NCBI GenBank assembly: GCA_035295165.1
Contig: DATGJN010000016.1
Span: forward strand, 1 to 49,581
Length of the DNA: 49,581 bases
Direction: 5' to 3'
Source of the DNA: a bacterium
Lineage (GTDB): Bacteria; Sysuimicrobiota; Sysuimicrobiia; Sysuimicrobiales; Segetimicrobiaceae
Shown here: positions 1-49,581 of the stretch, one piece after another
Numbering within the stretch: position 1 is the first letter of the stretch
Layout of the letters: each line of letters opens with the position of its first letter
Translations under genes and position numbers: made by a program
The notes under the pieces: model-generated
The model's input: the letters and a program-made list of their open reading frames with translations, nothing else
Told to the model about the DNA's origin: nothing
Database searches by the model: none

Positions 1-1
1 G

Positions 2-610
2 AACGGCGGGAACGATAGCGGGGGCAACGGCGGAAAAGGCGGTAACGGCGGCGACGGCGGTGATGCGGGTAATTCGATGAGCGGGGGGAACGGCGGCGAC
101 GGCGGCAGCGGTGGCAGCGGTGGCGATGGTGCGGTCGGACCCAACGGCGGTGCGGGCGGCGCGGGCGGTGCGGGCGGCAACGGCGGCTCGTGCGTCGGTG
201 GTGGATGCACGGCCGGCAACGGCGGCAACGGAGGCAGAGGCGGCAACGGCGGGATGGGCGGATCCGGCGGAAGCAATGGCGCGGGCGGCGCCGGCGGGAA
301 TGGTGGGAGCGGAGGCGGCTGCATCGGGGATGGGTGCAGCGCCGGCGACGGTGGCAACGGTGGACTCGGAGGCAGCGCGGGAACGGCATCCGGCGGATCG
401 ATCGGCGCCAACGGCCAGAATGGCCGGAACGGCCAGAACGGCAGCCTCGGGTCCGGCGGAAACGGCGGGGCAGGTGGAGCGGGCGGGAACGGCGGCAGCA
501 CACCGGGCGCTTCCGCCGCCTCAGGCGGCGTGTCGGGGCCGAACGGTCTGGGGGGTCGTGGCGGCGGGTGCGCGGGAGACGGGTGTTCGCCCGGACGCAA
601 CGGTCACTGA
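2..610 (+). CDS. Glycine-rich PGRS-like repeat protein, 5' partial
   Basis: The frame is open from the left edge, so the start lies outside the window; the first internal ATG is at 77. The visible part is almost wholly Gly-Gly-X triplets (GGN, GGA, GGS), resembling the repeat region of mycobacterial PE-PGRS proteins, but no PE domain is visible here. Numbered from the ATG at 77, three Cys pairs with four-residue spacing occur at 39/44, 82/87 and 165/170, each in a context like GGxCxGxGCxxG. Their spacing (43, then 83 residues) suggests a unit of about 42 residues with one copy lacking cysteines. It ends with SPGRNGH and converges on the next gene with a 27-bp gap. No enzymatic motif is seen. 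A surface or structural role is a guess. Confidence 0.7.
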
Positions 611-637
611 TCTCTGGTGTGGACGACCGATCGCTCG

Positions 638-1420
638 CTACGCGGGGCTGAAGAAGTCGCTCGTGGTCGTGGTGAAACGGACGCGTCGATACCCCGCCAG
701 CGTAACGGTCGCGACGGTGAGACGTCCCCCAACGAGTTGGTGAAGATCGGGTTCGCCCTGTCTCGCCCGTGCGAAGCGGGCGACGCCGAGCGTGATCGAG
801 CCCAGCAGTTTCGCCAGGGCGACGCCGTCGACGAGGCTCATCTGGCGGAGCGGAACCAGATATTCGAGGCGTGCGACGATCTCCGCAGTCTTCGCGTCAA
901 GCAGGGAGAGGTCCACCGCGGGATCGATCCCCTTGAACAACCGGGTGATCGCGTGGCCCTGACCGCGCCAATGATAGTTCGGCGCATCGGTGGTGGAGAG
1001 TAGGCGCCGCTCGCCAGCCGGCCACGCTGCTTCGTAGATCCTCCCCACACCGTCGGGGCCGTACCCGCCGATCAGAAACCCCACGGGCTCCGCGTCCGGC
1101 GCCTGGTCGGAGGCGGCCGCCCCGTCTTCGCGCCCGAGCGAGGCGAGAAACCCGTCGACGATCGTCGTGACATCGCGCGAGGCTTCTGGGGCCAGGCGCG
1201 CGGCATATCGCGCTGCGAGTGCGGCGATCGTATCCCCGCGCAGATGACTTCGGCCGTGCGTCACCGCGGCCGTCTGAGGGCCGAGCGGAAAGATCTTGCG
1301 TGCGGAATCCGTCAGAACGTCGATCGCGCGGTGGTCGCCCGTCTGCCGCCACCGCGTCGTCCGGCCGTCCGCGGCCAGCACGATCCCTTCGGAGAGCGAG
1401 ATCGCGATTGCGATCGTCAT
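638..1420 (-). CDS. Proteasome/HslV-like Ntn hydrolase
   Basis: A 260-residue protein whose N-terminus looks like a proteasome beta or HslV chain. After removal of Met, Thr1 begins a strand leading to GIVLAADGR, with the Asp at position 17, exactly where the catalytic Asp17 of the superfamily lies. The likely Lys33 equivalent, in ARKIFPLG, falls at position 41, so there is a short insertion between them. The start at 1420 is chosen over an in-frame ATG at 1459 because a strong AAGGAGG stands about 7 bases before it and because this start exposes the Thr nucleophile. The C-terminal half has no motif I recognise. It is longer than HslV (about 175 residues). No partner ATPase or second subunit is nearby, so it may be a stand-alone peptidase. 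Substrate unknown. Confidence 0.7.
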   Translation of the reverse strand: MTIAIAISLSEGIVLAADGRTTRWRQTGDHRAIDVLTDSARKIFPLGPQTAAVTHGRSHLRGDTIAALAARYAARLAPEASRDVTTIVDGFLASLGREDGAAASDQAPDAEPVGFLIGGYGPDGVGRIYEAAWPAGERRLLSTTDAPNYHWRGQGHAITRLFKGIDPAVDLSLLDAKTAEIVARLEYLVPLRQMSLVDGVALAKLLGSITLGVARFARARQGEPDLHQLVGGRLTVATVTLAGYRRVRFTTTTSDFFSPA

Positions 1421-1456
1421 GCCGAGCGCCTCCTTACCGCCATTTCGCTGTCGGTT

Positions 1457-1488
1457 CAAGGAATTCTGGCTGCGGGCCAGAATCCTTG
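1457..1488. repeat. Inverted repeat in divergent intergenic region
   Basis: Arms at 1457-1470 and 1476-1488 are complementary apart from one extra A in the left arm, with a 5-base loop. The repeat lies in the 138-bp region between the Ntn hydrolase and the porin, which are transcribed away from each other. It could be an operator or an RNA hairpin in the porin leader. No T-run follows, so a terminator is unlikely. Confidence 0.5.
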
Positions 1489-1558
1489 TCTGCCGTAACG
1501 GGCAACGCGTGGCGCGTCAACCGGTCGCCGTAGGAGACGTCGTATCGTCCCAGGGTCC

Positions 1559-3391
1559 ATGATGAAGACAGGTGCGTCACGGATCGTGTGGCTTGCAATC
1601 GCGCTGGGCCTCGTGTGTGTGTGGGGTGACGGTCCGGCCGGCGCCCAGGCGTTCTCCGACCGCGCCGCGCCGGCGTGGGTCTCCGGCGTCGTGGACGGCT
1701 TGGTCCACCACGGCGTCGTGGCTGGGCCGGCGCTCGATCCGCTGGTCGCGCCGCTCGTCCAAGACGGCGGCAAGGACGTGACTCGCGGGGAAGTCGCCGC
1801 CTGGCTCGCCCGGGCGCTGCCCGAGCTCGTGGCGCGGCTGCAGGTCCCCAGTCCGTCGGCCGGGGTCCGCCGAAGCGATCTTGCCGCGGTGCAGCGGCTG
1901 GTGCACGAATTCGAGGCGGAGCTTGCCTCGCTCGACGTCCTGAGCGAGGTGTTGCAGCGTCAGGTCGCCCAACTCGGGACCGAGGTGAGACAGGTCAAGG
2001 TCAGCGGCGACACCCGCGTCCGCTACGAACTCAGCCGCATTGCGCTCAACAACCCCGGTCGGGGGCCGATCGCGTCGTCGTCAGCGGAACCCCTCCTGAA
2101 CTTCGCCAGTATGCGCGCTCGGGTGGAGTTCGACGGCGGTCTGACGGACGATGCCCGATTCCGGCTGCGCCTGACGACGTTCAATCAGGTCGGGACGACG
2201 GACGGAACATTCAGCGTCGTGAACGCGGCGCCGGCCGGGCAGTTCAACACCATGTTTATCCCGTTCAACAGCGGGCTGACGGACGCGATGGCCCAGATCA
2301 ACATGTTTCAGTTCGATTGGGGCGGCGCGTTCGGTCTGCCGCTTGAGATTCAGATTGGTCATCTCGGCGGCGACACGTGGTTGCCGCGCAACGGCGATCC
2401 GTTGTACCCGATGTCGCCGCCCCCAGGCCAGACGACGGTGTTGCAGCTCGGCCCGGTCGGGCTGCTGCTCGACACGGCGAAAGACGTCGTTGGCGAGCGG
2501 AGTCTCGGGACGTACGGGGTCGATGCCCTCGTGGCGACCTACCACCCCGAGGGCATGCAGGCGCAGGTGCTCCTCGGCGGGGTCGGGGGTGTCACGTTCA
2601 TCGGCGGTCGCGCGCAGGCGGCGCTGACGCCAGACGTGACGGTTGGCGTGAACACGCTCACGGACACGTGTGACCCCGGTGGGGGCGTGAACAACGCCGA
2701 GCTCGTCTCCGACCTGACACTCCTGGGCGCGGGAAAGGGCGTTGCCCAGTGTTCGTTCGTCTGGTGGGGCGCGCAGAACGGCTGGGTCAACGCCGCGAAC
2801 GCGGGGACCACGAGTCCGATCACGAACATTCCCGGCACCGGCTACAGCGCCGACCTGAACGCGGCGCTCGGACGGGACGTGCGCCTGCAGGCCGAGCTGG
2901 GATGGTGGTACGATCCCACCGCCCAGACGACGGGCATGGGCTGGCAAGCCCAGGCGGTCGTGGGGAATCCCGACGGGCGCGCCCCGATAGTGGTCCTCGG
3001 CTATCAGTCGTTCGACTCCGCGTTCTACCCAGCGTACGGGGCGGCAGAGGATGCCGTCGTCGGATTCATCTGGCCCGGCGGGTTTCGGAACGCCTTCGGC
3101 ATCGTGGAGTTCCCCCCGGTCGCCGGCTGGACGTTCGCCGCGGGATACGAAAGCGGCACATCGCTCGGCACCGGTCCGCAGCCGGGGGCGGCCGGGTTCG
3201 GCGGGCCGGCGTTCGCCAACGCCGTGTGCGAAAGTTGCGCCCCGAAGGGGCAGTCGTTCTCGGGCTGGCTCGTGTCGGCGGGGCACGTCCTCGGCCAGGA
3301 CGCCACGCTTCGCCTGTACTACTTCTCATGGCAGTTCAACGGCGTGTCGCAGGCCGACTCGTACCGCCTGGAGCTGGATTACCGGTTCTGA
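1559..3391 (+). CDS. SLH-domain outer membrane porin
   Basis: A 610-residue exported protein. Residues 1-30 form a signal peptide (Arg/Lys, a hydrophobic core, then an AQA-like cleavage site). Residues about 31-97 form a divergent SLH domain (FSD at its start, VTRGEVAAWLARAL at its end), which in this family binds secondary cell-wall polymer on peptidoglycan. Residues about 105-150 are heptad-like and probably coiled coil. The remaining 450 residues are rich in alternating hydrophobic and aromatic stretches typical of a beta-barrel, ending YRLELDYRF with the terminal Phe used for outer membrane assembly. This SLH-coiled coil-porin layout is known from Cyanobacteria, Thermus and Negativicutes. 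Two pairs of cysteines (DTCDPGG/AQCSF and VCESCAPKG) could form disulfides in loops. The ribosome binding site is weak. ATG-ATG leaves the start ambiguous by one codon. Confidence 0.8.
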   Translation: MMKTGASRIVWLAIALGLVCVWGDGPAGAQAFSDRAAPAWVSGVVDGLVHHGVVAGPALDPLVAPLVQDGGKDVTRGEVAAWLARALPELVARLQVPSPSAGVRRSDLAAVQRLVHEFEAELASLDVLSEVLQRQVAQLGTEVRQVKVSGDTRVRYELSRIALNNPGRGPIASSSAEPLLNFASMRARVEFDGGLTDDARFRLRLTTFNQVGTTDGTFSVVNAAPAGQFNTMFIPFNSGLTDAMAQINMFQFDWGGAFGLPLEIQIGHLGGDTWLPRNGDPLYPMSPPPGQTTVLQLGPVGLLLDTAKDVVGERSLGTYGVDALVATYHPEGMQAQVLLGGVGGVTFIGGRAQAALTPDVTVGVNTLTDTCDPGGGVNNAELVSDLTLLGAGKGVAQCSFVWWGAQNGWVNAANAGTTSPITNIPGTGYSADLNAALGRDVRLQAELGWWYDPTAQTTGMGWQAQAVVGNPDGRAPIVVLGYQSFDSAFYPAYGAAEDAVVGFIWPGGFRNAFGIVEFPPVAGWTFAAGYESGTSLGTGPQPGAAGFGGPAFANAVCESCAPKGQSFSGWLVSAGHVLGQDATLRLYYFSWQFNGVSQADSYRLELDYRF

Positions 3392-3468
3392 TCCGGTTCG
3401 GCGATTCCGCGACGCTGGGAGTGTCGCCCGGGCGCGTCGAAGCAACTAGCCTCGGGAGGTGACCGCCG

Positions 3469-5409
3469 TTGTCGCCACAGACCAAGTCGTACGGCTCCTG
3501 GACGTCCCCGATCACCGCCGATCTGATCGTTTCCGGTACCATCGGTCTGGACCAGGTCGTCTTGGACGGCGACGACGCGTACTGGATCGAGGCGCGCCCT
3601 TCGGAGGGCGGACGGCATGTCGTGGTGCACCGTACGCCGGACGGGCGTGTCGTGGACGTCACGCCGGCCGGCATGAACGCGCGCACGCGCGTGCACGAGT
3701 ACGGTGGCGGCGCGTACACGGTCCACCGTGGCGTGGTGTACTTCTCCAACTTCGTCGACCAGCGCCTCTTCCGGCAGGACCCGGGCGCACCGCCCCGGCC
3801 GCTCAGTCCCGCCGCGGACATGCGGTACGCCGATGCGGTGATTGACGCTCGTCGCGAACGGTTGGTGTGCGTGCGCGAGGACCACACGACCACGGCGTCT
3901 GAGGCCGTGAACACCCTCGTCAGTCTGCCCTGGAACGGCGACGACCGCACCGGCGGACGGATCCTCGTCGAAGGCAACGACTTCTACTCGTCGCCGCGCC
4001 TCAGCCCGGACGGCTCGCGCCTGGCATGGCTGACGTGGAACCATCCAAACATGCCGTGGGACGGGACCGAGTTGTGGGTCGCGGACCTCGCGGCCGACGG
4101 TGCGGTCGCGCGGAGCACGCGCGTCGCGGGCGGCGCAGCGGAGTCGGTGTTTCAACCGGAATGGGCGCCGGACGGCACGCTGTTCTTCGTGTCGGACCGC
4201 ACCGGTTGGTGGAACCTCTACCGCGGGGGCGACGGACGGAACGATCCCGTGTGTCCGATGGCGGCCGAATTCGGCGTCCCGCAGTGGGTCTTCGGCATGT
4301 CCCAGTACGCGCTCAGGCCGGACGGCCGGCTGATCTGCGCGTACCGCGCGCCCGGGGGCGGCGGGCTCGGCGTGCTCGATCCGGCCACGGGTCGGATGGC
4401 CCCGGTCGAGATGCCGTACCGAGGCGCCGAGAACGTCCGGTGCGGAAAACGTCACGCGGTCTTCATCGCGGGAAGTCCCGTCGCGTTCCGCGCGGTGGTG
4501 CGCCTGGACCTCGACACCGGCCGGACGGAGGTGTTGCGCCGCTCCGCGGAGAGCGAGCCGGATCCGACGTACCTGTCCCAGCCGGAGGCCATCGAGTTCC
4601 CGACCGAGGGCGGCCATACCGCGTACGGATACTACTACGCCCCCCGCAACCCCGACTTCGCCGGCCCCGCGGACGCACGTCCGCCGCTCCTGGTCACGAG
4701 CCACGGAGGGCCGACGGGTGCCGCATCTCCGACGCTGAACCTGTTGGTCCAGTACTGGACGAGCCGCGGGTTCGGATACCTCGACGTGAACTACGGCGGC
4801 AGCACGGGGTACGGGCGTGCGTATCGCGAGCGGCTGTACGGGCAGTGGGGCGTTGTGGACGTGGACGACTGCGCGAACGGCGCCAGGTACCTCGTCCAGC
4901 AAGACCGCGTGGACGGCCGCCGCCTCGTGATCCGCGGCGGCAGCGCCGGCGGCTATACGACGTTGTGCGCGCTCGTGTTTCGCGACGCGTTCCAGGCCGG
5001 CGCGAGCCACTTTGGCATCGCCGACCTCGAGGTCTTCCGGCAGGACACGCACAAGTTCGAGTCCCGCTACGACCAACACCTGATCGGTCCCTACCCGCAG
5101 CGCCGCGATCTGTATCGCGCGCGCTCGCCGATCCACTTCCTCGACCGGCTCGCGCGGCCGTTGATCCTGTTCCAGGGGCTCGAGGACAAGGTCGTTCCGC
5201 CGAACCAGGCCGAGATGATGTTCGAGGCGGTGCGCGCGAAGGGACTGCCCGTCGCCTACCTGGCCTATCCCGGGGAGCAGCACGGATTCCGGCGGGCGGA
5301 AAACATCAAACGCACCCTCGAGGCGGAATTGTACTTCCATGCCCGAGTGTTCGGATTCCCGCTCGCGGACGCCGTGGACCCGGTGCGGATCGAGAACCTC
5401 CCCGGCTGA
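3469..5409 (+). CDS. S9 family peptidase (prolyl oligopeptidase type)
   Basis: A 646-residue serine peptidase of the acylaminoacyl-peptidase/dipeptidyl-aminopeptidase group. The N-terminal about 390 residues contain repeated blade-like stretches (LSPDGSRLAW, EWAPDGTLFFVSDRTG) of a beta-propeller that gates access. The C-terminal alpha/beta hydrolase domain carries the triad Ser492 (RGGSAGGY), Asp573 (GLEDKVVP) and His605 (EQHGF). No signal peptide is visible, so it is probably cytoplasmic and removes residues from short peptides. The start is TTG at 3469, supported by GGGAGGTGA ending 8 bases upstream. It lies 77 bp after the porin in the same direction. The family is secure; the exact substrate is not. 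Confidence 0.9.
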   Translation: MSPQTKSYGSWTSPITADLIVSGTIGLDQVVLDGDDAYWIEARPSEGGRHVVVHRTPDGRVVDVTPAGMNARTRVHEYGGGAYTVHRGVVYFSNFVDQRLFRQDPGAPPRPLSPAADMRYADAVIDARRERLVCVREDHTTTASEAVNTLVSLPWNGDDRTGGRILVEGNDFYSSPRLSPDGSRLAWLTWNHPNMPWDGTELWVADLAADGAVARSTRVAGGAAESVFQPEWAPDGTLFFVSDRTGWWNLYRGGDGRNDPVCPMAAEFGVPQWVFGMSQYALRPDGRLICAYRAPGGGGLGVLDPATGRMAPVEMPYRGAENVRCGKRHAVFIAGSPVAFRAVVRLDLDTGRTEVLRRSAESEPDPTYLSQPEAIEFPTEGGHTAYGYYYAPRNPDFAGPADARPPLLVTSHGGPTGAASPTLNLLVQYWTSRGFGYLDVNYGGSTGYGRAYRERLYGQWGVVDVDDCANGARYLVQQDRVDGRRLVIRGGSAGGYTTLCALVFRDAFQAGASHFGIADLEVFRQDTHKFESRYDQHLIGPYPQRRDLYRARSPIHFLDRLARPLILFQGLEDKVVPPNQAEMMFEAVRAKGLPVAYLAYPGEQHGFRRAENIKRTLEAELYFHARVFGFPLADAVDPVRIENLPG

Positions 5410-5512
5410 CGGGAGGCGCACGCTCTTCGCCGTTCCTTAACCGAACGACAACGGACGAACGCAGGTATCCGGCAACGGACCCATCGAACAGAGACGCACA
5501 GCAGGAGGAGCG

Positions 5513-6274
5513 GTGGCGAGCGAGGGCATTCGCGGACGGCGGTGGCGGGGAGGGCCCGTGGTTGGCGTGGCGCATCGGGGCGCGGCGCGGTACGCTCCCG
5601 AGAACACGCTCCCGGCGTTCCGGCTGGCGCTCGACGAAGGCGCGGCCGCAGTGGAGTGCGACGTTCAGCTGACCCAGGACGGACACGTGGTCGTGATCCA
5701 CGACCAGATCGTCGATCGCACGACGGACGGGAGCGGCGCGGTCGCCTCGTTGACTCTCGAGGCGCTGCGGCGGTTGGACGCAGGACGGTGGTTGGGCCCG
5801 GCGTTCGCCGGGACCACGATTCCCACACTCGATGAGGTGCTGGACCTCGTCCGCGGGCGCGCGCTGCTGCAGATCGAGATCAAGAATGCGCCCGTATTTT
5901 ACGATGGGATCGAGCGTCGAGTGCTCGACGGGATCCGGCGGAGGGGGATGGAGGAGGACGTGCTGCTGATGTCCTTCGACCACCAGAGCGTGCGGATCGC
6001 GCGGGACCTCTCCCCCCGCAGCCCTTGCGGGATCATCTATGCGGCGCGGCTGGTGGACGCTCCGGCGGCCGCACACGCCGCAGGGGCGGACGCGCTGTGC
6101 CTCCACTGGACGTTTGCGACCGAGGACGTCGTGGCCGGGGCGCATCGGGCGGGGCTGCGAGTGTTCGTCTGGACGGTCGATGACGAGCCCGCGGCGCGCC
6201 GCTGCCTGGCGCTCGGCGTGGACGGCATCACCTCGAACGACCCCCGGTTGCTTCGGCGGGTGCTGCCGGCGTGA
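5513..6274 (+). CDS. ugpQ: Glycerophosphodiester phosphodiesterase
   Basis: A 253-residue GDPD-family enzyme that hydrolyses glycerophosphodiesters to glycerol-3-phosphate and an alcohol. The N-terminal signature is clear: His21-Arg22 in AHRGAARYAPENT, then ECDVQLTQDGHVVVIHD with Asp50 and His63, which bind metal and phosphate. Later elements LLQIEIKN and FVWTVDD also fit. There is no signal peptide, so it acts in the cytoplasm, as UgpQ does. The start is GTG at 5513 with AGGAGGAG just upstream. It heads a cluster with two permeases and a binding protein of the glycerol-3-phosphate/sugar class, which supports the ugpQ role. Confidence 0.88.
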   Translation: MASEGIRGRRWRGGPVVGVAHRGAARYAPENTLPAFRLALDEGAAAVECDVQLTQDGHVVVIHDQIVDRTTDGSGAVASLTLEALRRLDAGRWLGPAFAGTTIPTLDEVLDLVRGRALLQIEIKNAPVFYDGIERRVLDGIRRRGMEEDVLLMSFDHQSVRIARDLSPRSPCGIIYAARLVDAPAAAHAAGADALCLHWTFATEDVVAGAHRAGLRVFVWTVDDEPAARRCLALGVDGITSNDPRLLRRVLPA

Positions 6275-6296
6275 CGACGGCGCGGATCGGCGCCGC

Positions 6297-7172
6297 ATGA
6301 GATCCGCGCGCGCGTTGGTCCAGGCGCTCGTGTACCTCGTGCCGTCGTTTGCCGTGTTCACGCTGTTCGTCTTCTACCCGCTGGTCCGCAACGCCCAGAT
6401 GAGCCTCTACGAGACGAACCCGTTCGGCGGGCTGACCCTGTTCGTCGGCACCGGCAACTACGCGCAACTGCTCGCTTCGCCCGAGTTCCTCAACAGCCTC
6501 CGCGTGACGTTTTTGTTTGCGCTGTACACCGTCCCCGCAGGGATCGCGATCGGCCTGCCGCTGGCGTTGCTGGCCAACCGGCGGATTCGAGCGATCGGCG
6601 TATACCGGACTGCCTACTCGTTCACGATCGCGGTGAGCATCGCGGCCGCGGCGCTGATCTGGGAGTGGATGCTGGACCCGAACGTCGGCATCTTGAACTA
6701 TCTGCTGTCGGTCGTGCACGGGCCCCGCATCGGGTGGTTGACCGACCCCCACTGGGCGCTGCTCGCCATTGCCGCGACCACCGTCTGGAAGGACCTGGGG
6801 TTCAACGTCGTTGTGTTGCTCGCCGCGCTGCAGGGTGTCCCCGACGAGCTGATCGAAGCCGCGCGCATCGACGGCGCGGGGCAGTGGGCGGCCTTCCGCA
6901 ACGTAGTCATCCCGGCGATCTCGCCGGCGTTGTTCTTCATCGGCGTCGTCGCCACGCTCGGTGTGCTGCAGTCGTTCGGGCAGATCCACATCCTGACGCA
7001 GGGTGGGCCGGTCGGCTCCACCAACGTCATCGTCTACTCGATCTACCGCAACGCCTTCTTCAACTTCCGGTTCGGGCTCGCGGCCGCGCAAGCGATGGTG
7101 CTGTTCGCGCTCGTGCTCATCCTGACGGGCCTGCAGTTTACGGTGTTCGAACGGTGGGTGACGTACCAGTGA
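6297..7172 (+). CDS. ugpA: ABC transporter permease, UgpA/MalF type
   Basis: A 291-residue inner membrane permease with about six hydrophobic segments. The cytoplasmic EAA loop (EAARIDGAGQWAAFRNVVIP) contacts the ATPase. It is of the carbohydrate-uptake type 1 family that includes UgpA and MalF. The start at the ATG at 6297 fits the family N-terminus, which runs directly into the first helix (YLVPSFAVFTLFVFYPLV). The stop overlaps the next permease start in GTGA, so translation of the pair is coupled. Context with ugpQ suggests import of glycerol-3-phosphate or glycerophosphodiesters, but related systems carry many sugars. Confidence 0.85.
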   Translation: MRSARALVQALVYLVPSFAVFTLFVFYPLVRNAQMSLYETNPFGGLTLFVGTGNYAQLLASPEFLNSLRVTFLFALYTVPAGIAIGLPLALLANRRIRAIGVYRTAYSFTIAVSIAAAALIWEWMLDPNVGILNYLLSVVHGPRIGWLTDPHWALLAIAATTVWKDLGFNVVVLLAALQGVPDELIEAARIDGAGQWAAFRNVVIPAISPALFFIGVVATLGVLQSFGQIHILTQGGPVGSTNVIVYSIYRNAFFNFRFGLAAAQAMVLFALVLILTGLQFTVFERWVTYQ

Positions 7173-8065
7173 CACCTGCGTCTGCCGCGTCGGCGGCGGC
7201 CCGCGCGGACCGGGTGCTCCCGCGGCGCGCGGCCGCCCGGACCCTGAGGCGCGCGGCGTCGCGCATCGGCCTGGACGTGTTGATGGTCGCCGTCGCGCTC
7301 GTCGTGTTGTTTCCGGTGCTGTTCGCGCTCTCGACCAGCTTGAAGACCGCCGCGGAGGTCGATCGGTATCCGCCGACGCTGTGGCCGCACGTGCTGAGCC
7401 CGGGCAACTACGCGGAGGCACTCCAGCAGGCCCCGTTGCCGCGGTTCCTATTGAACTCGTTGATCCAGTCCGGCGTGATCACGCTCGGGCAACTGGCGAC
7501 CGCGTCGCTTGCGGCGTTTGCGTTCAGCTTCATGCAGTTCCCGGGACGCCAGGTCCTGTTCTTTCTGTTTCTCGCCACCCTGATGATCCCCGGCGAGGTC
7601 ACGCTGATCCCGAACTACCTCACGGTGCGGACATTCGGGTGGATCAACACCTACGCGGGGTTGGTCACGCCGTACCTGGCGACCGCGTTCGGCACGTTCC
7701 TGTTGCGCCAGTTCTTCATGACGATCCCGCGCGAGCTGCAGGACGCCGCGCGCATCGACGGCGCGTCGCGGCGCCGGTTCCTGTGGACGATCGTACTCCC
7801 GCTGGCGCGCCCGGCGCTCGCGACGCTCTCGATCTACGCGTTCTTGTCGGCGTGGAACCAGTACCTGTGGCCGCTCCTCGTGATCAACTCCACGGATATG
7901 CGGACCGCCCAGATCGGCCTCGCGCTGCTGCAGTCCCAGGAGGTGGTGGCGTGGAGCCTGGTCATGGCCGGGGTGGTGCTGATTCTCGTGCCGACGGTGT
8001 TCCTGTTCATCCTGGGATACCGCCACGTGGTCCGCGGGCTGACCGCCGGGGCGGTGAAAGGATAG
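7169..8065 (+). CDS. ugpE: ABC transporter permease, UgpE/MalG type
   Basis: A 298-residue permease, partner of the preceding one. An Arg-rich cytoplasmic N-terminus (about 30 residues) precedes the first membrane segment (VLMVAVALVVLFPVLFALST). The EAA loop reads DAARIDGASRRRFLWTIVLP. The start is GTG at 7169, overlapping the upstream stop by four bases. The pair would form the membrane channel of an importer whose binding protein follows. No gene for the ATPase (UgpC/MsmK class) is present in the cluster. Confidence 0.86.
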   Translation: MTPASAASAAARADRVLPRRAAARTLRRAASRIGLDVLMVAVALVVLFPVLFALSTSLKTAAEVDRYPPTLWPHVLSPGNYAEALQQAPLPRFLLNSLIQSGVITLGQLATASLAAFAFSFMQFPGRQVLFFLFLATLMIPGEVTLIPNYLTVRTFGWINTYAGLVTPYLATAFGTFLLRQFFMTIPRELQDAARIDGASRRRFLWTIVLPLARPALATLSIYAFLSAWNQYLWPLLVINSTDMRTAQIGLALLQSQEVVAWSLVMAGVVLILVPTVFLFILGYRHVVRGLTAGAVKG

Positions 8066-8142
8066 CGCGCCCCCGCGCCTCGGCAGGCCGGAGGCGAACG
8101 ACAGACCAGGCATGCGCGTACTCAATACCGGGAGGTGGCATC

Positions 8143-9495
8143 ATGGGGAGACGGGTCACACGGCGGACGTTCTTGAAGGCTGCAGGCACGGTGGCGCTCG
8201 GCGCGGCGGCGGCCGGCACGCCCGTGCGGCGGGCGTGGGGTCAGACCCCGACGCGCATCGTGTTCTGGCACGCGATGGGCGGCAACCTGGGCGAGACCGT
8301 GGTGAACGCGTTCGTGAACAAGTTCAACGCCGCGCGCAAAGACATCCAGGTCGAAGCGCAGTTCCAGGGCAGCTACGATGACCTGATCAACAAGCTGCGC
8401 GCGTCGCTCGGGTCGTCCTCGGTGCCGGCGGTGAGCCAGGTCTACGACATCGGGACGCGGTTCATGATCGACAGCAAGGCGATCGTGCCGATGCAGACGT
8501 TCATCGACCGTGAGAAGTTCGACATCAGCCAGTACGAACCCAACATCCTCTCGTACTATCGGGTCGGCACGCGGCTCTACTCGATGCCGTTCAACACCTC
8601 GTCCGCGATCCTCTACTATAACAAGGACCTGTTCAAGCAGGCGGGCCTCGATCCCAACCAGCCGCCGCGCACGTTTGAGGAGATCGAAGCGTACGCCACG
8701 AAACTGGTGCAAAGCAACGCCACACGCTCGGGCATCACGATCGCGATCTATGGATGGTTCTTCGAACAACTCCTTGCCCGCCAGGGCGCGCTGTACGTGA
8801 ACAACAACAACGGGCGGACCGCCGCCGCGACCGCGGTCGTCTACGATCACGAGGAGCAGGGGACCCGCATCCTGGAGTGGTGGGCTCGAATGGTCAAGAA
8901 CGGGGTCGCGACGAACCCCGGGCGCCCGACGGCAGCAAGCCAACGCGCGTTCGCGGCTGGCCAGACGGCGATGACCGTGGACTCGACCGCCACCCTCAAG
9001 AGCCTCCTCACGCAGTCCGGCGGACGGTTCCAACTCGGGACCGGCTACTTCCCCAAGCCCCCCGCCGCCACGAACGGCGGCAGCATCGTCGGCGGGGCAT
9101 CCGCCTGGATTCTCAACGGGCGTCCACCGGCGGAGCAGCAGGCGGCGTGGGAGTTCGTGAAGTTCATCTCGGCGCCCCCGCAGCAGGCGGCGTGGTACGT
9201 CGGGACCGGCTACTTCCCGATTCGGCGGGACGCGTATCGCGAGCCGATTGCCCGGCAGACGCTCGCCCAGTACCCGCAGTTCCTCACCGCGATCAGCGAG
9301 TTGCGGAGCAGCCCGATCAACCCGGCGACCCAAGGCGCGTTGCTCGGCGTGTTCCCCGAGGCGCGCCAGAAGTCCGAGGACGCCATCGAGGCGACCGTGC
9401 TCGGCCGCAAGTCGCCGCAGCAGGCGCTGGCGGATGCCGCGCGCGACGTGAACCAGGCGATCGCCGTGTACAACCGCACGATGGGGGTGAGTTAG
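8143..9495 (+). CDS. ugpB: ABC substrate-binding protein, UgpB-like, Tat signal
   Basis: A 450-residue extracytoplasmic solute-binding protein of family 1. The N-terminus carries a twin-arginine signal (RRVTRRTFLKAAG followed by an Ala/Gly-rich core), so it is exported folded. The mature part begins RIVFWHAMGG, close to the WHAM motif of UgpB, and continues with YYNKDLFKQAGLDP and a C-terminal WEFVKFISAP typical of the family. The start is ATG at 8143 with GGGAGGTG upstream. It follows the permeases by 77 bp. Substrate is inferred as glycerol-3-phosphate or a diester from the ugpQ neighbour. A sugar is possible. Confidence 0.85.
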   Translation: MGRRVTRRTFLKAAGTVALGAAAAGTPVRRAWGQTPTRIVFWHAMGGNLGETVVNAFVNKFNAARKDIQVEAQFQGSYDDLINKLRASLGSSSVPAVSQVYDIGTRFMIDSKAIVPMQTFIDREKFDISQYEPNILSYYRVGTRLYSMPFNTSSAILYYNKDLFKQAGLDPNQPPRTFEEIEAYATKLVQSNATRSGITIAIYGWFFEQLLARQGALYVNNNNGRTAAATAVVYDHEEQGTRILEWWARMVKNGVATNPGRPTAASQRAFAAGQTAMTVDSTATLKSLLTQSGGRFQLGTGYFPKPPAATNGGSIVGGASAWILNGRPPAEQQAAWEFVKFISAPPQQAAWYVGTGYFPIRRDAYREPIARQTLAQYPQFLTAISELRSSPINPATQGALLGVFPEARQKSEDAIEATVLGRKSPQQALADAARDVNQAIAVYNRTMGVS

Positions 9496-9728
9496 CGCGC
9501 GGCGCGTGCGTCGCGGCGATCAGACAGTCAGAAACGCTCGGGTCGTGGAACCGGCGGACCGGCCGGCCCGTGGGATCGTGTTCGAGCCGCGCCGGACCGC
9601 CCGCCCGCAGCACCATGATGACGCGGTCGGGAAGCGCGTCGGCGAACCAACGCGCGGGCGGGTCGTTCCGTGAATGAGCGGCGCCCCGCACTACTCCCGG
9701 GGCATCCCGGAACGTCGGAGGTCGATCG

Positions 9729-10640
9729 GTGACTCGTCGCCCAAACCCGTTTGCGCTGCCGGGACGATGGTATCGCGGGATGTTCCACTGTCACACGACG
9801 AACTCGGACGGCGCGCGGTCGGTCGAGGACACGGTCAGTTGGTTCGCAGACCGCGAGTACGATGTGTTGGCGATCACCGATCACAATCAGTTGACATGCG
9901 CGCATCCCCCGGCCGGCGGCCGGCTCCTGCTCGTGCCAGGCACCGAGGTGGACGCCGGGCGGTCCCGGCTCGGCGAGCCCTATCACCTCGTCGGAATCGG
10001 GGTGGACGCGATGATCGACCTGCCGCACGACGCGGCGTCGCGCCACGGTCTGCCGGTGCAGGAGGTTATCGACCGGCTCCGCCGCGCGGGCGCCGTTGTC
10101 TTCGTGGCGCACCCGTACTGGAGCGGTCTCGTCGTCGACGATCTGCTCCCGCTCCAGGGCGTCGCCGGGCTCGAGGTCTACAATACGAACACGGAGGTGG
10201 ACGTCGCGAAGGGCGTTAGCGGCGTGCACTGGGACGACTGTCTGTGCGCACAGAAGCCGCTCGTGGGCATCGCGAACGACGACACGCACTGGCGGATGGG
10301 TGACGCCGGCCGCGCGTGGACGATGCTGCGGGCGGAGAGCCTCTCACAGGCCGCGGTCGTCCGCGCGCTCGCCGAGGGCGCGTTCTACGCGTCCACCGGT
10401 GCCGTGCTGGAGAACGTCGTGTTCGACGGCGAAGCCGTGACGGTCCGAGTCGGGGCGCCGGGCGCGCGGGAGATCCGGTTCATCTGCGACCTCCGCTGGG
10501 GACACCGCGAGGCGGCGGTCGGGATGCCGCTGCGGGAGGCGACGTTCACGCTTCGCGGGCGGGAGCGGTACCTGCGCGTGGAGGTCATCGGTCCCGCGGG
10601 CGAGCGGGCCTGGACGAACCCGTTGTTTGTGGGACGGTAG
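9729..10640 (+). CDS. PHP-domain metal-dependent phosphoesterase
   Basis: A 303-residue PHP-family protein. Motif 1 is FHCHTTNSDG (His20, His22, Asp27), followed by ITDHN, GTEVDAG, FVAHPYW and a late ANDDTH, together making a trinuclear metal site for phosphate ester hydrolysis. The C-terminal about 80 residues are beta-rich and resemble the small domain often fused to this subgroup. The start is GTG at 9729 with GGAGG eight bases before it. It is the last gene of the ugp-like cluster, so a role in breaking down imported phosphoesters is plausible. The 233 bp before it hold no recognisable gene or terminator. Confidence 0.82.
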   Translation: MTRRPNPFALPGRWYRGMFHCHTTNSDGARSVEDTVSWFADREYDVLAITDHNQLTCAHPPAGGRLLLVPGTEVDAGRSRLGEPYHLVGIGVDAMIDLPHDAASRHGLPVQEVIDRLRRAGAVVFVAHPYWSGLVVDDLLPLQGVAGLEVYNTNTEVDVAKGVSGVHWDDCLCAQKPLVGIANDDTHWRMGDAGRAWTMLRAESLSQAAVVRALAEGAFYASTGAVLENVVFDGEAVTVRVGAPGAREIRFICDLRWGHREAAVGMPLREATFTLRGRERYLRVEVIGPAGERAWTNPLFVGR

Positions 10641-10650
10641 GATCTCTCAC

Positions 10651-10678
10651 TCGACGAGCGGTGACCGCCCCTCGTCGA
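10651..10678. terminator. Hairpin between convergent genes
   Basis: An 8-bp perfect stem (10651-10658 with 10671-10678) encloses a smaller CGG/CCG pairing. It sits between the PHP gene and the 3' end of nanE, which converge. No T-run follows on either strand, so a bidirectional terminator is only suggested by position. Confidence 0.4.
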
Positions 10679-10747
10679 ACAGGCTCCCCGACACTACTTC
10701 ACGCGCCGCGCGTTACGGTGATGAGGCGACGCCCCGGCGTCGGCACG

Positions 10748-11452
10748 CTAGCGCGCGCACCGCTGGGCGGCGTCGAGCGCGCGCACGAACCGTTCGGTGA
10801 TCGTTTCGGGCATCGTGATCGCGCGGCCCACCACGACCGCCCACGCGCCTGCGTTCAGCGCCGCGGCGGCGTCTTCGGGTGTCGTGATGCGTCCCTCCGC
10901 GACGACGGGCACCGCGACCGCCGCGGCGAGCGCCCGTACCAGGTCGAGGTCGGGGCCAGCCGCGTGGCGGCTATGTGGCGTGTAGCCGGCCATGGTCGTC
11001 GCGACGGCATCGGCGCCGCGCGACGCGGCCGCGAGTCCCTCCTCGAGCGTGGAGACGTCGGCCAGCACCGGTACCCGGCACTCGGCGTGGATCCGATCGA
11101 TGAGGGCAGCGAGCGGGTCCGCGCCGGCGTCGCCCTCGCGCTCCGTGGTGGCCTGCACGGCCACGATGTCGGCGCCGGCGCCGGCGACGGCACGGGCTTC
11201 TTCGAGTGTCGGCGTGATGTACACCGGCGCGCGGTCTCGGATCTTGTACAGGCCGATGATCGGCACGTCGACGGCCGCGCGAACCGCGGCGACGTCGTCC
11301 GGGCCGTCGATCCGGACACCCGCTGCCCCGCCGCGCACGGCGCACCGGGCAAGCGCGGCGATGATCGCCGGATCACGAAGCGGGCTGTCCGGAAGCGCCT
11401 GGCAGGAGACGATCAGCCGTCCGCGGAGCCGATCGAGACACTCGGCGCTCAT
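10748..11452 (-). CDS. nanE: N-acylglucosamine-6-phosphate 2-epimerase
   Basis: A 234-residue TIM-barrel epimerase converting ManNAc-6-phosphate to GlcNAc-6-phosphate. Family hallmarks are clear: LIVSCQALPDSPL near the N-terminus, GLYKIRDRAPVYITPT, ADVSTLEEGLAAASRGAD, TTMAGYTPHS and VVAEGRITTPEDAAAAL. Length matches E. coli NanE (229). The start is ATG at 11452, sharing ATGA with the stop of the upstream kinase gene, so the two are translationally coupled. It is the last gene of the minus-strand amino sugar operon and would feed ManNAc-6-P into the same GlcNAc-6-P pool that MurQ fills and NagA drains. No sialic acid lyase is seen. Confidence 0.92.
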   Translation of the reverse strand: MSAECLDRLRGRLIVSCQALPDSPLRDPAIIAALARCAVRGGAAGVRIDGPDDVAAVRAAVDVPIIGLYKIRDRAPVYITPTLEEARAVAGAGADIVAVQATTEREGDAGADPLAALIDRIHAECRVPVLADVSTLEEGLAAASRGADAVATTMAGYTPHSRHAAGPDLDLVRALAAAVAVPVVAEGRITTPEDAAAALNAGAWAVVVGRAITMPETITERFVRALDAAQRCAR

Positions 11453-12447
11453 GGCGTGCGCTCGGCGGTGCGCATCTGCCACGTCGCCGCGAGGAGCGCC
11501 AAGCGCTCTGGGGTGTGCGTCACCCCCGCTGAACGCAGGGCCAGCAGCAGCGCGCCCGCCGCGGGTTCGTACCTCGGCGGCACGAGCACTGCGCCCGGGG
11601 CTGCGGGGGCGAGCGCCAGGCGCAGCGGCTTGAACACGATGGGGCCGGCGTCGAACACCCCCCCGACCGGCGCGACCGGCGTGGCTCCCTCGGGCCATGT
11701 CAACCGGCGGATGACTGCCGCGACGAGATCGGCGAGTGAGGCGGCCGCGCGCTCGACGAGTCGGCGGGCGACCACGTCGCCGGCGGTCGCGGCGGCGGTG
11801 ACGACGCGCGACAGGCTCGCGACCTGAGCCCGATCCATCCGGCCTTCGTAGAACGCCATCGGGATCGCCTCGACGGCCATCCCGATCGCGGGCGGGATTC
11901 GGTCGACGAGGACCGTTTCTGGCCCGGTCCCGTCCAGAGCGTGCAAGGCGGCGTGGACGCCCGCGCGGCCGAGGGCAAAGGCGCTTCCGTCATCGCCGAA
12001 GATGTAGCCCCAGCCGCCGACGCGCGCCTCCCGGCCCGCGGGATCCAGGCCGAGCGCCACCGATCCGGTTCCCGCGATCACCATCACTCCCGGTCCGCAC
12101 GCGAGCGCCCCGGCGAGCGCGATAGCGGAGTCGTTGTCGACCCGCGCGGTCTGCGCGCGGAGCACCTCGCCTACGACCTCCGCGAACACGCGCGCGCGGT
12201 CGGTGCCGGCCGTGATGCCGGTCATGCCAAACTGCGCCGCGCGAAACTCGATGGACCCGAGGTTCGCCACGCGCAGCGCGGCCTCGAGCGCGGCCCCGAC
12301 CGCGCGGCGGGCACGCTCGCGCCCGCCTGGGGCGAGGATGTGGTTGCTGGGACCGCCGCGGCCGATACCGAGGACTGCGCCGTCGTCTGCGCAGACGGCG
12401 CAGAGCGTGCTCGACGCGCCGCCGTCAACCCCGAGGAAGTAGTCCAT
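11449..12447 (-). CDS. BadF-family amino sugar kinase (GlcNAc/MurNAc type)
   Basis: A 332-residue kinase of the BadF/BadG/N-acetylglucosamine kinase family (ASKHA fold). The phosphate-1 motif FLGVDGGASST is at the N-terminus, the phosphate-2 region is VMVIAGTGSVALG, and GGWGYIFGDDGSAFALG is the family signature. The family includes human NAGK and the clostridial MurK, which phosphorylates both MurNAc and GlcNAc. With murQ, anmK and nagA nearby, GlcNAc, MurNAc or ManNAc are all candidate substrates. The start is ATG at 12447 (MDYFLGVDGG), and the stop overlaps nanE by four bases. Confidence 0.85.
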   Translation of the reverse strand: MDYFLGVDGGASSTLCAVCADDGAVLGIGRGGPSNHILAPGGRERARRAVGAALEAALRVANLGSIEFRAAQFGMTGITAGTDRARVFAEVVGEVLRAQTARVDNDSAIALAGALACGPGVMVIAGTGSVALGLDPAGREARVGGWGYIFGDDGSAFALGRAGVHAALHALDGTGPETVLVDRIPPAIGMAVEAIPMAFYEGRMDRAQVASLSRVVTAAATAGDVVARRLVERAAASLADLVAAVIRRLTWPEGATPVAPVGGVFDAGPIVFKPLRLALAPAAPGAVLVPPRYEPAAGALLLALRSAGVTHTPERLALLAATWQMRTAERTP

Positions 12448-12557
12448 GCTCGACCCGATGTTCGGGACGGTGGGAGACAGGTCCTCTCGCGTCGACCGGT
12501 CAGCCGCCGCGCGGGCCGCTCGCGGCGGTCGCCCGCGTCGCGTGATGGCGACGGAGG

Positions 12558-13670
12558 TCAGGCCTGAGCCGAGAGGAGCCCCCGTGCGATCGCCTCGGCG
12601 ATGCGGGGTCGCAGCGCGAGAATGCCGGTCCGGTCCCGGCCGAGGTGGATCGCGTTCGTGAGGAGCACGATCGCAAGGTCGTGCTCGGGATCGATGACCA
12701 GCGCGGTTCCGGTGAAGCCCGTGTGGCCGTAGGCGCGCGGCGACAGGCAGTCCCCCCACCACCCCTGGGTGCCGGTCAGTGCCCATCCGAGCCCACGCGC
12801 CGGCTCACCGGACGTCTGGGGCGTGGTGGCCTCCTGCACCATGGTCGGGATCAGCACCGGGCCCCCGGGGCCGCGGCCCTTCGCGAGCCACATGCGAGCG
12901 TACGCGACGAGATCGTCGGCGGTGCCGAACAAACCGGCGTGCCCGGAGATCCCGCCCATGGCGTGGGCGTTGCTGTCGTGGACCTCGCCCCAGATCAGCG
13001 TCTTCCGCCACGTGTGCCGGCGGCCCGCGCCGCCGGTCATCTCCTGCTCGATCGCGGTGCCGTCCTCGGTCGGCGCGATCCGCTCTCGCAGCGCCGGCAT
13101 CGGGAGGTATCCGGTGTCCGACATGCGGAGTGGGGCGAACAGGCGCGCGCACGCCGACTCGTCGAGTGGCGCGCCGAGGGTTCTCCGCGCGACCTCCCCC
13201 AGGAGGATGAACCCGAGGTCACTGTACACGACCTGCGTGCCCGGCGGCGTCACGAGCGGCGCCGCAGCGGCACGCCCGACGATCGCCCCCCACCCGGAGG
13301 TCTCGAGGTAGAATGGGATCCACGCCGGGAGGCCCGAGGAGTGCGACAGCAACTGGCGGAGCGTCACGCCGGCGTGGGGGAACTCGGCGACGTGGCGCGT
13401 CACGGGATCGTCGAGGCCAAGGCGGCGCTCCGACGCGGCTTGCAGGATCAGGGGAGTCGTGGCGACGACCTTCGTGAGCGACGCGAGATCGTAGATCGTG
13501 GCCGGTGTCGCCGGCCTCGGTACCGGCCGGCGGGCCGCCAGGCCCTCCGCGTGACGCAGGATCACCTCGCCGCGATAGAGGACGCTCAGCACGGCGCCAG
13601 GATAGGCGTGGCCGATGCCGTCCGCCAGCAGTTCGAGCGCGGGGCCGAACACGGCCGCCGGTTTGCTCAC
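12558..13670 (-). CDS. Serine beta-lactamase-fold hydrolase, AmiE-like
   Basis: A 370-residue class C beta-lactamase/esterase-family protein. The nucleophile motif is SLTK (Ser64, Lys67) and the second motif is YSDLGF. In Bacillus subtilis a family member, AmiE (YbbE), is an N-acetylmuramyl-L-alanine amidase encoded beside murQ; the position here, downstream of murQ and anmK, suggests the same reaction: removal of the peptide from muropeptides. The start is GTG at 13670, with GGGAGGGA a few bases upstream; a longer frame to 13784 has no such site. No signal peptide is visible, so the enzyme should act in the cytoplasm, unlike the secreted Bacillus protein. A generic esterase or D-aminopeptidase is the alternative. 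Confidence 0.72.
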   Translation of the reverse strand: MSKPAAVFGPALELLADGIGHAYPGAVLSVLYRGEVILRHAEGLAARRPVPRPATPATIYDLASLTKVVATTPLILQAASERRLGLDDPVTRHVAEFPHAGVTLRQLLSHSSGLPAWIPFYLETSGWGAIVGRAAAAPLVTPPGTQVVYSDLGFILLGEVARRTLGAPLDESACARLFAPLRMSDTGYLPMPALRERIAPTEDGTAIEQEMTGGAGRRHTWRKTLIWGEVHDSNAHAMGGISGHAGLFGTADDLVAYARMWLAKGRGPGGPVLIPTMVQEATTPQTSGEPARGLGWALTGTQGWWGDCLSPRAYGHTGFTGTALVIDPEHDLAIVLLTNAIHLGRDRTGILALRPRIAEAIARGLLSAQA

Positions 13671-13725
13671 GCCGCGTCCCTCCCGTGTCGCGCCCGACTC
13701 TTCGTCCGACACCTGCGACGGCGCA

Positions 13726-15105
13726 CTAGCGGGGCGGCCACGTCCACTTGCCAAGGATCGCCGCGTGTCGCGCACCGGTGACACGCGGCAGGTTGCCCGG
13801 GATGCCCATCAGGGTCGCATGGCCCAGCAGCGCGAACGCGAGTGCCTCCTTCGCGTCGGCAGGCACGCCGAACTCGTCGATCCGCCGGACCCGGATCGGC
13901 GCAACCGCGCGTGCGAGGCGGTGCATCAGCGCGGGGTTGTGGACGCCGCCGCCCGCGGCGACCAGATCGGCGATCGCGTGCCGGGGAACGACGTATCGCG
14001 CGACGTTGCGTCCCACCGCGTCCCCGGCGAACGCGGTGGCCGTGGCGATCAGATCGTCCGCCGGCAGGCGGCCCCACGTCGCGAGCAGCCCATCCAGGAA
14101 CGGGCGGCCGAACTGCTCATGCCCGGCCGTCTTTGGGGGCGGGGCGTTCACGAAGGGATGCGCGAGCAGCTCCCGGAGCAGGTCTTCCCGCACGGTGCCG
14201 CGGGCCGCGCGCGCGCCGTCGCGATCGAACGTCTCGGCGCCGCCGGAGAAGTGCCGGACGAGGCCGTCGATCAGCATGTTGGCGGGGCCGCAGTCGAACG
14301 CGTACACATCGTCGCGCCGCCCGCTGGCGGGCAGGACTGTGATGTTCGAGATGCCGCCGAGGTTGAGCGCGATCCGGCCGTGCGGCGCTGAGAGCAGCAC
14401 GATGTCGGCGTACGGGACAAACGGGGCGGCCTGTCCGCCCGCCGCGATGTCGGCCGCCCGGAAGTCGGCGAGGACCGGCCGGCGGGTGCGCTCGGCGATC
14501 ACCGCGGATTCCCCGAGCTGCATCGTCGCCGCGCGGCTCCACGGGTCCGACGGGTCCGGCACACCCACGTGGGCCACCGTCTGACCGTGGGAAGCGATCA
14601 GGTCGACGCGGGTCATCGGGCACCCGGCGCGTTTCGCGGCCGCGAGCGCGGCGTCGGCGAAGGACTCGCCGAGCAGGTAGTGCAGCGACGCGATCTCCTG
14701 CGTCGTCGCCGGCTGCGTGAAGACGTCGATGACGCGGCGGCGCACCTCGGGCGGGTAGGGCACGGTCGTGTGGGCGACGAGTCGCACCTTCGGATGGTCG
14801 TGCCCCGCACCCTCGGTGGGAGCACGGCGTCCCGTGGCGCGGCCACGCCCGGCGGGGAGGCGGTCCGTGATCTCCACAAGCGCGGCGGTGATGCCGTCCG
14901 CCGACGTTCCCGAGATGAGGCCGATGATGCGTTTCGTCGTCTTCGCCCGGATGGCCGCCGCCAGATCCGCCGCGGCGGTCCCCGTTCGCGCGGACGGGGC
15001 GCGGGACGGGAGCCGGACCCCGTGCGGGCGTGTCGCGGCGCGGGTCGGCCGCGCGGCCACCCTGCGGGTCGGGGTGCGGCCGGTGCGCCGACGTCGGCCG
15101 CTCAT
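13726..15105 (-). CDS. anmK: Anhydro-N-acetylmuramic acid kinase
   Basis: A 459-residue kinase that opens 1,6-anhydro-MurNAc and phosphorylates it to MurNAc-6-phosphate. Motifs include GLISGTSADGITAALVEI, IASHGQTVAH, ADFRAADIAAGGQAAPFVPY, ALNLGGISNITVLP and AFDCGPANMLID, all close to AnmK. Typical length is about 370; here an Arg/Ala/Pro-rich extension of about 60 residues precedes the core, and a short Arg-rich insertion follows ALVEITDR. The start at 15105 is favoured because it shares ATGA with the murQ stop. A shorter product from an internal start cannot be excluded. Its product is the substrate of MurQ. Confidence 0.9.
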   Translation of the reverse strand: MSGRRRRTGRTPTRRVAARPTRAATRPHGVRLPSRAPSARTGTAAADLAAAIRAKTTKRIIGLISGTSADGITAALVEITDRLPAGRGRATGRRAPTEGAGHDHPKVRLVAHTTVPYPPEVRRRVIDVFTQPATTQEIASLHYLLGESFADAALAAAKRAGCPMTRVDLIASHGQTVAHVGVPDPSDPWSRAATMQLGESAVIAERTRRPVLADFRAADIAAGGQAAPFVPYADIVLLSAPHGRIALNLGGISNITVLPASGRRDDVYAFDCGPANMLIDGLVRHFSGGAETFDRDGARAARGTVREDLLRELLAHPFVNAPPPKTAGHEQFGRPFLDGLLATWGRLPADDLIATATAFAGDAVGRNVARYVVPRHAIADLVAAGGGVHNPALMHRLARAVAPIRVRRIDEFGVPADAKEALAFALLGHATLMGIPGNLPRVTGARHAAILGKWTWPPR

Positions 15106-16007
15106 CGCCCCGCCGCTCCGAGTGCACGACGGACGCTGCCGGCGTCGCGCAGCGCGTCCGCGGCGGCTTCGGGGCCGAGGCCGCGCACGAGCATGATGAT
15201 CGCGACCGGCACGCGCCCACCAGCGTGTGCGAGGGCGTCGACCGCGGCCGACTCTGGGGCCCCCGTTGCGGTCGTGACGATCCTGACCGCGCGACGCCGC
15301 AGCTTCTCGTTGGTGGCCTGGAGGTCCACCATGAGGTTGCCGTAGACCTTGCCGAGCTGGACCATCGTCAGCGTGCTCAACATGTTGAGCACGAGTTTCT
15401 GTGCTGTGCCCGCCTTGAGCCGTGTGCTGCCGGCGATCGCTTCGGGGCCGGGCAGGAGGACGATCGCCAACTCGCAGGCTGCTTCGAGCGACGATCCCGG
15501 CGAACACGCCACCGCGATCGTCGTCGCCCCCAGTTCCCGCGCACGACGGACCGCGCCCAGCACAAACGGCGTCTCGCCGCTTGCGGCCACGCCGACGACG
15601 GCGTCCGCGGGACCGATGCGCCGCGCGTCCATCTCCCGCGCGCCAGCGGGTGCGTCGTCCTCCGCCCCTTCGGCCGCCCGCAGCAGCGCGTCGGGCCCGC
15701 CTGCGATCACCGCCTGCACCAGGTCAGGCGGCGTGCCGAACGTGGGCGGGCACTCCGCCGCGTCGAGCACCGCGAGCCGGCCGCTCGTGCCGGCGCCCGC
15801 ATAGACCAGGCGCCCGCCGCGCCGGAGCGCGTTCGCGATCCGTTCGACTGCGGCGGCGATCTGCGGAAGGGTCGCCGCGACGGCGTCCGGGACCCGCCGA
15901 TCCTCCTCGTTCATCAATCGCGCCTGCTCGATCACGGGCAGCAGGTCGAGCGAGCGCGTGCGTTCGTTGATCATCTCGGTCAGCGGTTCGCGTGCCGGGG
16001 ACGTCAC
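15102..16007 (-). CDS. murQ: N-acetylmuramic acid 6-phosphate etherase
   Basis: A 301-residue SIS-domain enzyme that cleaves the lactyl ether of MurNAc-6-P to GlcNAc-6-P and D-lactate. The N-terminus LTEMINERTRSLDLLP, the motif LVYAGAGTSGRLAVLDAAECPPTF, GVAASGETPFVLGA and AGSTRLKAGTAQKLVLNML match the family. The start is GTG at 16007 with GGAGG about 8 bases before it. The 3' end overlaps anmK by four bases. It sits between importer genes and downstream sugar kinases in one operon, and NagA encoded on the other strand uses its product. Confidence 0.95.
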   Translation of the reverse strand: MTSPAREPLTEMINERTRSLDLLPVIEQARLMNEEDRRVPDAVAATLPQIAAAVERIANALRRGGRLVYAGAGTSGRLAVLDAAECPPTFGTPPDLVQAVIAGGPDALLRAAEGAEDDAPAGAREMDARRIGPADAVVGVAASGETPFVLGAVRRARELGATTIAVACSPGSSLEAACELAIVLLPGPEAIAGSTRLKAGTAQKLVLNMLSTLTMVQLGKVYGNLMVDLQATNEKLRRRAVRIVTTATGAPESAAVDALAHAGGRVPVAIIMLVRGLGPEAAADALRDAGSVRRALGAAGR

Positions 16008-16098
16008 CGGAATCCTCCACCGTTGTGTCCGACGTGGATGCGTGTGTGACCGCGGTCGACCGGCGACCCCAGTTCCTCGGCCCCGGAGGCGGCGCGCA

Positions 16099-17007
16099 TC
16101 ATAGCCTGAGACGGGGATCCAGCAGGTCGCGCAGACCGTCGCCCAACAGGTTGAACCCGAGGACGATCAGTGAGATCGCGATCCCCGGAAACACCGCCGT
16201 CCACGGGGCCGTCGTCATGAACCGCCGTGCCTCGGCGAGCATATTGCCCCACGACGGCGTCGGCGGCTGAGTGCCGAGTCCGAGGAAGCTCAGCGCGGAC
16301 TCCGTGAGGATCGCGAACGACAGGCTGAGCGACGTCTGCACGATAATCGGCGCCAGGATGTTCGGCACGATGTGGTGCACCAGGATGCGCGTCACGCTCG
16401 CACCCTGCGCGCGCGCCGCCTCGACGTACTCGACACCGCGCGCTTGGAGCGTGCTGCCCCGCGTGACCCGGGCGAACTGCGGGATGTAGACGAGCCCGAT
16501 CGCGGCGACCAACACCGGCGGTCTTGTTCCCGCCACCGCCATGATCGCGATCGCGAGCAGCACCGCCGGAAAAGCGAAGATCACGTCCATGATTCGCATC
16601 AGGACGTTGTCGAGGGCGCCGCCGTAGTAGCCGCTGAGGACGCCGATCGTCCCGCCGCCCGCGAGCGCGATCGCCACGGACACGAACGAGACCCCGAGTG
16701 AGACGCGCGAGCCGAACAGCAGCCGGCTCAGCACGTCGCGTCCGAACTGGTCCGTGCCGAACGGGTGGCCCCCCCCAGGCGGAGCGAGCAGCGCGCCGGG
16801 GGCCATCGCGATCGGGTCCACCGGGGCCAGGAATCGGGCGCCCACGGCGGCGAGCAGATACGCACACACGATCACCGCACCGACGAGGGCCGTGGGCGTG
16901 TGCACGAACGCCCGCACCTGCGACGGGGGGCGTCGCGTGGTACCGGCCGGCGCGCGGCCGTGCCGGGCCGCGGCCAGGGCGGATTTCGGCGCGGGCGCGG
17001 GGCTCAT
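16099..17007 (-). CDS. dppC: ABC transporter permease, DppC type
   Basis: A 302-residue inner membrane permease of the dipeptide/oligopeptide/nickel family. The N-terminal Ala/Arg-rich stretch (about 30 residues) precedes the first helix. The family signatures HPFGTDQFGRDVLSRLLFG and the EAA loop EAARAQGASVTRILVHHIVP are present, and it ends GDGLRDLLDPRLRL as DppC proteins do. The start is ATG at 17007, overlapping the dppB stop as ATGA. It forms the channel with DppB. Being in one operon with murQ and anmK suggests muropeptides as cargo. Confidence 0.9.
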   Translation of the reverse strand: MSPAPAPKSALAAARHGRAPAGTTRRPPSQVRAFVHTPTALVGAVIVCAYLLAAVGARFLAPVDPIAMAPGALLAPPGGGHPFGTDQFGRDVLSRLLFGSRVSLGVSFVSVAIALAGGGTIGVLSGYYGGALDNVLMRIMDVIFAFPAVLLAIAIMAVAGTRPPVLVAAIGLVYIPQFARVTRGSTLQARGVEYVEAARAQGASVTRILVHHIVPNILAPIIVQTSLSLSFAILTESALSFLGLGTQPPTPSWGNMLAEARRFMTTAPWTAVFPGIAISLIVLGFNLLGDGLRDLLDPRLRL

Positions 17008-17951
17008 TCGTATCGCACCCGCGGGTCGACGAGCGCGTACAACACGTCGACGGCGAGATTGGTGAGGACGAACAGGCCTGCGATCAGGAGGACGACGCCT
17101 TGGACCACGGGGTAATCCCGCTGCCCGATCGCGTTGAGCGCGAGGCGTCCCATCCCCGGCAGGGCGAACACCTCCTCGATCACCACGGTGCCGCCCAGCA
17201 GATACCCGGCCTGGAAGCCGATCACGGTGATGACCGGGATCAGCGCGTTCCGCAGGGCGTGCCGGTCCACGACGACGCGCTCCAGGAGGCCCTTCGCGCG
17301 CGCGGTCCGCACGTAGTCCTCGCCCAAGACCTCCAGCAGCGAGGAGCGGACGAACCGCATGAACACCGCGGCGAGGGACACCCCGAGCGAGATCGCCGGC
17401 AGTGCCATGACCGTGAGGTTGGCGATGGGGTTCGTCGCAAAGCCGACGTACGTGCCGATCGAGGCGATCGGGAAGTTGGCCAGGACCAGGAGGAGCATCG
17501 CGGCGAGCCAGAAGTTGGGAACGCTCAACCCGATGAGCCCCACGACGCTGACCAGCGCGTCGATCGCGGTGCCCCGCCGGAGCGCCGCGGTGACGCCGAT
17601 CGGGATGCCGATCACAAGCGCGATCACCAGGGCGAACAGCGTGATCTCGCCGCTGATCGGAAGCCGCGCCAGGATGTCGGGGAGCACGGGGCGGCTCGTC
17701 CGGAGCGAGACACCGAAGTCTCCTTGGAGCACACGGCCGATCCAGTCCACGTACTGCAGCGGTAGCGGCTGATCGATGCCGAACAGCCGCCGGAGTTCGG
17801 CCATCTGTTGCGGCGTCATCGCGACCTGGGTGCCGAGAAACATCTGCACCGCGTCGCCCGGGAGCAGGTGGACCAGCAGAAACACCACGATCGACACCCC
17901 CCACAGCACCGGCACGAGCGTGAGCAGCCGGCCCGCGAGGAACGCGGTCAT
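17004..17951 (-). CDS. dppB: ABC transporter permease, DppB type
   Basis: A 315-residue permease with the DppB N-terminus (LAGRLLTLVPVLWGVSIVVF, LLPGDAVQ), about six hydrophobic segments and the EAA loop RTARAKGLLERVVVDRHALR. The C-terminus NLAVDVLYALVDPRVRYE is typical. It starts with ATG at 17951 and overlaps dppC by four bases. It partners DppC for uptake of peptide-like cargo across the inner membrane. No DppD or DppF ATPase gene follows, which is unusual for this family. Confidence 0.91.
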   Translation of the reverse strand: MTAFLAGRLLTLVPVLWGVSIVVFLLVHLLPGDAVQMFLGTQVAMTPQQMAELRRLFGIDQPLPLQYVDWIGRVLQGDFGVSLRTSRPVLPDILARLPISGEITLFALVIALVIGIPIGVTAALRRGTAIDALVSVVGLIGLSVPNFWLAAMLLLVLANFPIASIGTYVGFATNPIANLTVMALPAISLGVSLAAVFMRFVRSSLLEVLGEDYVRTARAKGLLERVVVDRHALRNALIPVITVIGFQAGYLLGGTVVIEEVFALPGMGRLALNAIGQRDYPVVQGVVLLIAGLFVLTNLAVDVLYALVDPRVRYE

Positions 17952-18084
17952 CGAAGCCCCGTGCCGCGCCCGCGTCGCCCCACGCAGCGGGCGCGAGGGT
18001 CAGGCGGCGTCATCGACGCAGGGATGGATCGGACGGCCGGGGGGCGGCGCCATCGCGGTCGCCACCCCCCAGGTGTCCCATCGG

Positions 18085-19605
18085 TTACCGTTGGATCGAG
18101 GTTTCCTGCAAGTACTCCAGCGAGCCTGTGGGGATGACCCGGAACCCCTTCACGTAGCCCTGCAGCACCTGGCTCGTATACGGCGTGTACAGGAACACCG
18201 CCGGTGCGTCCGTGACGAGCGCGCGCTGCGCGTCGTCGTAGATCGGCTTGCGCTCGGCCACGGTCAGGTGCACCCGGCCCCGGTCCAGGAGCTTGTCGAC
18301 CGCGGCGTCCTTGAACAGGAAGTTGTTCACGGCGCCGGTGCTGTAGAACGTGCGGTACAGGAATCGGTCCGGATCGGGGTCCCCACCCCGGAGCTCGACC
18401 ATCGTGTCGAAGTCGCGCTTGACCCAGCGGTTGATGTACGTGCCCCACTCGACGTTGTCGATCGTCGGATTCAGCCCCACCGCGCGCAGCTGGGCCTGGA
18501 TGATCTGCGCGACCGCCAACCCGCCCTCGTACGTCGGCGACGCCACGATGTTGAACGACGCCCCCGCGACGCCGGCTTCCTGCAGCATCTGCTTGGCCTT
18601 GGCCGGGTTCGTGTGGTACTCGGGGAACGACGCGACCGGCAGCGCATACACTCGGTCCGGCGCCGGGATCGGCCCGCTCACATCGCCGAGTCCGAACTCC
18701 GCCGCGGCGACGATCGCCTGACGGTCGATTGCGTACGCGATCGCGTCGCGCACCTTCGGATTCGTGAACGGTGCGTGCGTCGTGTTGAACGAGAAGATGC
18801 GCAGGTTCAGGCTCGCCGCCTGCGCGACCTGCAGCGTCTTGTCTCCCTGCGCCTGCTTGACCAGGCTCCCGTCCGAGATCGTCGCCATGTCCAGGCTCCG
18901 GCTGCGCACGCCGGCGAGCAGCGACGCTTCCTCCGGGACCACGCGGATCACGATCTCATCGACTTTCGGCAGCCCGCGCTTGAAGTAGTTCGGATTCTTC
19001 TCAAGTCGCATGTAGTTGTCCGGCACCCATTCCGCGAGCACGAACGGGCCGGTGCCGGCCTCGGTCTTCTGGAGGTCGCCGTTCTTGAGCACGGCCGCCT
19101 TCTCCACGATCGCCAGGTTGGCCGAGGTCAGCGCCGCGAGCGTGGACGCCAGCGGGTACTTCAGGTGCAACCGCACCGTCAGCGGGTCCGTTGCGGTGAC
19201 GGTGTCCACCGCGTCCAGGTAGGACCGCGCCGGGGACGCCGTCTTCGGATCGAGGACTCGTTCGATCGTGAAGGCGACATCGTCGGCCGTCAGCGGCGTG
19301 CCGTCGTGAAACCGGACGCCCGGATGCAGGTGGAAGACGTAGGTCCGGTTGTCGGGCGTATCCCACGACGTCGCGAGGTCGCCGACGACGTGCAGGCCCG
19401 CGTCGTACGTCACGAGCTTGTTGTATAGAAGATCGATCCGGCGGAACGAGGAGAACGCCGTCACCTTGTTGGGATCCAGCCCGACGATCTCCTGGTCCAC
19501 GCCCATCGTCAGCGTGACCTTTGCCGGCGCCGCGTACGTCTGCCCGGCGAGCGGCAGCGCGAGCAGCAACGCCACGAGCACGACCAGAATCCGCTTCGCG
19601 TGCAT
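18085..19605 (-). CDS. dppA: ABC peptide/muropeptide-binding protein, family 5
   Basis: A 506-residue extracytoplasmic solute-binding protein. Residues 1-25 form a signal peptide ending TYAAPA; there is no lipobox Cys, so it is not an obvious lipoprotein. The mature part has the family 5 features GLDPNKVTAFSS, YVFHLHPGVRFHDGTPLTADDV and NPAKAKQMLQEAGV. Relatives bind peptides, and MppA of E. coli binds murein tripeptide. AGGGGGTGA lies just before the ATG at 19605. It is the first gene of the muropeptide operon behind a promoter with a palindromic operator-like site. Confidence 0.9.
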   Translation of the reverse strand: MHAKRILVVLVALLLALPLAGQTYAAPAKVTLTMGVDQEIVGLDPNKVTAFSSFRRIDLLYNKLVTYDAGLHVVGDLATSWDTPDNRTYVFHLHPGVRFHDGTPLTADDVAFTIERVLDPKTASPARSYLDAVDTVTATDPLTVRLHLKYPLASTLAALTSANLAIVEKAAVLKNGDLQKTEAGTGPFVLAEWVPDNYMRLEKNPNYFKRGLPKVDEIVIRVVPEEASLLAGVRSRSLDMATISDGSLVKQAQGDKTLQVAQAASLNLRIFSFNTTHAPFTNPKVRDAIAYAIDRQAIVAAAEFGLGDVSGPIPAPDRVYALPVASFPEYHTNPAKAKQMLQEAGVAGASFNIVASPTYEGGLAVAQIIQAQLRAVGLNPTIDNVEWGTYINRWVKRDFDTMVELRGGDPDPDRFLYRTFYSTGAVNNFLFKDAAVDKLLDRGRVHLTVAERKPIYDDAQRALVTDAPAVFLYTPYTSQVLQGYVKGFRVIPTGSLEYLQETSIQR

Positions 19606-19667
19606 CTCTCACCCCCTGTGTACGGTTCCCGGAGCCCCGGGGTTACGTCGGCACCGGCGCAGGCTCC

Positions 19668-19680
19668 GTGACCGCGTCAC
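19668..19680. promoter_or_regulatory. Palindrome at operon start, candidate operator
   Basis: GTGAC-3-GTCAC, a perfect 5-bp-arm palindrome read the same way on both strands. On the minus strand it begins about 7 bases after the -10 hexamer of the dppA promoter, so a bound protein would cover the start point. The regulator is not identified in the window. Confidence 0.45.
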
Positions 19681-19687
19681 CGCCTCT

Positions 19688-19716
19688 ATGATAGCCCTTA
19701 TGGCGCCCGCGGTCAC
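19688..19716 (-). promoter_or_regulatory. Promoter of dppA-to-nanE operon
   Basis: On the minus strand GTGACC (-35, 4 of 6), a 17-base spacer and TATCAT (-10, 5 of 6). It lies between the acetyltransferase stop and dppA, 83 bp before the dppA start, and so would drive the importer and the recycling enzymes as one transcript. Confidence 0.55.
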
Positions 19717-20186
19717 TCCGGCCGGATCGGACCGAGCGTCTTCCGATACAGGGCTTCCGTAATGCCCGCCCTCACGTAGTCGGGGATTTCCCCGATCCAC
19801 CGGTAGCCCCGCCGTTCGTAGAAGCGGCGCGCGTCCGCGTTGCCCGCCGACACGAGCAGAAAGACGTTGGGACCGTGTGACAGGATGTCTTCCTCCGCGG
19901 CGTGCATCAGTCGGTCGCCCGCCCCGCGCCCCTGGGCTCCCTCCGCGACCCCGACGGCGCGCACATACCCGCTGCGATCGAACGTACCGCGCAGGCTGTA
20001 CACGACGAACCCGATGACACGGCCGCGGTCCTCCGCGACCCGCGCCCGGGCGGATCCGGTCAGCGCGCCGGTGAATAGTGCACGCGCGTCGTCCGGAGTC
20101 GTCCCGTAGCGTTGCCAGAGCGGAAGCCCTAGCATGATCGCGGCGCAGAGCTCCACGTCCGTCTCCCGGAGCGGCCGGATCGTCAC
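19713..20186 (-). CDS. GNAT-family N-acetyltransferase
   Basis: A 157-residue GNAT acetyltransferase. It opens VTIRPLRETDVE, has the acetyl-CoA-binding segment VAEGAQGRGAGDRLMHAAE (motif A, Q/RxxGxG/A) and ends with ADARRFYERRGYRWIGEIPDY, a standard motif B. The start is GTG at 20186 with GGAG upstream; a longer frame would run into the divergent nagA gene. It lies 107 bp before dppA in the same direction. Substrate unknown; an amino sugar or small amine is conceivable from the neighbours but unproven. Confidence 0.82.
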   Translation of the reverse strand: MTIRPLRETDVELCAAIMLGLPLWQRYGTTPDDARALFTGALTGSARARVAEDRGRVIGFVVYSLRGTFDRSGYVRAVGVAEGAQGRGAGDRLMHAAEEDILSHGPNVFLLVSAGNADARRFYERRGYRWIGEIPDYVRAGITEALYRKTLGPIRPE

Positions 20187-20292
20187 GCGGCACAGTTCTC
20201 CGCCGCGATCCCGTGCGCCTGCCGCCGCGCGGCGCCCCACAGACCGTCGGCGCCGCAGGAGGGCGGCGCGGCGGGCCTGAACCAGTGGGACC

Positions 20293-21450
20293 ATGATCAT
20301 TTCCGCAGGCACAGTCATGGCGCCCGATCGGAACCTCAGCCCCGGCTTCGTCGCGATCGAGGACGGCCGCATCACGCGCGTCGGTGCCGGCGAGCCGCCG
20401 GGCCGCGACGCGGCGGGCGTGCTCAGGTTTCCGGACGGCACCCTGATCCCCGGGCTCATCGATCTTCAAGTCAACGGCGGCGCCGGCGTGGATTGTTCGC
20501 ACTGCGTCCTCGAAGACTATGACGTGCTCGGGCGGTACCTTGCCGGGACCGGCGTCACGGCCTACCTCCCGACGATCGTCAGCGCCCCGCTTGAGGATAT
20601 GCGCCGGGCGGCCGAGGTTGCGGCCAGCGCGGGAGCCCGGCGCAGCCAGCTGCCGCAGATCCTCGGGGTGCACCTCGAGGGGCCGTATCTCAATCCGCTG
20701 CGCCGCGGGGCCCATCGCGCCCAGGACCTCAGGCACCCGACGGTCCCGGAGGTCACCGAGACGGTGCGCCGCGTCCGCGGCGCCGTGCGCGTGATGACGC
20801 TTGCGCCGGAGCTCGAAGGCGCCGAACCCGTGGTGCGCGCGCTGGCCGCACAGGGGATCGTCGTCGCGCTGGGGCATACCGACGCGGCCTACGACGAGAT
20901 CCGAGCCGCGGCGCAGTGGGGCGCCCGGCTCGTCACCCACGTGTTCAACGCGATGCGCGGCCTGCACCACCGGGAGCCCGGCGCCGCAGGCGGCGCGCTG
21001 CTCACACGCGGGCTTGTGGTGAGCGTGATCGCCGACGGCATCCATGTCCATCCTGCGGTGCTCAACCTGATCGCGCGCACGGCGGGCACCAACCGGGTGG
21101 CGCTCGTGTCGGACGCCGTCTCCGGGGCCGGGATGGAACGGGGCAATTTCACGCTGGGCGCGCAGGCGATCGAAGTGCGGGACGGCGTGCCGCGCTTGCC
21201 CGACGGCACGCTTGCGGGGAGTGTGCTCAGAATGAGCCGGGCCGTTCGCAACTTCGCGGCTGCCGCCGAGGTGGGTCTGCGAGAAGCCGTGCAGTCGGCG
21301 ACGCTCGTGCCAGCGCGGCTCCTCGGTCTCGCGCGCAAGGGCCAGATCGTCGACGGGCACGACGCCGATCTGGTCGTGTTCGATCGCGAAGGCGGCGTGG
21401 CGCTGACGCTCGTCGCGGGGCAAGTCGCCTATCTCCGCCACGGCGCATAG
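20293..21450 (+). CDS. nagA: N-acetylglucosamine-6-phosphate deacetylase
   Basis: A 385-residue amidohydrolase that converts GlcNAc-6-P to GlcN-6-P and acetate. Motifs: LIPGLIDLQVNGG, GVHLEGPYLNPLRRGAH (metal-site Glu), ALGHTDA, THVFNAMRGLHHREPG, ADGIHVHP and VSDAVSGAG with the catalytic Asp. Length equals family norms. It is transcribed away from the minus-strand recycling operon and finishes its pathway: MurQ and NanE both make its substrate. No nagB deaminase is in the window, so GlcN-6-P may go to cell wall synthesis. The ribosome binding site is weak. Confidence 0.94.
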   Translation: MIISAGTVMAPDRNLSPGFVAIEDGRITRVGAGEPPGRDAAGVLRFPDGTLIPGLIDLQVNGGAGVDCSHCVLEDYDVLGRYLAGTGVTAYLPTIVSAPLEDMRRAAEVAASAGARRSQLPQILGVHLEGPYLNPLRRGAHRAQDLRHPTVPEVTETVRRVRGAVRVMTLAPELEGAEPVVRALAAQGIVVALGHTDAAYDEIRAAAQWGARLVTHVFNAMRGLHHREPGAAGGALLTRGLVVSVIADGIHVHPAVLNLIARTAGTNRVALVSDAVSGAGMERGNFTLGAQAIEVRDGVPRLPDGTLAGSVLRMSRAVRNFAAAAEVGLREAVQSATLVPARLLGLARKGQIVDGHDADLVVFDREGGVALTLVAGQVAYLRHGA

Positions 21451-21524
21451 CCCGGGCACGGGGCGGCGGCAACAGTTCTCGCACGCAGCGCCGTGCGAAG
21501 ATCCGAACAATCTGCCCGTTTCCC

Positions 21525-21553
21525 TTGACAACCTACGCCAATTCTGGTACACA
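21525..21553 (+). promoter_or_regulatory. Promoter of gltB leader
   Basis: A perfect TTGACA at 21525-21530, a 17-base spacer and TACACA at 21548-21553 (3 of 6, so the -10 is weak). It stands about 70 bp before the riboswitch-like leader and is the only good -35 in the 371-bp space between nagA and gltB. Confidence 0.55.
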
Positions 21554-21624
21554 CAGTTAAATAACCGATCAGCATCATCGGCACGGCGGACCCGTTGTTT
21601 CGTGCTCGGCGACGGGGAGGGAGT

Positions 21625-21726
21625 GTGCCTAGGGATCCGCGGCCCCCAGGAGGGGTCGGACCGGACCGAGCGGCACAGGCGGCCTAAAGGGCGCTACACC
21701 ATCGGGACAAAAGCCCGAGGGAGAGG
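21625..21726 (+). promoter_or_regulatory. ykkC-family riboswitch aptamer, probably ppGpp type
   Basis: The leader contains, in order, the conserved blocks of the ykkC RNA family: CTAGGGATCCGC (21629-21640), CCGGACCGAGCGGC (21661-21674), ACACC (21696-21700) and GGGACAAAAGCCCG (21704-21717). GTGCC (21625-21629) and GGCAC (21672-21676) pair to close the first stem. TCGGG (21702-21706) pairs with CCCGA (21714-21718) in the 3' stem. An intervening GC-rich hairpin with a TAAA loop lies at 21679-21694. Family subtypes sense guanidine, ppGpp, PRPP or nucleoside diphosphates. The gene controlled is glutamate synthase, an amino acid biosynthesis gene of the type linked to ppGpp. The subtype is therefore inferred from context; the family is read from sequence. 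Confidence 0.8.
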
Positions 21727-21766
21727 TTCCTCTCACACAGGATCGCTCCCTCGGGCTTTTGCTTTT
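21708..21766 (+). terminator. Intrinsic terminator overlapping the aptamer
   Basis: A perfect 16-bp stem (21708-21723 with 21746-21761) with a 22-base loop, ending in a T-rich run TTTTGCTTTT. Its 5' arm is the AAAAGCCCGAGGGAG that also belongs to the aptamer's 3' conserved block, so aptamer folding and terminator folding exclude each other. This predicts an ON switch: ligand binding lets transcription proceed into gltB, whose ATG is 56 bases further on behind a GAGGGGG site. Confidence 0.85.
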
Positions 21767-21821
21767 GGCGCGGCGGAGCGACGGTCCGGCGGGACGGGTA
21801 TCTCGCGCGAGGGGGACCACG

Positions 21822-24800
21822 ATGTCCGGCCTCTATGACCGGAGGTTTGAACACGATGCATGCGGCGTCGGGTTCGTGGCGACGACGGGCGGCCGCAGTC
21901 ACGCGCCCCTCGCGCACGCATTGGACGCGCTCGCGAACCTGGCGCACCGCGGCGCGGTCTCTGCGGACGGCAAGACGGGGGACGGCGCCGGGGTGCTCAC
22001 CCAGATTCCCCATCGGTTGCTCGCGCCCGACCTGCAGCGACTCTCGGTGCGCGTGCCCCGACACAGCGACCTGGGGCTTGCGATGGTGTTCCTCCCCCGC
22101 GACAACCGGACGCGCGGGCGCGCCCGCGCAATCGTTGAGGACGCGATCACCCGCGAGGGGCTGGTGTTCTTCGGGTGGCGGCAGGTGCCGGTCGCCTCGG
22201 CGGCGCTCGGCCGAGATGCGCTCCTCACCCGGCCCGAGATCGAGCAGGCGCTGGTCGGCCGGCCCGATCCGCTCGGCGCGGACGAGTTCGAGCGGACGCT
22301 GTACCTGGCGCGGAAAGTCATCGAGCGGCGGCTCCTCGAGGAGCGCATCGCGGAGTGTTCGGTGCCGTCGTGCTCGCACCGGACCGTCGTGTACAAAGGC
22401 CTCTGCGTCGCCCCGCAACTCCCGCGCTTCTACGCGGACCTGCGCGACCCGGCGTTTGAGACGGCGCTCGCACTGTTCCATCAACGGTACAGTACGAACA
22501 CATTCCCGAGTTGGCCGCTCGCCCAGCCGTTCCGGTTGCTGGCCCACAACGGAGAGATCAACACGTTGTGGGGCAACGTCAACTGGACGCGCGCCCGCGA
22601 GGCCCACCTGCGCTCCCCGTTCTGGCGGGAGCGCATGCGAGACCTGACCCCGGTGATCCAGGCGGACGGCAGCGACAGCGCGATGCTGGACAACGTACTG
22701 GAACTCCTCGTGCAGTCCGGCCGCGACCCCCTGCATGCGATGATGACGCTCGTCCCCGAGGCCTCGGAGGGGGCGACGGAGATGGCGCCCGAGCTCCGCG
22801 CGTTCTATGAGTTTCACGCTGGTCTCTCGGAGCCGTGGGACGGGCCCGCGGCCCTCGCGTTCTCGGATGGCCGCGTGGCCGCGGCGGCGCTGGACCGCAA
22901 CGGACTGCGCCCGGCGCGGTACATGATCACGGAGGACGGGTTAGTGGTCGTCGCGAGCGAGGCTGGCGTGCTCGATCTCGACCCCAGCCGGATCGTGGAA
23001 AAGGGTCGGCTGGGCCCCGGTCGGGTGATCGCCGTCGATACCGTGGCGGGCCGGATTCTCAACGACGAGACGATCAAGCGCGAGGTCGCCGGCCGTCGGC
23101 CATATGCCGCGTGGCTCGCTGCGGGCCGGACCCGCGTGCCTTCGGACACCGCGCCCCCCGCGGTCGACTCCCCCTCGTTGGCGCGGCGGCTCGTTGCGTT
23201 CGGTTACTCGGACGAGGAGTTCAAGCGCATTCACACACCGATGTTCATGGAGGCGAAGGACCCGGTTGGGTCGATGGGTGACGATACGCCGCTTGCGGTG
23301 CTGTCGTCGCGCCCGCGTCTACTCTACGCCTATCTGAAGCAGCGGTTTGCCCAGGTGACGAATCCGCCGATCGATTCCCTGCGCGAACGCCTCGTGATGT
23401 CGCTCGTGACCCTGCTCGGCGCCCGCGGCAACCTGCTGGAGGAGGCACCCGAGCACGCGCGGCTCGTCGAGTTGCGCTCTCCGGTGATCACCGCAGTCGA
23501 GCTCGGGTCTCTCGCATCGCTCCCCGAGGAGACGCTGCGTGTGCGCACCCTGTCGGCGCGATTCGCGGCCGCGGGCGGCGCGGACGGGCTCGAGCGCGCC
23601 CTCGTGCAGCTGTGCGACGAGGCGGCGTACCAGGTCGAGGAGGGCGCGACGCTCCTCGTCATCTCCGACCGCGGAATCGATGCGGCGCACGCGCCGATCC
23701 CGATGGTGCTCGCCGTCGGCGCCGTGCACCAGTCGTTGATCCGCCGCGGGCGACGCATGCGCGTGAGCCTCGTGGCGGAGACCGGCGAGGCGCGGGACGT
23801 CCACCACACGGCGGTGCTCATTGGCTACGGCGCGAGCGCGGTCTGCCCGTACCTCGCACACGAGATGATCGTGGAGGAGGCGCGCCGGGCAGGCGCGGAT
23901 CCCGCGGCGTGGCTGGCCAACCACCGCAAGGCGATCGAAGCGGGGCTGCTCAAGATCATGTCCAAGATGGGCATCTCCACGGTGTCGAGCTACCACGGCG
24001 CCCAGATCTTCGAGGCCGTGGGACTGGACACAGCACTCGTGGAGTTTGCGCTGACGGGGACACCGTCCCGGCTCGGCGGCATCGGGCTCGCCGAGATCTC
24101 CGAGGACGTGCTGCTGCGTCACCGCCGCGCGTTTGGCGACGACGGCGTGCCTGCGTTGGACGACCCCGGGTTGTTCCGGTTCCGCAAGGACGGGGAGTAC
24201 CATGCGTTCCACCCGAACGTCCTGCGGACGCTGCACCGGCTCGCGCTCCAGGGCGGCGACGAAGAATATCTCGCGTACGCGTGGGAGGTGACGCACCGGC
24301 CGCCGACCGCGCTGCGCGATCTCCTCGAGTTCCACGGCGGCGCCCCGATCCCGGTGGAGGGTGTGGAGCCGGCCGCCGAGATCGCCCGACGGTTCGTCGT
24401 CTCGTCGATGTCGCACGGATCGCTCAGCAAGGAAGCGCACGAAACGCTCGCGATCGCGATGAACCGCCTGGGCGCGAAGAGCAGCAGCGGGGAGGGCGGG
24501 GAAGACCCCGATCGATTCGTGCGGCGGCCGAACGGGGACTGGCCGAACTCGGCGGTGAAGCAGGTGGCTTCGGGGCGGTTCGGCGTCACCGCGTCGTACC
24601 TGAACGCGGCCCAGGAACTCGAGATCAAGATGGCCCAGGGGAGCAAACCCGGCGAGGGCGGTCAGATCCCCGGGGCCAAGGTCTCCGCGGAGATCGCGCG
24701 GATCCGGCACACGCAGCCGGGCATCGCCCTGATCTCTCCGCCGCCGCATCACGACATCTACAGCATCGAGGATCTCGCGCAGCTGATCTACGATCTGAAA

Positions 24801-26279
24801 CAGGGCAATCCGCGGGCCCGCGTGGCGGTGAAGCTCGTCAGCGAGGCGGGCGTCGGCACGATCGCCGCGGGCGTAGCCAAGGCGTACGCGGACACGGTGC
24901 ACATCGCCGGCGCGGACGGCGGCACCGGTGCGTCGCCGCTGGACTCGATCAAGAACGCGGGGGTGCCGTGGGAGCTCGGGCTCGCGGAGACCCAGCAGAC
25001 GCTCGTCCGCAACAACCTCCGCGGCCGGGTGAAGATCCGGGTCGACGGGGGATTGAAAGTGGCGCGCGACGTGCTGATCGCGGCGCTGCTGGGGGGCGAG
25101 GAGTTCGGATTTGCGAGCGCGGCGGTCGTCGCACTCGGGTGCGTGATGGCCCGCCAGTGCCACCTCAACACGTGCCCCGTCGGGATCGCCACCCAGCGGG
25201 ATGATCTGCGGGCTAAATTCCCCGGGACGCCGGAGCGCGTGGTCCACTTCTTCCTCGCGATCGCCGAGGACCTCCGCCGGTTGCTCGCCCAACTCGGCGC
25301 GCGGGGCGTGGACGAGATCGTCGGCCGTCAGGACATGCTGCGGGTGCGGTCGGACATTCCCGTGCCTCGCGCCCGCCGGCTCGCGCTCGACGCGCTGCTC
25401 GCCGATCCGGATCCGTCGGGCACACGTGTCCGGCGCCACCAGCAGGAGCGGAACGACCGGCCGGGCGAGCCGTACGACGACGCGATTTTGATCCAGATCG
25501 GGGAGGATCTGGCCGCGGGCCAGCGCGTGGACCGGACGTTTGAGATCCGCAACGTGCACCGGACCGCCGGCGCCCGCATCGCGTCGGCGATCGCGCGCCG
25601 CCACGGGGACGCGGGGCTTCCGGACGAGACCATCACGCTGCGGTTCGTGGGGAGCGCCGGCCAGTCGTTCGGGGCGTGGTGCGTGGGCGGGATGCGGCTC
25701 GCGCTCTACGGCGAGGCGAACGACTACGTCGGCAAGGGAATGGCCGGGGGAGAGATCGCGATCCGTCCGCCCGGCGTGCTGCTCGCGCGATCCCACCGGC
25801 ACGTGATCATGGGGAACACCGTGCTCTATGGAGCGACCGGAGGCCGCCTGTTCGCCGCCGGCCGGGCCGGCGAGCGGTTCGCGGTCCGCAACAGCGGGAC
25901 CGTCGCGGTGGTCGAGGGCGTCGGAGATCACGCCTGTGAGTACATGACCGGCGGCGTCGTCGTGGTGTTGGGGGAAACCGGACGCAACTTCGGCGCCGGG
26001 ATGACCGGTGGCTGCGCGTACGTCCTCGACGAGCGCGGAACGCTCGAGCACCGCCACAACCCCGGTCTCGTCGGCCTTGCGCGCGTGTCCGACCCGGACG
26101 ACGTGCGGACGCTGCGCCGATGGGTCGAGGCACACCGGCATGCGACCGGCAGCGAGCGCGCCCGCGAGGTACTCGAGGACTGGGACCGATGGCTGCCGCT
26201 GTTTTGGAAGGTCGCGCCGCGGGCCCTTCCCACAGCGGACGTGGTCGCGACCCCGGTGCCCTCGCCGGAACGGGCGTAG
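21822..26279 (+). CDS. gltB: Glutamate synthase large subunit
   Basis: A 1485-residue GOGAT large chain, near the usual 1500. It makes two glutamates from glutamine and 2-oxoglutarate. The N-terminal glutaminase domain begins SGLYDRRFEHDACGVGF; Cys14 becomes the N-terminal nucleophile after a 13-residue propeptide is removed. The central and FMN domains span roughly residues 450-1190, with SSSGEGGEDPDRF, KPGEGGQIPG and GADGGTGASPLDSIKNAG. The 3Fe-4S cluster cysteines are in LGCVMARQCHLNTCPVG (C-x5-C-x4-C). The C-terminal domain has the repeated Gly pattern of the GXGXG helix (GNTVLYGATGGRLFAAGRAG). The start at 21822 fits the propeptide; an upstream in-frame ATG at 21759 lies inside the terminator and is rejected. 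No gltD small subunit follows. Confidence 0.96.
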   Translation: MSGLYDRRFEHDACGVGFVATTGGRSHAPLAHALDALANLAHRGAVSADGKTGDGAGVLTQIPHRLLAPDLQRLSVRVPRHSDLGLAMVFLPRDNRTRGRARAIVEDAITREGLVFFGWRQVPVASAALGRDALLTRPEIEQALVGRPDPLGADEFERTLYLARKVIERRLLEERIAECSVPSCSHRTVVYKGLCVAPQLPRFYADLRDPAFETALALFHQRYSTNTFPSWPLAQPFRLLAHNGEINTLWGNVNWTRAREAHLRSPFWRERMRDLTPVIQADGSDSAMLDNVLELLVQSGRDPLHAMMTLVPEASEGATEMAPELRAFYEFHAGLSEPWDGPAALAFSDGRVAAAALDRNGLRPARYMITEDGLVVVASEAGVLDLDPSRIVEKGRLGPGRVIAVDTVAGRILNDETIKREVAGRRPYAAWLAAGRTRVPSDTAPPAVDSPSLARRLVAFGYSDEEFKRIHTPMFMEAKDPVGSMGDDTPLAVLSSRPRLLYAYLKQRFAQVTNPPIDSLRERLVMSLVTLLGARGNLLEEAPEHARLVELRSPVITAVELGSLASLPEETLRVRTLSARFAAAGGADGLERALVQLCDEAAYQVEEGATLLVISDRGIDAAHAPIPMVLAVGAVHQSLIRRGRRMRVSLVAETGEARDVHHTAVLIGYGASAVCPYLAHEMIVEEARRAGADPAAWLANHRKAIEAGLLKIMSKMGISTVSSYHGAQIFEAVGLDTALVEFALTGTPSRLGGIGLAEISEDVLLRHRRAFGDDGVPALDDPGLFRFRKDGEYHAFHPNVLRTLHRLALQGGDEEYLAYAWEVTHRPPTALRDLLEFHGGAPIPVEGVEPAAEIARRFVVSSMSHGSLSKEAHETLAIAMNRLGAKSSSGEGGEDPDRFVRRPNGDWPNSAVKQVASGRFGVTASYLNAAQELEIKMAQGSKPGEGGQIPGAKVSAEIARIRHTQPGIALISPPPHHDIYSIEDLAQLIYDLKQGNPRARVAVKLVSEAGVGTIAAGVAKAYADTVHIAGADGGTGASPLDSIKNAGVPWELGLAETQQTLVRNNLRGRVKIRVDGGLKVARDVLIAALLGGEEFGFASAAVVALGCVMARQCHLNTCPVGIATQRDDLRAKFPGTPERVVHFFLAIAEDLRRLLAQLGARGVDEIVGRQDMLRVRSDIPVPRARRLALDALLADPDPSGTRVRRHQQERNDRPGEPYDDAILIQIGEDLAAGQRVDRTFEIRNVHRTAGARIASAIARRHGDAGLPDETITLRFVGSAGQSFGAWCVGGMRLALYGEANDYVGKGMAGGEIAIRPPGVLLARSHRHVIMGNTVLYGATGGRLFAAGRAGERFAVRNSGTVAVVEGVGDHACEYMTGGVVVVLGETGRNFGAGMTGGCAYVLDERGTLEHRHNPGLVGLARVSDPDDVRTLRRWVEAHRHATGSERAREVLEDWDRWLPLFWKVAPRALPTADVVATPVPSPERA

Positions 26280-26322
26280 GCGCGGCCCGCCCGGGGCCGT
26301 TCGCAGCCGCGCCGCCACGCTG

Positions 26323-26331
26323 TGTTACAAT
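26323..26331 (+). promoter_or_regulatory. Extended -10 promoter
   Basis: TGTTACAAT, a TGn extension followed by TACAAT (5 of 6), lies 41 bp before the nucleotidyltransferase/HEPN gene and 44 bp after gltB. No convincing -35 precedes it, as is usual for extended -10 promoters. Confidence 0.45.
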
Positions 26332-26371
26332 GGGGCGTGGTGCAGCCCGAACGGCGAGGGAGTCTGTCGTC

Positions 26372-27274
26372 GTGACCGCGTTCGATCACCTGACAGGGTT
26401 CTTCCGCGGAGAACAGGAGATCGCGGCGGCGTACCTGTACGGACAGCCGGCCGTCAGCCGCACGTGGCCCGATTCGGACATCGAGGTCGGGATCCTGTTC
26501 CGCGAGGGCCTGGGGAGCGACGCGATCACCGAGTACCTCGAAGGGATCGGCAGCAGTTCGCCCCTGGGAGACGCGCCGGGCGTGCTGATGCCCTTTGCCC
26601 TGAACCTGCACGTGCTTCCGGTCGTGTACGAGGTCCTCACCTGGGGCTCGCTGCTCGCGGACAACGACCCCGCCGCCCGCGAGACGTTCGTGCGACAGAC
26701 GACCGAGCGGTTGGCGCAGGAACGTCCGAGGCTCCTGGAAGAGGCGCACGAGACGATTCTCAAGGCCCGGGCGTTCGGCCTTCCGTCGACCGACGACGCG
26801 GTCCGCACCGCCTCGCAACCAGCGCGCTCGCTGGATCCCGTGCGCATCGGGTGGCGTCTCGCCCGCGTGCTCACGTCGGTGCCGATTCTCGAGATGTTCA
26901 CCCGGGATATCGAGGCCGTGGCGCAGGACGCGGAGCGGGTCGGCCAGATCATCGGCGTGTTCAGCAACGCAAGCGGCGCCGCGACCGGGATCGCGAAGGC
27001 CATGCTCACCACGCTCGGCATCGCCCGCCCCCCCCGCCGGTGGGAGGTGTTCCTGCCGCTTGCGGACGCGGGCGTGATTCCGATGGAGCTCGCGCTCCAC
27101 CTCGCCGCGATGGTCGAGACCCGGTGGACGCTGCTCACGGGTAGCGGGATCATGTCCCCCGAACGCGTGATTACGCTGATCCGCGGCTACCTCCCGCCCA
27201 TCATCACGTTCGCGCGACGGGCGTCGTGGACGACCGAACTCCCTGGGTTCACGACGACGCAGCGGCTGCACTGA
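26372..27274 (+). CDS. Fused MNT nucleotidyltransferase/HEPN (HepT-like) protein, degenerate
   Basis: A 300-residue protein that looks like MntA and HepT joined in one chain. Residues about 5-110 resemble a minimal nucleotidyltransferase: YLYGQPAVSRTWPDSDIEVG, but the G-S motif is Gly24-Gln25, the carboxylates read Asp36 and Glu38, and the third Asp is not evident. Residues about 175-290 match DUF86/HepT, including PRRWEVFLPLADAGVIPMEL and a later helix. The HEPN RNase motif (R-N-x3-H-x-Y) is replaced by Arg251-Trp-Thr-Leu-Leu-Thr256-Gly, without His or Tyr. Both active sites therefore look lost. The start is GTG at 26372 behind GAGGGAG. It stands alone with its own promoter. Confidence 0.72.
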   Translation: MTAFDHLTGFFRGEQEIAAAYLYGQPAVSRTWPDSDIEVGILFREGLGSDAITEYLEGIGSSSPLGDAPGVLMPFALNLHVLPVVYEVLTWGSLLADNDPAARETFVRQTTERLAQERPRLLEEAHETILKARAFGLPSTDDAVRTASQPARSLDPVRIGWRLARVLTSVPILEMFTRDIEAVAQDAERVGQIIGVFSNASGAATGIAKAMLTTLGIARPPRRWEVFLPLADAGVIPMELALHLAAMVETRWTLLTGSGIMSPERVITLIRGYLPPIITFARRASWTTELPGFTTTQRLH

Positions 27275-27410
27275 CGATCCGGACGTGTGTCCGCCGCACG
27301 CACCGCCCCGAACGCTCGCGCGTAGGCCAGTCGAGAACGCTGTTCCGCTCACGTCTGTGGGCCGGGTCCCCCTGTCCACAGGGGTAGGCACGGTAGGGTA
27401 GAGGTCGGCC

Positions 27411-29060
27411 GTGACGGAGACACCGGGACAGCCTCTCGACCCGCCGCCCACCGCGTCGGACGCCGGCCCGGTGCTTGCCGGGCGTTTCGCGCTCGGGAAG
27501 CCGCTCGGCAGCGGCGGCATGGCGACGGTGTACCAGGCGTGGGATCAGGCACGGGGGGTGGCGTGCGCGGTCAAGGTGCTCTCCGATTCTCTCTCGCGCG
27601 ACGAGGAGTTCCGCACGCGATTCAGCCGCGAGGCCGAGGCGGTGATGAGCCTGGCCCATGAGCGGATTGTCGTGGTCTACGGATATGGCGACGACGGGCC
27701 GCGTCAGTACATCGCCATGGAGTACGTGCCCGGCGGCACCGTGCGGGAGATGCTCGTGCGCCGCGGTCCGCTCCCGGAGGCGGAGGCGCTCCGGATCGCC
27801 GCCGAAGTCGCCGACGCGCTCGCGTATGCTCACGGGCGCGGCTTCGTCCACCGGGACGTGAAACCACACAACATTCTGCTCACCGCGGACGGGCACGTCA
27901 AGGTCGCGGACTTCGGCATCGCCCGCACGCTCGACGGCACGAAGCTCACGCGCACCGGCAGTCTCGTGGGGTCGGCCCACTACATCGCGCCCGAACAGGC
28001 TCGGGGCGACCCCGCCGGCCCGGCGGCGGATCAGTATGCGCTTGGGGTGGTGCTGTTCGAGTTGCTCGCCGGCCGCGTCCCCTTCGACGGTGCGGCGCCC
28101 GTCGCGGTCGCGCTTCGGCACCTACACGACCCCGTCCCCGACCTGGCCGCGATTCGACCCGGCGTCTCCCCGGCAACGCTGGCGATCGTTTGCCGGCTGC
28201 TGGCGAAGTCGCCGGAGGACCGATATCCGTCTGCCGAGGCCGCGGCCGAGGCCCTGCGGACGGCGTCCGACGGGGGCGCCACGGCCGTCCTGCCCGCGTC
28301 GCGCGACGCGGAGGGCTCCGCGGGCGATGCGAGCTCCACGGCGCGGGTTGCGACCGCGCCGCCGTCGAACGAGACGATCCAGTTGCCGCCGCCCGCCGAG
28401 GCTCGGCCAGTGCACTCGGCCCTGACGGACACCGCGGTCCGGGCCGAGGCGGCGCAGGAGGCGCGGCGCGCCGCCGCACGGCGGCGCGTCGGGACGGCGG
28501 TGGTGTGGATGCGGGCGGCGGTCATTGTCCTCGCCGCCGCCGGCGCTATCGCGCTGGCCACCACCGGCTATCGAGGCGCGTGGCTCGCGGCCCACGCGAC
28601 CGTGCCCGCGTTGATCGGGCGCACCGTGCAGGACGCGGCGCGCGAAGTGGTCCCGCTGCAGCTCGGCGTGATCGTGACGGCGCAGCGCCAGGACGCGCAC
28701 CTGCCGGTTGGCGTGATCGTCGCGCAGGATCCTCCCGCCGGGCGCGAGGTCCTTAAGGGCGTGGTGCTTCAGCTGACAGTCAGCCAGGGATCAGGGATCG
28801 TGCCGGATCTGAACGGGCTCCCCGTGTCCGGGGCGGCGCGCTTGCTGGAAGGAGCCGGGCTCCGGCTGGGCGCGGTGAGCTACACGCGCGATGATCAATT
28901 TGCTGCCGGCGATGTGATCCACCAGTTCCAGTCTGCCGGCACGCACCTCGACCCCAACGGTGCGGTGGACGTGCTCGTGAGTGCCGGCGCACCCCAAACG
29001 GGTCCGAACACGCCGCCCGGGGTGCCGACGTTGGAAACCGGCAGCAACGACAATAAGTAA
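27411..29060 (+). CDS. PASTA-domain Ser/Thr protein kinase
   Basis: A 549-residue membrane kinase of the PknB/PrkC class. The kinase domain (about 25-290) has the Gly loop GSGGMATVY, Lys55 in CAVKVL, HRDVKPHN (Asp149), VADFGIAR (Asp167) and an activation segment with TRTGSLVGSAHYIAPEQ. A Pro/Ala/Thr-rich linker follows, then one transmembrane helix at about 366-386 (WMRAAVIVLAAAGAIALATT) and two extracellular PASTA repeats (VPALIGRTVQDAAREV and VPDLNGLPVSGAARLLE begin them) that sense peptidoglycan fragments. The start is GTG at 27411 with only a weak GAGG upstream. It leads a tight operon with an NFU_N protein and a zincin. No PP2C phosphatase is adjacent. Confidence 0.92.
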   Translation: MTETPGQPLDPPPTASDAGPVLAGRFALGKPLGSGGMATVYQAWDQARGVACAVKVLSDSLSRDEEFRTRFSREAEAVMSLAHERIVVVYGYGDDGPRQYIAMEYVPGGTVREMLVRRGPLPEAEALRIAAEVADALAYAHGRGFVHRDVKPHNILLTADGHVKVADFGIARTLDGTKLTRTGSLVGSAHYIAPEQARGDPAGPAADQYALGVVLFELLAGRVPFDGAAPVAVALRHLHDPVPDLAAIRPGVSPATLAIVCRLLAKSPEDRYPSAEAAAEALRTASDGGATAVLPASRDAEGSAGDASSTARVATAPPSNETIQLPPPAEARPVHSALTDTAVRAEAAQEARRAAARRRVGTAVVWMRAAVIVLAAAGAIALATTGYRGAWLAAHATVPALIGRTVQDAAREVVPLQLGVIVTAQRQDAHLPVGVIVAQDPPAGREVLKGVVLQLTVSQGSGIVPDLNGLPVSGAARLLEGAGLRLGAVSYTRDDQFAAGDVIHQFQSAGTHLDPNGAVDVLVSAGAPQTGPNTPPGVPTLETGSNDNK

Positions 29061-29077
29061 TTGAACGGGAGGGAAAC

Positions 29078-29356
29078 GTGCCCCCAGCGCTCACAGTGAT
29101 CGTACAACCGACCCCGAACGTCAACGCCTTGAAGTTCGTGGTCAACAGGCGGATGACCGAGGGCCGCAGCCAGACCTTTACCGAGGCAGGCTCCGCCGCG
29201 TCTCCGCTTGCCCGGGACCTGCTCGGCATCGCAGGCATCCGCCAAGTGTTCTTTCTCAACGACTTCATCACGATCACACGTGCAGAGGGTGTTGACTGGG
29301 ACGCCGTGGTGCCGCCGGCGGAGGAACTGATCCGTCGACATCTCGCCGAGGCGTAG
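29078..29356 (+). CDS. NFU N-terminal domain protein
   Basis: A 92-residue protein consisting only of the Nfu/NifU N-terminal domain: TPNVNALKFVVNRRMTEG, SPLARDLLGIAGIRQVFFLNDFITIT. In Nfu scaffolds this domain precedes a CxxC-bearing cluster domain, which is absent here, and the protein has no cysteine at all. It therefore cannot hold a cluster itself; a chaperone-like or docking role in Fe-S delivery is an inference, supported loosely by the suf operon 2 kb away. The start is GTG at 29078 with GGGAGGG upstream, 17 bp after the kinase. Confidence 0.85.
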   Translation: MPPALTVIVQPTPNVNALKFVVNRRMTEGRSQTFTEAGSAASPLARDLLGIAGIRQVFFLNDFITITRAEGVDWDAVVPPAEELIRRHLAEA

Positions 29357-29377
29357 CGGGGCCGAGGAGGGACGCCG

Positions 29378-29746
29378 CTGCGCAGGGCCGCGTTTGAACG
29401 GCTGGTCCGGCGTGCGCTGGACGGGCTGCCGCCAGCGTTTGCGGAGCGCCTTCCGAACGTCGCCGTGCTCGTCGAGGCCCGCCCGTCCGCCGACGTCGCC
29501 AAGGAGTTAGGCGGAGACATCCTCGGCCTGTATCACGGGGCCAACGAACTCGAGCGATCCCCGTTCGCGCCGTATGAGTTGCCCGAGGTCATCATCATCT
29601 ATCAGGACAACATCGAGGCGATCTGCCGTACCGACGCAGAGGTGATCGAAGAGGTCCGGCTGACGGTGATTCACGAGGTCGGGCACCACTTTGGGTTGAC
29701 CGACGCGGAAATGGAGGCGTGGGAGCAGGGATCTGGCGGCAAGTGA
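29378..29746 (+). CDS. Small zincin metalloprotease, CTG start
   Basis: A 122-residue minimal zincin. The signature HEVGHHFGL (His99, Glu100, His103) binds zinc, preceded by the family block PEVIIIYQDNIE. The conserved N-terminus FERLVRRALDGLPPAFAERLPNVAVLVE is encoded upstream of the first ordinary start (GTG at 29465). In this frame, between the preceding stop at 29354-29356 and that GTG, there is no ATG, GTG or TTG, but a CTG at 29378 lies seven bases after a strong GAGGAGG. I therefore assign CTG as the start. It follows the NFU_N gene by 21 bp. Function of the family is poorly known. Confidence 0.8.
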   Translation: MRRAAFERLVRRALDGLPPAFAERLPNVAVLVEARPSADVAKELGGDILGLYHGANELERSPFAPYELPEVIIIYQDNIEAICRTDAEVIEEVRLTVIHEVGHHFGLTDAEMEAWEQGSGGK

Positions 29747-29833
29747 TCCCGCCGGCCCCGGCGTGATCAAGTGTCCGTTGCGATTCAATTTCGTCCAAGT
29801 GGGACGCGCGGTCATGCGGGCCGTCATTTCTGT

Positions 29834-29866
29834 ACGGGATCATTACCTAACGTGATCCCGTTTTGT
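29834..29866 (+). terminator. Intrinsic terminator after the kinase operon
   Basis: A 9-bp perfect stem (29834-29842 with 29853-29861), a 10-base loop, then TTTGTATT. It lies 87 bp after the zincin stop and ends the kinase-NFU_N-zincin transcript. The rest of 29747-29972 shows no gene I can support. Confidence 0.75.
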
Positions 29867-29972
29867 ATTGCGGTGCTTGACTCAGACCGTGAAGCATGGC
29901 AGATCGGTCGATGGATCGTCACGGGGACGCATCTCGCATTCCCCGTCGTGCGTAGACTACGCGGTCGCTCGA

Positions 29973-30001
29973 TTGACAATGTCATAGGTGAATCCTATAC
30001 T
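29973..30001 (+). promoter_or_regulatory. Strong sigma-A type promoter of tetR
   Basis: TTGACA, exactly 17 bases, TATACT: 6 of 6 and 5 of 6 matches. It lies 41 bp before the tetR ATG and is one of the best promoters in the window. Confidence 0.85.
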
Positions 30002-30009
30002 GGCCGTGG

Positions 30010-30029
30010 AAGACTGACCAGTCAGTCTT
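30010..30029. promoter_or_regulatory. Palindromic operator at tetR start point
   Basis: Perfect 9-base arms, AAGACTGAC and GTCAGTCTT, separated by CA. It begins 8 bases after the -10 hexamer, covering the expected transcription start, and lies just before the tetR gene. Autorepression by the TetR protein is the natural reading. Confidence 0.75.
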
Positions 30030-30041
30030 AAGGGGGGTCGG

Positions 30042-30674
30042 ATGGCGACCGCGATAGACCGGTTGGGAAGACTCTCACAACGTGAGGAAACCCGCCGTAA
30101 GATTCTTGCATCCGCCGCGCAAGTGTTCTCCGAGAAGGGCTTCTATCGATCCGTGGTCGACGACATTGTGAAGGCATCGGGCACGTCAAAGGGCGCCGTC
30201 TACTTCTACTTCGACAGCAAGGAACAGATCTTCATGTCCCTGGTCGAGGACTATGCCGCGACGGTGGCCCAGGAGTTGCAGATTGCGGTTCAGCAGAGCC
30301 GGGGCCTCGTGGCCCAGGTGGAGGCGACGGTGGCAACGCTCGTCCGAAACTTCCAGGCGCACCGCGAACTGGCCAAGATCGTCCTGATCGATTGGCCGGC
30401 GGCCGGTGCCGACTTTCAGGGCAAGCGGATCGCGTTGAAGGCGATGTTGGTGGAAGTGCTGCGCGGCTACCTGGACCGTGCCGTTCAGGACGGTAAGATC
30501 CCCGCGCAGGACACGGAGATGGCGGCGTACGTGTGGATCGGTGCCGTGGGAGAGCTCGTCGCCCGCTGGCTGAACACCGGCAAGCCCAATCCTCTTGAGG
30601 AGATCCTCGCTCCGCTGACACGCCTGCTGCTGTCCAGCGTCGGGTTGACCGCCTCGCCCGCGGCAGCGCGCTAG
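30042..30674 (+). CDS. TetR-family transcriptional regulator
   Basis: A 210-residue regulator. Residues about 16-62 are the TetR DNA-binding domain: TRRKILASAAQVFSEKGF, then VDDIVKASGTSKGAVYFYFDSKEQIF, with the recognition helix in GTSKGAVYFYF. The C-terminal part is helical and resembles the FadR/AcrR ligand domains of the YsiA type. The start is ATG at 30042 behind a GGGGGG stretch. A palindrome on its own promoter suggests autoregulation. pyrE begins six bases after its stop, so both are probably one transcript. Ligand unknown. Confidence 0.9.
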   Translation: MATAIDRLGRLSQREETRRKILASAAQVFSEKGFYRSVVDDIVKASGTSKGAVYFYFDSKEQIFMSLVEDYAATVAQELQIAVQQSRGLVAQVEATVATLVRNFQAHRELAKIVLIDWPAAGADFQGKRIALKAMLVEVLRGYLDRAVQDGKIPAQDTEMAAYVWIGAVGELVARWLNTGKPNPLEEILAPLTRLLLSSVGLTASPAAAR

Positions 30675-30679
30675 CACGC

Positions 30680-31276
30680 GTGGATCGCGTTCCCGAACAT
30701 CTCGTGCCCGAGCTGCGCGCTCGCACCTGGGCGCGCATCGTGCGTGCGGCGTTTCTCCGCGGCACATTCACGCTCAGTTCCGGCCGGCAGAGCACCTACT
30801 ACATCGACAAGTATTTGTTCGAGACCGACCCCGCCGTGCTTCGCGACGTCGGGCGTCTGCTGGCCCATGCGCTCCCGGCCGAGACGACCCGGCTCGTTGG
30901 ACCGGCGCTCGGAGGGGTGCCGCTCGCAACGGCGGTCGCCCTCGAAACCGGGCTGCCGTTTGCGATCGTTCGGCCGGAGGCCAAGGGGTACGGGACGGCG
31001 CGGTCGGTCGAGGGCCGGCTCGAGTCGGGCGATCGGGTCGTTGTCATCGAGGATGTCGTTACGACCGGCGGCCAGGCGATTCGCGCTGCGCGCGCCGTCC
31101 AGGCTTCCGGTGCCGAGGTGTTGTTGGTCTTGGCGGTCGTGGACCGTCACGAAGGGGGACGGGACGAGATTGCCGCGGCGGGGTACCGCTTCCAGGCCCT
31201 CTATGATCTCCACGAGTGGTCGAGCGACGGCGCCCGCTTGGACCGGCGCCCCGCCGGTCCAAGCGAGGGCGGGTGA
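30680..31276 (+). CDS. pyrE: Orotate phosphoribosyltransferase
   Basis: A 198-residue type I phosphoribosyltransferase that joins orotate to PRPP to give OMP in pyrimidine synthesis. Motifs: FTLSSGRQSTYYIDKY near the N-terminus, GPALGGVPLATAVA and the PRPP loop VVVIEDVVTTGGQAIRAA. The start is GTG at 30680. No ribosome binding site of its own is visible, and the gap to tetR is five bases, so translation is likely coupled. The last about 15 residues are coded by a GC-rich perfect hairpin. Other pyr genes are absent from the window. Confidence 0.9.
   Translation: MDRVPEHLVPELRARTWARIVRAAFLRGTFTLSSGRQSTYYIDKYLFETDPAVLRDVGRLLAHALPAETTRLVGPALGGVPLATAVALETGLPFAIVRPEAKGYGTARSVEGRLESGDRVVVIEDVVTTGGQAIRAARAVQASGAEVLLVLAVVDRHEGGRDEIAAAGYRFQALYDLHEWSSDGARLDRRPAGPSEGG
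31236..31264. repeat. 13-bp perfect hairpin at the pyrE 3' end
   Basis: Arms 31236-31248 and 31252-31264 with a 3-base loop, within the last codons of pyrE. No T-run follows, so it may act as an RNA-stabilising or weak terminating structure. The 274 bp after pyrE hold only the suf promoter region. Confidence 0.55.
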
Positions 31277-31417
31277 CGCCAATCTTCTGAAGACGCCGCA
31301 ATGCGCCCCTGCGCCTGGCTCTGGGTCTGACCGACGCCACTGTCGAGCGATTGCATCGTCAGGTCGCAAGACACACCGCTGCCGCGTTGCCGACGGACGG
31401 ATCGATTAAGGATGCAA

Positions 31418-31447
31418 TTGACAGCGAAAACTTTCGGTGTCTATACT
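31418..31447 (+). promoter_or_regulatory. Promoter of suf operon
   Basis: TTGACA at 31418-31423, an 18-base spacer and TATACT at 31442-31447. It is 104 bp before sufC and has the same hexamers as the tetR promoter. Confidence 0.75.
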
Positions 31448-31454
31448 GAAACAT

Positions 31455-31467
31455 GACTAGTTTAGTC
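31455..31467. promoter_or_regulatory. Palindrome at suf start point, candidate operator
   Basis: GACTA-GTT-TAGTC, 7 bases after the -10 hexamer. Position over the transcription start is that of a repressor site. Fe-S operons are often controlled by IscR/SufR-type proteins; no such gene is in the window. The half site GACT is shared with the tetR operator, but the spacing differs. Confidence 0.5.
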
Positions 31468-31550
31468 GAGAATCTCTGGCTCTAGGTCGGGCCCCCAGCG
31501 ACTGGTTAACCCCGCGGTGGGCGCGCGCGACAGCCGCGACGGAGGGATGA

Positions 31551-32387
31551 ATGAGCGCGGAACTGCTAATCAAGGACCTGTGGGCGCAGGTCGAGGACAA
31601 GGTGATCCTCAAGGGCGCCAACCTCGACGTTCGGTCAGGCGAGATCCACGCGCTGATGGGACCGAACGGCTCGGGCAAGAGCACGCTCGCAAACGTGCTC
31701 ATGGGCAACCCGTTCTACCAGGTGATCAAGGGTGAGGTGTTGTACAAGCAGGAGGACCTCGTTGCGATGGCGCCGGACGAGCGGGCGCGCAAGGGGCTGT
31801 TCATCGCGTTCCAGTACCCCGTCACAATCCCCGGGGTCACGATGGCCAGCTTTCTGCGGACTGCCGTGAGCGCGCGTCGAGGCTTCGACAAGGACCAGCT
31901 GATGGGGCTCGCCGAGTTTCAGAAGCTCGTGCGGGCCAAGGTCGACGAGTTGCAGGTGGATCCGTCCGTGTTAGGCCGCTATGTCAACGAAGGGTTCAGC
32001 GGCGGTGAAAAGAAGCGCGCCGAAATCTTGCAGATGGCGCTGCTCGAGCCGGAGATCGCCATCATGGACGAGACCGACTCGGGGCTCGACGTCGATGCGG
32101 TCAAGATTGTGGCGGCCGGGGTCAACCGGATGTACGAGCGTTCGGGGAAGAAGATGGGCGTGCTGGTGATCACCCACTACCCGCGCATCCTCAAGTACAT
32201 CAACCCGACGCGGGTGCACGTGATGTTCGACGGGCGGATCGTGACGTCCGGCGACGCGGAGCTCGCGGATGAGCTCGACCAGATCGGGTACGATGGCATC
32301 CGCGCGCAGTACGAGCGCGTCGCCGCGGAAGTGGTCGGCGAGGGAGAAGTGCGCAGTGCCGGCAAGGTGTTCTGGGTGCGGCACTAG
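31551..32387 (+). CDS. sufC: Fe-S assembly ATPase SufC
   Basis: A 278-residue ABC-type ATPase of the SufBCD scaffold. Walker A is GPNGSGKST, the signature is GFSGGEKKRAEILQ, Walker B is IAIMDETDSGLDVD and the switch His is in VITHYPRIL. The start is ATG at 31551 just after GGAGGG; the ATG at 31547 is in another frame. It is the first gene of sufC-sufB-sufD-Rieske-sufS-sufU. About 25 residues at the C-terminus exceed the common length of 250. ATP use by SufC drives cluster formation on SufB-SufD. Confidence 0.96.
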   Translation: MSAELLIKDLWAQVEDKVILKGANLDVRSGEIHALMGPNGSGKSTLANVLMGNPFYQVIKGEVLYKQEDLVAMAPDERARKGLFIAFQYPVTIPGVTMASFLRTAVSARRGFDKDQLMGLAEFQKLVRAKVDELQVDPSVLGRYVNEGFSGGEKKRAEILQMALLEPEIAIMDETDSGLDVDAVKIVAAGVNRMYERSGKKMGVLVITHYPRILKYINPTRVHVMFDGRIVTSGDAELADELDQIGYDGIRAQYERVAAEVVGEGEVRSAGKVFWVRH

Positions 32388-32423
32388 ACCGTTGGAGCAT
32401 CATTAGGAGGAGGGGCGACGACC

Positions 32424-33833
32424 GTGGCTGTTGTCAATCCGCTCGGCATCGATCTCGACCAGTATAAATACGGCTTTCACGATCCCGAGGATGCCTACGC
32501 GTTCAAGTCCGAGCGGGGGCTCGACCGCAAGATCGTCGAGCAGATCGTCCACATGAAGAACGAGCCGGACTGGATGCGCGCGTACCGCCTGCACTCGCTC
32601 GGGGTCTTCGAGAAGAAGCCGATGCCCACGTGGGGCGGCAACGTCGGCGAGATCGACTTCAACAATATCTACTACTACGTGAAGCCGATGGAGAACCAGG
32701 GCCGCACCTGGGACGAGGTCCCCGAAAACATCAAGAAGACGTTCGACCGGCTCGGCATCCCGGAGGCGGAGAAGAAGTACCTCGCCGGCGTGGGCGCGCA
32801 GTACGAGAGCGAGGTCGTCTACCACAGCCTGCGCGAGGAGTGGACCAAGCAAGGGGTGGTCTTCCTCGACATGGACTCCGGGCTGCGCGAGTACCCGGAC
32901 ATGGTCAAGGAGTACTTCGGGACCGTCGTGCCCCCCGAGGACAACAAGTTTGCGGCCCTCAACAGCGCGGTCTGGAGCGGCGGGTCGTTTGTGTACGTGC
33001 CTGAGGGCGTGCACGTGACGATCCCGCTGCAGGCGTACTTCCGGATTAATGCGCAGAACATGGGCCAGTTCGAGCGGACGCTGATCATCGCCGAGCGGGG
33101 CTCGTACGTCCACTACGTGGAAGGGTGCACCGCGCCGACGTACTCGAGCGATTCGCTGCACAGCGCGGTCGTCGAGATCATCGTCAAGGAGGGTGCGCGC
33201 GTCCGGTATACGACGATTCAGAACTGGTCGAAGAACGTGTACAATCTCGTGACCAAACGCGCGGTCGCGTACCGCGACGCGACGATGGAATGGGTGGACG
33301 GCAACCTCGGCAGCAAGCTCACGATGAAATACCCGAGCGTGTACATGCTCGAGCCGGGCGCCAAGGCCGAGATCCTGTCGGTCGCGTTCGCCGGGGAGGG
33401 GCAGCATCAGGACCCGGGTGGCAAGGTGATCCACGCCGCGCCGCACACGCAGTCGTCCGTCGTGAGCAAGTCGATCAGCAAGTCCGGCGGCCGCGCAGGA
33501 TACCGCGGTCTCGTCAAGGTGTATCCGGGGGCGCACGGCAGCAAGTGCGCGGTGCGCTGCGACGCGCTGATCTTGGACGACCAGTCGCGTTCCGACACCT
33601 ACCCGACGATGGAGATCGACGAGGACGACGTGCAGGTCACGCACGAGGCGACCGTGTCCAAGGTCTCGGACGAGCAGCTGTTCTACCTGATGAGCCGCGG
33701 CGTGAACCAGGACGAGGCGATGAACATGATCGTCCGCGGGTTCATCGAGCCGATCTCCCGCGAGTTGCCGATGGAGTACAGTGTTGAGCTCAACCGGCTG
33801 ATCGCGCTCGAAATGGAGGGTTCGGTCGGCTAG
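32424..33833 (+). CDS. sufB: Fe-S cluster assembly protein SufB
   Basis: A 469-residue scaffold subunit, of standard length. It has [13 protein letters not shown], the SufB-specific [38 protein letters not shown] and the C-terminal [20 protein letters not shown] of the right-handed beta-helix fold. The conserved Cys in VEGCTAP and a later Cys pair in [10 protein letters not shown] may receive sulfur. The start is GTG at 32424 behind AGGAGGAGG. It follows sufC by 36 bp. Confidence 0.96.
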
Positions 33834-33866
33834 CACGCGGGCGTCGCGTTCGGCAACGGGTTGTGA

Positions 33867-33898
33867 GGGGAGGGCAGGGCGTCCCGCCTGCCCTCCCC
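33867..33898. repeat. 12-bp hairpin between sufB and sufD
   Basis: Perfect arms at 33867-33878 and 33887-33898 with an 8-base loop, in the 144-bp space between the two genes. No T-run follows. It may protect the upstream sufCB message or reduce read-through, giving more SufB/C than SufD. Confidence 0.55.
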
Positions 33899-33977
33899 GA
33901 CCGTCGGTCCCAGGGGGAGTCGGGCCACGCGCCCGGCCTGAGGGTCCAGCCGATCGGCGCCTCACATGGAGGAGACC

Positions 33978-35309
33978 GTGAGTGAGACGCGTCCGGTAAC
34001 GACCAGCACCATCAGCCGGGAAACCGTCGAGCGGCAGAGCGCCGCGGCCGGCGAACCGGCGTGGCTCCTGGAGCGCCGCGTGGCGGCGTGGGAGGCGTTC
34101 GTTCGTCTGCCCCCGCCGTCGCCGATCGACGAGGAGTGGCGGCGGACCGACCTGAGCGCTCTCGACTTCAACGCGCTCCGGCCGCTCGCCGCGGAGTCGG
34201 GGCGCAAGGCGACGCCGCCCGCGCCTCTCATGCGCCTGGTCGGCGATCCGGCCGAAGCGGCGGGGCTCCGCCTCGTGCTTGACGGGACGCAGATCCAATC
34301 CCGGCTCGCGACCGAACTGGCGAAGGACGGGGTGGTGTTCTCCTCGCTGAACGACGCGGTGCAGACCCACGCCGATCTGGTCCGCTCGCATCTCGGCACC
34401 GTCGTGCGGGACGACGAGAACCGATATCGGGCGCTCCACGGCGCGTTGTGGTCGGGCGGGACGTTCCTCTACGTGCCCGACGGGGTGGAGGTGGACCTCC
34501 CGCTCGTCGCGGGCACCTGGCTCGACCGCGACGGCCTGCTCTACTCGCCGCACACGCTCATCGTCGCGGGCGAGCGGAGCCGGGTGACGCTCGTCGAGCT
34601 CTCGGCCTCGGCCGAGGCGCCGGCCCGGACGCTCATCAATCACGAGGTCGAGCTGATTCCGAAGCCCGGGGCGCAGATCCGCTATGTGAACCTGGAGGAC
34701 TGGGGGCGGAACGTTTGGGAGCTCGGCATCGTGCGCACGGTCGTCGAGCGCGACGCGACCGTCCACAGTCTGATGGTGGCGTTCGGCGCGGGCCTCATCA
34801 AGACGAACGTGGAGTCCAGTCTGGTGGGACCGGGCGCGACCTCGGAGATGCTGGGAGTGCTGTTTGGCGACGGCACCCAGCACTTTGACTACCATACGTT
34901 GCAGGAGCACGCCGCACCCAGCACCACGAGCGATCTGCTCTATAAAGGCGCGCTCAAGGACAAGGCGCGCTCGGTGTTTGCCGGGTTGATCCGCGCGAAC
35001 CACGGGGCGCAGAAGACGAACGCGTTCCAGCTCAACCGCAACCTGGTGCTCTCGGAAGGCGCGCGGGCGGACAGCATGCCGAAGCTCGAGATCTTGGCGA
35101 ACGACCTTCGGTGCACGCACGGCGCGAGCACGAGCCGGCTCAACGAGGACCAGATCTTCTACCTGATGAGCCGCGCCCTGCCCCGTTCCACGGCCATCCG
35201 GATGATGGTCGACGGATTCTTCGCGGAGATCTTCGATCGGATCCCGCTCGACTTGGTCCGCCAGCGACTCAACCGTGCGATCGAGCGCAAGATGGCGGAC
35301 ACGATATGA
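33978..35309 (+). CDS. sufD: Fe-S cluster assembly protein SufD
   Basis: A 443-residue partner of SufB and SufC. The N-terminal helical part contains WEAFVRLPPPSPIDEEWRRT, and the beta-helix core has RYVNLEDWGRNVWE, HTLQEHAAPSTTSDLLYKGA and the conserved C-terminal FYLMSRALPRSTAIRMMVDG. I place the start at GTG 33978 because GGAGGAG lies just before it. An in-frame ATG at 33966 has no ribosome binding site and overlaps that site. The stop shares ATGA with the Rieske gene. Confidence 0.93.
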   Translation: MSETRPVTTSTISRETVERQSAAAGEPAWLLERRVAAWEAFVRLPPPSPIDEEWRRTDLSALDFNALRPLAAESGRKATPPAPLMRLVGDPAEAAGLRLVLDGTQIQSRLATELAKDGVVFSSLNDAVQTHADLVRSHLGTVVRDDENRYRALHGALWSGGTFLYVPDGVEVDLPLVAGTWLDRDGLLYSPHTLIVAGERSRVTLVELSASAEAPARTLINHEVELIPKPGAQIRYVNLEDWGRNVWELGIVRTVVERDATVHSLMVAFGAGLIKTNVESSLVGPGATSEMLGVLFGDGTQHFDYHTLQEHAAPSTTSDLLYKGALKDKARSVFAGLIRANHGAQKTNAFQLNRNLVLSEGARADSMPKLEILANDLRCTHGASTSRLNEDQIFYLMSRALPRSTAIRMMVDGFFAEIFDRIPLDLVRQRLNRAIERKMADTI

Positions 35310-35650
35310 GCGAGTTCGTCCGAGTCGGCCGAGTGGCGGATCTGCCGCCGGGCTCCGTGACCCAGGTGGAGGTGGACGGGCACCTGGTCGCGCTCGCCAA
35401 CGTCGACGGACAGTTCTACGCGATCGACGACACCTGTACGCACGAGGAGGCGTCGCTCAGCGAGGGCGGGCTCGTTGCGGAGATCGTCGTGTGCCCCAAA
35501 CACGGGTCCCGCTTCAATGTGAAGACCGGCCGGGTCCTCTCGCTGCCGGCGGTGCGGTCGGTCGCGGTCTATCCGGTTCGGGTCGAGGGCGGCGACGTGC
35601 TGATCTCGCCCGATGCGCAGCCGCCGAGTGGGATGCCGCACCGGCGGTAG
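35306..35650 (+). CDS. Rieske-type ferredoxin of the suf operon
   Basis: A 114-residue soluble Rieske 2Fe-2S protein. Ligands are Cys44 and His46 (CTH) and Cys63 and His66 (CPKHG), the two-Cys two-His pattern; lack of further cysteines and its size put it with NirD/dioxygenase-type ferredoxins. It overlaps sufD by four bases and precedes sufS. Such a gene is common in suf operons of Gram-positive-related lineages and may carry electrons for cluster assembly; that role is inferred. Confidence 0.92.
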   Translation: MSEFVRVGRVADLPPGSVTQVEVDGHLVALANVDGQFYAIDDTCTHEEASLSEGGLVAEIVVCPKHGSRFNVKTGRVLSLPAVRSVAVYPVRVEGGDVLISPDAQPPSGMPHRR

Positions 35651-35724
35651 CCGGCGCGGGGGACGCCCGGCTCGAGGAGGCACCCACCGGCAACCTCCGG
35701 GGGCGGGCGCGAGGAGGGAACGTC

Positions 35725-36951
35725 ATGGCGATTCCAGCGACGATCCGCGAGGACTTTCCCATCCTGAAGCAGCGGGTTCATGGGAAGCCGCTCGTCTATC
35801 TCGACAGCGCGAACACGTCGCAGAAGCCGCGACAAGTGATCGACGCCCTTGTGCGGTACTATGAGGAGTACAACGCGAATATCCACCGCGGGGTATACGC
35901 CATCGCCGAGCGCGCGACGGCGGAATACGAGGCGGCGCGCGCCAAGATGGCCCGGTTTCTCGGTGCGGCCGAGCCGGCCGAGGTCGTCTTTACGCGCAAC
36001 ATCACCGAAGCGCTGAACCTCGTGGCGCATTCTTGGGGCCGCCGTCACGTGGGCCCCGGCGACGAGATCCTCACGACGGAGATGGAGCACCACAGCGATC
36101 TTGTGCCGTGGCAGTTCCTCGCGCAGGAACGCGGCGCGCGCCTCAGGCACATCCCGTTCGATGGTGAAGGCCGCCTCGTGCTGGACGATCTCGATCGCCT
36201 GATCAATGCGCGGACGAAGATCGTGGCGCTGGTTCACGTCAGCAACGCCTTCGGGACGGTCAACCCGGTCACGGAAATCGCCCGGCGCGCCCACGCGCAC
36301 GGGGCCGTTGTCGTCGTGGATGGGGCACAAAGCGCGCCGCACCGCCCAGTGGACGTGCGCGCGCTCGGGGCGGACTTCTTCGGGTTCACGGGCCACAAGA
36401 TGCTTGCGCCGATGGGCGTTGGCGGGCTCTGGGGACGGCGCGCCCTGCTCGAGGAGATGGAGCCGTTTCTGGGCGGCGGCGAGATGATCAGCGACGTGTG
36501 GCTCGATCACGCGACGTGGAACGACGTGCCGTGGAAGTTCGAGGCCGGCACCCAGAACGTCGGGGACACGATCGCGTTGGGCGTGGCGGTCGAGTACCTG
36601 GAGCGCCTCGGCATGGACGCGGTCGCGGCGCACGAGCGCGAGATCACCACCTACGCGCTCGAGCGGCTTCGGGAGGTGCCGGGTCTTCGGATCCTCGGGC
36701 CCACGACCGGAGACCGCGGCGGCGTCATTTCGTTCATGATGGACGGCGTGCACCCGCACGACGTCGCGCAGGTGCTGGACGAGGACGGCGTGTGCGTGCG
36801 GGCCGGGCACCACTGCACGAAGCCGCTGCACCGGCGCCTCGGGATCGGCTCGTCGGTGCGGGCGAGCTTCTATGTGTATACGATCCGGGAGGAGATCGAC
36901 GTGCTCGTGCGCTCGCTGCTCAAGGTGAGGAGCCTGTTCCGTGTCGCTTGA
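35725..36951 (+). CDS. sufS: Cysteine desulfurase SufS
   Basis: A 408-residue PLP enzyme that takes sulfur from cysteine. VYLDSANTSQKP, EMEHHSDLVPWQ, VDGAQSAPH, the PLP Lys225 in FTGHKMLAP and the active Cys364 in RAGHHCTKPLHRRLG are all present. The short loop around the Cys marks it as group II (SufS). The start is ATG at 35725 behind GAGGAGGG. Its 3' end overlaps sufU by 11 bases, matching the known functional pair. Confidence 0.96.
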   Translation: MAIPATIREDFPILKQRVHGKPLVYLDSANTSQKPRQVIDALVRYYEEYNANIHRGVYAIAERATAEYEAARAKMARFLGAAEPAEVVFTRNITEALNLVAHSWGRRHVGPGDEILTTEMEHHSDLVPWQFLAQERGARLRHIPFDGEGRLVLDDLDRLINARTKIVALVHVSNAFGTVNPVTEIARRAHAHGAVVVVDGAQSAPHRPVDVRALGADFFGFTGHKMLAPMGVGGLWGRRALLEEMEPFLGGGEMISDVWLDHATWNDVPWKFEAGTQNVGDTIALGVAVEYLERLGMDAVAAHEREITTYALERLREVPGLRILGPTTGDRGGVISFMMDGVHPHDVAQVLDEDGVCVRAGHHCTKPLHRRLGIGSSVRASFYVYTIREEIDVLVRSLLKVRSLFRVA

Positions 36952-37372
36952 CGAGCTGTACCGCGACGTGATCCTGGACCACTACAGCCATCCCCGGAAC
37001 AAGGGGCTGGCGGAGCCCGCGGATGCGGTCCGCGACGGCGCCAACCCGCTCTGCGGGGACGAGATCCGCGTGTCGCTCAGGGTCCGCGACGGGGTCGTCG
37101 AGGACGTCCAGTTCGACGGCAAGGGGTGCTCGATCAGCCAGGCGTCCGCGTCGATGATGACCGAGCTGGTCAAAGGGAAGCGGGTCGAGGACGCGCGGCA
37201 GGCGATCGCCGCGGTCAAGGCGATGATGCGTGGCGAACAGACGCCGCCGGACGGACTCGGGGACCTGGAGGCGCTGCAGGGCGTGCGCAAATTCCCGGTC
37301 CGCGTGAAATGCGCCACCCTCTCCTGGATCACACTCGAGCTCGCGCTCGAGGACCTCGCGGCCTCGCCCTAG
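36941..37372 (+). CDS. sufU: Sulfur transfer protein SufU
   Basis: A 143-residue IscU-fold protein of the SufU type. The zinc/sulfur ligands are Cys38 and Asp40 (NPLCGD), Cys63 (GKGCSISQASAS) and Cys124 (RVKCATLSW). The about 20-residue insertion between the second and third Cys that distinguishes SufU from IscU is present (MRGEQTPPDGLGDLEALQGV). It accepts persulfide from SufS. The start is GTG at 36941 inside the end of sufS. It is the last gene of the operon. Confidence 0.95.
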   Translation: MSLDELYRDVILDHYSHPRNKGLAEPADAVRDGANPLCGDEIRVSLRVRDGVVEDVQFDGKGCSISQASASMMTELVKGKRVEDARQAIAAVKAMMRGEQTPPDGLGDLEALQGVRKFPVRVKCATLSWITLELALEDLAASP

Positions 37373-37474
37373 GAGCGTGCCCGACCCGGGCCGGCGATGC
37401 GGTCTGGGGTCCCGACGCCTCGGCCCCGTCTCGGTGGAGGTGTGGCCTCGGCCGGTGCGCCCGGCCCGACCCGA

Positions 37475-37503
37475 TTGCGGCGTTGGCGTCCTGATGCTAG
37501 GGT
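37475..37503 (+). promoter_or_regulatory. Possible promoter of nuoB cluster
   Basis: TTGCGG, 17 bases, TAGGGT with a TG one base before the -10. The match is modest, but it lies in the 162-bp gap between sufU and nuoB, 32 bp before the nuoB start. Confidence 0.35.
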
Positions 37504-37534
37504 GAACGGTGAAGTAGGACCGAGGGGAGGGGCC

Positions 37535-38134
37535 ATGGCAGGAGTGCCGTCCGGACCCAATGCGACGCCGGCCGAACCGAGGCGCAGCCAGATCGCCCCG
37601 CTCGCGCAGGCCGTCGAGATCCTGGACAGCCTGCCCGGCGGCGGCCTCGTGCTGACGACCCTGGAGCACGCGCTGAACTGGGGGCGGGCCGCGTCGCTGT
37701 GGCCGCTGACGTTCGGGCTCGCCTGCTGCGCGATCGAGATGATGGCCGCGTTTGCGAGCCGGTTCGACCTTGATCGGATGGGGGTGATTCCCCGGGCGTC
37801 GCCGCGGCAGGCGGACTTGATGATCGTCGCCGGCCGGTGCTCGATCAAGTTGGCGCCGATCGTGCGGCGGCTGTGGGAGCAGATGCCGGAGCCGCGGTAC
37901 GTCATTTCGATGGGATCGTGCGCAACCTGCGGCGGGCCGTTCTTCTACGACAACTATTCGATCCTGAAGGGCGTGGATCAGGTGGTGCCCGTGGACGTCT
38001 ACGTGCCGGGCTGTCCACCACGGCCCGAAGCGCTGATCGAGGGCATCCTGAAGCTGCAGGAGCGGATCAAGACGGAACCGTTCCTGCGCCGGCAAGCGCT
38101 CGCTGCGATCGAAGCCCAGGCCGGGACGCGATAG
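37535..38134 (+). CDS. nuoB: NADH-quinone oxidoreductase subunit B
   Basis: A 199-residue complex I subunit carrying cluster N2, which hands electrons to quinone. Ligands are Cys64-Cys65 ([10 protein letters not shown]), Cys129 (GSCATCGG) and Cys160 (VPGCPPRPE). The N-terminal 20 residues are Pro/Ala-rich and variable. The start is ATG at 37535 with GAGGGGAGGGG before it; the frame stays open to 37397 but that part is unlike the family. It opens the order nuoB-nuoD-nuoI-nuoC. Confidence 0.94.
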
Positions 38135-38184
38135 GTCGGCCCCGGCTCCGTCCGGGCGGCAATCCACACGGAGGGGACGAGACG

Positions 38185-39288
<1,104 letters not shown>

Positions 39289-39306
39289 AAGGTAGGGGGG
39301 CACAGA

Positions 39307-39780
39307 ATGAGCGTTGCCGAACGCGTCATTCGGGGGGCGGCCGCGTTGGGAACCGGCCTCGGCATGACCTTCCGCACCATGTTCCGCCCCAAGGTCACGG
39401 TGAGATATCCGGTCGAGAAGCTGCCGACCTCGCACCGCTTTCACGGGCTGCTGTCGCTGCCGATCGACCCCGAGACGGGCAAGGATCGGTGCATCATCTG
39501 CTTCCAGTGCGAGCGCATCTGCCCGGACCGGTGCATCCACATCGAGGCGGAGGGGAAGGGGAAGGAGCGTCAGCTCAGCCGTTTCGATATCGAGATCGAT
39601 AAGTGCTGTTACTGCGGCCTGTGCGTCGAGGTGTGCCCGACGGAGGCGATCGTGTTCGTGCCGCAATACGAGACGTCGACGTACAACCGCGCCCGCCTTC
39701 TCTACTCGCACGAGGACCTCAACCGCGCGGCGCCCAAGGAGCCGATCGCCACGGGCATCGTCTCGAGGCGGCACGAATGA
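39307..39780 (+). CDS. nuoI: NADH-quinone oxidoreductase subunit I
   Basis: A 157-residue ferredoxin-like subunit with two 4Fe-4S motifs: Cys62, 65, 68 and 72 (CIICFQCERICP) and Cys100, 103, 106 and 110 (CCYCGLCVEVCP). It passes electrons to NuoB. Family blocks YPVEKLPTSHRFHGL and EGKGKERQL fit. The start is ATG at 39307, 18 bp after nuoD, and its stop shares ATGA with nuoC. Normally nuoI follows nuoH, which is absent here. Confidence 0.94.
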   Translation: MSVAERVIRGAAALGTGLGMTFRTMFRPKVTVRYPVEKLPTSHRFHGLLSLPIDPETGKDRCIICFQCERICPDRCIHIEAEGKGKERQLSRFDIEIDKCCYCGLCVEVCPTEAIVFVPQYETSTYNRARLLYSHEDLNRAAPKEPIATGIVSRRHE

Positions 39781-40439
39781 CCCCCGAACGGGTTGCCGAA
39801 CTGCGTCAGCGCTTTCCGCACCTCCGCGATCTCGTCGCCGAACAGCACGCGGAGGAGGCGAAGGGCGACGAGGCTTGGGCGGTCAAGGAACGCGAGTGGC
39901 AGGCCGCGGTCGAGCAGGCCAAGGCGGAGGGGAAACCGGCCCCGCGGCCGCTCCGGCGGGAAGAATCGCCCGTGTACCGGTACCGGGCGCCGACGTTTCA
40001 AGTGGGCCGCGAGGAGATCGTCGAGGTATGCCGGTGGCTCCGCGACAATCCCGAGTTCGACATGGCCGTGCTCGAGTTCGTGTCCGCGGTGGACTGGCCG
40101 GATCGGTTCGATGTGGTGTACCAACTCGTGTCCCTCGCCCGATCCCACGGCGTCATACTCAAGGTCGCGGTGGCGAAGGACGATGCGCACGTCCCCTCCG
40201 TCGTCGAGGTCTGGCGCGGCGCGGACTGGCACGAGCGCGAGGCCTACGACCTGTTCGGCATTGTGTTTGACGGGCATCCGGATCTGCGGCGCATCATGAT
40301 GAGCGAGGACTGGAAAGGGCATCCGCTGCGCAAGGACTACGTCTACGAGGACCCCCAGTGGCTGGTCGACGTTGCGGTCAAGCGGCAGCGCGAGATCGCG
40401 GCCACGGGGGACGGCGACGGGCGGGGCTCGCGAAGCTGA
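39777..40439 (+). CDS. nuoC: NADH-quinone oxidoreductase subunit C
   Basis: A 220-residue 30-kDa-type subunit. The core has FVSAVDWPDRFDVVYQLVSL and the signature WHEREAYDLFGIVFDGHPDLRRI followed by DWKGHPLRKDY. The first about 65 residues are highly charged and Ala-rich (a predicted helix), longer than the usual leader. The start is ATG at 39777 overlapping the nuoI stop. Its displaced position after nuoI, and the absence of nuoA, E-H and J-N, make this a partial complex I locus. Confidence 0.93.
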   Translation: MTPERVAELRQRFPHLRDLVAEQHAEEAKGDEAWAVKEREWQAAVEQAKAEGKPAPRPLRREESPVYRYRAPTFQVGREEIVEVCRWLRDNPEFDMAVLEFVSAVDWPDRFDVVYQLVSLARSHGVILKVAVAKDDAHVPSVVEVWRGADWHEREAYDLFGIVFDGHPDLRRIMMSEDWKGHPLRKDYVYEDPQWLVDVAVKRQREIAATGDGDGRGSRS

Positions 40440-40590
40440 CGCCGCGGGGCCCAAGGGGTTCCGGGTTCCGGCGTCCGCCGTCCTTTATCGAATCTTTACA
40501 CGGTTCGCGCTAAGATGGAGGCCACGGGCGTTGTAGAATGAGGGCAGCGCGGGCCGGTGAACCTGAGAGCCCGCCCCCGGGGTGGGAGCG

Positions 40591-42174
40591 ATGACACGGA
40601 AACGGGTGATGTGGGCGCGCGGCTTCTGGGCCGGGGCCGCCGGAGGCGTTGCGGTCGCGGCAGTGCTGTTCGCGTACCGTTTTGCCACGGGGATGCCGAC
40701 GCTGCAGGAGGCGCTCGCCGAGCGCATGATTCGCATGCTGCCCTATCAGGTCTTCGCCCTGATCCTCGAGAAGCTGCAGCACCAGGCCAAACCGCTCGGG
40801 TTGGCCATGGCGGTCCTGACGAGCATCATCGGGCTCGGCGTCGGCGGGATGGTGTACGCCGGGCTGGCCCGCGGGAGCCGGTGGCCGCGCACCGCGCTCA
40901 TCGTTGCCACCGCCGCGGTCGTCTGGGTGATCCTGACGTTTGCGTTTCTCCCCGGAATCGAAGGCGGGCTGCTGGGGGTGCCGCTGACGACCGTCGTCAC
41001 CGCACCCGAACTCCCGATGGCGATCGCGAGCCTGGTCTACGGGCTCGTGCTGGTGCTGCTGTACGGGCGTCCTGGAGAGGCACGCGCGATGGCCCGAGAG
41101 AGCCGGCCGGGAAGCGGCGGCGTCGCGGCGTCCGCGCAGACGGGGACCGCTCGAGGCGGGGACACCGTCGGGCGTCGGGATCTGCTACGTCGGTCGGCGC
41201 TGCTCGTGCTGGCGGCCGCCGCCGGCACGACGGCGGCGTCGTGGATCACGGCCGCCGGCGGCGCGGTGGCGCGCGCGGCCGAGCAGACGTTCCGGTTGAT
41301 CAAGGGGATGCCGGACGAACTGACGCCGATCGGAGAGTTCTATCAGGTGTCCAAGAACTTCTTCGACCCCACGGTCGACGTGAAGAAGTGGACGCTCGAG
41401 GTCACCGGGATGGTAAACAAGCCGCTCAAGTTCTCGTTCGACGAGTTTCAGAAGGCGGCGGCGCCGGTGGAGCGGTACCACACGTTTGAGTGCATCAGCA
41501 ACGAGGTGGGCGGCGACTTGATCGGCAACGCGAAGTGGACGGGGTTGCGGATGAAGGATGTGCTGGATCTCGCCGGGCTGAAGCCCGGGGTCACGAACAT
41601 CATCATGCGCAGCGCCGACAGCTACGCGGAGTCGATGTCGATCGACGTCGCCATGGATCCGATGACGCTGCTGGCCTACAAGATGGACGGCGAGCCGATC
41701 CCGCAGAAGCACGGCGCGCCCGTGCGCGTGCTCATCATGAACCGGTACGGGATGAAGCAGCCAAAGTGGCTCACCAGCATCGAGGCGGCAAACCACGATT
41801 TCACGGGGTACTGGGAACAGCAAGGCTGGAGCAAGCAGGCGCTCGTGAAGACGAACAGTGCGTTCAAGGTCGAGACGAAGGACGGCACGATGCTCGCGCT
41901 CGGCGGCTGGGCGTTCGCCGGCGATCGCGGGATCTCCAAGGTGGAAGTCAGTCCCGACGACGGCAAGACGTGGATCCAAGCGGCCGTGAAACCGGCGCTC
42001 GGGCCGAACGCCTGGCAGTTCTGGTCGCTCCAATGGACGCCCCCGCAGAAGGGCGAGTACAGCCTGAAGGTCCGCGCGACCGACGGGAAGGGGGCGCTGC
42101 AACCGGAGAGCCCGGCGCCTACGCTGCCCGACGGAGCGCAAGGGTACCATACGGTCCGCGTAAAGTTCGACTGA
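40591..42174 (+). CDS. Membrane-anchored sulfite-oxidase-family molybdoenzyme
   Basis: A 527-residue protein with an unusual layout. Residues 1-160 contain four predicted membrane helices (about 11-30, 68-92, 101-120, 139-158). A linker then leads to a Tat-like motif, VGRRDLLRRS at 193-202, and a hydrophobic stretch. Residues about 255-420 are the oxidoreductase molybdopterin domain, with the Mo-ligand Cys301 in HTFECISNEVGGDLIGNAKWTG; the end (AFAGDRGISKVEVSPDDGKTW) is the dimerisation-like beta domain. Substrate could be sulfite or another small compound. The start is ATG at 40591 behind GGGAG. It follows nuoC by 151 bp, so electrons may go to quinone, but no cytochrome subunit is seen. Confidence 0.85.
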   Translation: MTRKRVMWARGFWAGAAGGVAVAAVLFAYRFATGMPTLQEALAERMIRMLPYQVFALILEKLQHQAKPLGLAMAVLTSIIGLGVGGMVYAGLARGSRWPRTALIVATAAVVWVILTFAFLPGIEGGLLGVPLTTVVTAPELPMAIASLVYGLVLVLLYGRPGEARAMARESRPGSGGVAASAQTGTARGGDTVGRRDLLRRSALLVLAAAAGTTAASWITAAGGAVARAAEQTFRLIKGMPDELTPIGEFYQVSKNFFDPTVDVKKWTLEVTGMVNKPLKFSFDEFQKAAAPVERYHTFECISNEVGGDLIGNAKWTGLRMKDVLDLAGLKPGVTNIIMRSADSYAESMSIDVAMDPMTLLAYKMDGEPIPQKHGAPVRVLIMNRYGMKQPKWLTSIEAANHDFTGYWEQQGWSKQALVKTNSAFKVETKDGTMLALGGWAFAGDRGISKVEVSPDDGKTWIQAAVKPALGPNAWQFWSLQWTPPQKGEYSLKVRATDGKGALQPESPAPTLPDGAQGYHTVRVKFD

Positions 42175-42325
42175 CAGCTGCCTCGGGGCGCATCGCCGCG
42201 GCGCCGCCGGAGTTCCGCCGCGGGCAAGGGTTTTTTTGCGCCGTCACCCAAGAATATCCAACGTGGCTTCGCACCGGACGGCACGCGCCCCATCCTCGAA
42301 CGCTCAGCGCCGCCCGCGTGGACGG

Positions 42326-42847
42326 GTGCGCCCGATCGTCAAGCTCGGCACGCCGGACGGCGCGGTGCTGCGCACGCGCAGCCGCCCCGTCGGGTCCGTG
42401 GGGGCCGTGGTGCGGGCATTGATCTCAGACCTGATCGCGACGATGCGACGCGCCCAGGGGGTCGGTCTCGCGGCCCCGCAAGTCGGCGTGCGGCTCCGGG
42501 TCCTCGTGGCTGACCCCGGCACCGGGCCCATCGCCCTCGTGAACCCTCGCATGCGTCGCCGCTGGGGCACCCAGATCGGCCCCGAGGGCTGTCTGAGCGT
42601 TCCGGGCGTTCTGTACAATGTCCCGCGCGCGCTCGGCGTGGAGGTCGAGGGCTTCGCCGCGACCGGCCGGCGCATCCTCGTCCGCGGCACGGGATTGCTC
42701 GCGCGGATCCTCCAGCACGAGATCGACCATCTCAACGGGATCATGTTTTTCGACCGGCTTCCCAAGCGGCGAGGCGTTCGGGCCCGCGCGGCGGCGCCCG
42801 CGCGTCGACGCGCGCCTAAGACCGCTGCGGCGCGCCGAAGGAAGTGA
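42326..42847 (+). CDS. def: Peptide deformylase
   Basis: A 173-residue metal hydrolase that removes formyl from new proteins. The three motifs are GVGLAAPQVG (Gln52), EGCLSVPG (Cys89) and LQHEIDHLNG (His131, Glu132, His135). The start is placed at GTG 42326, giving VRPIVKLGTP as relatives begin. Upstream in-frame starts at 42236 (TTG) and 42263 (GTG) would add an Arg-rich leader; none has a good ribosome binding site, so the start is uncertain. The C-terminal about 25 residues are an Arg/Ala-rich tail not needed for the fold. Confidence 0.9.
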   Translation: MRPIVKLGTPDGAVLRTRSRPVGSVGAVVRALISDLIATMRRAQGVGLAAPQVGVRLRVLVADPGTGPIALVNPRMRRRWGTQIGPEGCLSVPGVLYNVPRALGVEVEGFAATGRRILVRGTGLLARILQHEIDHLNGIMFFDRLPKRRGVRARAAAPARRRAPKTAAARRRK

Positions 42848-42851
42848 TGCG

Positions 42852-43274
42852 GTGGCGGAGTGGCGTTACTTCAGCGTGGGCGAGGCGGTCGCGCTCCTGC
42901 CCCGCTTGCGTGAGATGCTGGACGCGCTGCGCCGGATCCGAGACCAGACGATCCTGAAGCGGGCTCAGCTCGACCTGCTGTGGCAGCGGTTGGACCGGGG
43001 CGAGGCCCTGCTCGGCGCGCTCGGCGAGGCCCAGCAGGAGCTGGATAATCTGGGCGCCCGCGTCGCGGCCGTGGCCGCGGACGTCGAGGCGACGGGGTGT
43101 ATTCTGCGCGACGTTGATCGGGGGCTCGTCGACTTTGCGTTCCGTTCGCGAGGCGGCGGGACCGTGTTTCTGTGCTGGCACCTCGGTGAGCCCACGATCG
43201 CGCACTGGCACGGCGTGGACGAGGGGTACGCGGGCCGCCGGCCGATCTCTGACCTCCCCCTCGACGAGGCGTAG
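42852..43274 (+). CDS. DUF2203 family protein
   Basis: A 140-residue protein of the DUF2203 family, function unknown. It begins with AEWRYFSVGEAVALLPRLREML, has a long helical middle (about 20-95, likely coiled coil) and ends with the family block VDFAFRSRGGGTVFLCWHLGE then IAHWHGVDEGYAGRRPIS. The start is GTG at 42852 behind GGAAG, four bases after the deformylase stop, so the two are likely cotranscribed. No catalytic motif is evident. Confidence 0.85.
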   Translation: MAEWRYFSVGEAVALLPRLREMLDALRRIRDQTILKRAQLDLLWQRLDRGEALLGALGEAQQELDNLGARVAAVAADVEATGCILRDVDRGLVDFAFRSRGGGTVFLCWHLGEPTIAHWHGVDEGYAGRRPISDLPLDEA

Positions 43275-43368
43275 GGGAGCGCGGCATGCCGTCGTACTCT
43301 CGGTCGGTCCCATGGCTGCGGGATGGCAGATGTCGGCCCCCGGCGTTTTCGGGGTAGGAGGGAACACC

Positions 43369-44766
43369 ATGGAGCACTCCTTTGATCTGGTGGTCATCGG
43401 CGGCGGGCCGGCGGGGTACGTCGGTGCGATCCGCGCGACGCAGCTCGGCCTGCGGACCGCGATCGTGGAGCGGGAGAAGGTCGGCGGTACGTGTCTCCAC
43501 GTCGGCTGCATTCCCACGAAGGTCCTGCTGCACACCGCGGAACTGCTCGAGGAGATGCGCGGCGCAAGCGAGATGGGGATCGTCGCGGACGGCGTGCGGC
43601 TGGACTACGGGTTGGTGCAGAAGCGAAAGGACCGCGTCGTCACCACGAACTTTCGCGGCGTGGAGTACCTCATGCGGAAGCACAAGATCGCTGTGTTCTC
43701 CGGGGAGGGGCGCCTCGGCTCCCCGACCCGCGTGCACGTCTCGGCGAGCGACGGTTCCGAGACGGATCTGGATGCGCGACACGTCCTGGTTGCCACGGGC
43801 TCGCGTCCCCGAAGCCTCCCGGGTGTGCAGATCGACAACGATCGGATCCTGGACAGCACGGGCGCGCTGCGACTCCCCTCGGTGCCCCGGTCCGTGGCGA
43901 TTTTGGGAGCCGGGGCGGTCGGCACCGAGTTCGCCAGCGTGTTCGCCGCGTTCGGTGCCGAGGTGACGCTGGTGGAGTTGCTGCCCTCCGTGCTTCCGCT
44001 GGAGGACGAGGAGGTCTCGGCGGTCGTCGCCAAAGCGCTCGAGCGTCGCGGGGTCAAGGTGCGGACCGGCACGGCCGTGACCGGCGCGGCCGCCGCGGGC
44101 GGCGGGGTGCGGGTGATGATGCGGGCAGGGGACGGTCCGGAGGAGTCCGTGGAGACCGAGTACGTGCTCGTGGCCGTCGGGCGCGCGCCGATCACAGAAG
44201 GCGTCGGGCTCGACGCGGTCGGGGTCGCCGTCGGCCGCGGCGGGATCACGGTCGACGCGCAGATGCGGACATCGGTGCCGTCGATCTACGCGGCCGGTGA
44301 CGTCGTCGGCGGCCTGTTGCTCGCCCACGTGGCGTCGGCCGAGGCCGAGGTGGCCGTCGAAGCGATCGCCGGACACGCCCCGCGGCCGGTCGATCCATTG
44401 CTCATGCCGCGCGCCACGTACTCGATCCCCCAAGTGGCGAGTGTCGGTCTGACGGAGAAGCAGGCGCGTGACGGAGGGCACGATGTGGCGGTGGGGCGGT
44501 TCCCGTTCACCGCGAACGCGCGGGCCACGATCCTGGGGTCCCGGGACGGATTGGTCAAGATCGTCGCGGACCGGGCCCTGGGCGAGATCCTGGGCGTGCA
44601 CCTCGTCGGTCCGCATGTCACGGAGTTGCTGCCCGAGGGCGTGCTGGGGCGGGCCCTGGAGGCGACGGTCGTCGAGATCGGCCAGGCGGTCCACGCGCAT
44701 CCGACGCTCTCCGAGGCCGTCCGCGAAGCCGCGCTCGGGGCGCTGGGCCGTGCGATTCACGGGTGA
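43369..44766 (+). CDS. lpdA: Dihydrolipoyl dehydrogenase (E3)
   Basis: A 465-residue flavoprotein that reoxidises lipoamide on E2. FAD is bound at VVIGGGPAGYVGAIRA; the redox disulfide is Cys42-Cys47 (GGTCLHVGCIPTK). NAD is bound at AILGAGAVGTEFAS, and IYAAGDVVGG and the C-terminal VHAHPTLSEA with the catalytic His complete the family pattern. The start is ATG at 43369 with GGAGGG upstream. It heads the 2-oxoacid dehydrogenase operon E3-E1alpha-E1beta-E2-lipA. Confidence 0.95.
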   Translation: MEHSFDLVVIGGGPAGYVGAIRATQLGLRTAIVEREKVGGTCLHVGCIPTKVLLHTAELLEEMRGASEMGIVADGVRLDYGLVQKRKDRVVTTNFRGVEYLMRKHKIAVFSGEGRLGSPTRVHVSASDGSETDLDARHVLVATGSRPRSLPGVQIDNDRILDSTGALRLPSVPRSVAILGAGAVGTEFASVFAAFGAEVTLVELLPSVLPLEDEEVSAVVAKALERRGVKVRTGTAVTGAAAAGGGVRVMMRAGDGPEESVETEYVLVAVGRAPITEGVGLDAVGVAVGRGGITVDAQMRTSVPSIYAAGDVVGGLLLAHVASAEAEVAVEAIAGHAPRPVDPLLMPRATYSIPQVASVGLTEKQARDGGHDVAVGRFPFTANARATILGSRDGLVKIVADRALGEILGVHLVGPHVTELLPEGVLGRALEATVVEIGQAVHAHPTLSEAVREAALGALGRAIHG

Positions 44767-44896
44767 GTCCCTGCTGCGCCGCATCCTTTGGGCACGCGAT
44801 TCGGCCGGGGAGGAGGGTCCCGGCGGGGTGCGGAACCTGTGAGGGGGTCGCCGTGACGGCTCGGAGGGCGCAGCTCGTTCGGAGAGGAGAGGCCGC

Positions 44897-45949
44897 GTGA
44901 GCGCGAAAGAGGCCAGGGCGGTAAAGGCCCGCGATGAGCGCACGCCGAAGGCCCTGGGCGTCTCCGACCAGGATCTTCTACAGATGTATTATTTCGTCCG
45001 CCTCGCCCGCGCCGTGGATGAGCGGATGTGGGCGTTGCAGCGGTCCGGCCAGGCCGCGTTCGTCATCTCCGGCCAAGGGCACGAGGGCGCCCAGGTCGGG
45101 GTGGTGTCCGCGCTCGACCGCGAGAAGGACTGGCTGGTGCCGTTCTACCGATCGGTCGCGGCGGTGCTGGTCAAGGGGATGCCTCCCGCCGAGATCTTTC
45201 TGATCCAGCTCAGCAAGGCCACCGATCCGAGCAGCGGTGGCCGGCAGATGCCCGGGCACTACGGGCACTCCGGCCACAAGATTTTGTCCACGAGCAGCCC
45301 CGTCACGACCCAGCTCCTGCACGCCGACGGGATCGCCTACGCGGCGAAGGTGCGCCGCACCGGCGAGATCTGCGTCACCGAGGTCGGCGAGGGATCCACG
45401 AGCGAGGGGGACTTCCACGAGGCGCTCAATTTCGCCGCGATCCACAAGCTCGGCGTCGTGTTCGTCGTGGAGAACAACGGGTACGCCATCTCCGTGCCCG
45501 TGGCGAAGCAGATGGCCGTTCCGAATGTCTCCGCGCGCGCGGTCGGATACGGCATGCCCGGCGTCACCGTGGACGGTAGCCACGTCCTCGAGGTGTACGC
45601 CGCGGCCCGCGAGGCGGTCGCGCGCGCACGCCGCGGCGAGGGTCCCACGCTGCTCGAGGTCAAGGTGCCCCGCCTCACGGCGCACAGCAGCGACGATCGA
45701 CAGGAGAAGTACCGCTCCGCGGACGAGATCGCCCATACGAAGGAACAGGACTCCGTGCACGTCTTCACCGAGGAACTGCGGGCGTGGGGCGTGCTGAGCG
45801 AGGCGCGCGAGGCCGAGATCGCCGACCGGGTCCGGCGGGACGTCGATCTCGGCACCGAGATTGCGGAGGCGGCGCCCGTGGTGGACCCGGCCACCGCAAC
45901 CCGCTACGTGTACTACGAACACGACACGCCTCCCGGCCGGGGTCGCTGA
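44897..45949 (+). CDS. 2-oxoacid dehydrogenase E1 alpha subunit
   Basis: A 350-residue thiamine diphosphate-binding subunit. The cofactor motif runs from GEGSTSEGDFHEALNFA to VVENNGYAIS; the first residues are GEG rather than the commoner GDG, as in some Bacillus branched-chain enzymes. PFYRSVAAVLVKGM, GGRQMPGHYGH and AHSSDDRQEKYRS favour the branched-chain 2-oxoacid group over pyruvate, though substrate is not decidable by eye. The start is GTG at 44897 behind GGAGAGGAG. It pairs with the E1 beta gene two bases downstream. Confidence 0.9.
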   Translation: MSAKEARAVKARDERTPKALGVSDQDLLQMYYFVRLARAVDERMWALQRSGQAAFVISGQGHEGAQVGVVSALDREKDWLVPFYRSVAAVLVKGMPPAEIFLIQLSKATDPSSGGRQMPGHYGHSGHKILSTSSPVTTQLLHADGIAYAAKVRRTGEICVTEVGEGSTSEGDFHEALNFAAIHKLGVVFVVENNGYAISVPVAKQMAVPNVSARAVGYGMPGVTVDGSHVLEVYAAAREAVARARRGEGPTLLEVKVPRLTAHSSDDRQEKYRSADEIAHTKEQDSVHVFTEELRAWGVLSEAREAEIADRVRRDVDLGTEIAEAAPVVDPATATRYVYYEHDTPPGRGR

Positions 45950-45951
45950 CC

Positions 45952-46935
45952 GTGTCCGACAAGCGCTACCTCGACGCGATCCACGATGCGCTGCACGAAG
46001 AGCTGGCGCGCGACGAGCGCGTCATCGTATTGGGCGAGGACGTCGGCCGCAAGGGCGGCGTGTTCGGCGTCACCGACGGGTTGTTTGAGGCGTTCGGCGG
46101 GGACCGCGTGCTCGACACGCCGCTCGCCGAGTCGATGATCATCGGCGTCTCGGTCGGCATGGCCGCCAACGGTCTGATCCCCGTCCCCGAGATCCAGTTC
46201 GCCGATTTCATCCACCCCGCGTTCGACCAGATCCTGAGCGAGGTCGCCCGCATGCGGTACCGGTCGAACAACGACTACGGGTGTCCGATGACGATCCGGG
46301 TGCCGTACGGTGGCGGCGTGCACGGTGCGCTGTACCACTCGCAGTCGATCGAGGCGTTCTACGCCCACATTCCAGGGCTCAAGGTCGTCACCCCGTACAC
46401 GCCGGCGGACGCCAAGGGGTTGCTCAAGGCGGCGATCCGCGACCACGATCCGGTGCTGTACCTGGAGCACAAGAAGTTGTACCGATTGATCCATGGCGAC
46501 GTCCCGGACGGGGATGTGACCGTGCCGATCGGCCCCGCCGTCGTGCGGCGCGCCGGTCGCGACGTGAGCATCTTCGCGTACGGCCTGATGGTGCACGAGG
46601 CGCTCGGCGCCGCCGAGCGCCTGAGCGGTGAGGGCGTCGAGGCGGAGGTGGTCGATCTTCGTACGCTCCGGCCGCTCGATACGCGCACGATCCTCGACTC
46701 GGTGGCGCGCACGAGCCGCGCGCTCGTGGTGCACGAGGACAACCGCTTCGGCGGGTTCGGCGCGGAGATCGTCGCCACCATCGCCGAGGAGGGGTTTCGC
46801 CACCTCGACGCGCCGCCGACCCGGCTCTGCGGCCCGGACGTGCCGGGCGTCCCGTTCGCCCACCCGTTCGAGGAATGGTTCATGCCGAACGCCGACAAGA
46901 TCGCGGCAGCGGCCCGCGCGGTCGTGGCCTACTAG
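45952..46935 (+). CDS. 2-oxoacid dehydrogenase E1 beta subunit
   Basis: A 327-residue transketolase-like beta subunit. Motifs: VIVLGEDVGRKGGVFGVTDGL, DTPLAESMIIGVSVGMA, EIQFADFIHPAFDQI, RVPYGGGVHGALYHSQSIE and the C-terminal VDLRTLRPLD. It completes the thiamine diphosphate site with E1 alpha. The start is GTG at 45952, two bases after the E1 alpha stop, with no separate strong ribosome site, so translation is coupled. Confidence 0.93.
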   Translation: MSDKRYLDAIHDALHEELARDERVIVLGEDVGRKGGVFGVTDGLFEAFGGDRVLDTPLAESMIIGVSVGMAANGLIPVPEIQFADFIHPAFDQILSEVARMRYRSNNDYGCPMTIRVPYGGGVHGALYHSQSIEAFYAHIPGLKVVTPYTPADAKGLLKAAIRDHDPVLYLEHKKLYRLIHGDVPDGDVTVPIGPAVVRRAGRDVSIFAYGLMVHEALGAAERLSGEGVEAEVVDLRTLRPLDTRTILDSVARTSRALVVHEDNRFGGFGAEIVATIAEEGFRHLDAPPTRLCGPDVPGVPFAHPFEEWFMPNADKIAAAARAVVAY

Positions 46936-46971
46936 GTCTGTAGCCGTCCGGGTCGCGCAGAGGAGTCCCAC

Positions 46972-48297
46972 ATGCCGACGGAAGTCAAGATGCCGCAGTT
47001 GGGCGAAAGCGTGCACGAGGGCACGATCGGCAAGTGGCTGAAGCTGCCCGGAGACCGCGTGGCGAAGTACGAGCCGCTCGTCGAGGTGATCACCGACAAG
47101 GTCAACGTCGAGATGCCGTCCCCGCTCGCGGGCGTGCTCGGACAGATCCTGGTCGAGGAAGGCAAGACCGTCGCGGCCGGCACGCCGATCGCGCTGATCG
47201 ACGAGGCGGGCGCCCAGGCGGCGAGGGCCGGCGTCTCGCTACCGGCCGCCGCGACCGCCGCCCCCGCGGGAACCGGCGTCCCGGTGATGTCGGGCGACGG
47301 GCGGACCGCGGTCCAGGGTCAGTCCGCGCGCGGAGGCGGGCCGCGTCTCTCCCCCTTGGTCCGCCGGCTCGCGGAGGAGCACCATCTGCCGATCGAAGAG
47401 CTGGAGACGATCCGGGGCACGGGCACCGGCGGGCGCGTGACGAAGGACGACGTGCTCCGCCACCTTGAGTCGCGGGGGTCGGCGACGCCGGTCGCGGCGG
47501 AGGCCACCGCGCCGGCGCCGGCCCCGGGCGAGCCCGGTGTGGCCGGCGGCCCGTTCTCGGCGCCCGCAGGGAAGGTCGCGCCGGCGCGCGCCCCCGGCGA
47601 CCGCCTCCAGCCGCTCTCGATCCTTCGGCGGGCGATCGCGGACCGCATGTCGCGAAGCGCGCGGGAGATCCCGCACGCCTACGGTGCCGTGGAAGTGGAC
47701 GTGACGGGGCTCGTGCGCCATCGCGACGCCCACAAGTCCGCGTGGCGGACCCGCGAGGGCGTGAACATCACGCTTACCGCGTTCGTCGTGCGCGCGGTGA
47801 CGCGGGCGCTGCGGGCGTACCCGCTCGTGAACTCGACGTTCACGCCGGAGGGGATCCTCGTCAAGCAGGCGATCCACGTGGGCGTCGGCGTCGCGGTCAC
47901 AGACGGGCTGATCGTGCCGGTGATCAAGCACGCCGATCAACGCAGCGTCGTCGGCATCGCCCGGGAAATCGACGCGCTCGCCGGCCGCGCGCGCCAAGGC
48001 AAGCTCGCGCCGGACGACATCGCCGGCGGCACGTTCACGATCACCAACGCGGGGGTGTACGGCTCGATCTACTCGATGCCGATCATCAACCATCCGCAGG
48101 CGGCGATCCTGTCGACCGACGCGGTCGTGCGGCGCCCGGCGGTCGTGGGGGAGGGGATCGCGATCCGCGACGTCATGAACGTCGGCATCGGCTTCGACCA
48201 TCGGGTGTTCGACGGGGCGCTGGCGTTGCAGTTCCTCACGCACATCAAGCGGCAGCTCGAGGAGTTTTCGCCGGTGGGAGAGTCCGCGGAGTTCTGA
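46972..48297 (+). CDS. 2-oxoacid dehydrogenase E2 acyltransferase
   Basis: A 441-residue E2 core protein. One lipoyl domain (1-80) has the lipoylated Lys43 in VITDKVNVEMPS. After an Ala/Pro/Gly linker comes the E1/E3-binding domain (about 121-165, SPLVRRLAEEHHLPIEE and GTGTGGRVTKDDVLRHL), then a second linker and the catalytic domain from about 210, with His410 and Asp414 in FDHRVFDGA. The start is ATG at 46972 behind AGAGGAG. The lipoyl group would be made by LipA, encoded next. Confidence 0.94.
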   Translation: MPTEVKMPQLGESVHEGTIGKWLKLPGDRVAKYEPLVEVITDKVNVEMPSPLAGVLGQILVEEGKTVAAGTPIALIDEAGAQAARAGVSLPAAATAAPAGTGVPVMSGDGRTAVQGQSARGGGPRLSPLVRRLAEEHHLPIEELETIRGTGTGGRVTKDDVLRHLESRGSATPVAAEATAPAPAPGEPGVAGGPFSAPAGKVAPARAPGDRLQPLSILRRAIADRMSRSAREIPHAYGAVEVDVTGLVRHRDAHKSAWRTREGVNITLTAFVVRAVTRALRAYPLVNSTFTPEGILVKQAIHVGVGVAVTDGLIVPVIKHADQRSVVGIAREIDALAGRARQGKLAPDDIAGGTFTITNAGVYGSIYSMPIINHPQAAILSTDAVVRRPAVVGEGIAIRDVMNVGIGFDHRVFDGALALQFLTHIKRQLEEFSPVGESAEF

Positions 48298-48354
48298 GTC
48301 ATCGGGCGGGCCGCCGGCCCGACGATCCGCCCGATCGGACAAAAGGGGTGAACG

Positions 48355-49218
48355 ATGGGCGTTGAACGACGGCCGGAGTGGCTGAAGGTCAAGCTGCCGA
48401 GCGGCCCTAATTTCCGCGACCTGGTCGGGATCATGCGCACCCAGGCGCTGCATACCGTGTGCGAAGAAGCACGGTGTCCCAACATCGGCGACTGCTGGGA
48501 GCGAAAGACAGCAACGTTTCTGATCCTCGGGAACGTCTGCACGCGGCACTGTGCGTACTGCGCGATCGCCCACGGGCTCCCGACCGAGCTCGACGTGCAG
48601 GAGCCCGAGCGTGTCGCCGACGTCGTCGCCAGGATGAAGCTCCGGCACGTCGTGGTCACGTCCGTGGACCGGGACGATCTGCGCGACGGCGGGGCCGGGA
48701 TGTTTGCTCGAACGATCCGGCTGATCCGCGAGCGCGCCTCGGGGTGTTCCGTCGAGGTGCTGATTCCGGATTTCAAAGGCGACGCGGAGCCGCTCCGCAC
48801 CGTGCTCGCGGCCGAGCCGGACATCCTCAACCACAACATCGAGACCGTGCCGCGTCTGTTTCGGGACGTCCGGCGGGGCGGCAACTACCGTCGCTCGCTT
48901 GCGCTGCTCGAGCGCGCCAAGGCCTGGGGGCGCCGGGGGTTGACGAAAAGCGGCATGATGGTCGGCCTCGGCGAGGCGAGGGAGGAGATCCTCGGCACGA
49001 TGCGGGATCTACGCGCCGTATCCTGCGACATCCTGACGATCGGCCAGTATCTCAGCCCAGGCAAGGACTACGCGCCGATCGCGCGCTACTACCACCCCGA
49101 CGAGTTCGCGGCGCTCAAGGCCGAGGGGCTTGCGATGGGATTCCGCCACGTTGAGTCGGGTCCGCTCGTGCGCAGCAGCTACCACGCGGACGAGCAGGCG
49201 GTAGCCGCCGCGACATAA
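48355..49218 (+). CDS. lipA: Lipoyl synthase
   Basis: A 287-residue radical SAM enzyme that inserts two sulfurs into octanoyl groups on E2. The auxiliary cluster cysteines are Cys36, Cys41 and Cys47 (VCEEARCPNIGDCW). The SAM cluster is Cys62, Cys66 and Cys69 (CTRHCAYC). The C-terminal RSSYHADEQ carries the Ser ligand to the auxiliary cluster. The start is ATG at 48355 behind AAGGGGTGA, 57 bp after E2. Being in the operon of its protein substrate makes functional sense. No lipB is seen. Confidence 0.97.
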   Translation: MGVERRPEWLKVKLPSGPNFRDLVGIMRTQALHTVCEEARCPNIGDCWERKTATFLILGNVCTRHCAYCAIAHGLPTELDVQEPERVADVVARMKLRHVVVTSVDRDDLRDGGAGMFARTIRLIRERASGCSVEVLIPDFKGDAEPLRTVLAAEPDILNHNIETVPRLFRDVRRGGNYRRSLALLERAKAWGRRGLTKSGMMVGLGEAREEILGTMRDLRAVSCDILTIGQYLSPGKDYAPIARYYHPDEFAALKAEGLAMGFRHVESGPLVRSSYHADEQAVAAAT

Positions 49219-49299
49219 CGCCCGACCGGGCGCGTTCCCCCTCCGGGAAGAGACAGCGGTCCTCCCGACGTTCACGCAGGAGAGCCTGTTTGTGCCTTC

Positions 49300-49329
49300 T
49301 TGACAGCCTACGGGAACGGGCTCTATCGT
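49300..49329 (+). promoter_or_regulatory. Promoter of the thiF/moeB-like gene
   Basis: TTGACA at 49300-49305, an 18-base spacer and TATCGT at 49324-49329 (4 of 6). It lies 42 bp before the next gene and 81 bp after lipA, so a new transcription unit begins here. Confidence 0.55.
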
Positions 49330-49370
49330 AGGGGCTATCGCGGCCGAGGGCCGATACCACGGAGGAACCG

Positions 49371-49581
49371 ATGGCGACGACGGGGACCGAGCAGGCGCGA
49401 ACGACACCTCCGGTGCTGAGCGCGACACAAATGGAGCGCTACGCCCGCCAGTTGATTCTCGAAGAGGTGGGCATCGCCGGTCAGGCCCGCCTGCTGAACA
49501 GCAAGGTGCTCGCGATCGGCGCGGGCGGACTGGGTTCGCCGGTGGCGCTGTACCTCGCGGCAGCTGGAGTCGGTACGATCG
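49371..49581 (+). CDS. ThiF/MoeB-family adenylyltransferase, 3' truncated by window edge
   Basis: The first 70 residues of an E1-like activating enzyme. MERYARQLILEEVGIAGQARL is typical of MoeB/ThiF N-termini and is followed by the nucleotide-binding loop VLAIGAGGLGSPVALYLAAAGVG. Such enzymes adenylate the C-terminus of ThiS/MoaD-like sulfur carriers. The start is ATG at 49371 behind GGAGGAA. The rest lies outside, so MoeB, ThiF or a cysteine-synthesis version cannot be told apart. Confidence 0.88.
   Translation, partial: MATTGTEQARTTPPVLSATQMERYARQLILEEVGIAGQARLLNSKVLAIGAGGLGSPVALYLAAAGVGTI

Follow-up and report, generated by a model that had tools for sequence, protein, structure and literature searches.

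The leader of gltB, the gene for the large subunit of glutamate synthase, very probably carries a ykkC riboswitch of subtype 2a, the ppGpp class, in the window analysed here (the whole stretch of 49,581 nucleotides). On the evidence of the sequence, this riboswitch is predicted to turn gltB on by transcription antitermination. The leader has the ykkC aptamer with its conserved helices, a strand that the aptamer shares with a terminator, and the bases that are diagnostic of the subtype, and the genome encodes a Rel homologue. The ligand, the direction of the switch and its physiological role would then be those of the ppGpp class. A ppGpp riboswitch, ykkC subtype 2a, was reportedly described by Sherlock et al. 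in PNAS in 2018.

The gltB leader and its aptamer

The gltB gene (21822-26279, + strand) encodes a protein of 1485 amino acids that was identified with Pfam and NCBIfam. The reading frame from the ATG at 21822 contains all four Pfam domains and matches NCBIfam NF008730 at 1758 bits, and its product is the only full-length GltB of the genome. The gene starts about 100 bases 3' of the aptamer, and AGGGGG at 21810-21815 is its likely ribosome binding site. Upstream of the aptamer, a putative promoter (21525-21553, + strand) was recognized from its sequence, with TTGACA at 21525-21530, a 17-nt spacer and TACACA at 21548-21553; the leader would thus start near 21560. Many gltB aptamers in the phylum are preceded by comparable TTGACA-17-TAnnnn pairs. 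An amidohydrolase gene (20293-21450) ends some 75 bases upstream of this putative promoter, and a gene for a Ser/Thr kinase with PASTA domains (27411-29060) lies downstream of gltB.

The first-pass annotation had placed the leader in the ykkC family, from conserved blocks occurring in order, and had proposed a comparison with Rfam covariance models. All of the blocks are present in that order (CUAGGGAUCCG, GGACCGAGCGG, CUACACC and GGGACAAAAGCCCGAGGG). The comparison located the aptamer core at 21618-21725 (+ strand), where model positions 1-107 of RF00442 (Guanidine-I), the full model, match with 52.5 bits and an E-value of 1.2e-8. Since the curated gathering score of RF00442 is 63 bits, a default Rfam scan of the window gives no match, and the leader surfaces only when an E-value threshold is applied. 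RF00442 is the only significant family, with no match of the leader to a separate ppGpp or PRPP family in Rfam 15. The E-value together with the covariation described below nevertheless makes the ykkC homology of the leader clear. A search of the whole 4.79-Mb genome with RF00442 recovered the leader (52.5 bits, E-value 3.1e-8) as the only such RNA. A plasmid search with the leader as query gave no match. Similarly, no match was found at 12 GltB-bearing loci of other organisms at the gathering threshold, a result that is uninformative because the window itself falls under that cut-off.

When 21611-21739 was folded unguided, the ykkC architecture was obtained, with P0 (8 bp), P1 (6 bp), P1a/b, P2 and P3. 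The fold has an energy of -59.6 kcal/mol (z -2.4), a stability that was equalled in 3 of 200 shuffles. The 5' strand of P0 (GGGAGGGA; 21615-21622, + strand) is supported by the fold and by covariation, and the equivalents of A5 and G6, assigned from the contacts in PMC6031431, are A21622 and G21623. The P1/P1a/P1b arm (21624-21677, + strand) carries CUAGGGAUCCG and GGACCGAGCGG and is closed by P1, in which 21624-21629 pair with 21672-21677. The P2 hairpin (21678-21695, + strand), again supported by fold and covariation, is followed by the equivalents of C75-A76-C77-C78 (21697-21700) and by P3, which together occupy 21697-21723 (+ strand) according to alignment and covariation. The AGG that corresponds to A103-G104-G105 and the 3' strand of P0 (UUCCUCUC, 21727-21734) were placed by alignment and fold at 21724-21734 (+ strand), and all of this segment lies within the loop of the terminator.

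Conservation in the phylum

Among 43 genomes of the window's phylum that were searched for RF00442-type RNAs, 33 contained a total of 44. Clustering of the downstream proteins assigned gltB to 23 of these RNAs, ilvB to 18 and a leuA-like gene to two, with one unassigned. Among the congeners is Centralia_MAG_47 (a Bacillota MAG), with a GltB that is 83% identical. Most of these RNAs (36 of 44) score under the Rfam cut-off, so that the subtype 2 RNAs of this lineage are largely missed by default annotation; if reported via RF00442, they would bear the wrong ligand name. The lowest score in the set, 42.8 bits, belongs to a degenerate-looking gltB aptamer (L124, G005:C19:35143-35297) with an insertion of about 45 nt in the P2 region.

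The proposed structure was compared with 22 gltB aptamers, which gave 88.5% paired cells and compensatory changes in 52 cells, against 19.8 in shuffles. The larger set of 50 aptamers comprised the gltB, ilvB and leuA-like RNAs with eight ilvE/ilvD RNAs of another class, and gave 90.1% paired cells and 167 compensatory cells, against 60 in shuffles. Within this set, P3 changes from G-C to A-U in 18 RNAs, and double changes are found at six of the eight pairs of P0. The covariation signal was lost in a control in which the partner strand was slid by one to three columns.

Assignment to a subtype

Three published distinctions separate the relevant subtypes (PMC6031431). Guanidine-I RNAs have A46 where subtypes 2a and 2b have a pyrimidine (position 49), and helix P0, absent from guanidine-I, is added in subtypes 2a and 2b. 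At position 96, PRPP aptamers have G and ppGpp aptamers have A, C, U or no base; the G96A change alone is enough to convert a PRPP aptamer to ppGpp, a switch of about 40,000-fold in which PRPP binding is abolished (PMC6031431). This numbering was mapped onto the window by the present authors from conserved motifs. The reference ykkC RNAs came from a different bacterial class and were labelled by their downstream genes: purine permease, purB, BMP/PnrA and adenine deaminase genes for the PRPP class (n = 54), ilvE and ilvD for the ppGpp class (n = 19) and SMR exporters for the guanidine class (n = 10).

Taken by the name of its sole significant Rfam family, the leader would be a guanidine-I riboswitch, and the core P1-P3 blocks are indeed shared with that subtype. 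This reading is hardly credible, given an RF00442 score below the curated cut-off and a target, gltB, that is not a guanidine gene. The A46/C49 site in the P1/P1a/P1b arm is C21671, a pyrimidine as in subtype 2a and an invariant C in the alignment of 22 gltB RNAs, whereas A stands at this guanidine-contacting position in all ten SMR-gene RNAs. The window also has the P0 that guanidine-I lacks, formed as 8 pairs in the fold by the two ends of the aptamer. In addition, SMR-gene RNAs reach 29-37 bits with a covariance model of the ilvE/ilvD RNAs, against 73.4 bits for the window. An automatic pattern count had placed A at position 49 in four gltB RNAs; this count was taken to be an artefact, the alignment having C in 22 of 22 rows.

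The choice between subtypes 2a and 2b turns on position 96, which is A21718 in the P3 region of the window and not the G of PRPP aptamers. Counted as the second base after the CCC of P3, this position carries A in the window and in every one of the 43 phylum RNAs that were assigned, and G in all 54 purine-gene RNAs. Among the 19 ilvE/ilvD RNAs it is A in 15; in the remaining four the tail is shorter by one base. A PRPP riboswitch on gltB, linking glutamate synthesis to the supply of purine precursors, would account for the common scaffold, P0 and C49, for a P3 tail of 7 nt like that of many PRPP RNAs, and for a score of 82.4 bits with the purine-gene model. It is nonetheless very improbable: the window has A at the one site where the purine-gene RNAs are uniformly G and where G96A abolishes PRPP binding (PMC6031431), its P0 tail is UUCC and not UUUC, and no purine gene was assigned downstream of the phylum RNAs. 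The 82.4 bits are not evidence for PRPP, because true ilvE/ilvD RNAs reach 80-97 bits with the same model. Whole-aptamer covariance models of the ilvE/ilvD and purine-gene RNAs were accordingly dropped as a means of assigning subtype, as they do not discriminate across lineages; a first purine-gene model (R2) had been discarded for its implausible automatic structure.

The ppGpp subtype suggested by the first-pass annotation is thus supported by the sequence evidence: the A46/C49 site is C, the G96 site is A, and P0 has 8 bp. The equivalent of C75 is C21697 in CUACACC, which is invariant in the alignment and would pair with the guanine of ppGpp. The window has equivalents of all the ligand-contacting bases A5, G6, G48, C75, A76, C77, A103, G104 and G105. 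The genes 3' of the aptamer, gltB in the window and ilvB and leuA-like genes in its relatives, are also amino acid synthesis genes.

The terminator and the predicted switch

An intrinsic terminator was located at 21708-21766 (+ strand), in which 21708-21723 pair with 21746-21761 around a 22-nt loop, followed by CUUUU. The stem is a perfect one of exactly 16 bp, as described earlier, and when the downstream region was shuffled 200 times, no stem of this length arose. The alternative hairpin within 21700-21764 has an energy of -38 kcal/mol (z -6.1), and none of 200 shuffles was equally stable. The 3' strand of P3 (21714-21720) lies entirely within the 5' arm, and this reuse makes the aptamer and the terminator mutually exclusive, in agreement with the first description. 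The U-tract is interrupted, not clean: a run of four U belongs to the 3' arm of the terminator and is followed by GCUUUU. The terminator was not flagged by a strict terminator scan. The remaining gltB leaders of the phylum show the same overlap of P3 and terminator. Most of their stems measure 10-16 bp, where shuffles give about 6; in a few, the longest uninterrupted run is only 7-9 pairs. Two gltB leaders from another family of the phylum (L113 and L116) have a terminator loop of 42-61 nt with an extra hairpin of the UCCGGAAGG...CCUUCCGG type.

An ON action on gltB, which had already been proposed, is suggested by this anatomy and by the published behaviour of the ppGpp class, an ON switch (PMC6031431, PMC10112252, PMC7266159). 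Without ligand, the downstream CUCCCUCGGGCUUUUG would capture the 3' strand of P3 to form the 16-bp terminator, and transcription would halt about 55 bases before gltB. The genome encodes a single Rel homologue (801 aa), so the ppGpp signal is probably available. Upon amino acid starvation this enzyme would raise ppGpp (or pppGpp), which would bind the P0/P3 pocket with its guanine in place of G96, paired with C75 (C21697), and with the counterparts of A5, G6, G48, C77, G104 and G105 holding its phosphates. The bound ligand would lock P0 and P3 and prevent the terminator, and the resulting transcription of gltB would increase glutamate synthesis.

Relation to known ykkC riboswitches

Subtype 2a, the ppGpp class, unites the RNAs associated with glutamate synthases, with branched-chain amino acid genes and with natA transporters (PMC5912903), and glutamate synthesis is among the targets of these RNAs (PMC7266159). 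A subtype 2a RNA before a glutamate synthase gene is therefore of a kind already published (PMC5912903, PMC7266159), and this instance is new. The window agrees with subtype 2a in its P0-P3 architecture, its C49, the lack of G at position 96, the predicted transcription ON switch and an amino acid synthesis target. It differs in coming from a new lineage and in a private GGAU. With subtype 2b (PMC5912903, PMC6031431) it shares the scaffold, P0, C49 and a similar tail length; the differences are A for G96 and a target in nitrogen assimilation rather than purine metabolism. From guanidine-I it is set apart by C for A at the guanidine-contacting position, the added P0 and an unrelated target gene. 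The window adds an uncultivated lineage whose nitrogen assimilation (gltB) and branched-chain amino acid synthesis (ilvB and leuA-like genes) appear to be wired by RNA to the stringent signal.

A substitution confined to the window

The CUAG of the window is followed by GGAU (21633-21636, with A21635), whereas GGUU is found in 126 of the 129 RNAs compared. The GGUU of CUAGGGUUCCG is otherwise near-invariant; GGAU occurs in the window alone, one RNA of the 129, and the congeners G026 and G027 have GGUU. The change could matter for affinity, or it could be an assembly error. On one reading, the copy in the window would be impaired or altered, the U-to-A change lowering affinity or shifting ligand preference so that the leader mostly terminates. 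The rarity of GGAU would fit such a reading, as would its place in P1a, into which the P3 loop docks in the published fold (PMC6031431). An impaired copy is nevertheless unlikely: A21635 is unpaired in the model, the pairs of P0, P1, P2, P3 and the terminator are all kept, no ligand-contacting base named in PMC6031431 is missing, and a single error in a draft genome would have the same appearance.

The window also departs from known subtype 2a RNAs in its P3 tail, which is CCC-GA-GGG where the ilvE RNAs have ACCC-AA-GCGG. That the private GGAU and this tail mark a ykkC branch with a ligand preference unlike that of the characterized ppGpp switches is quite improbable. The CCC-GA-GGG tail itself is found lineage-wide in the window's phylum.
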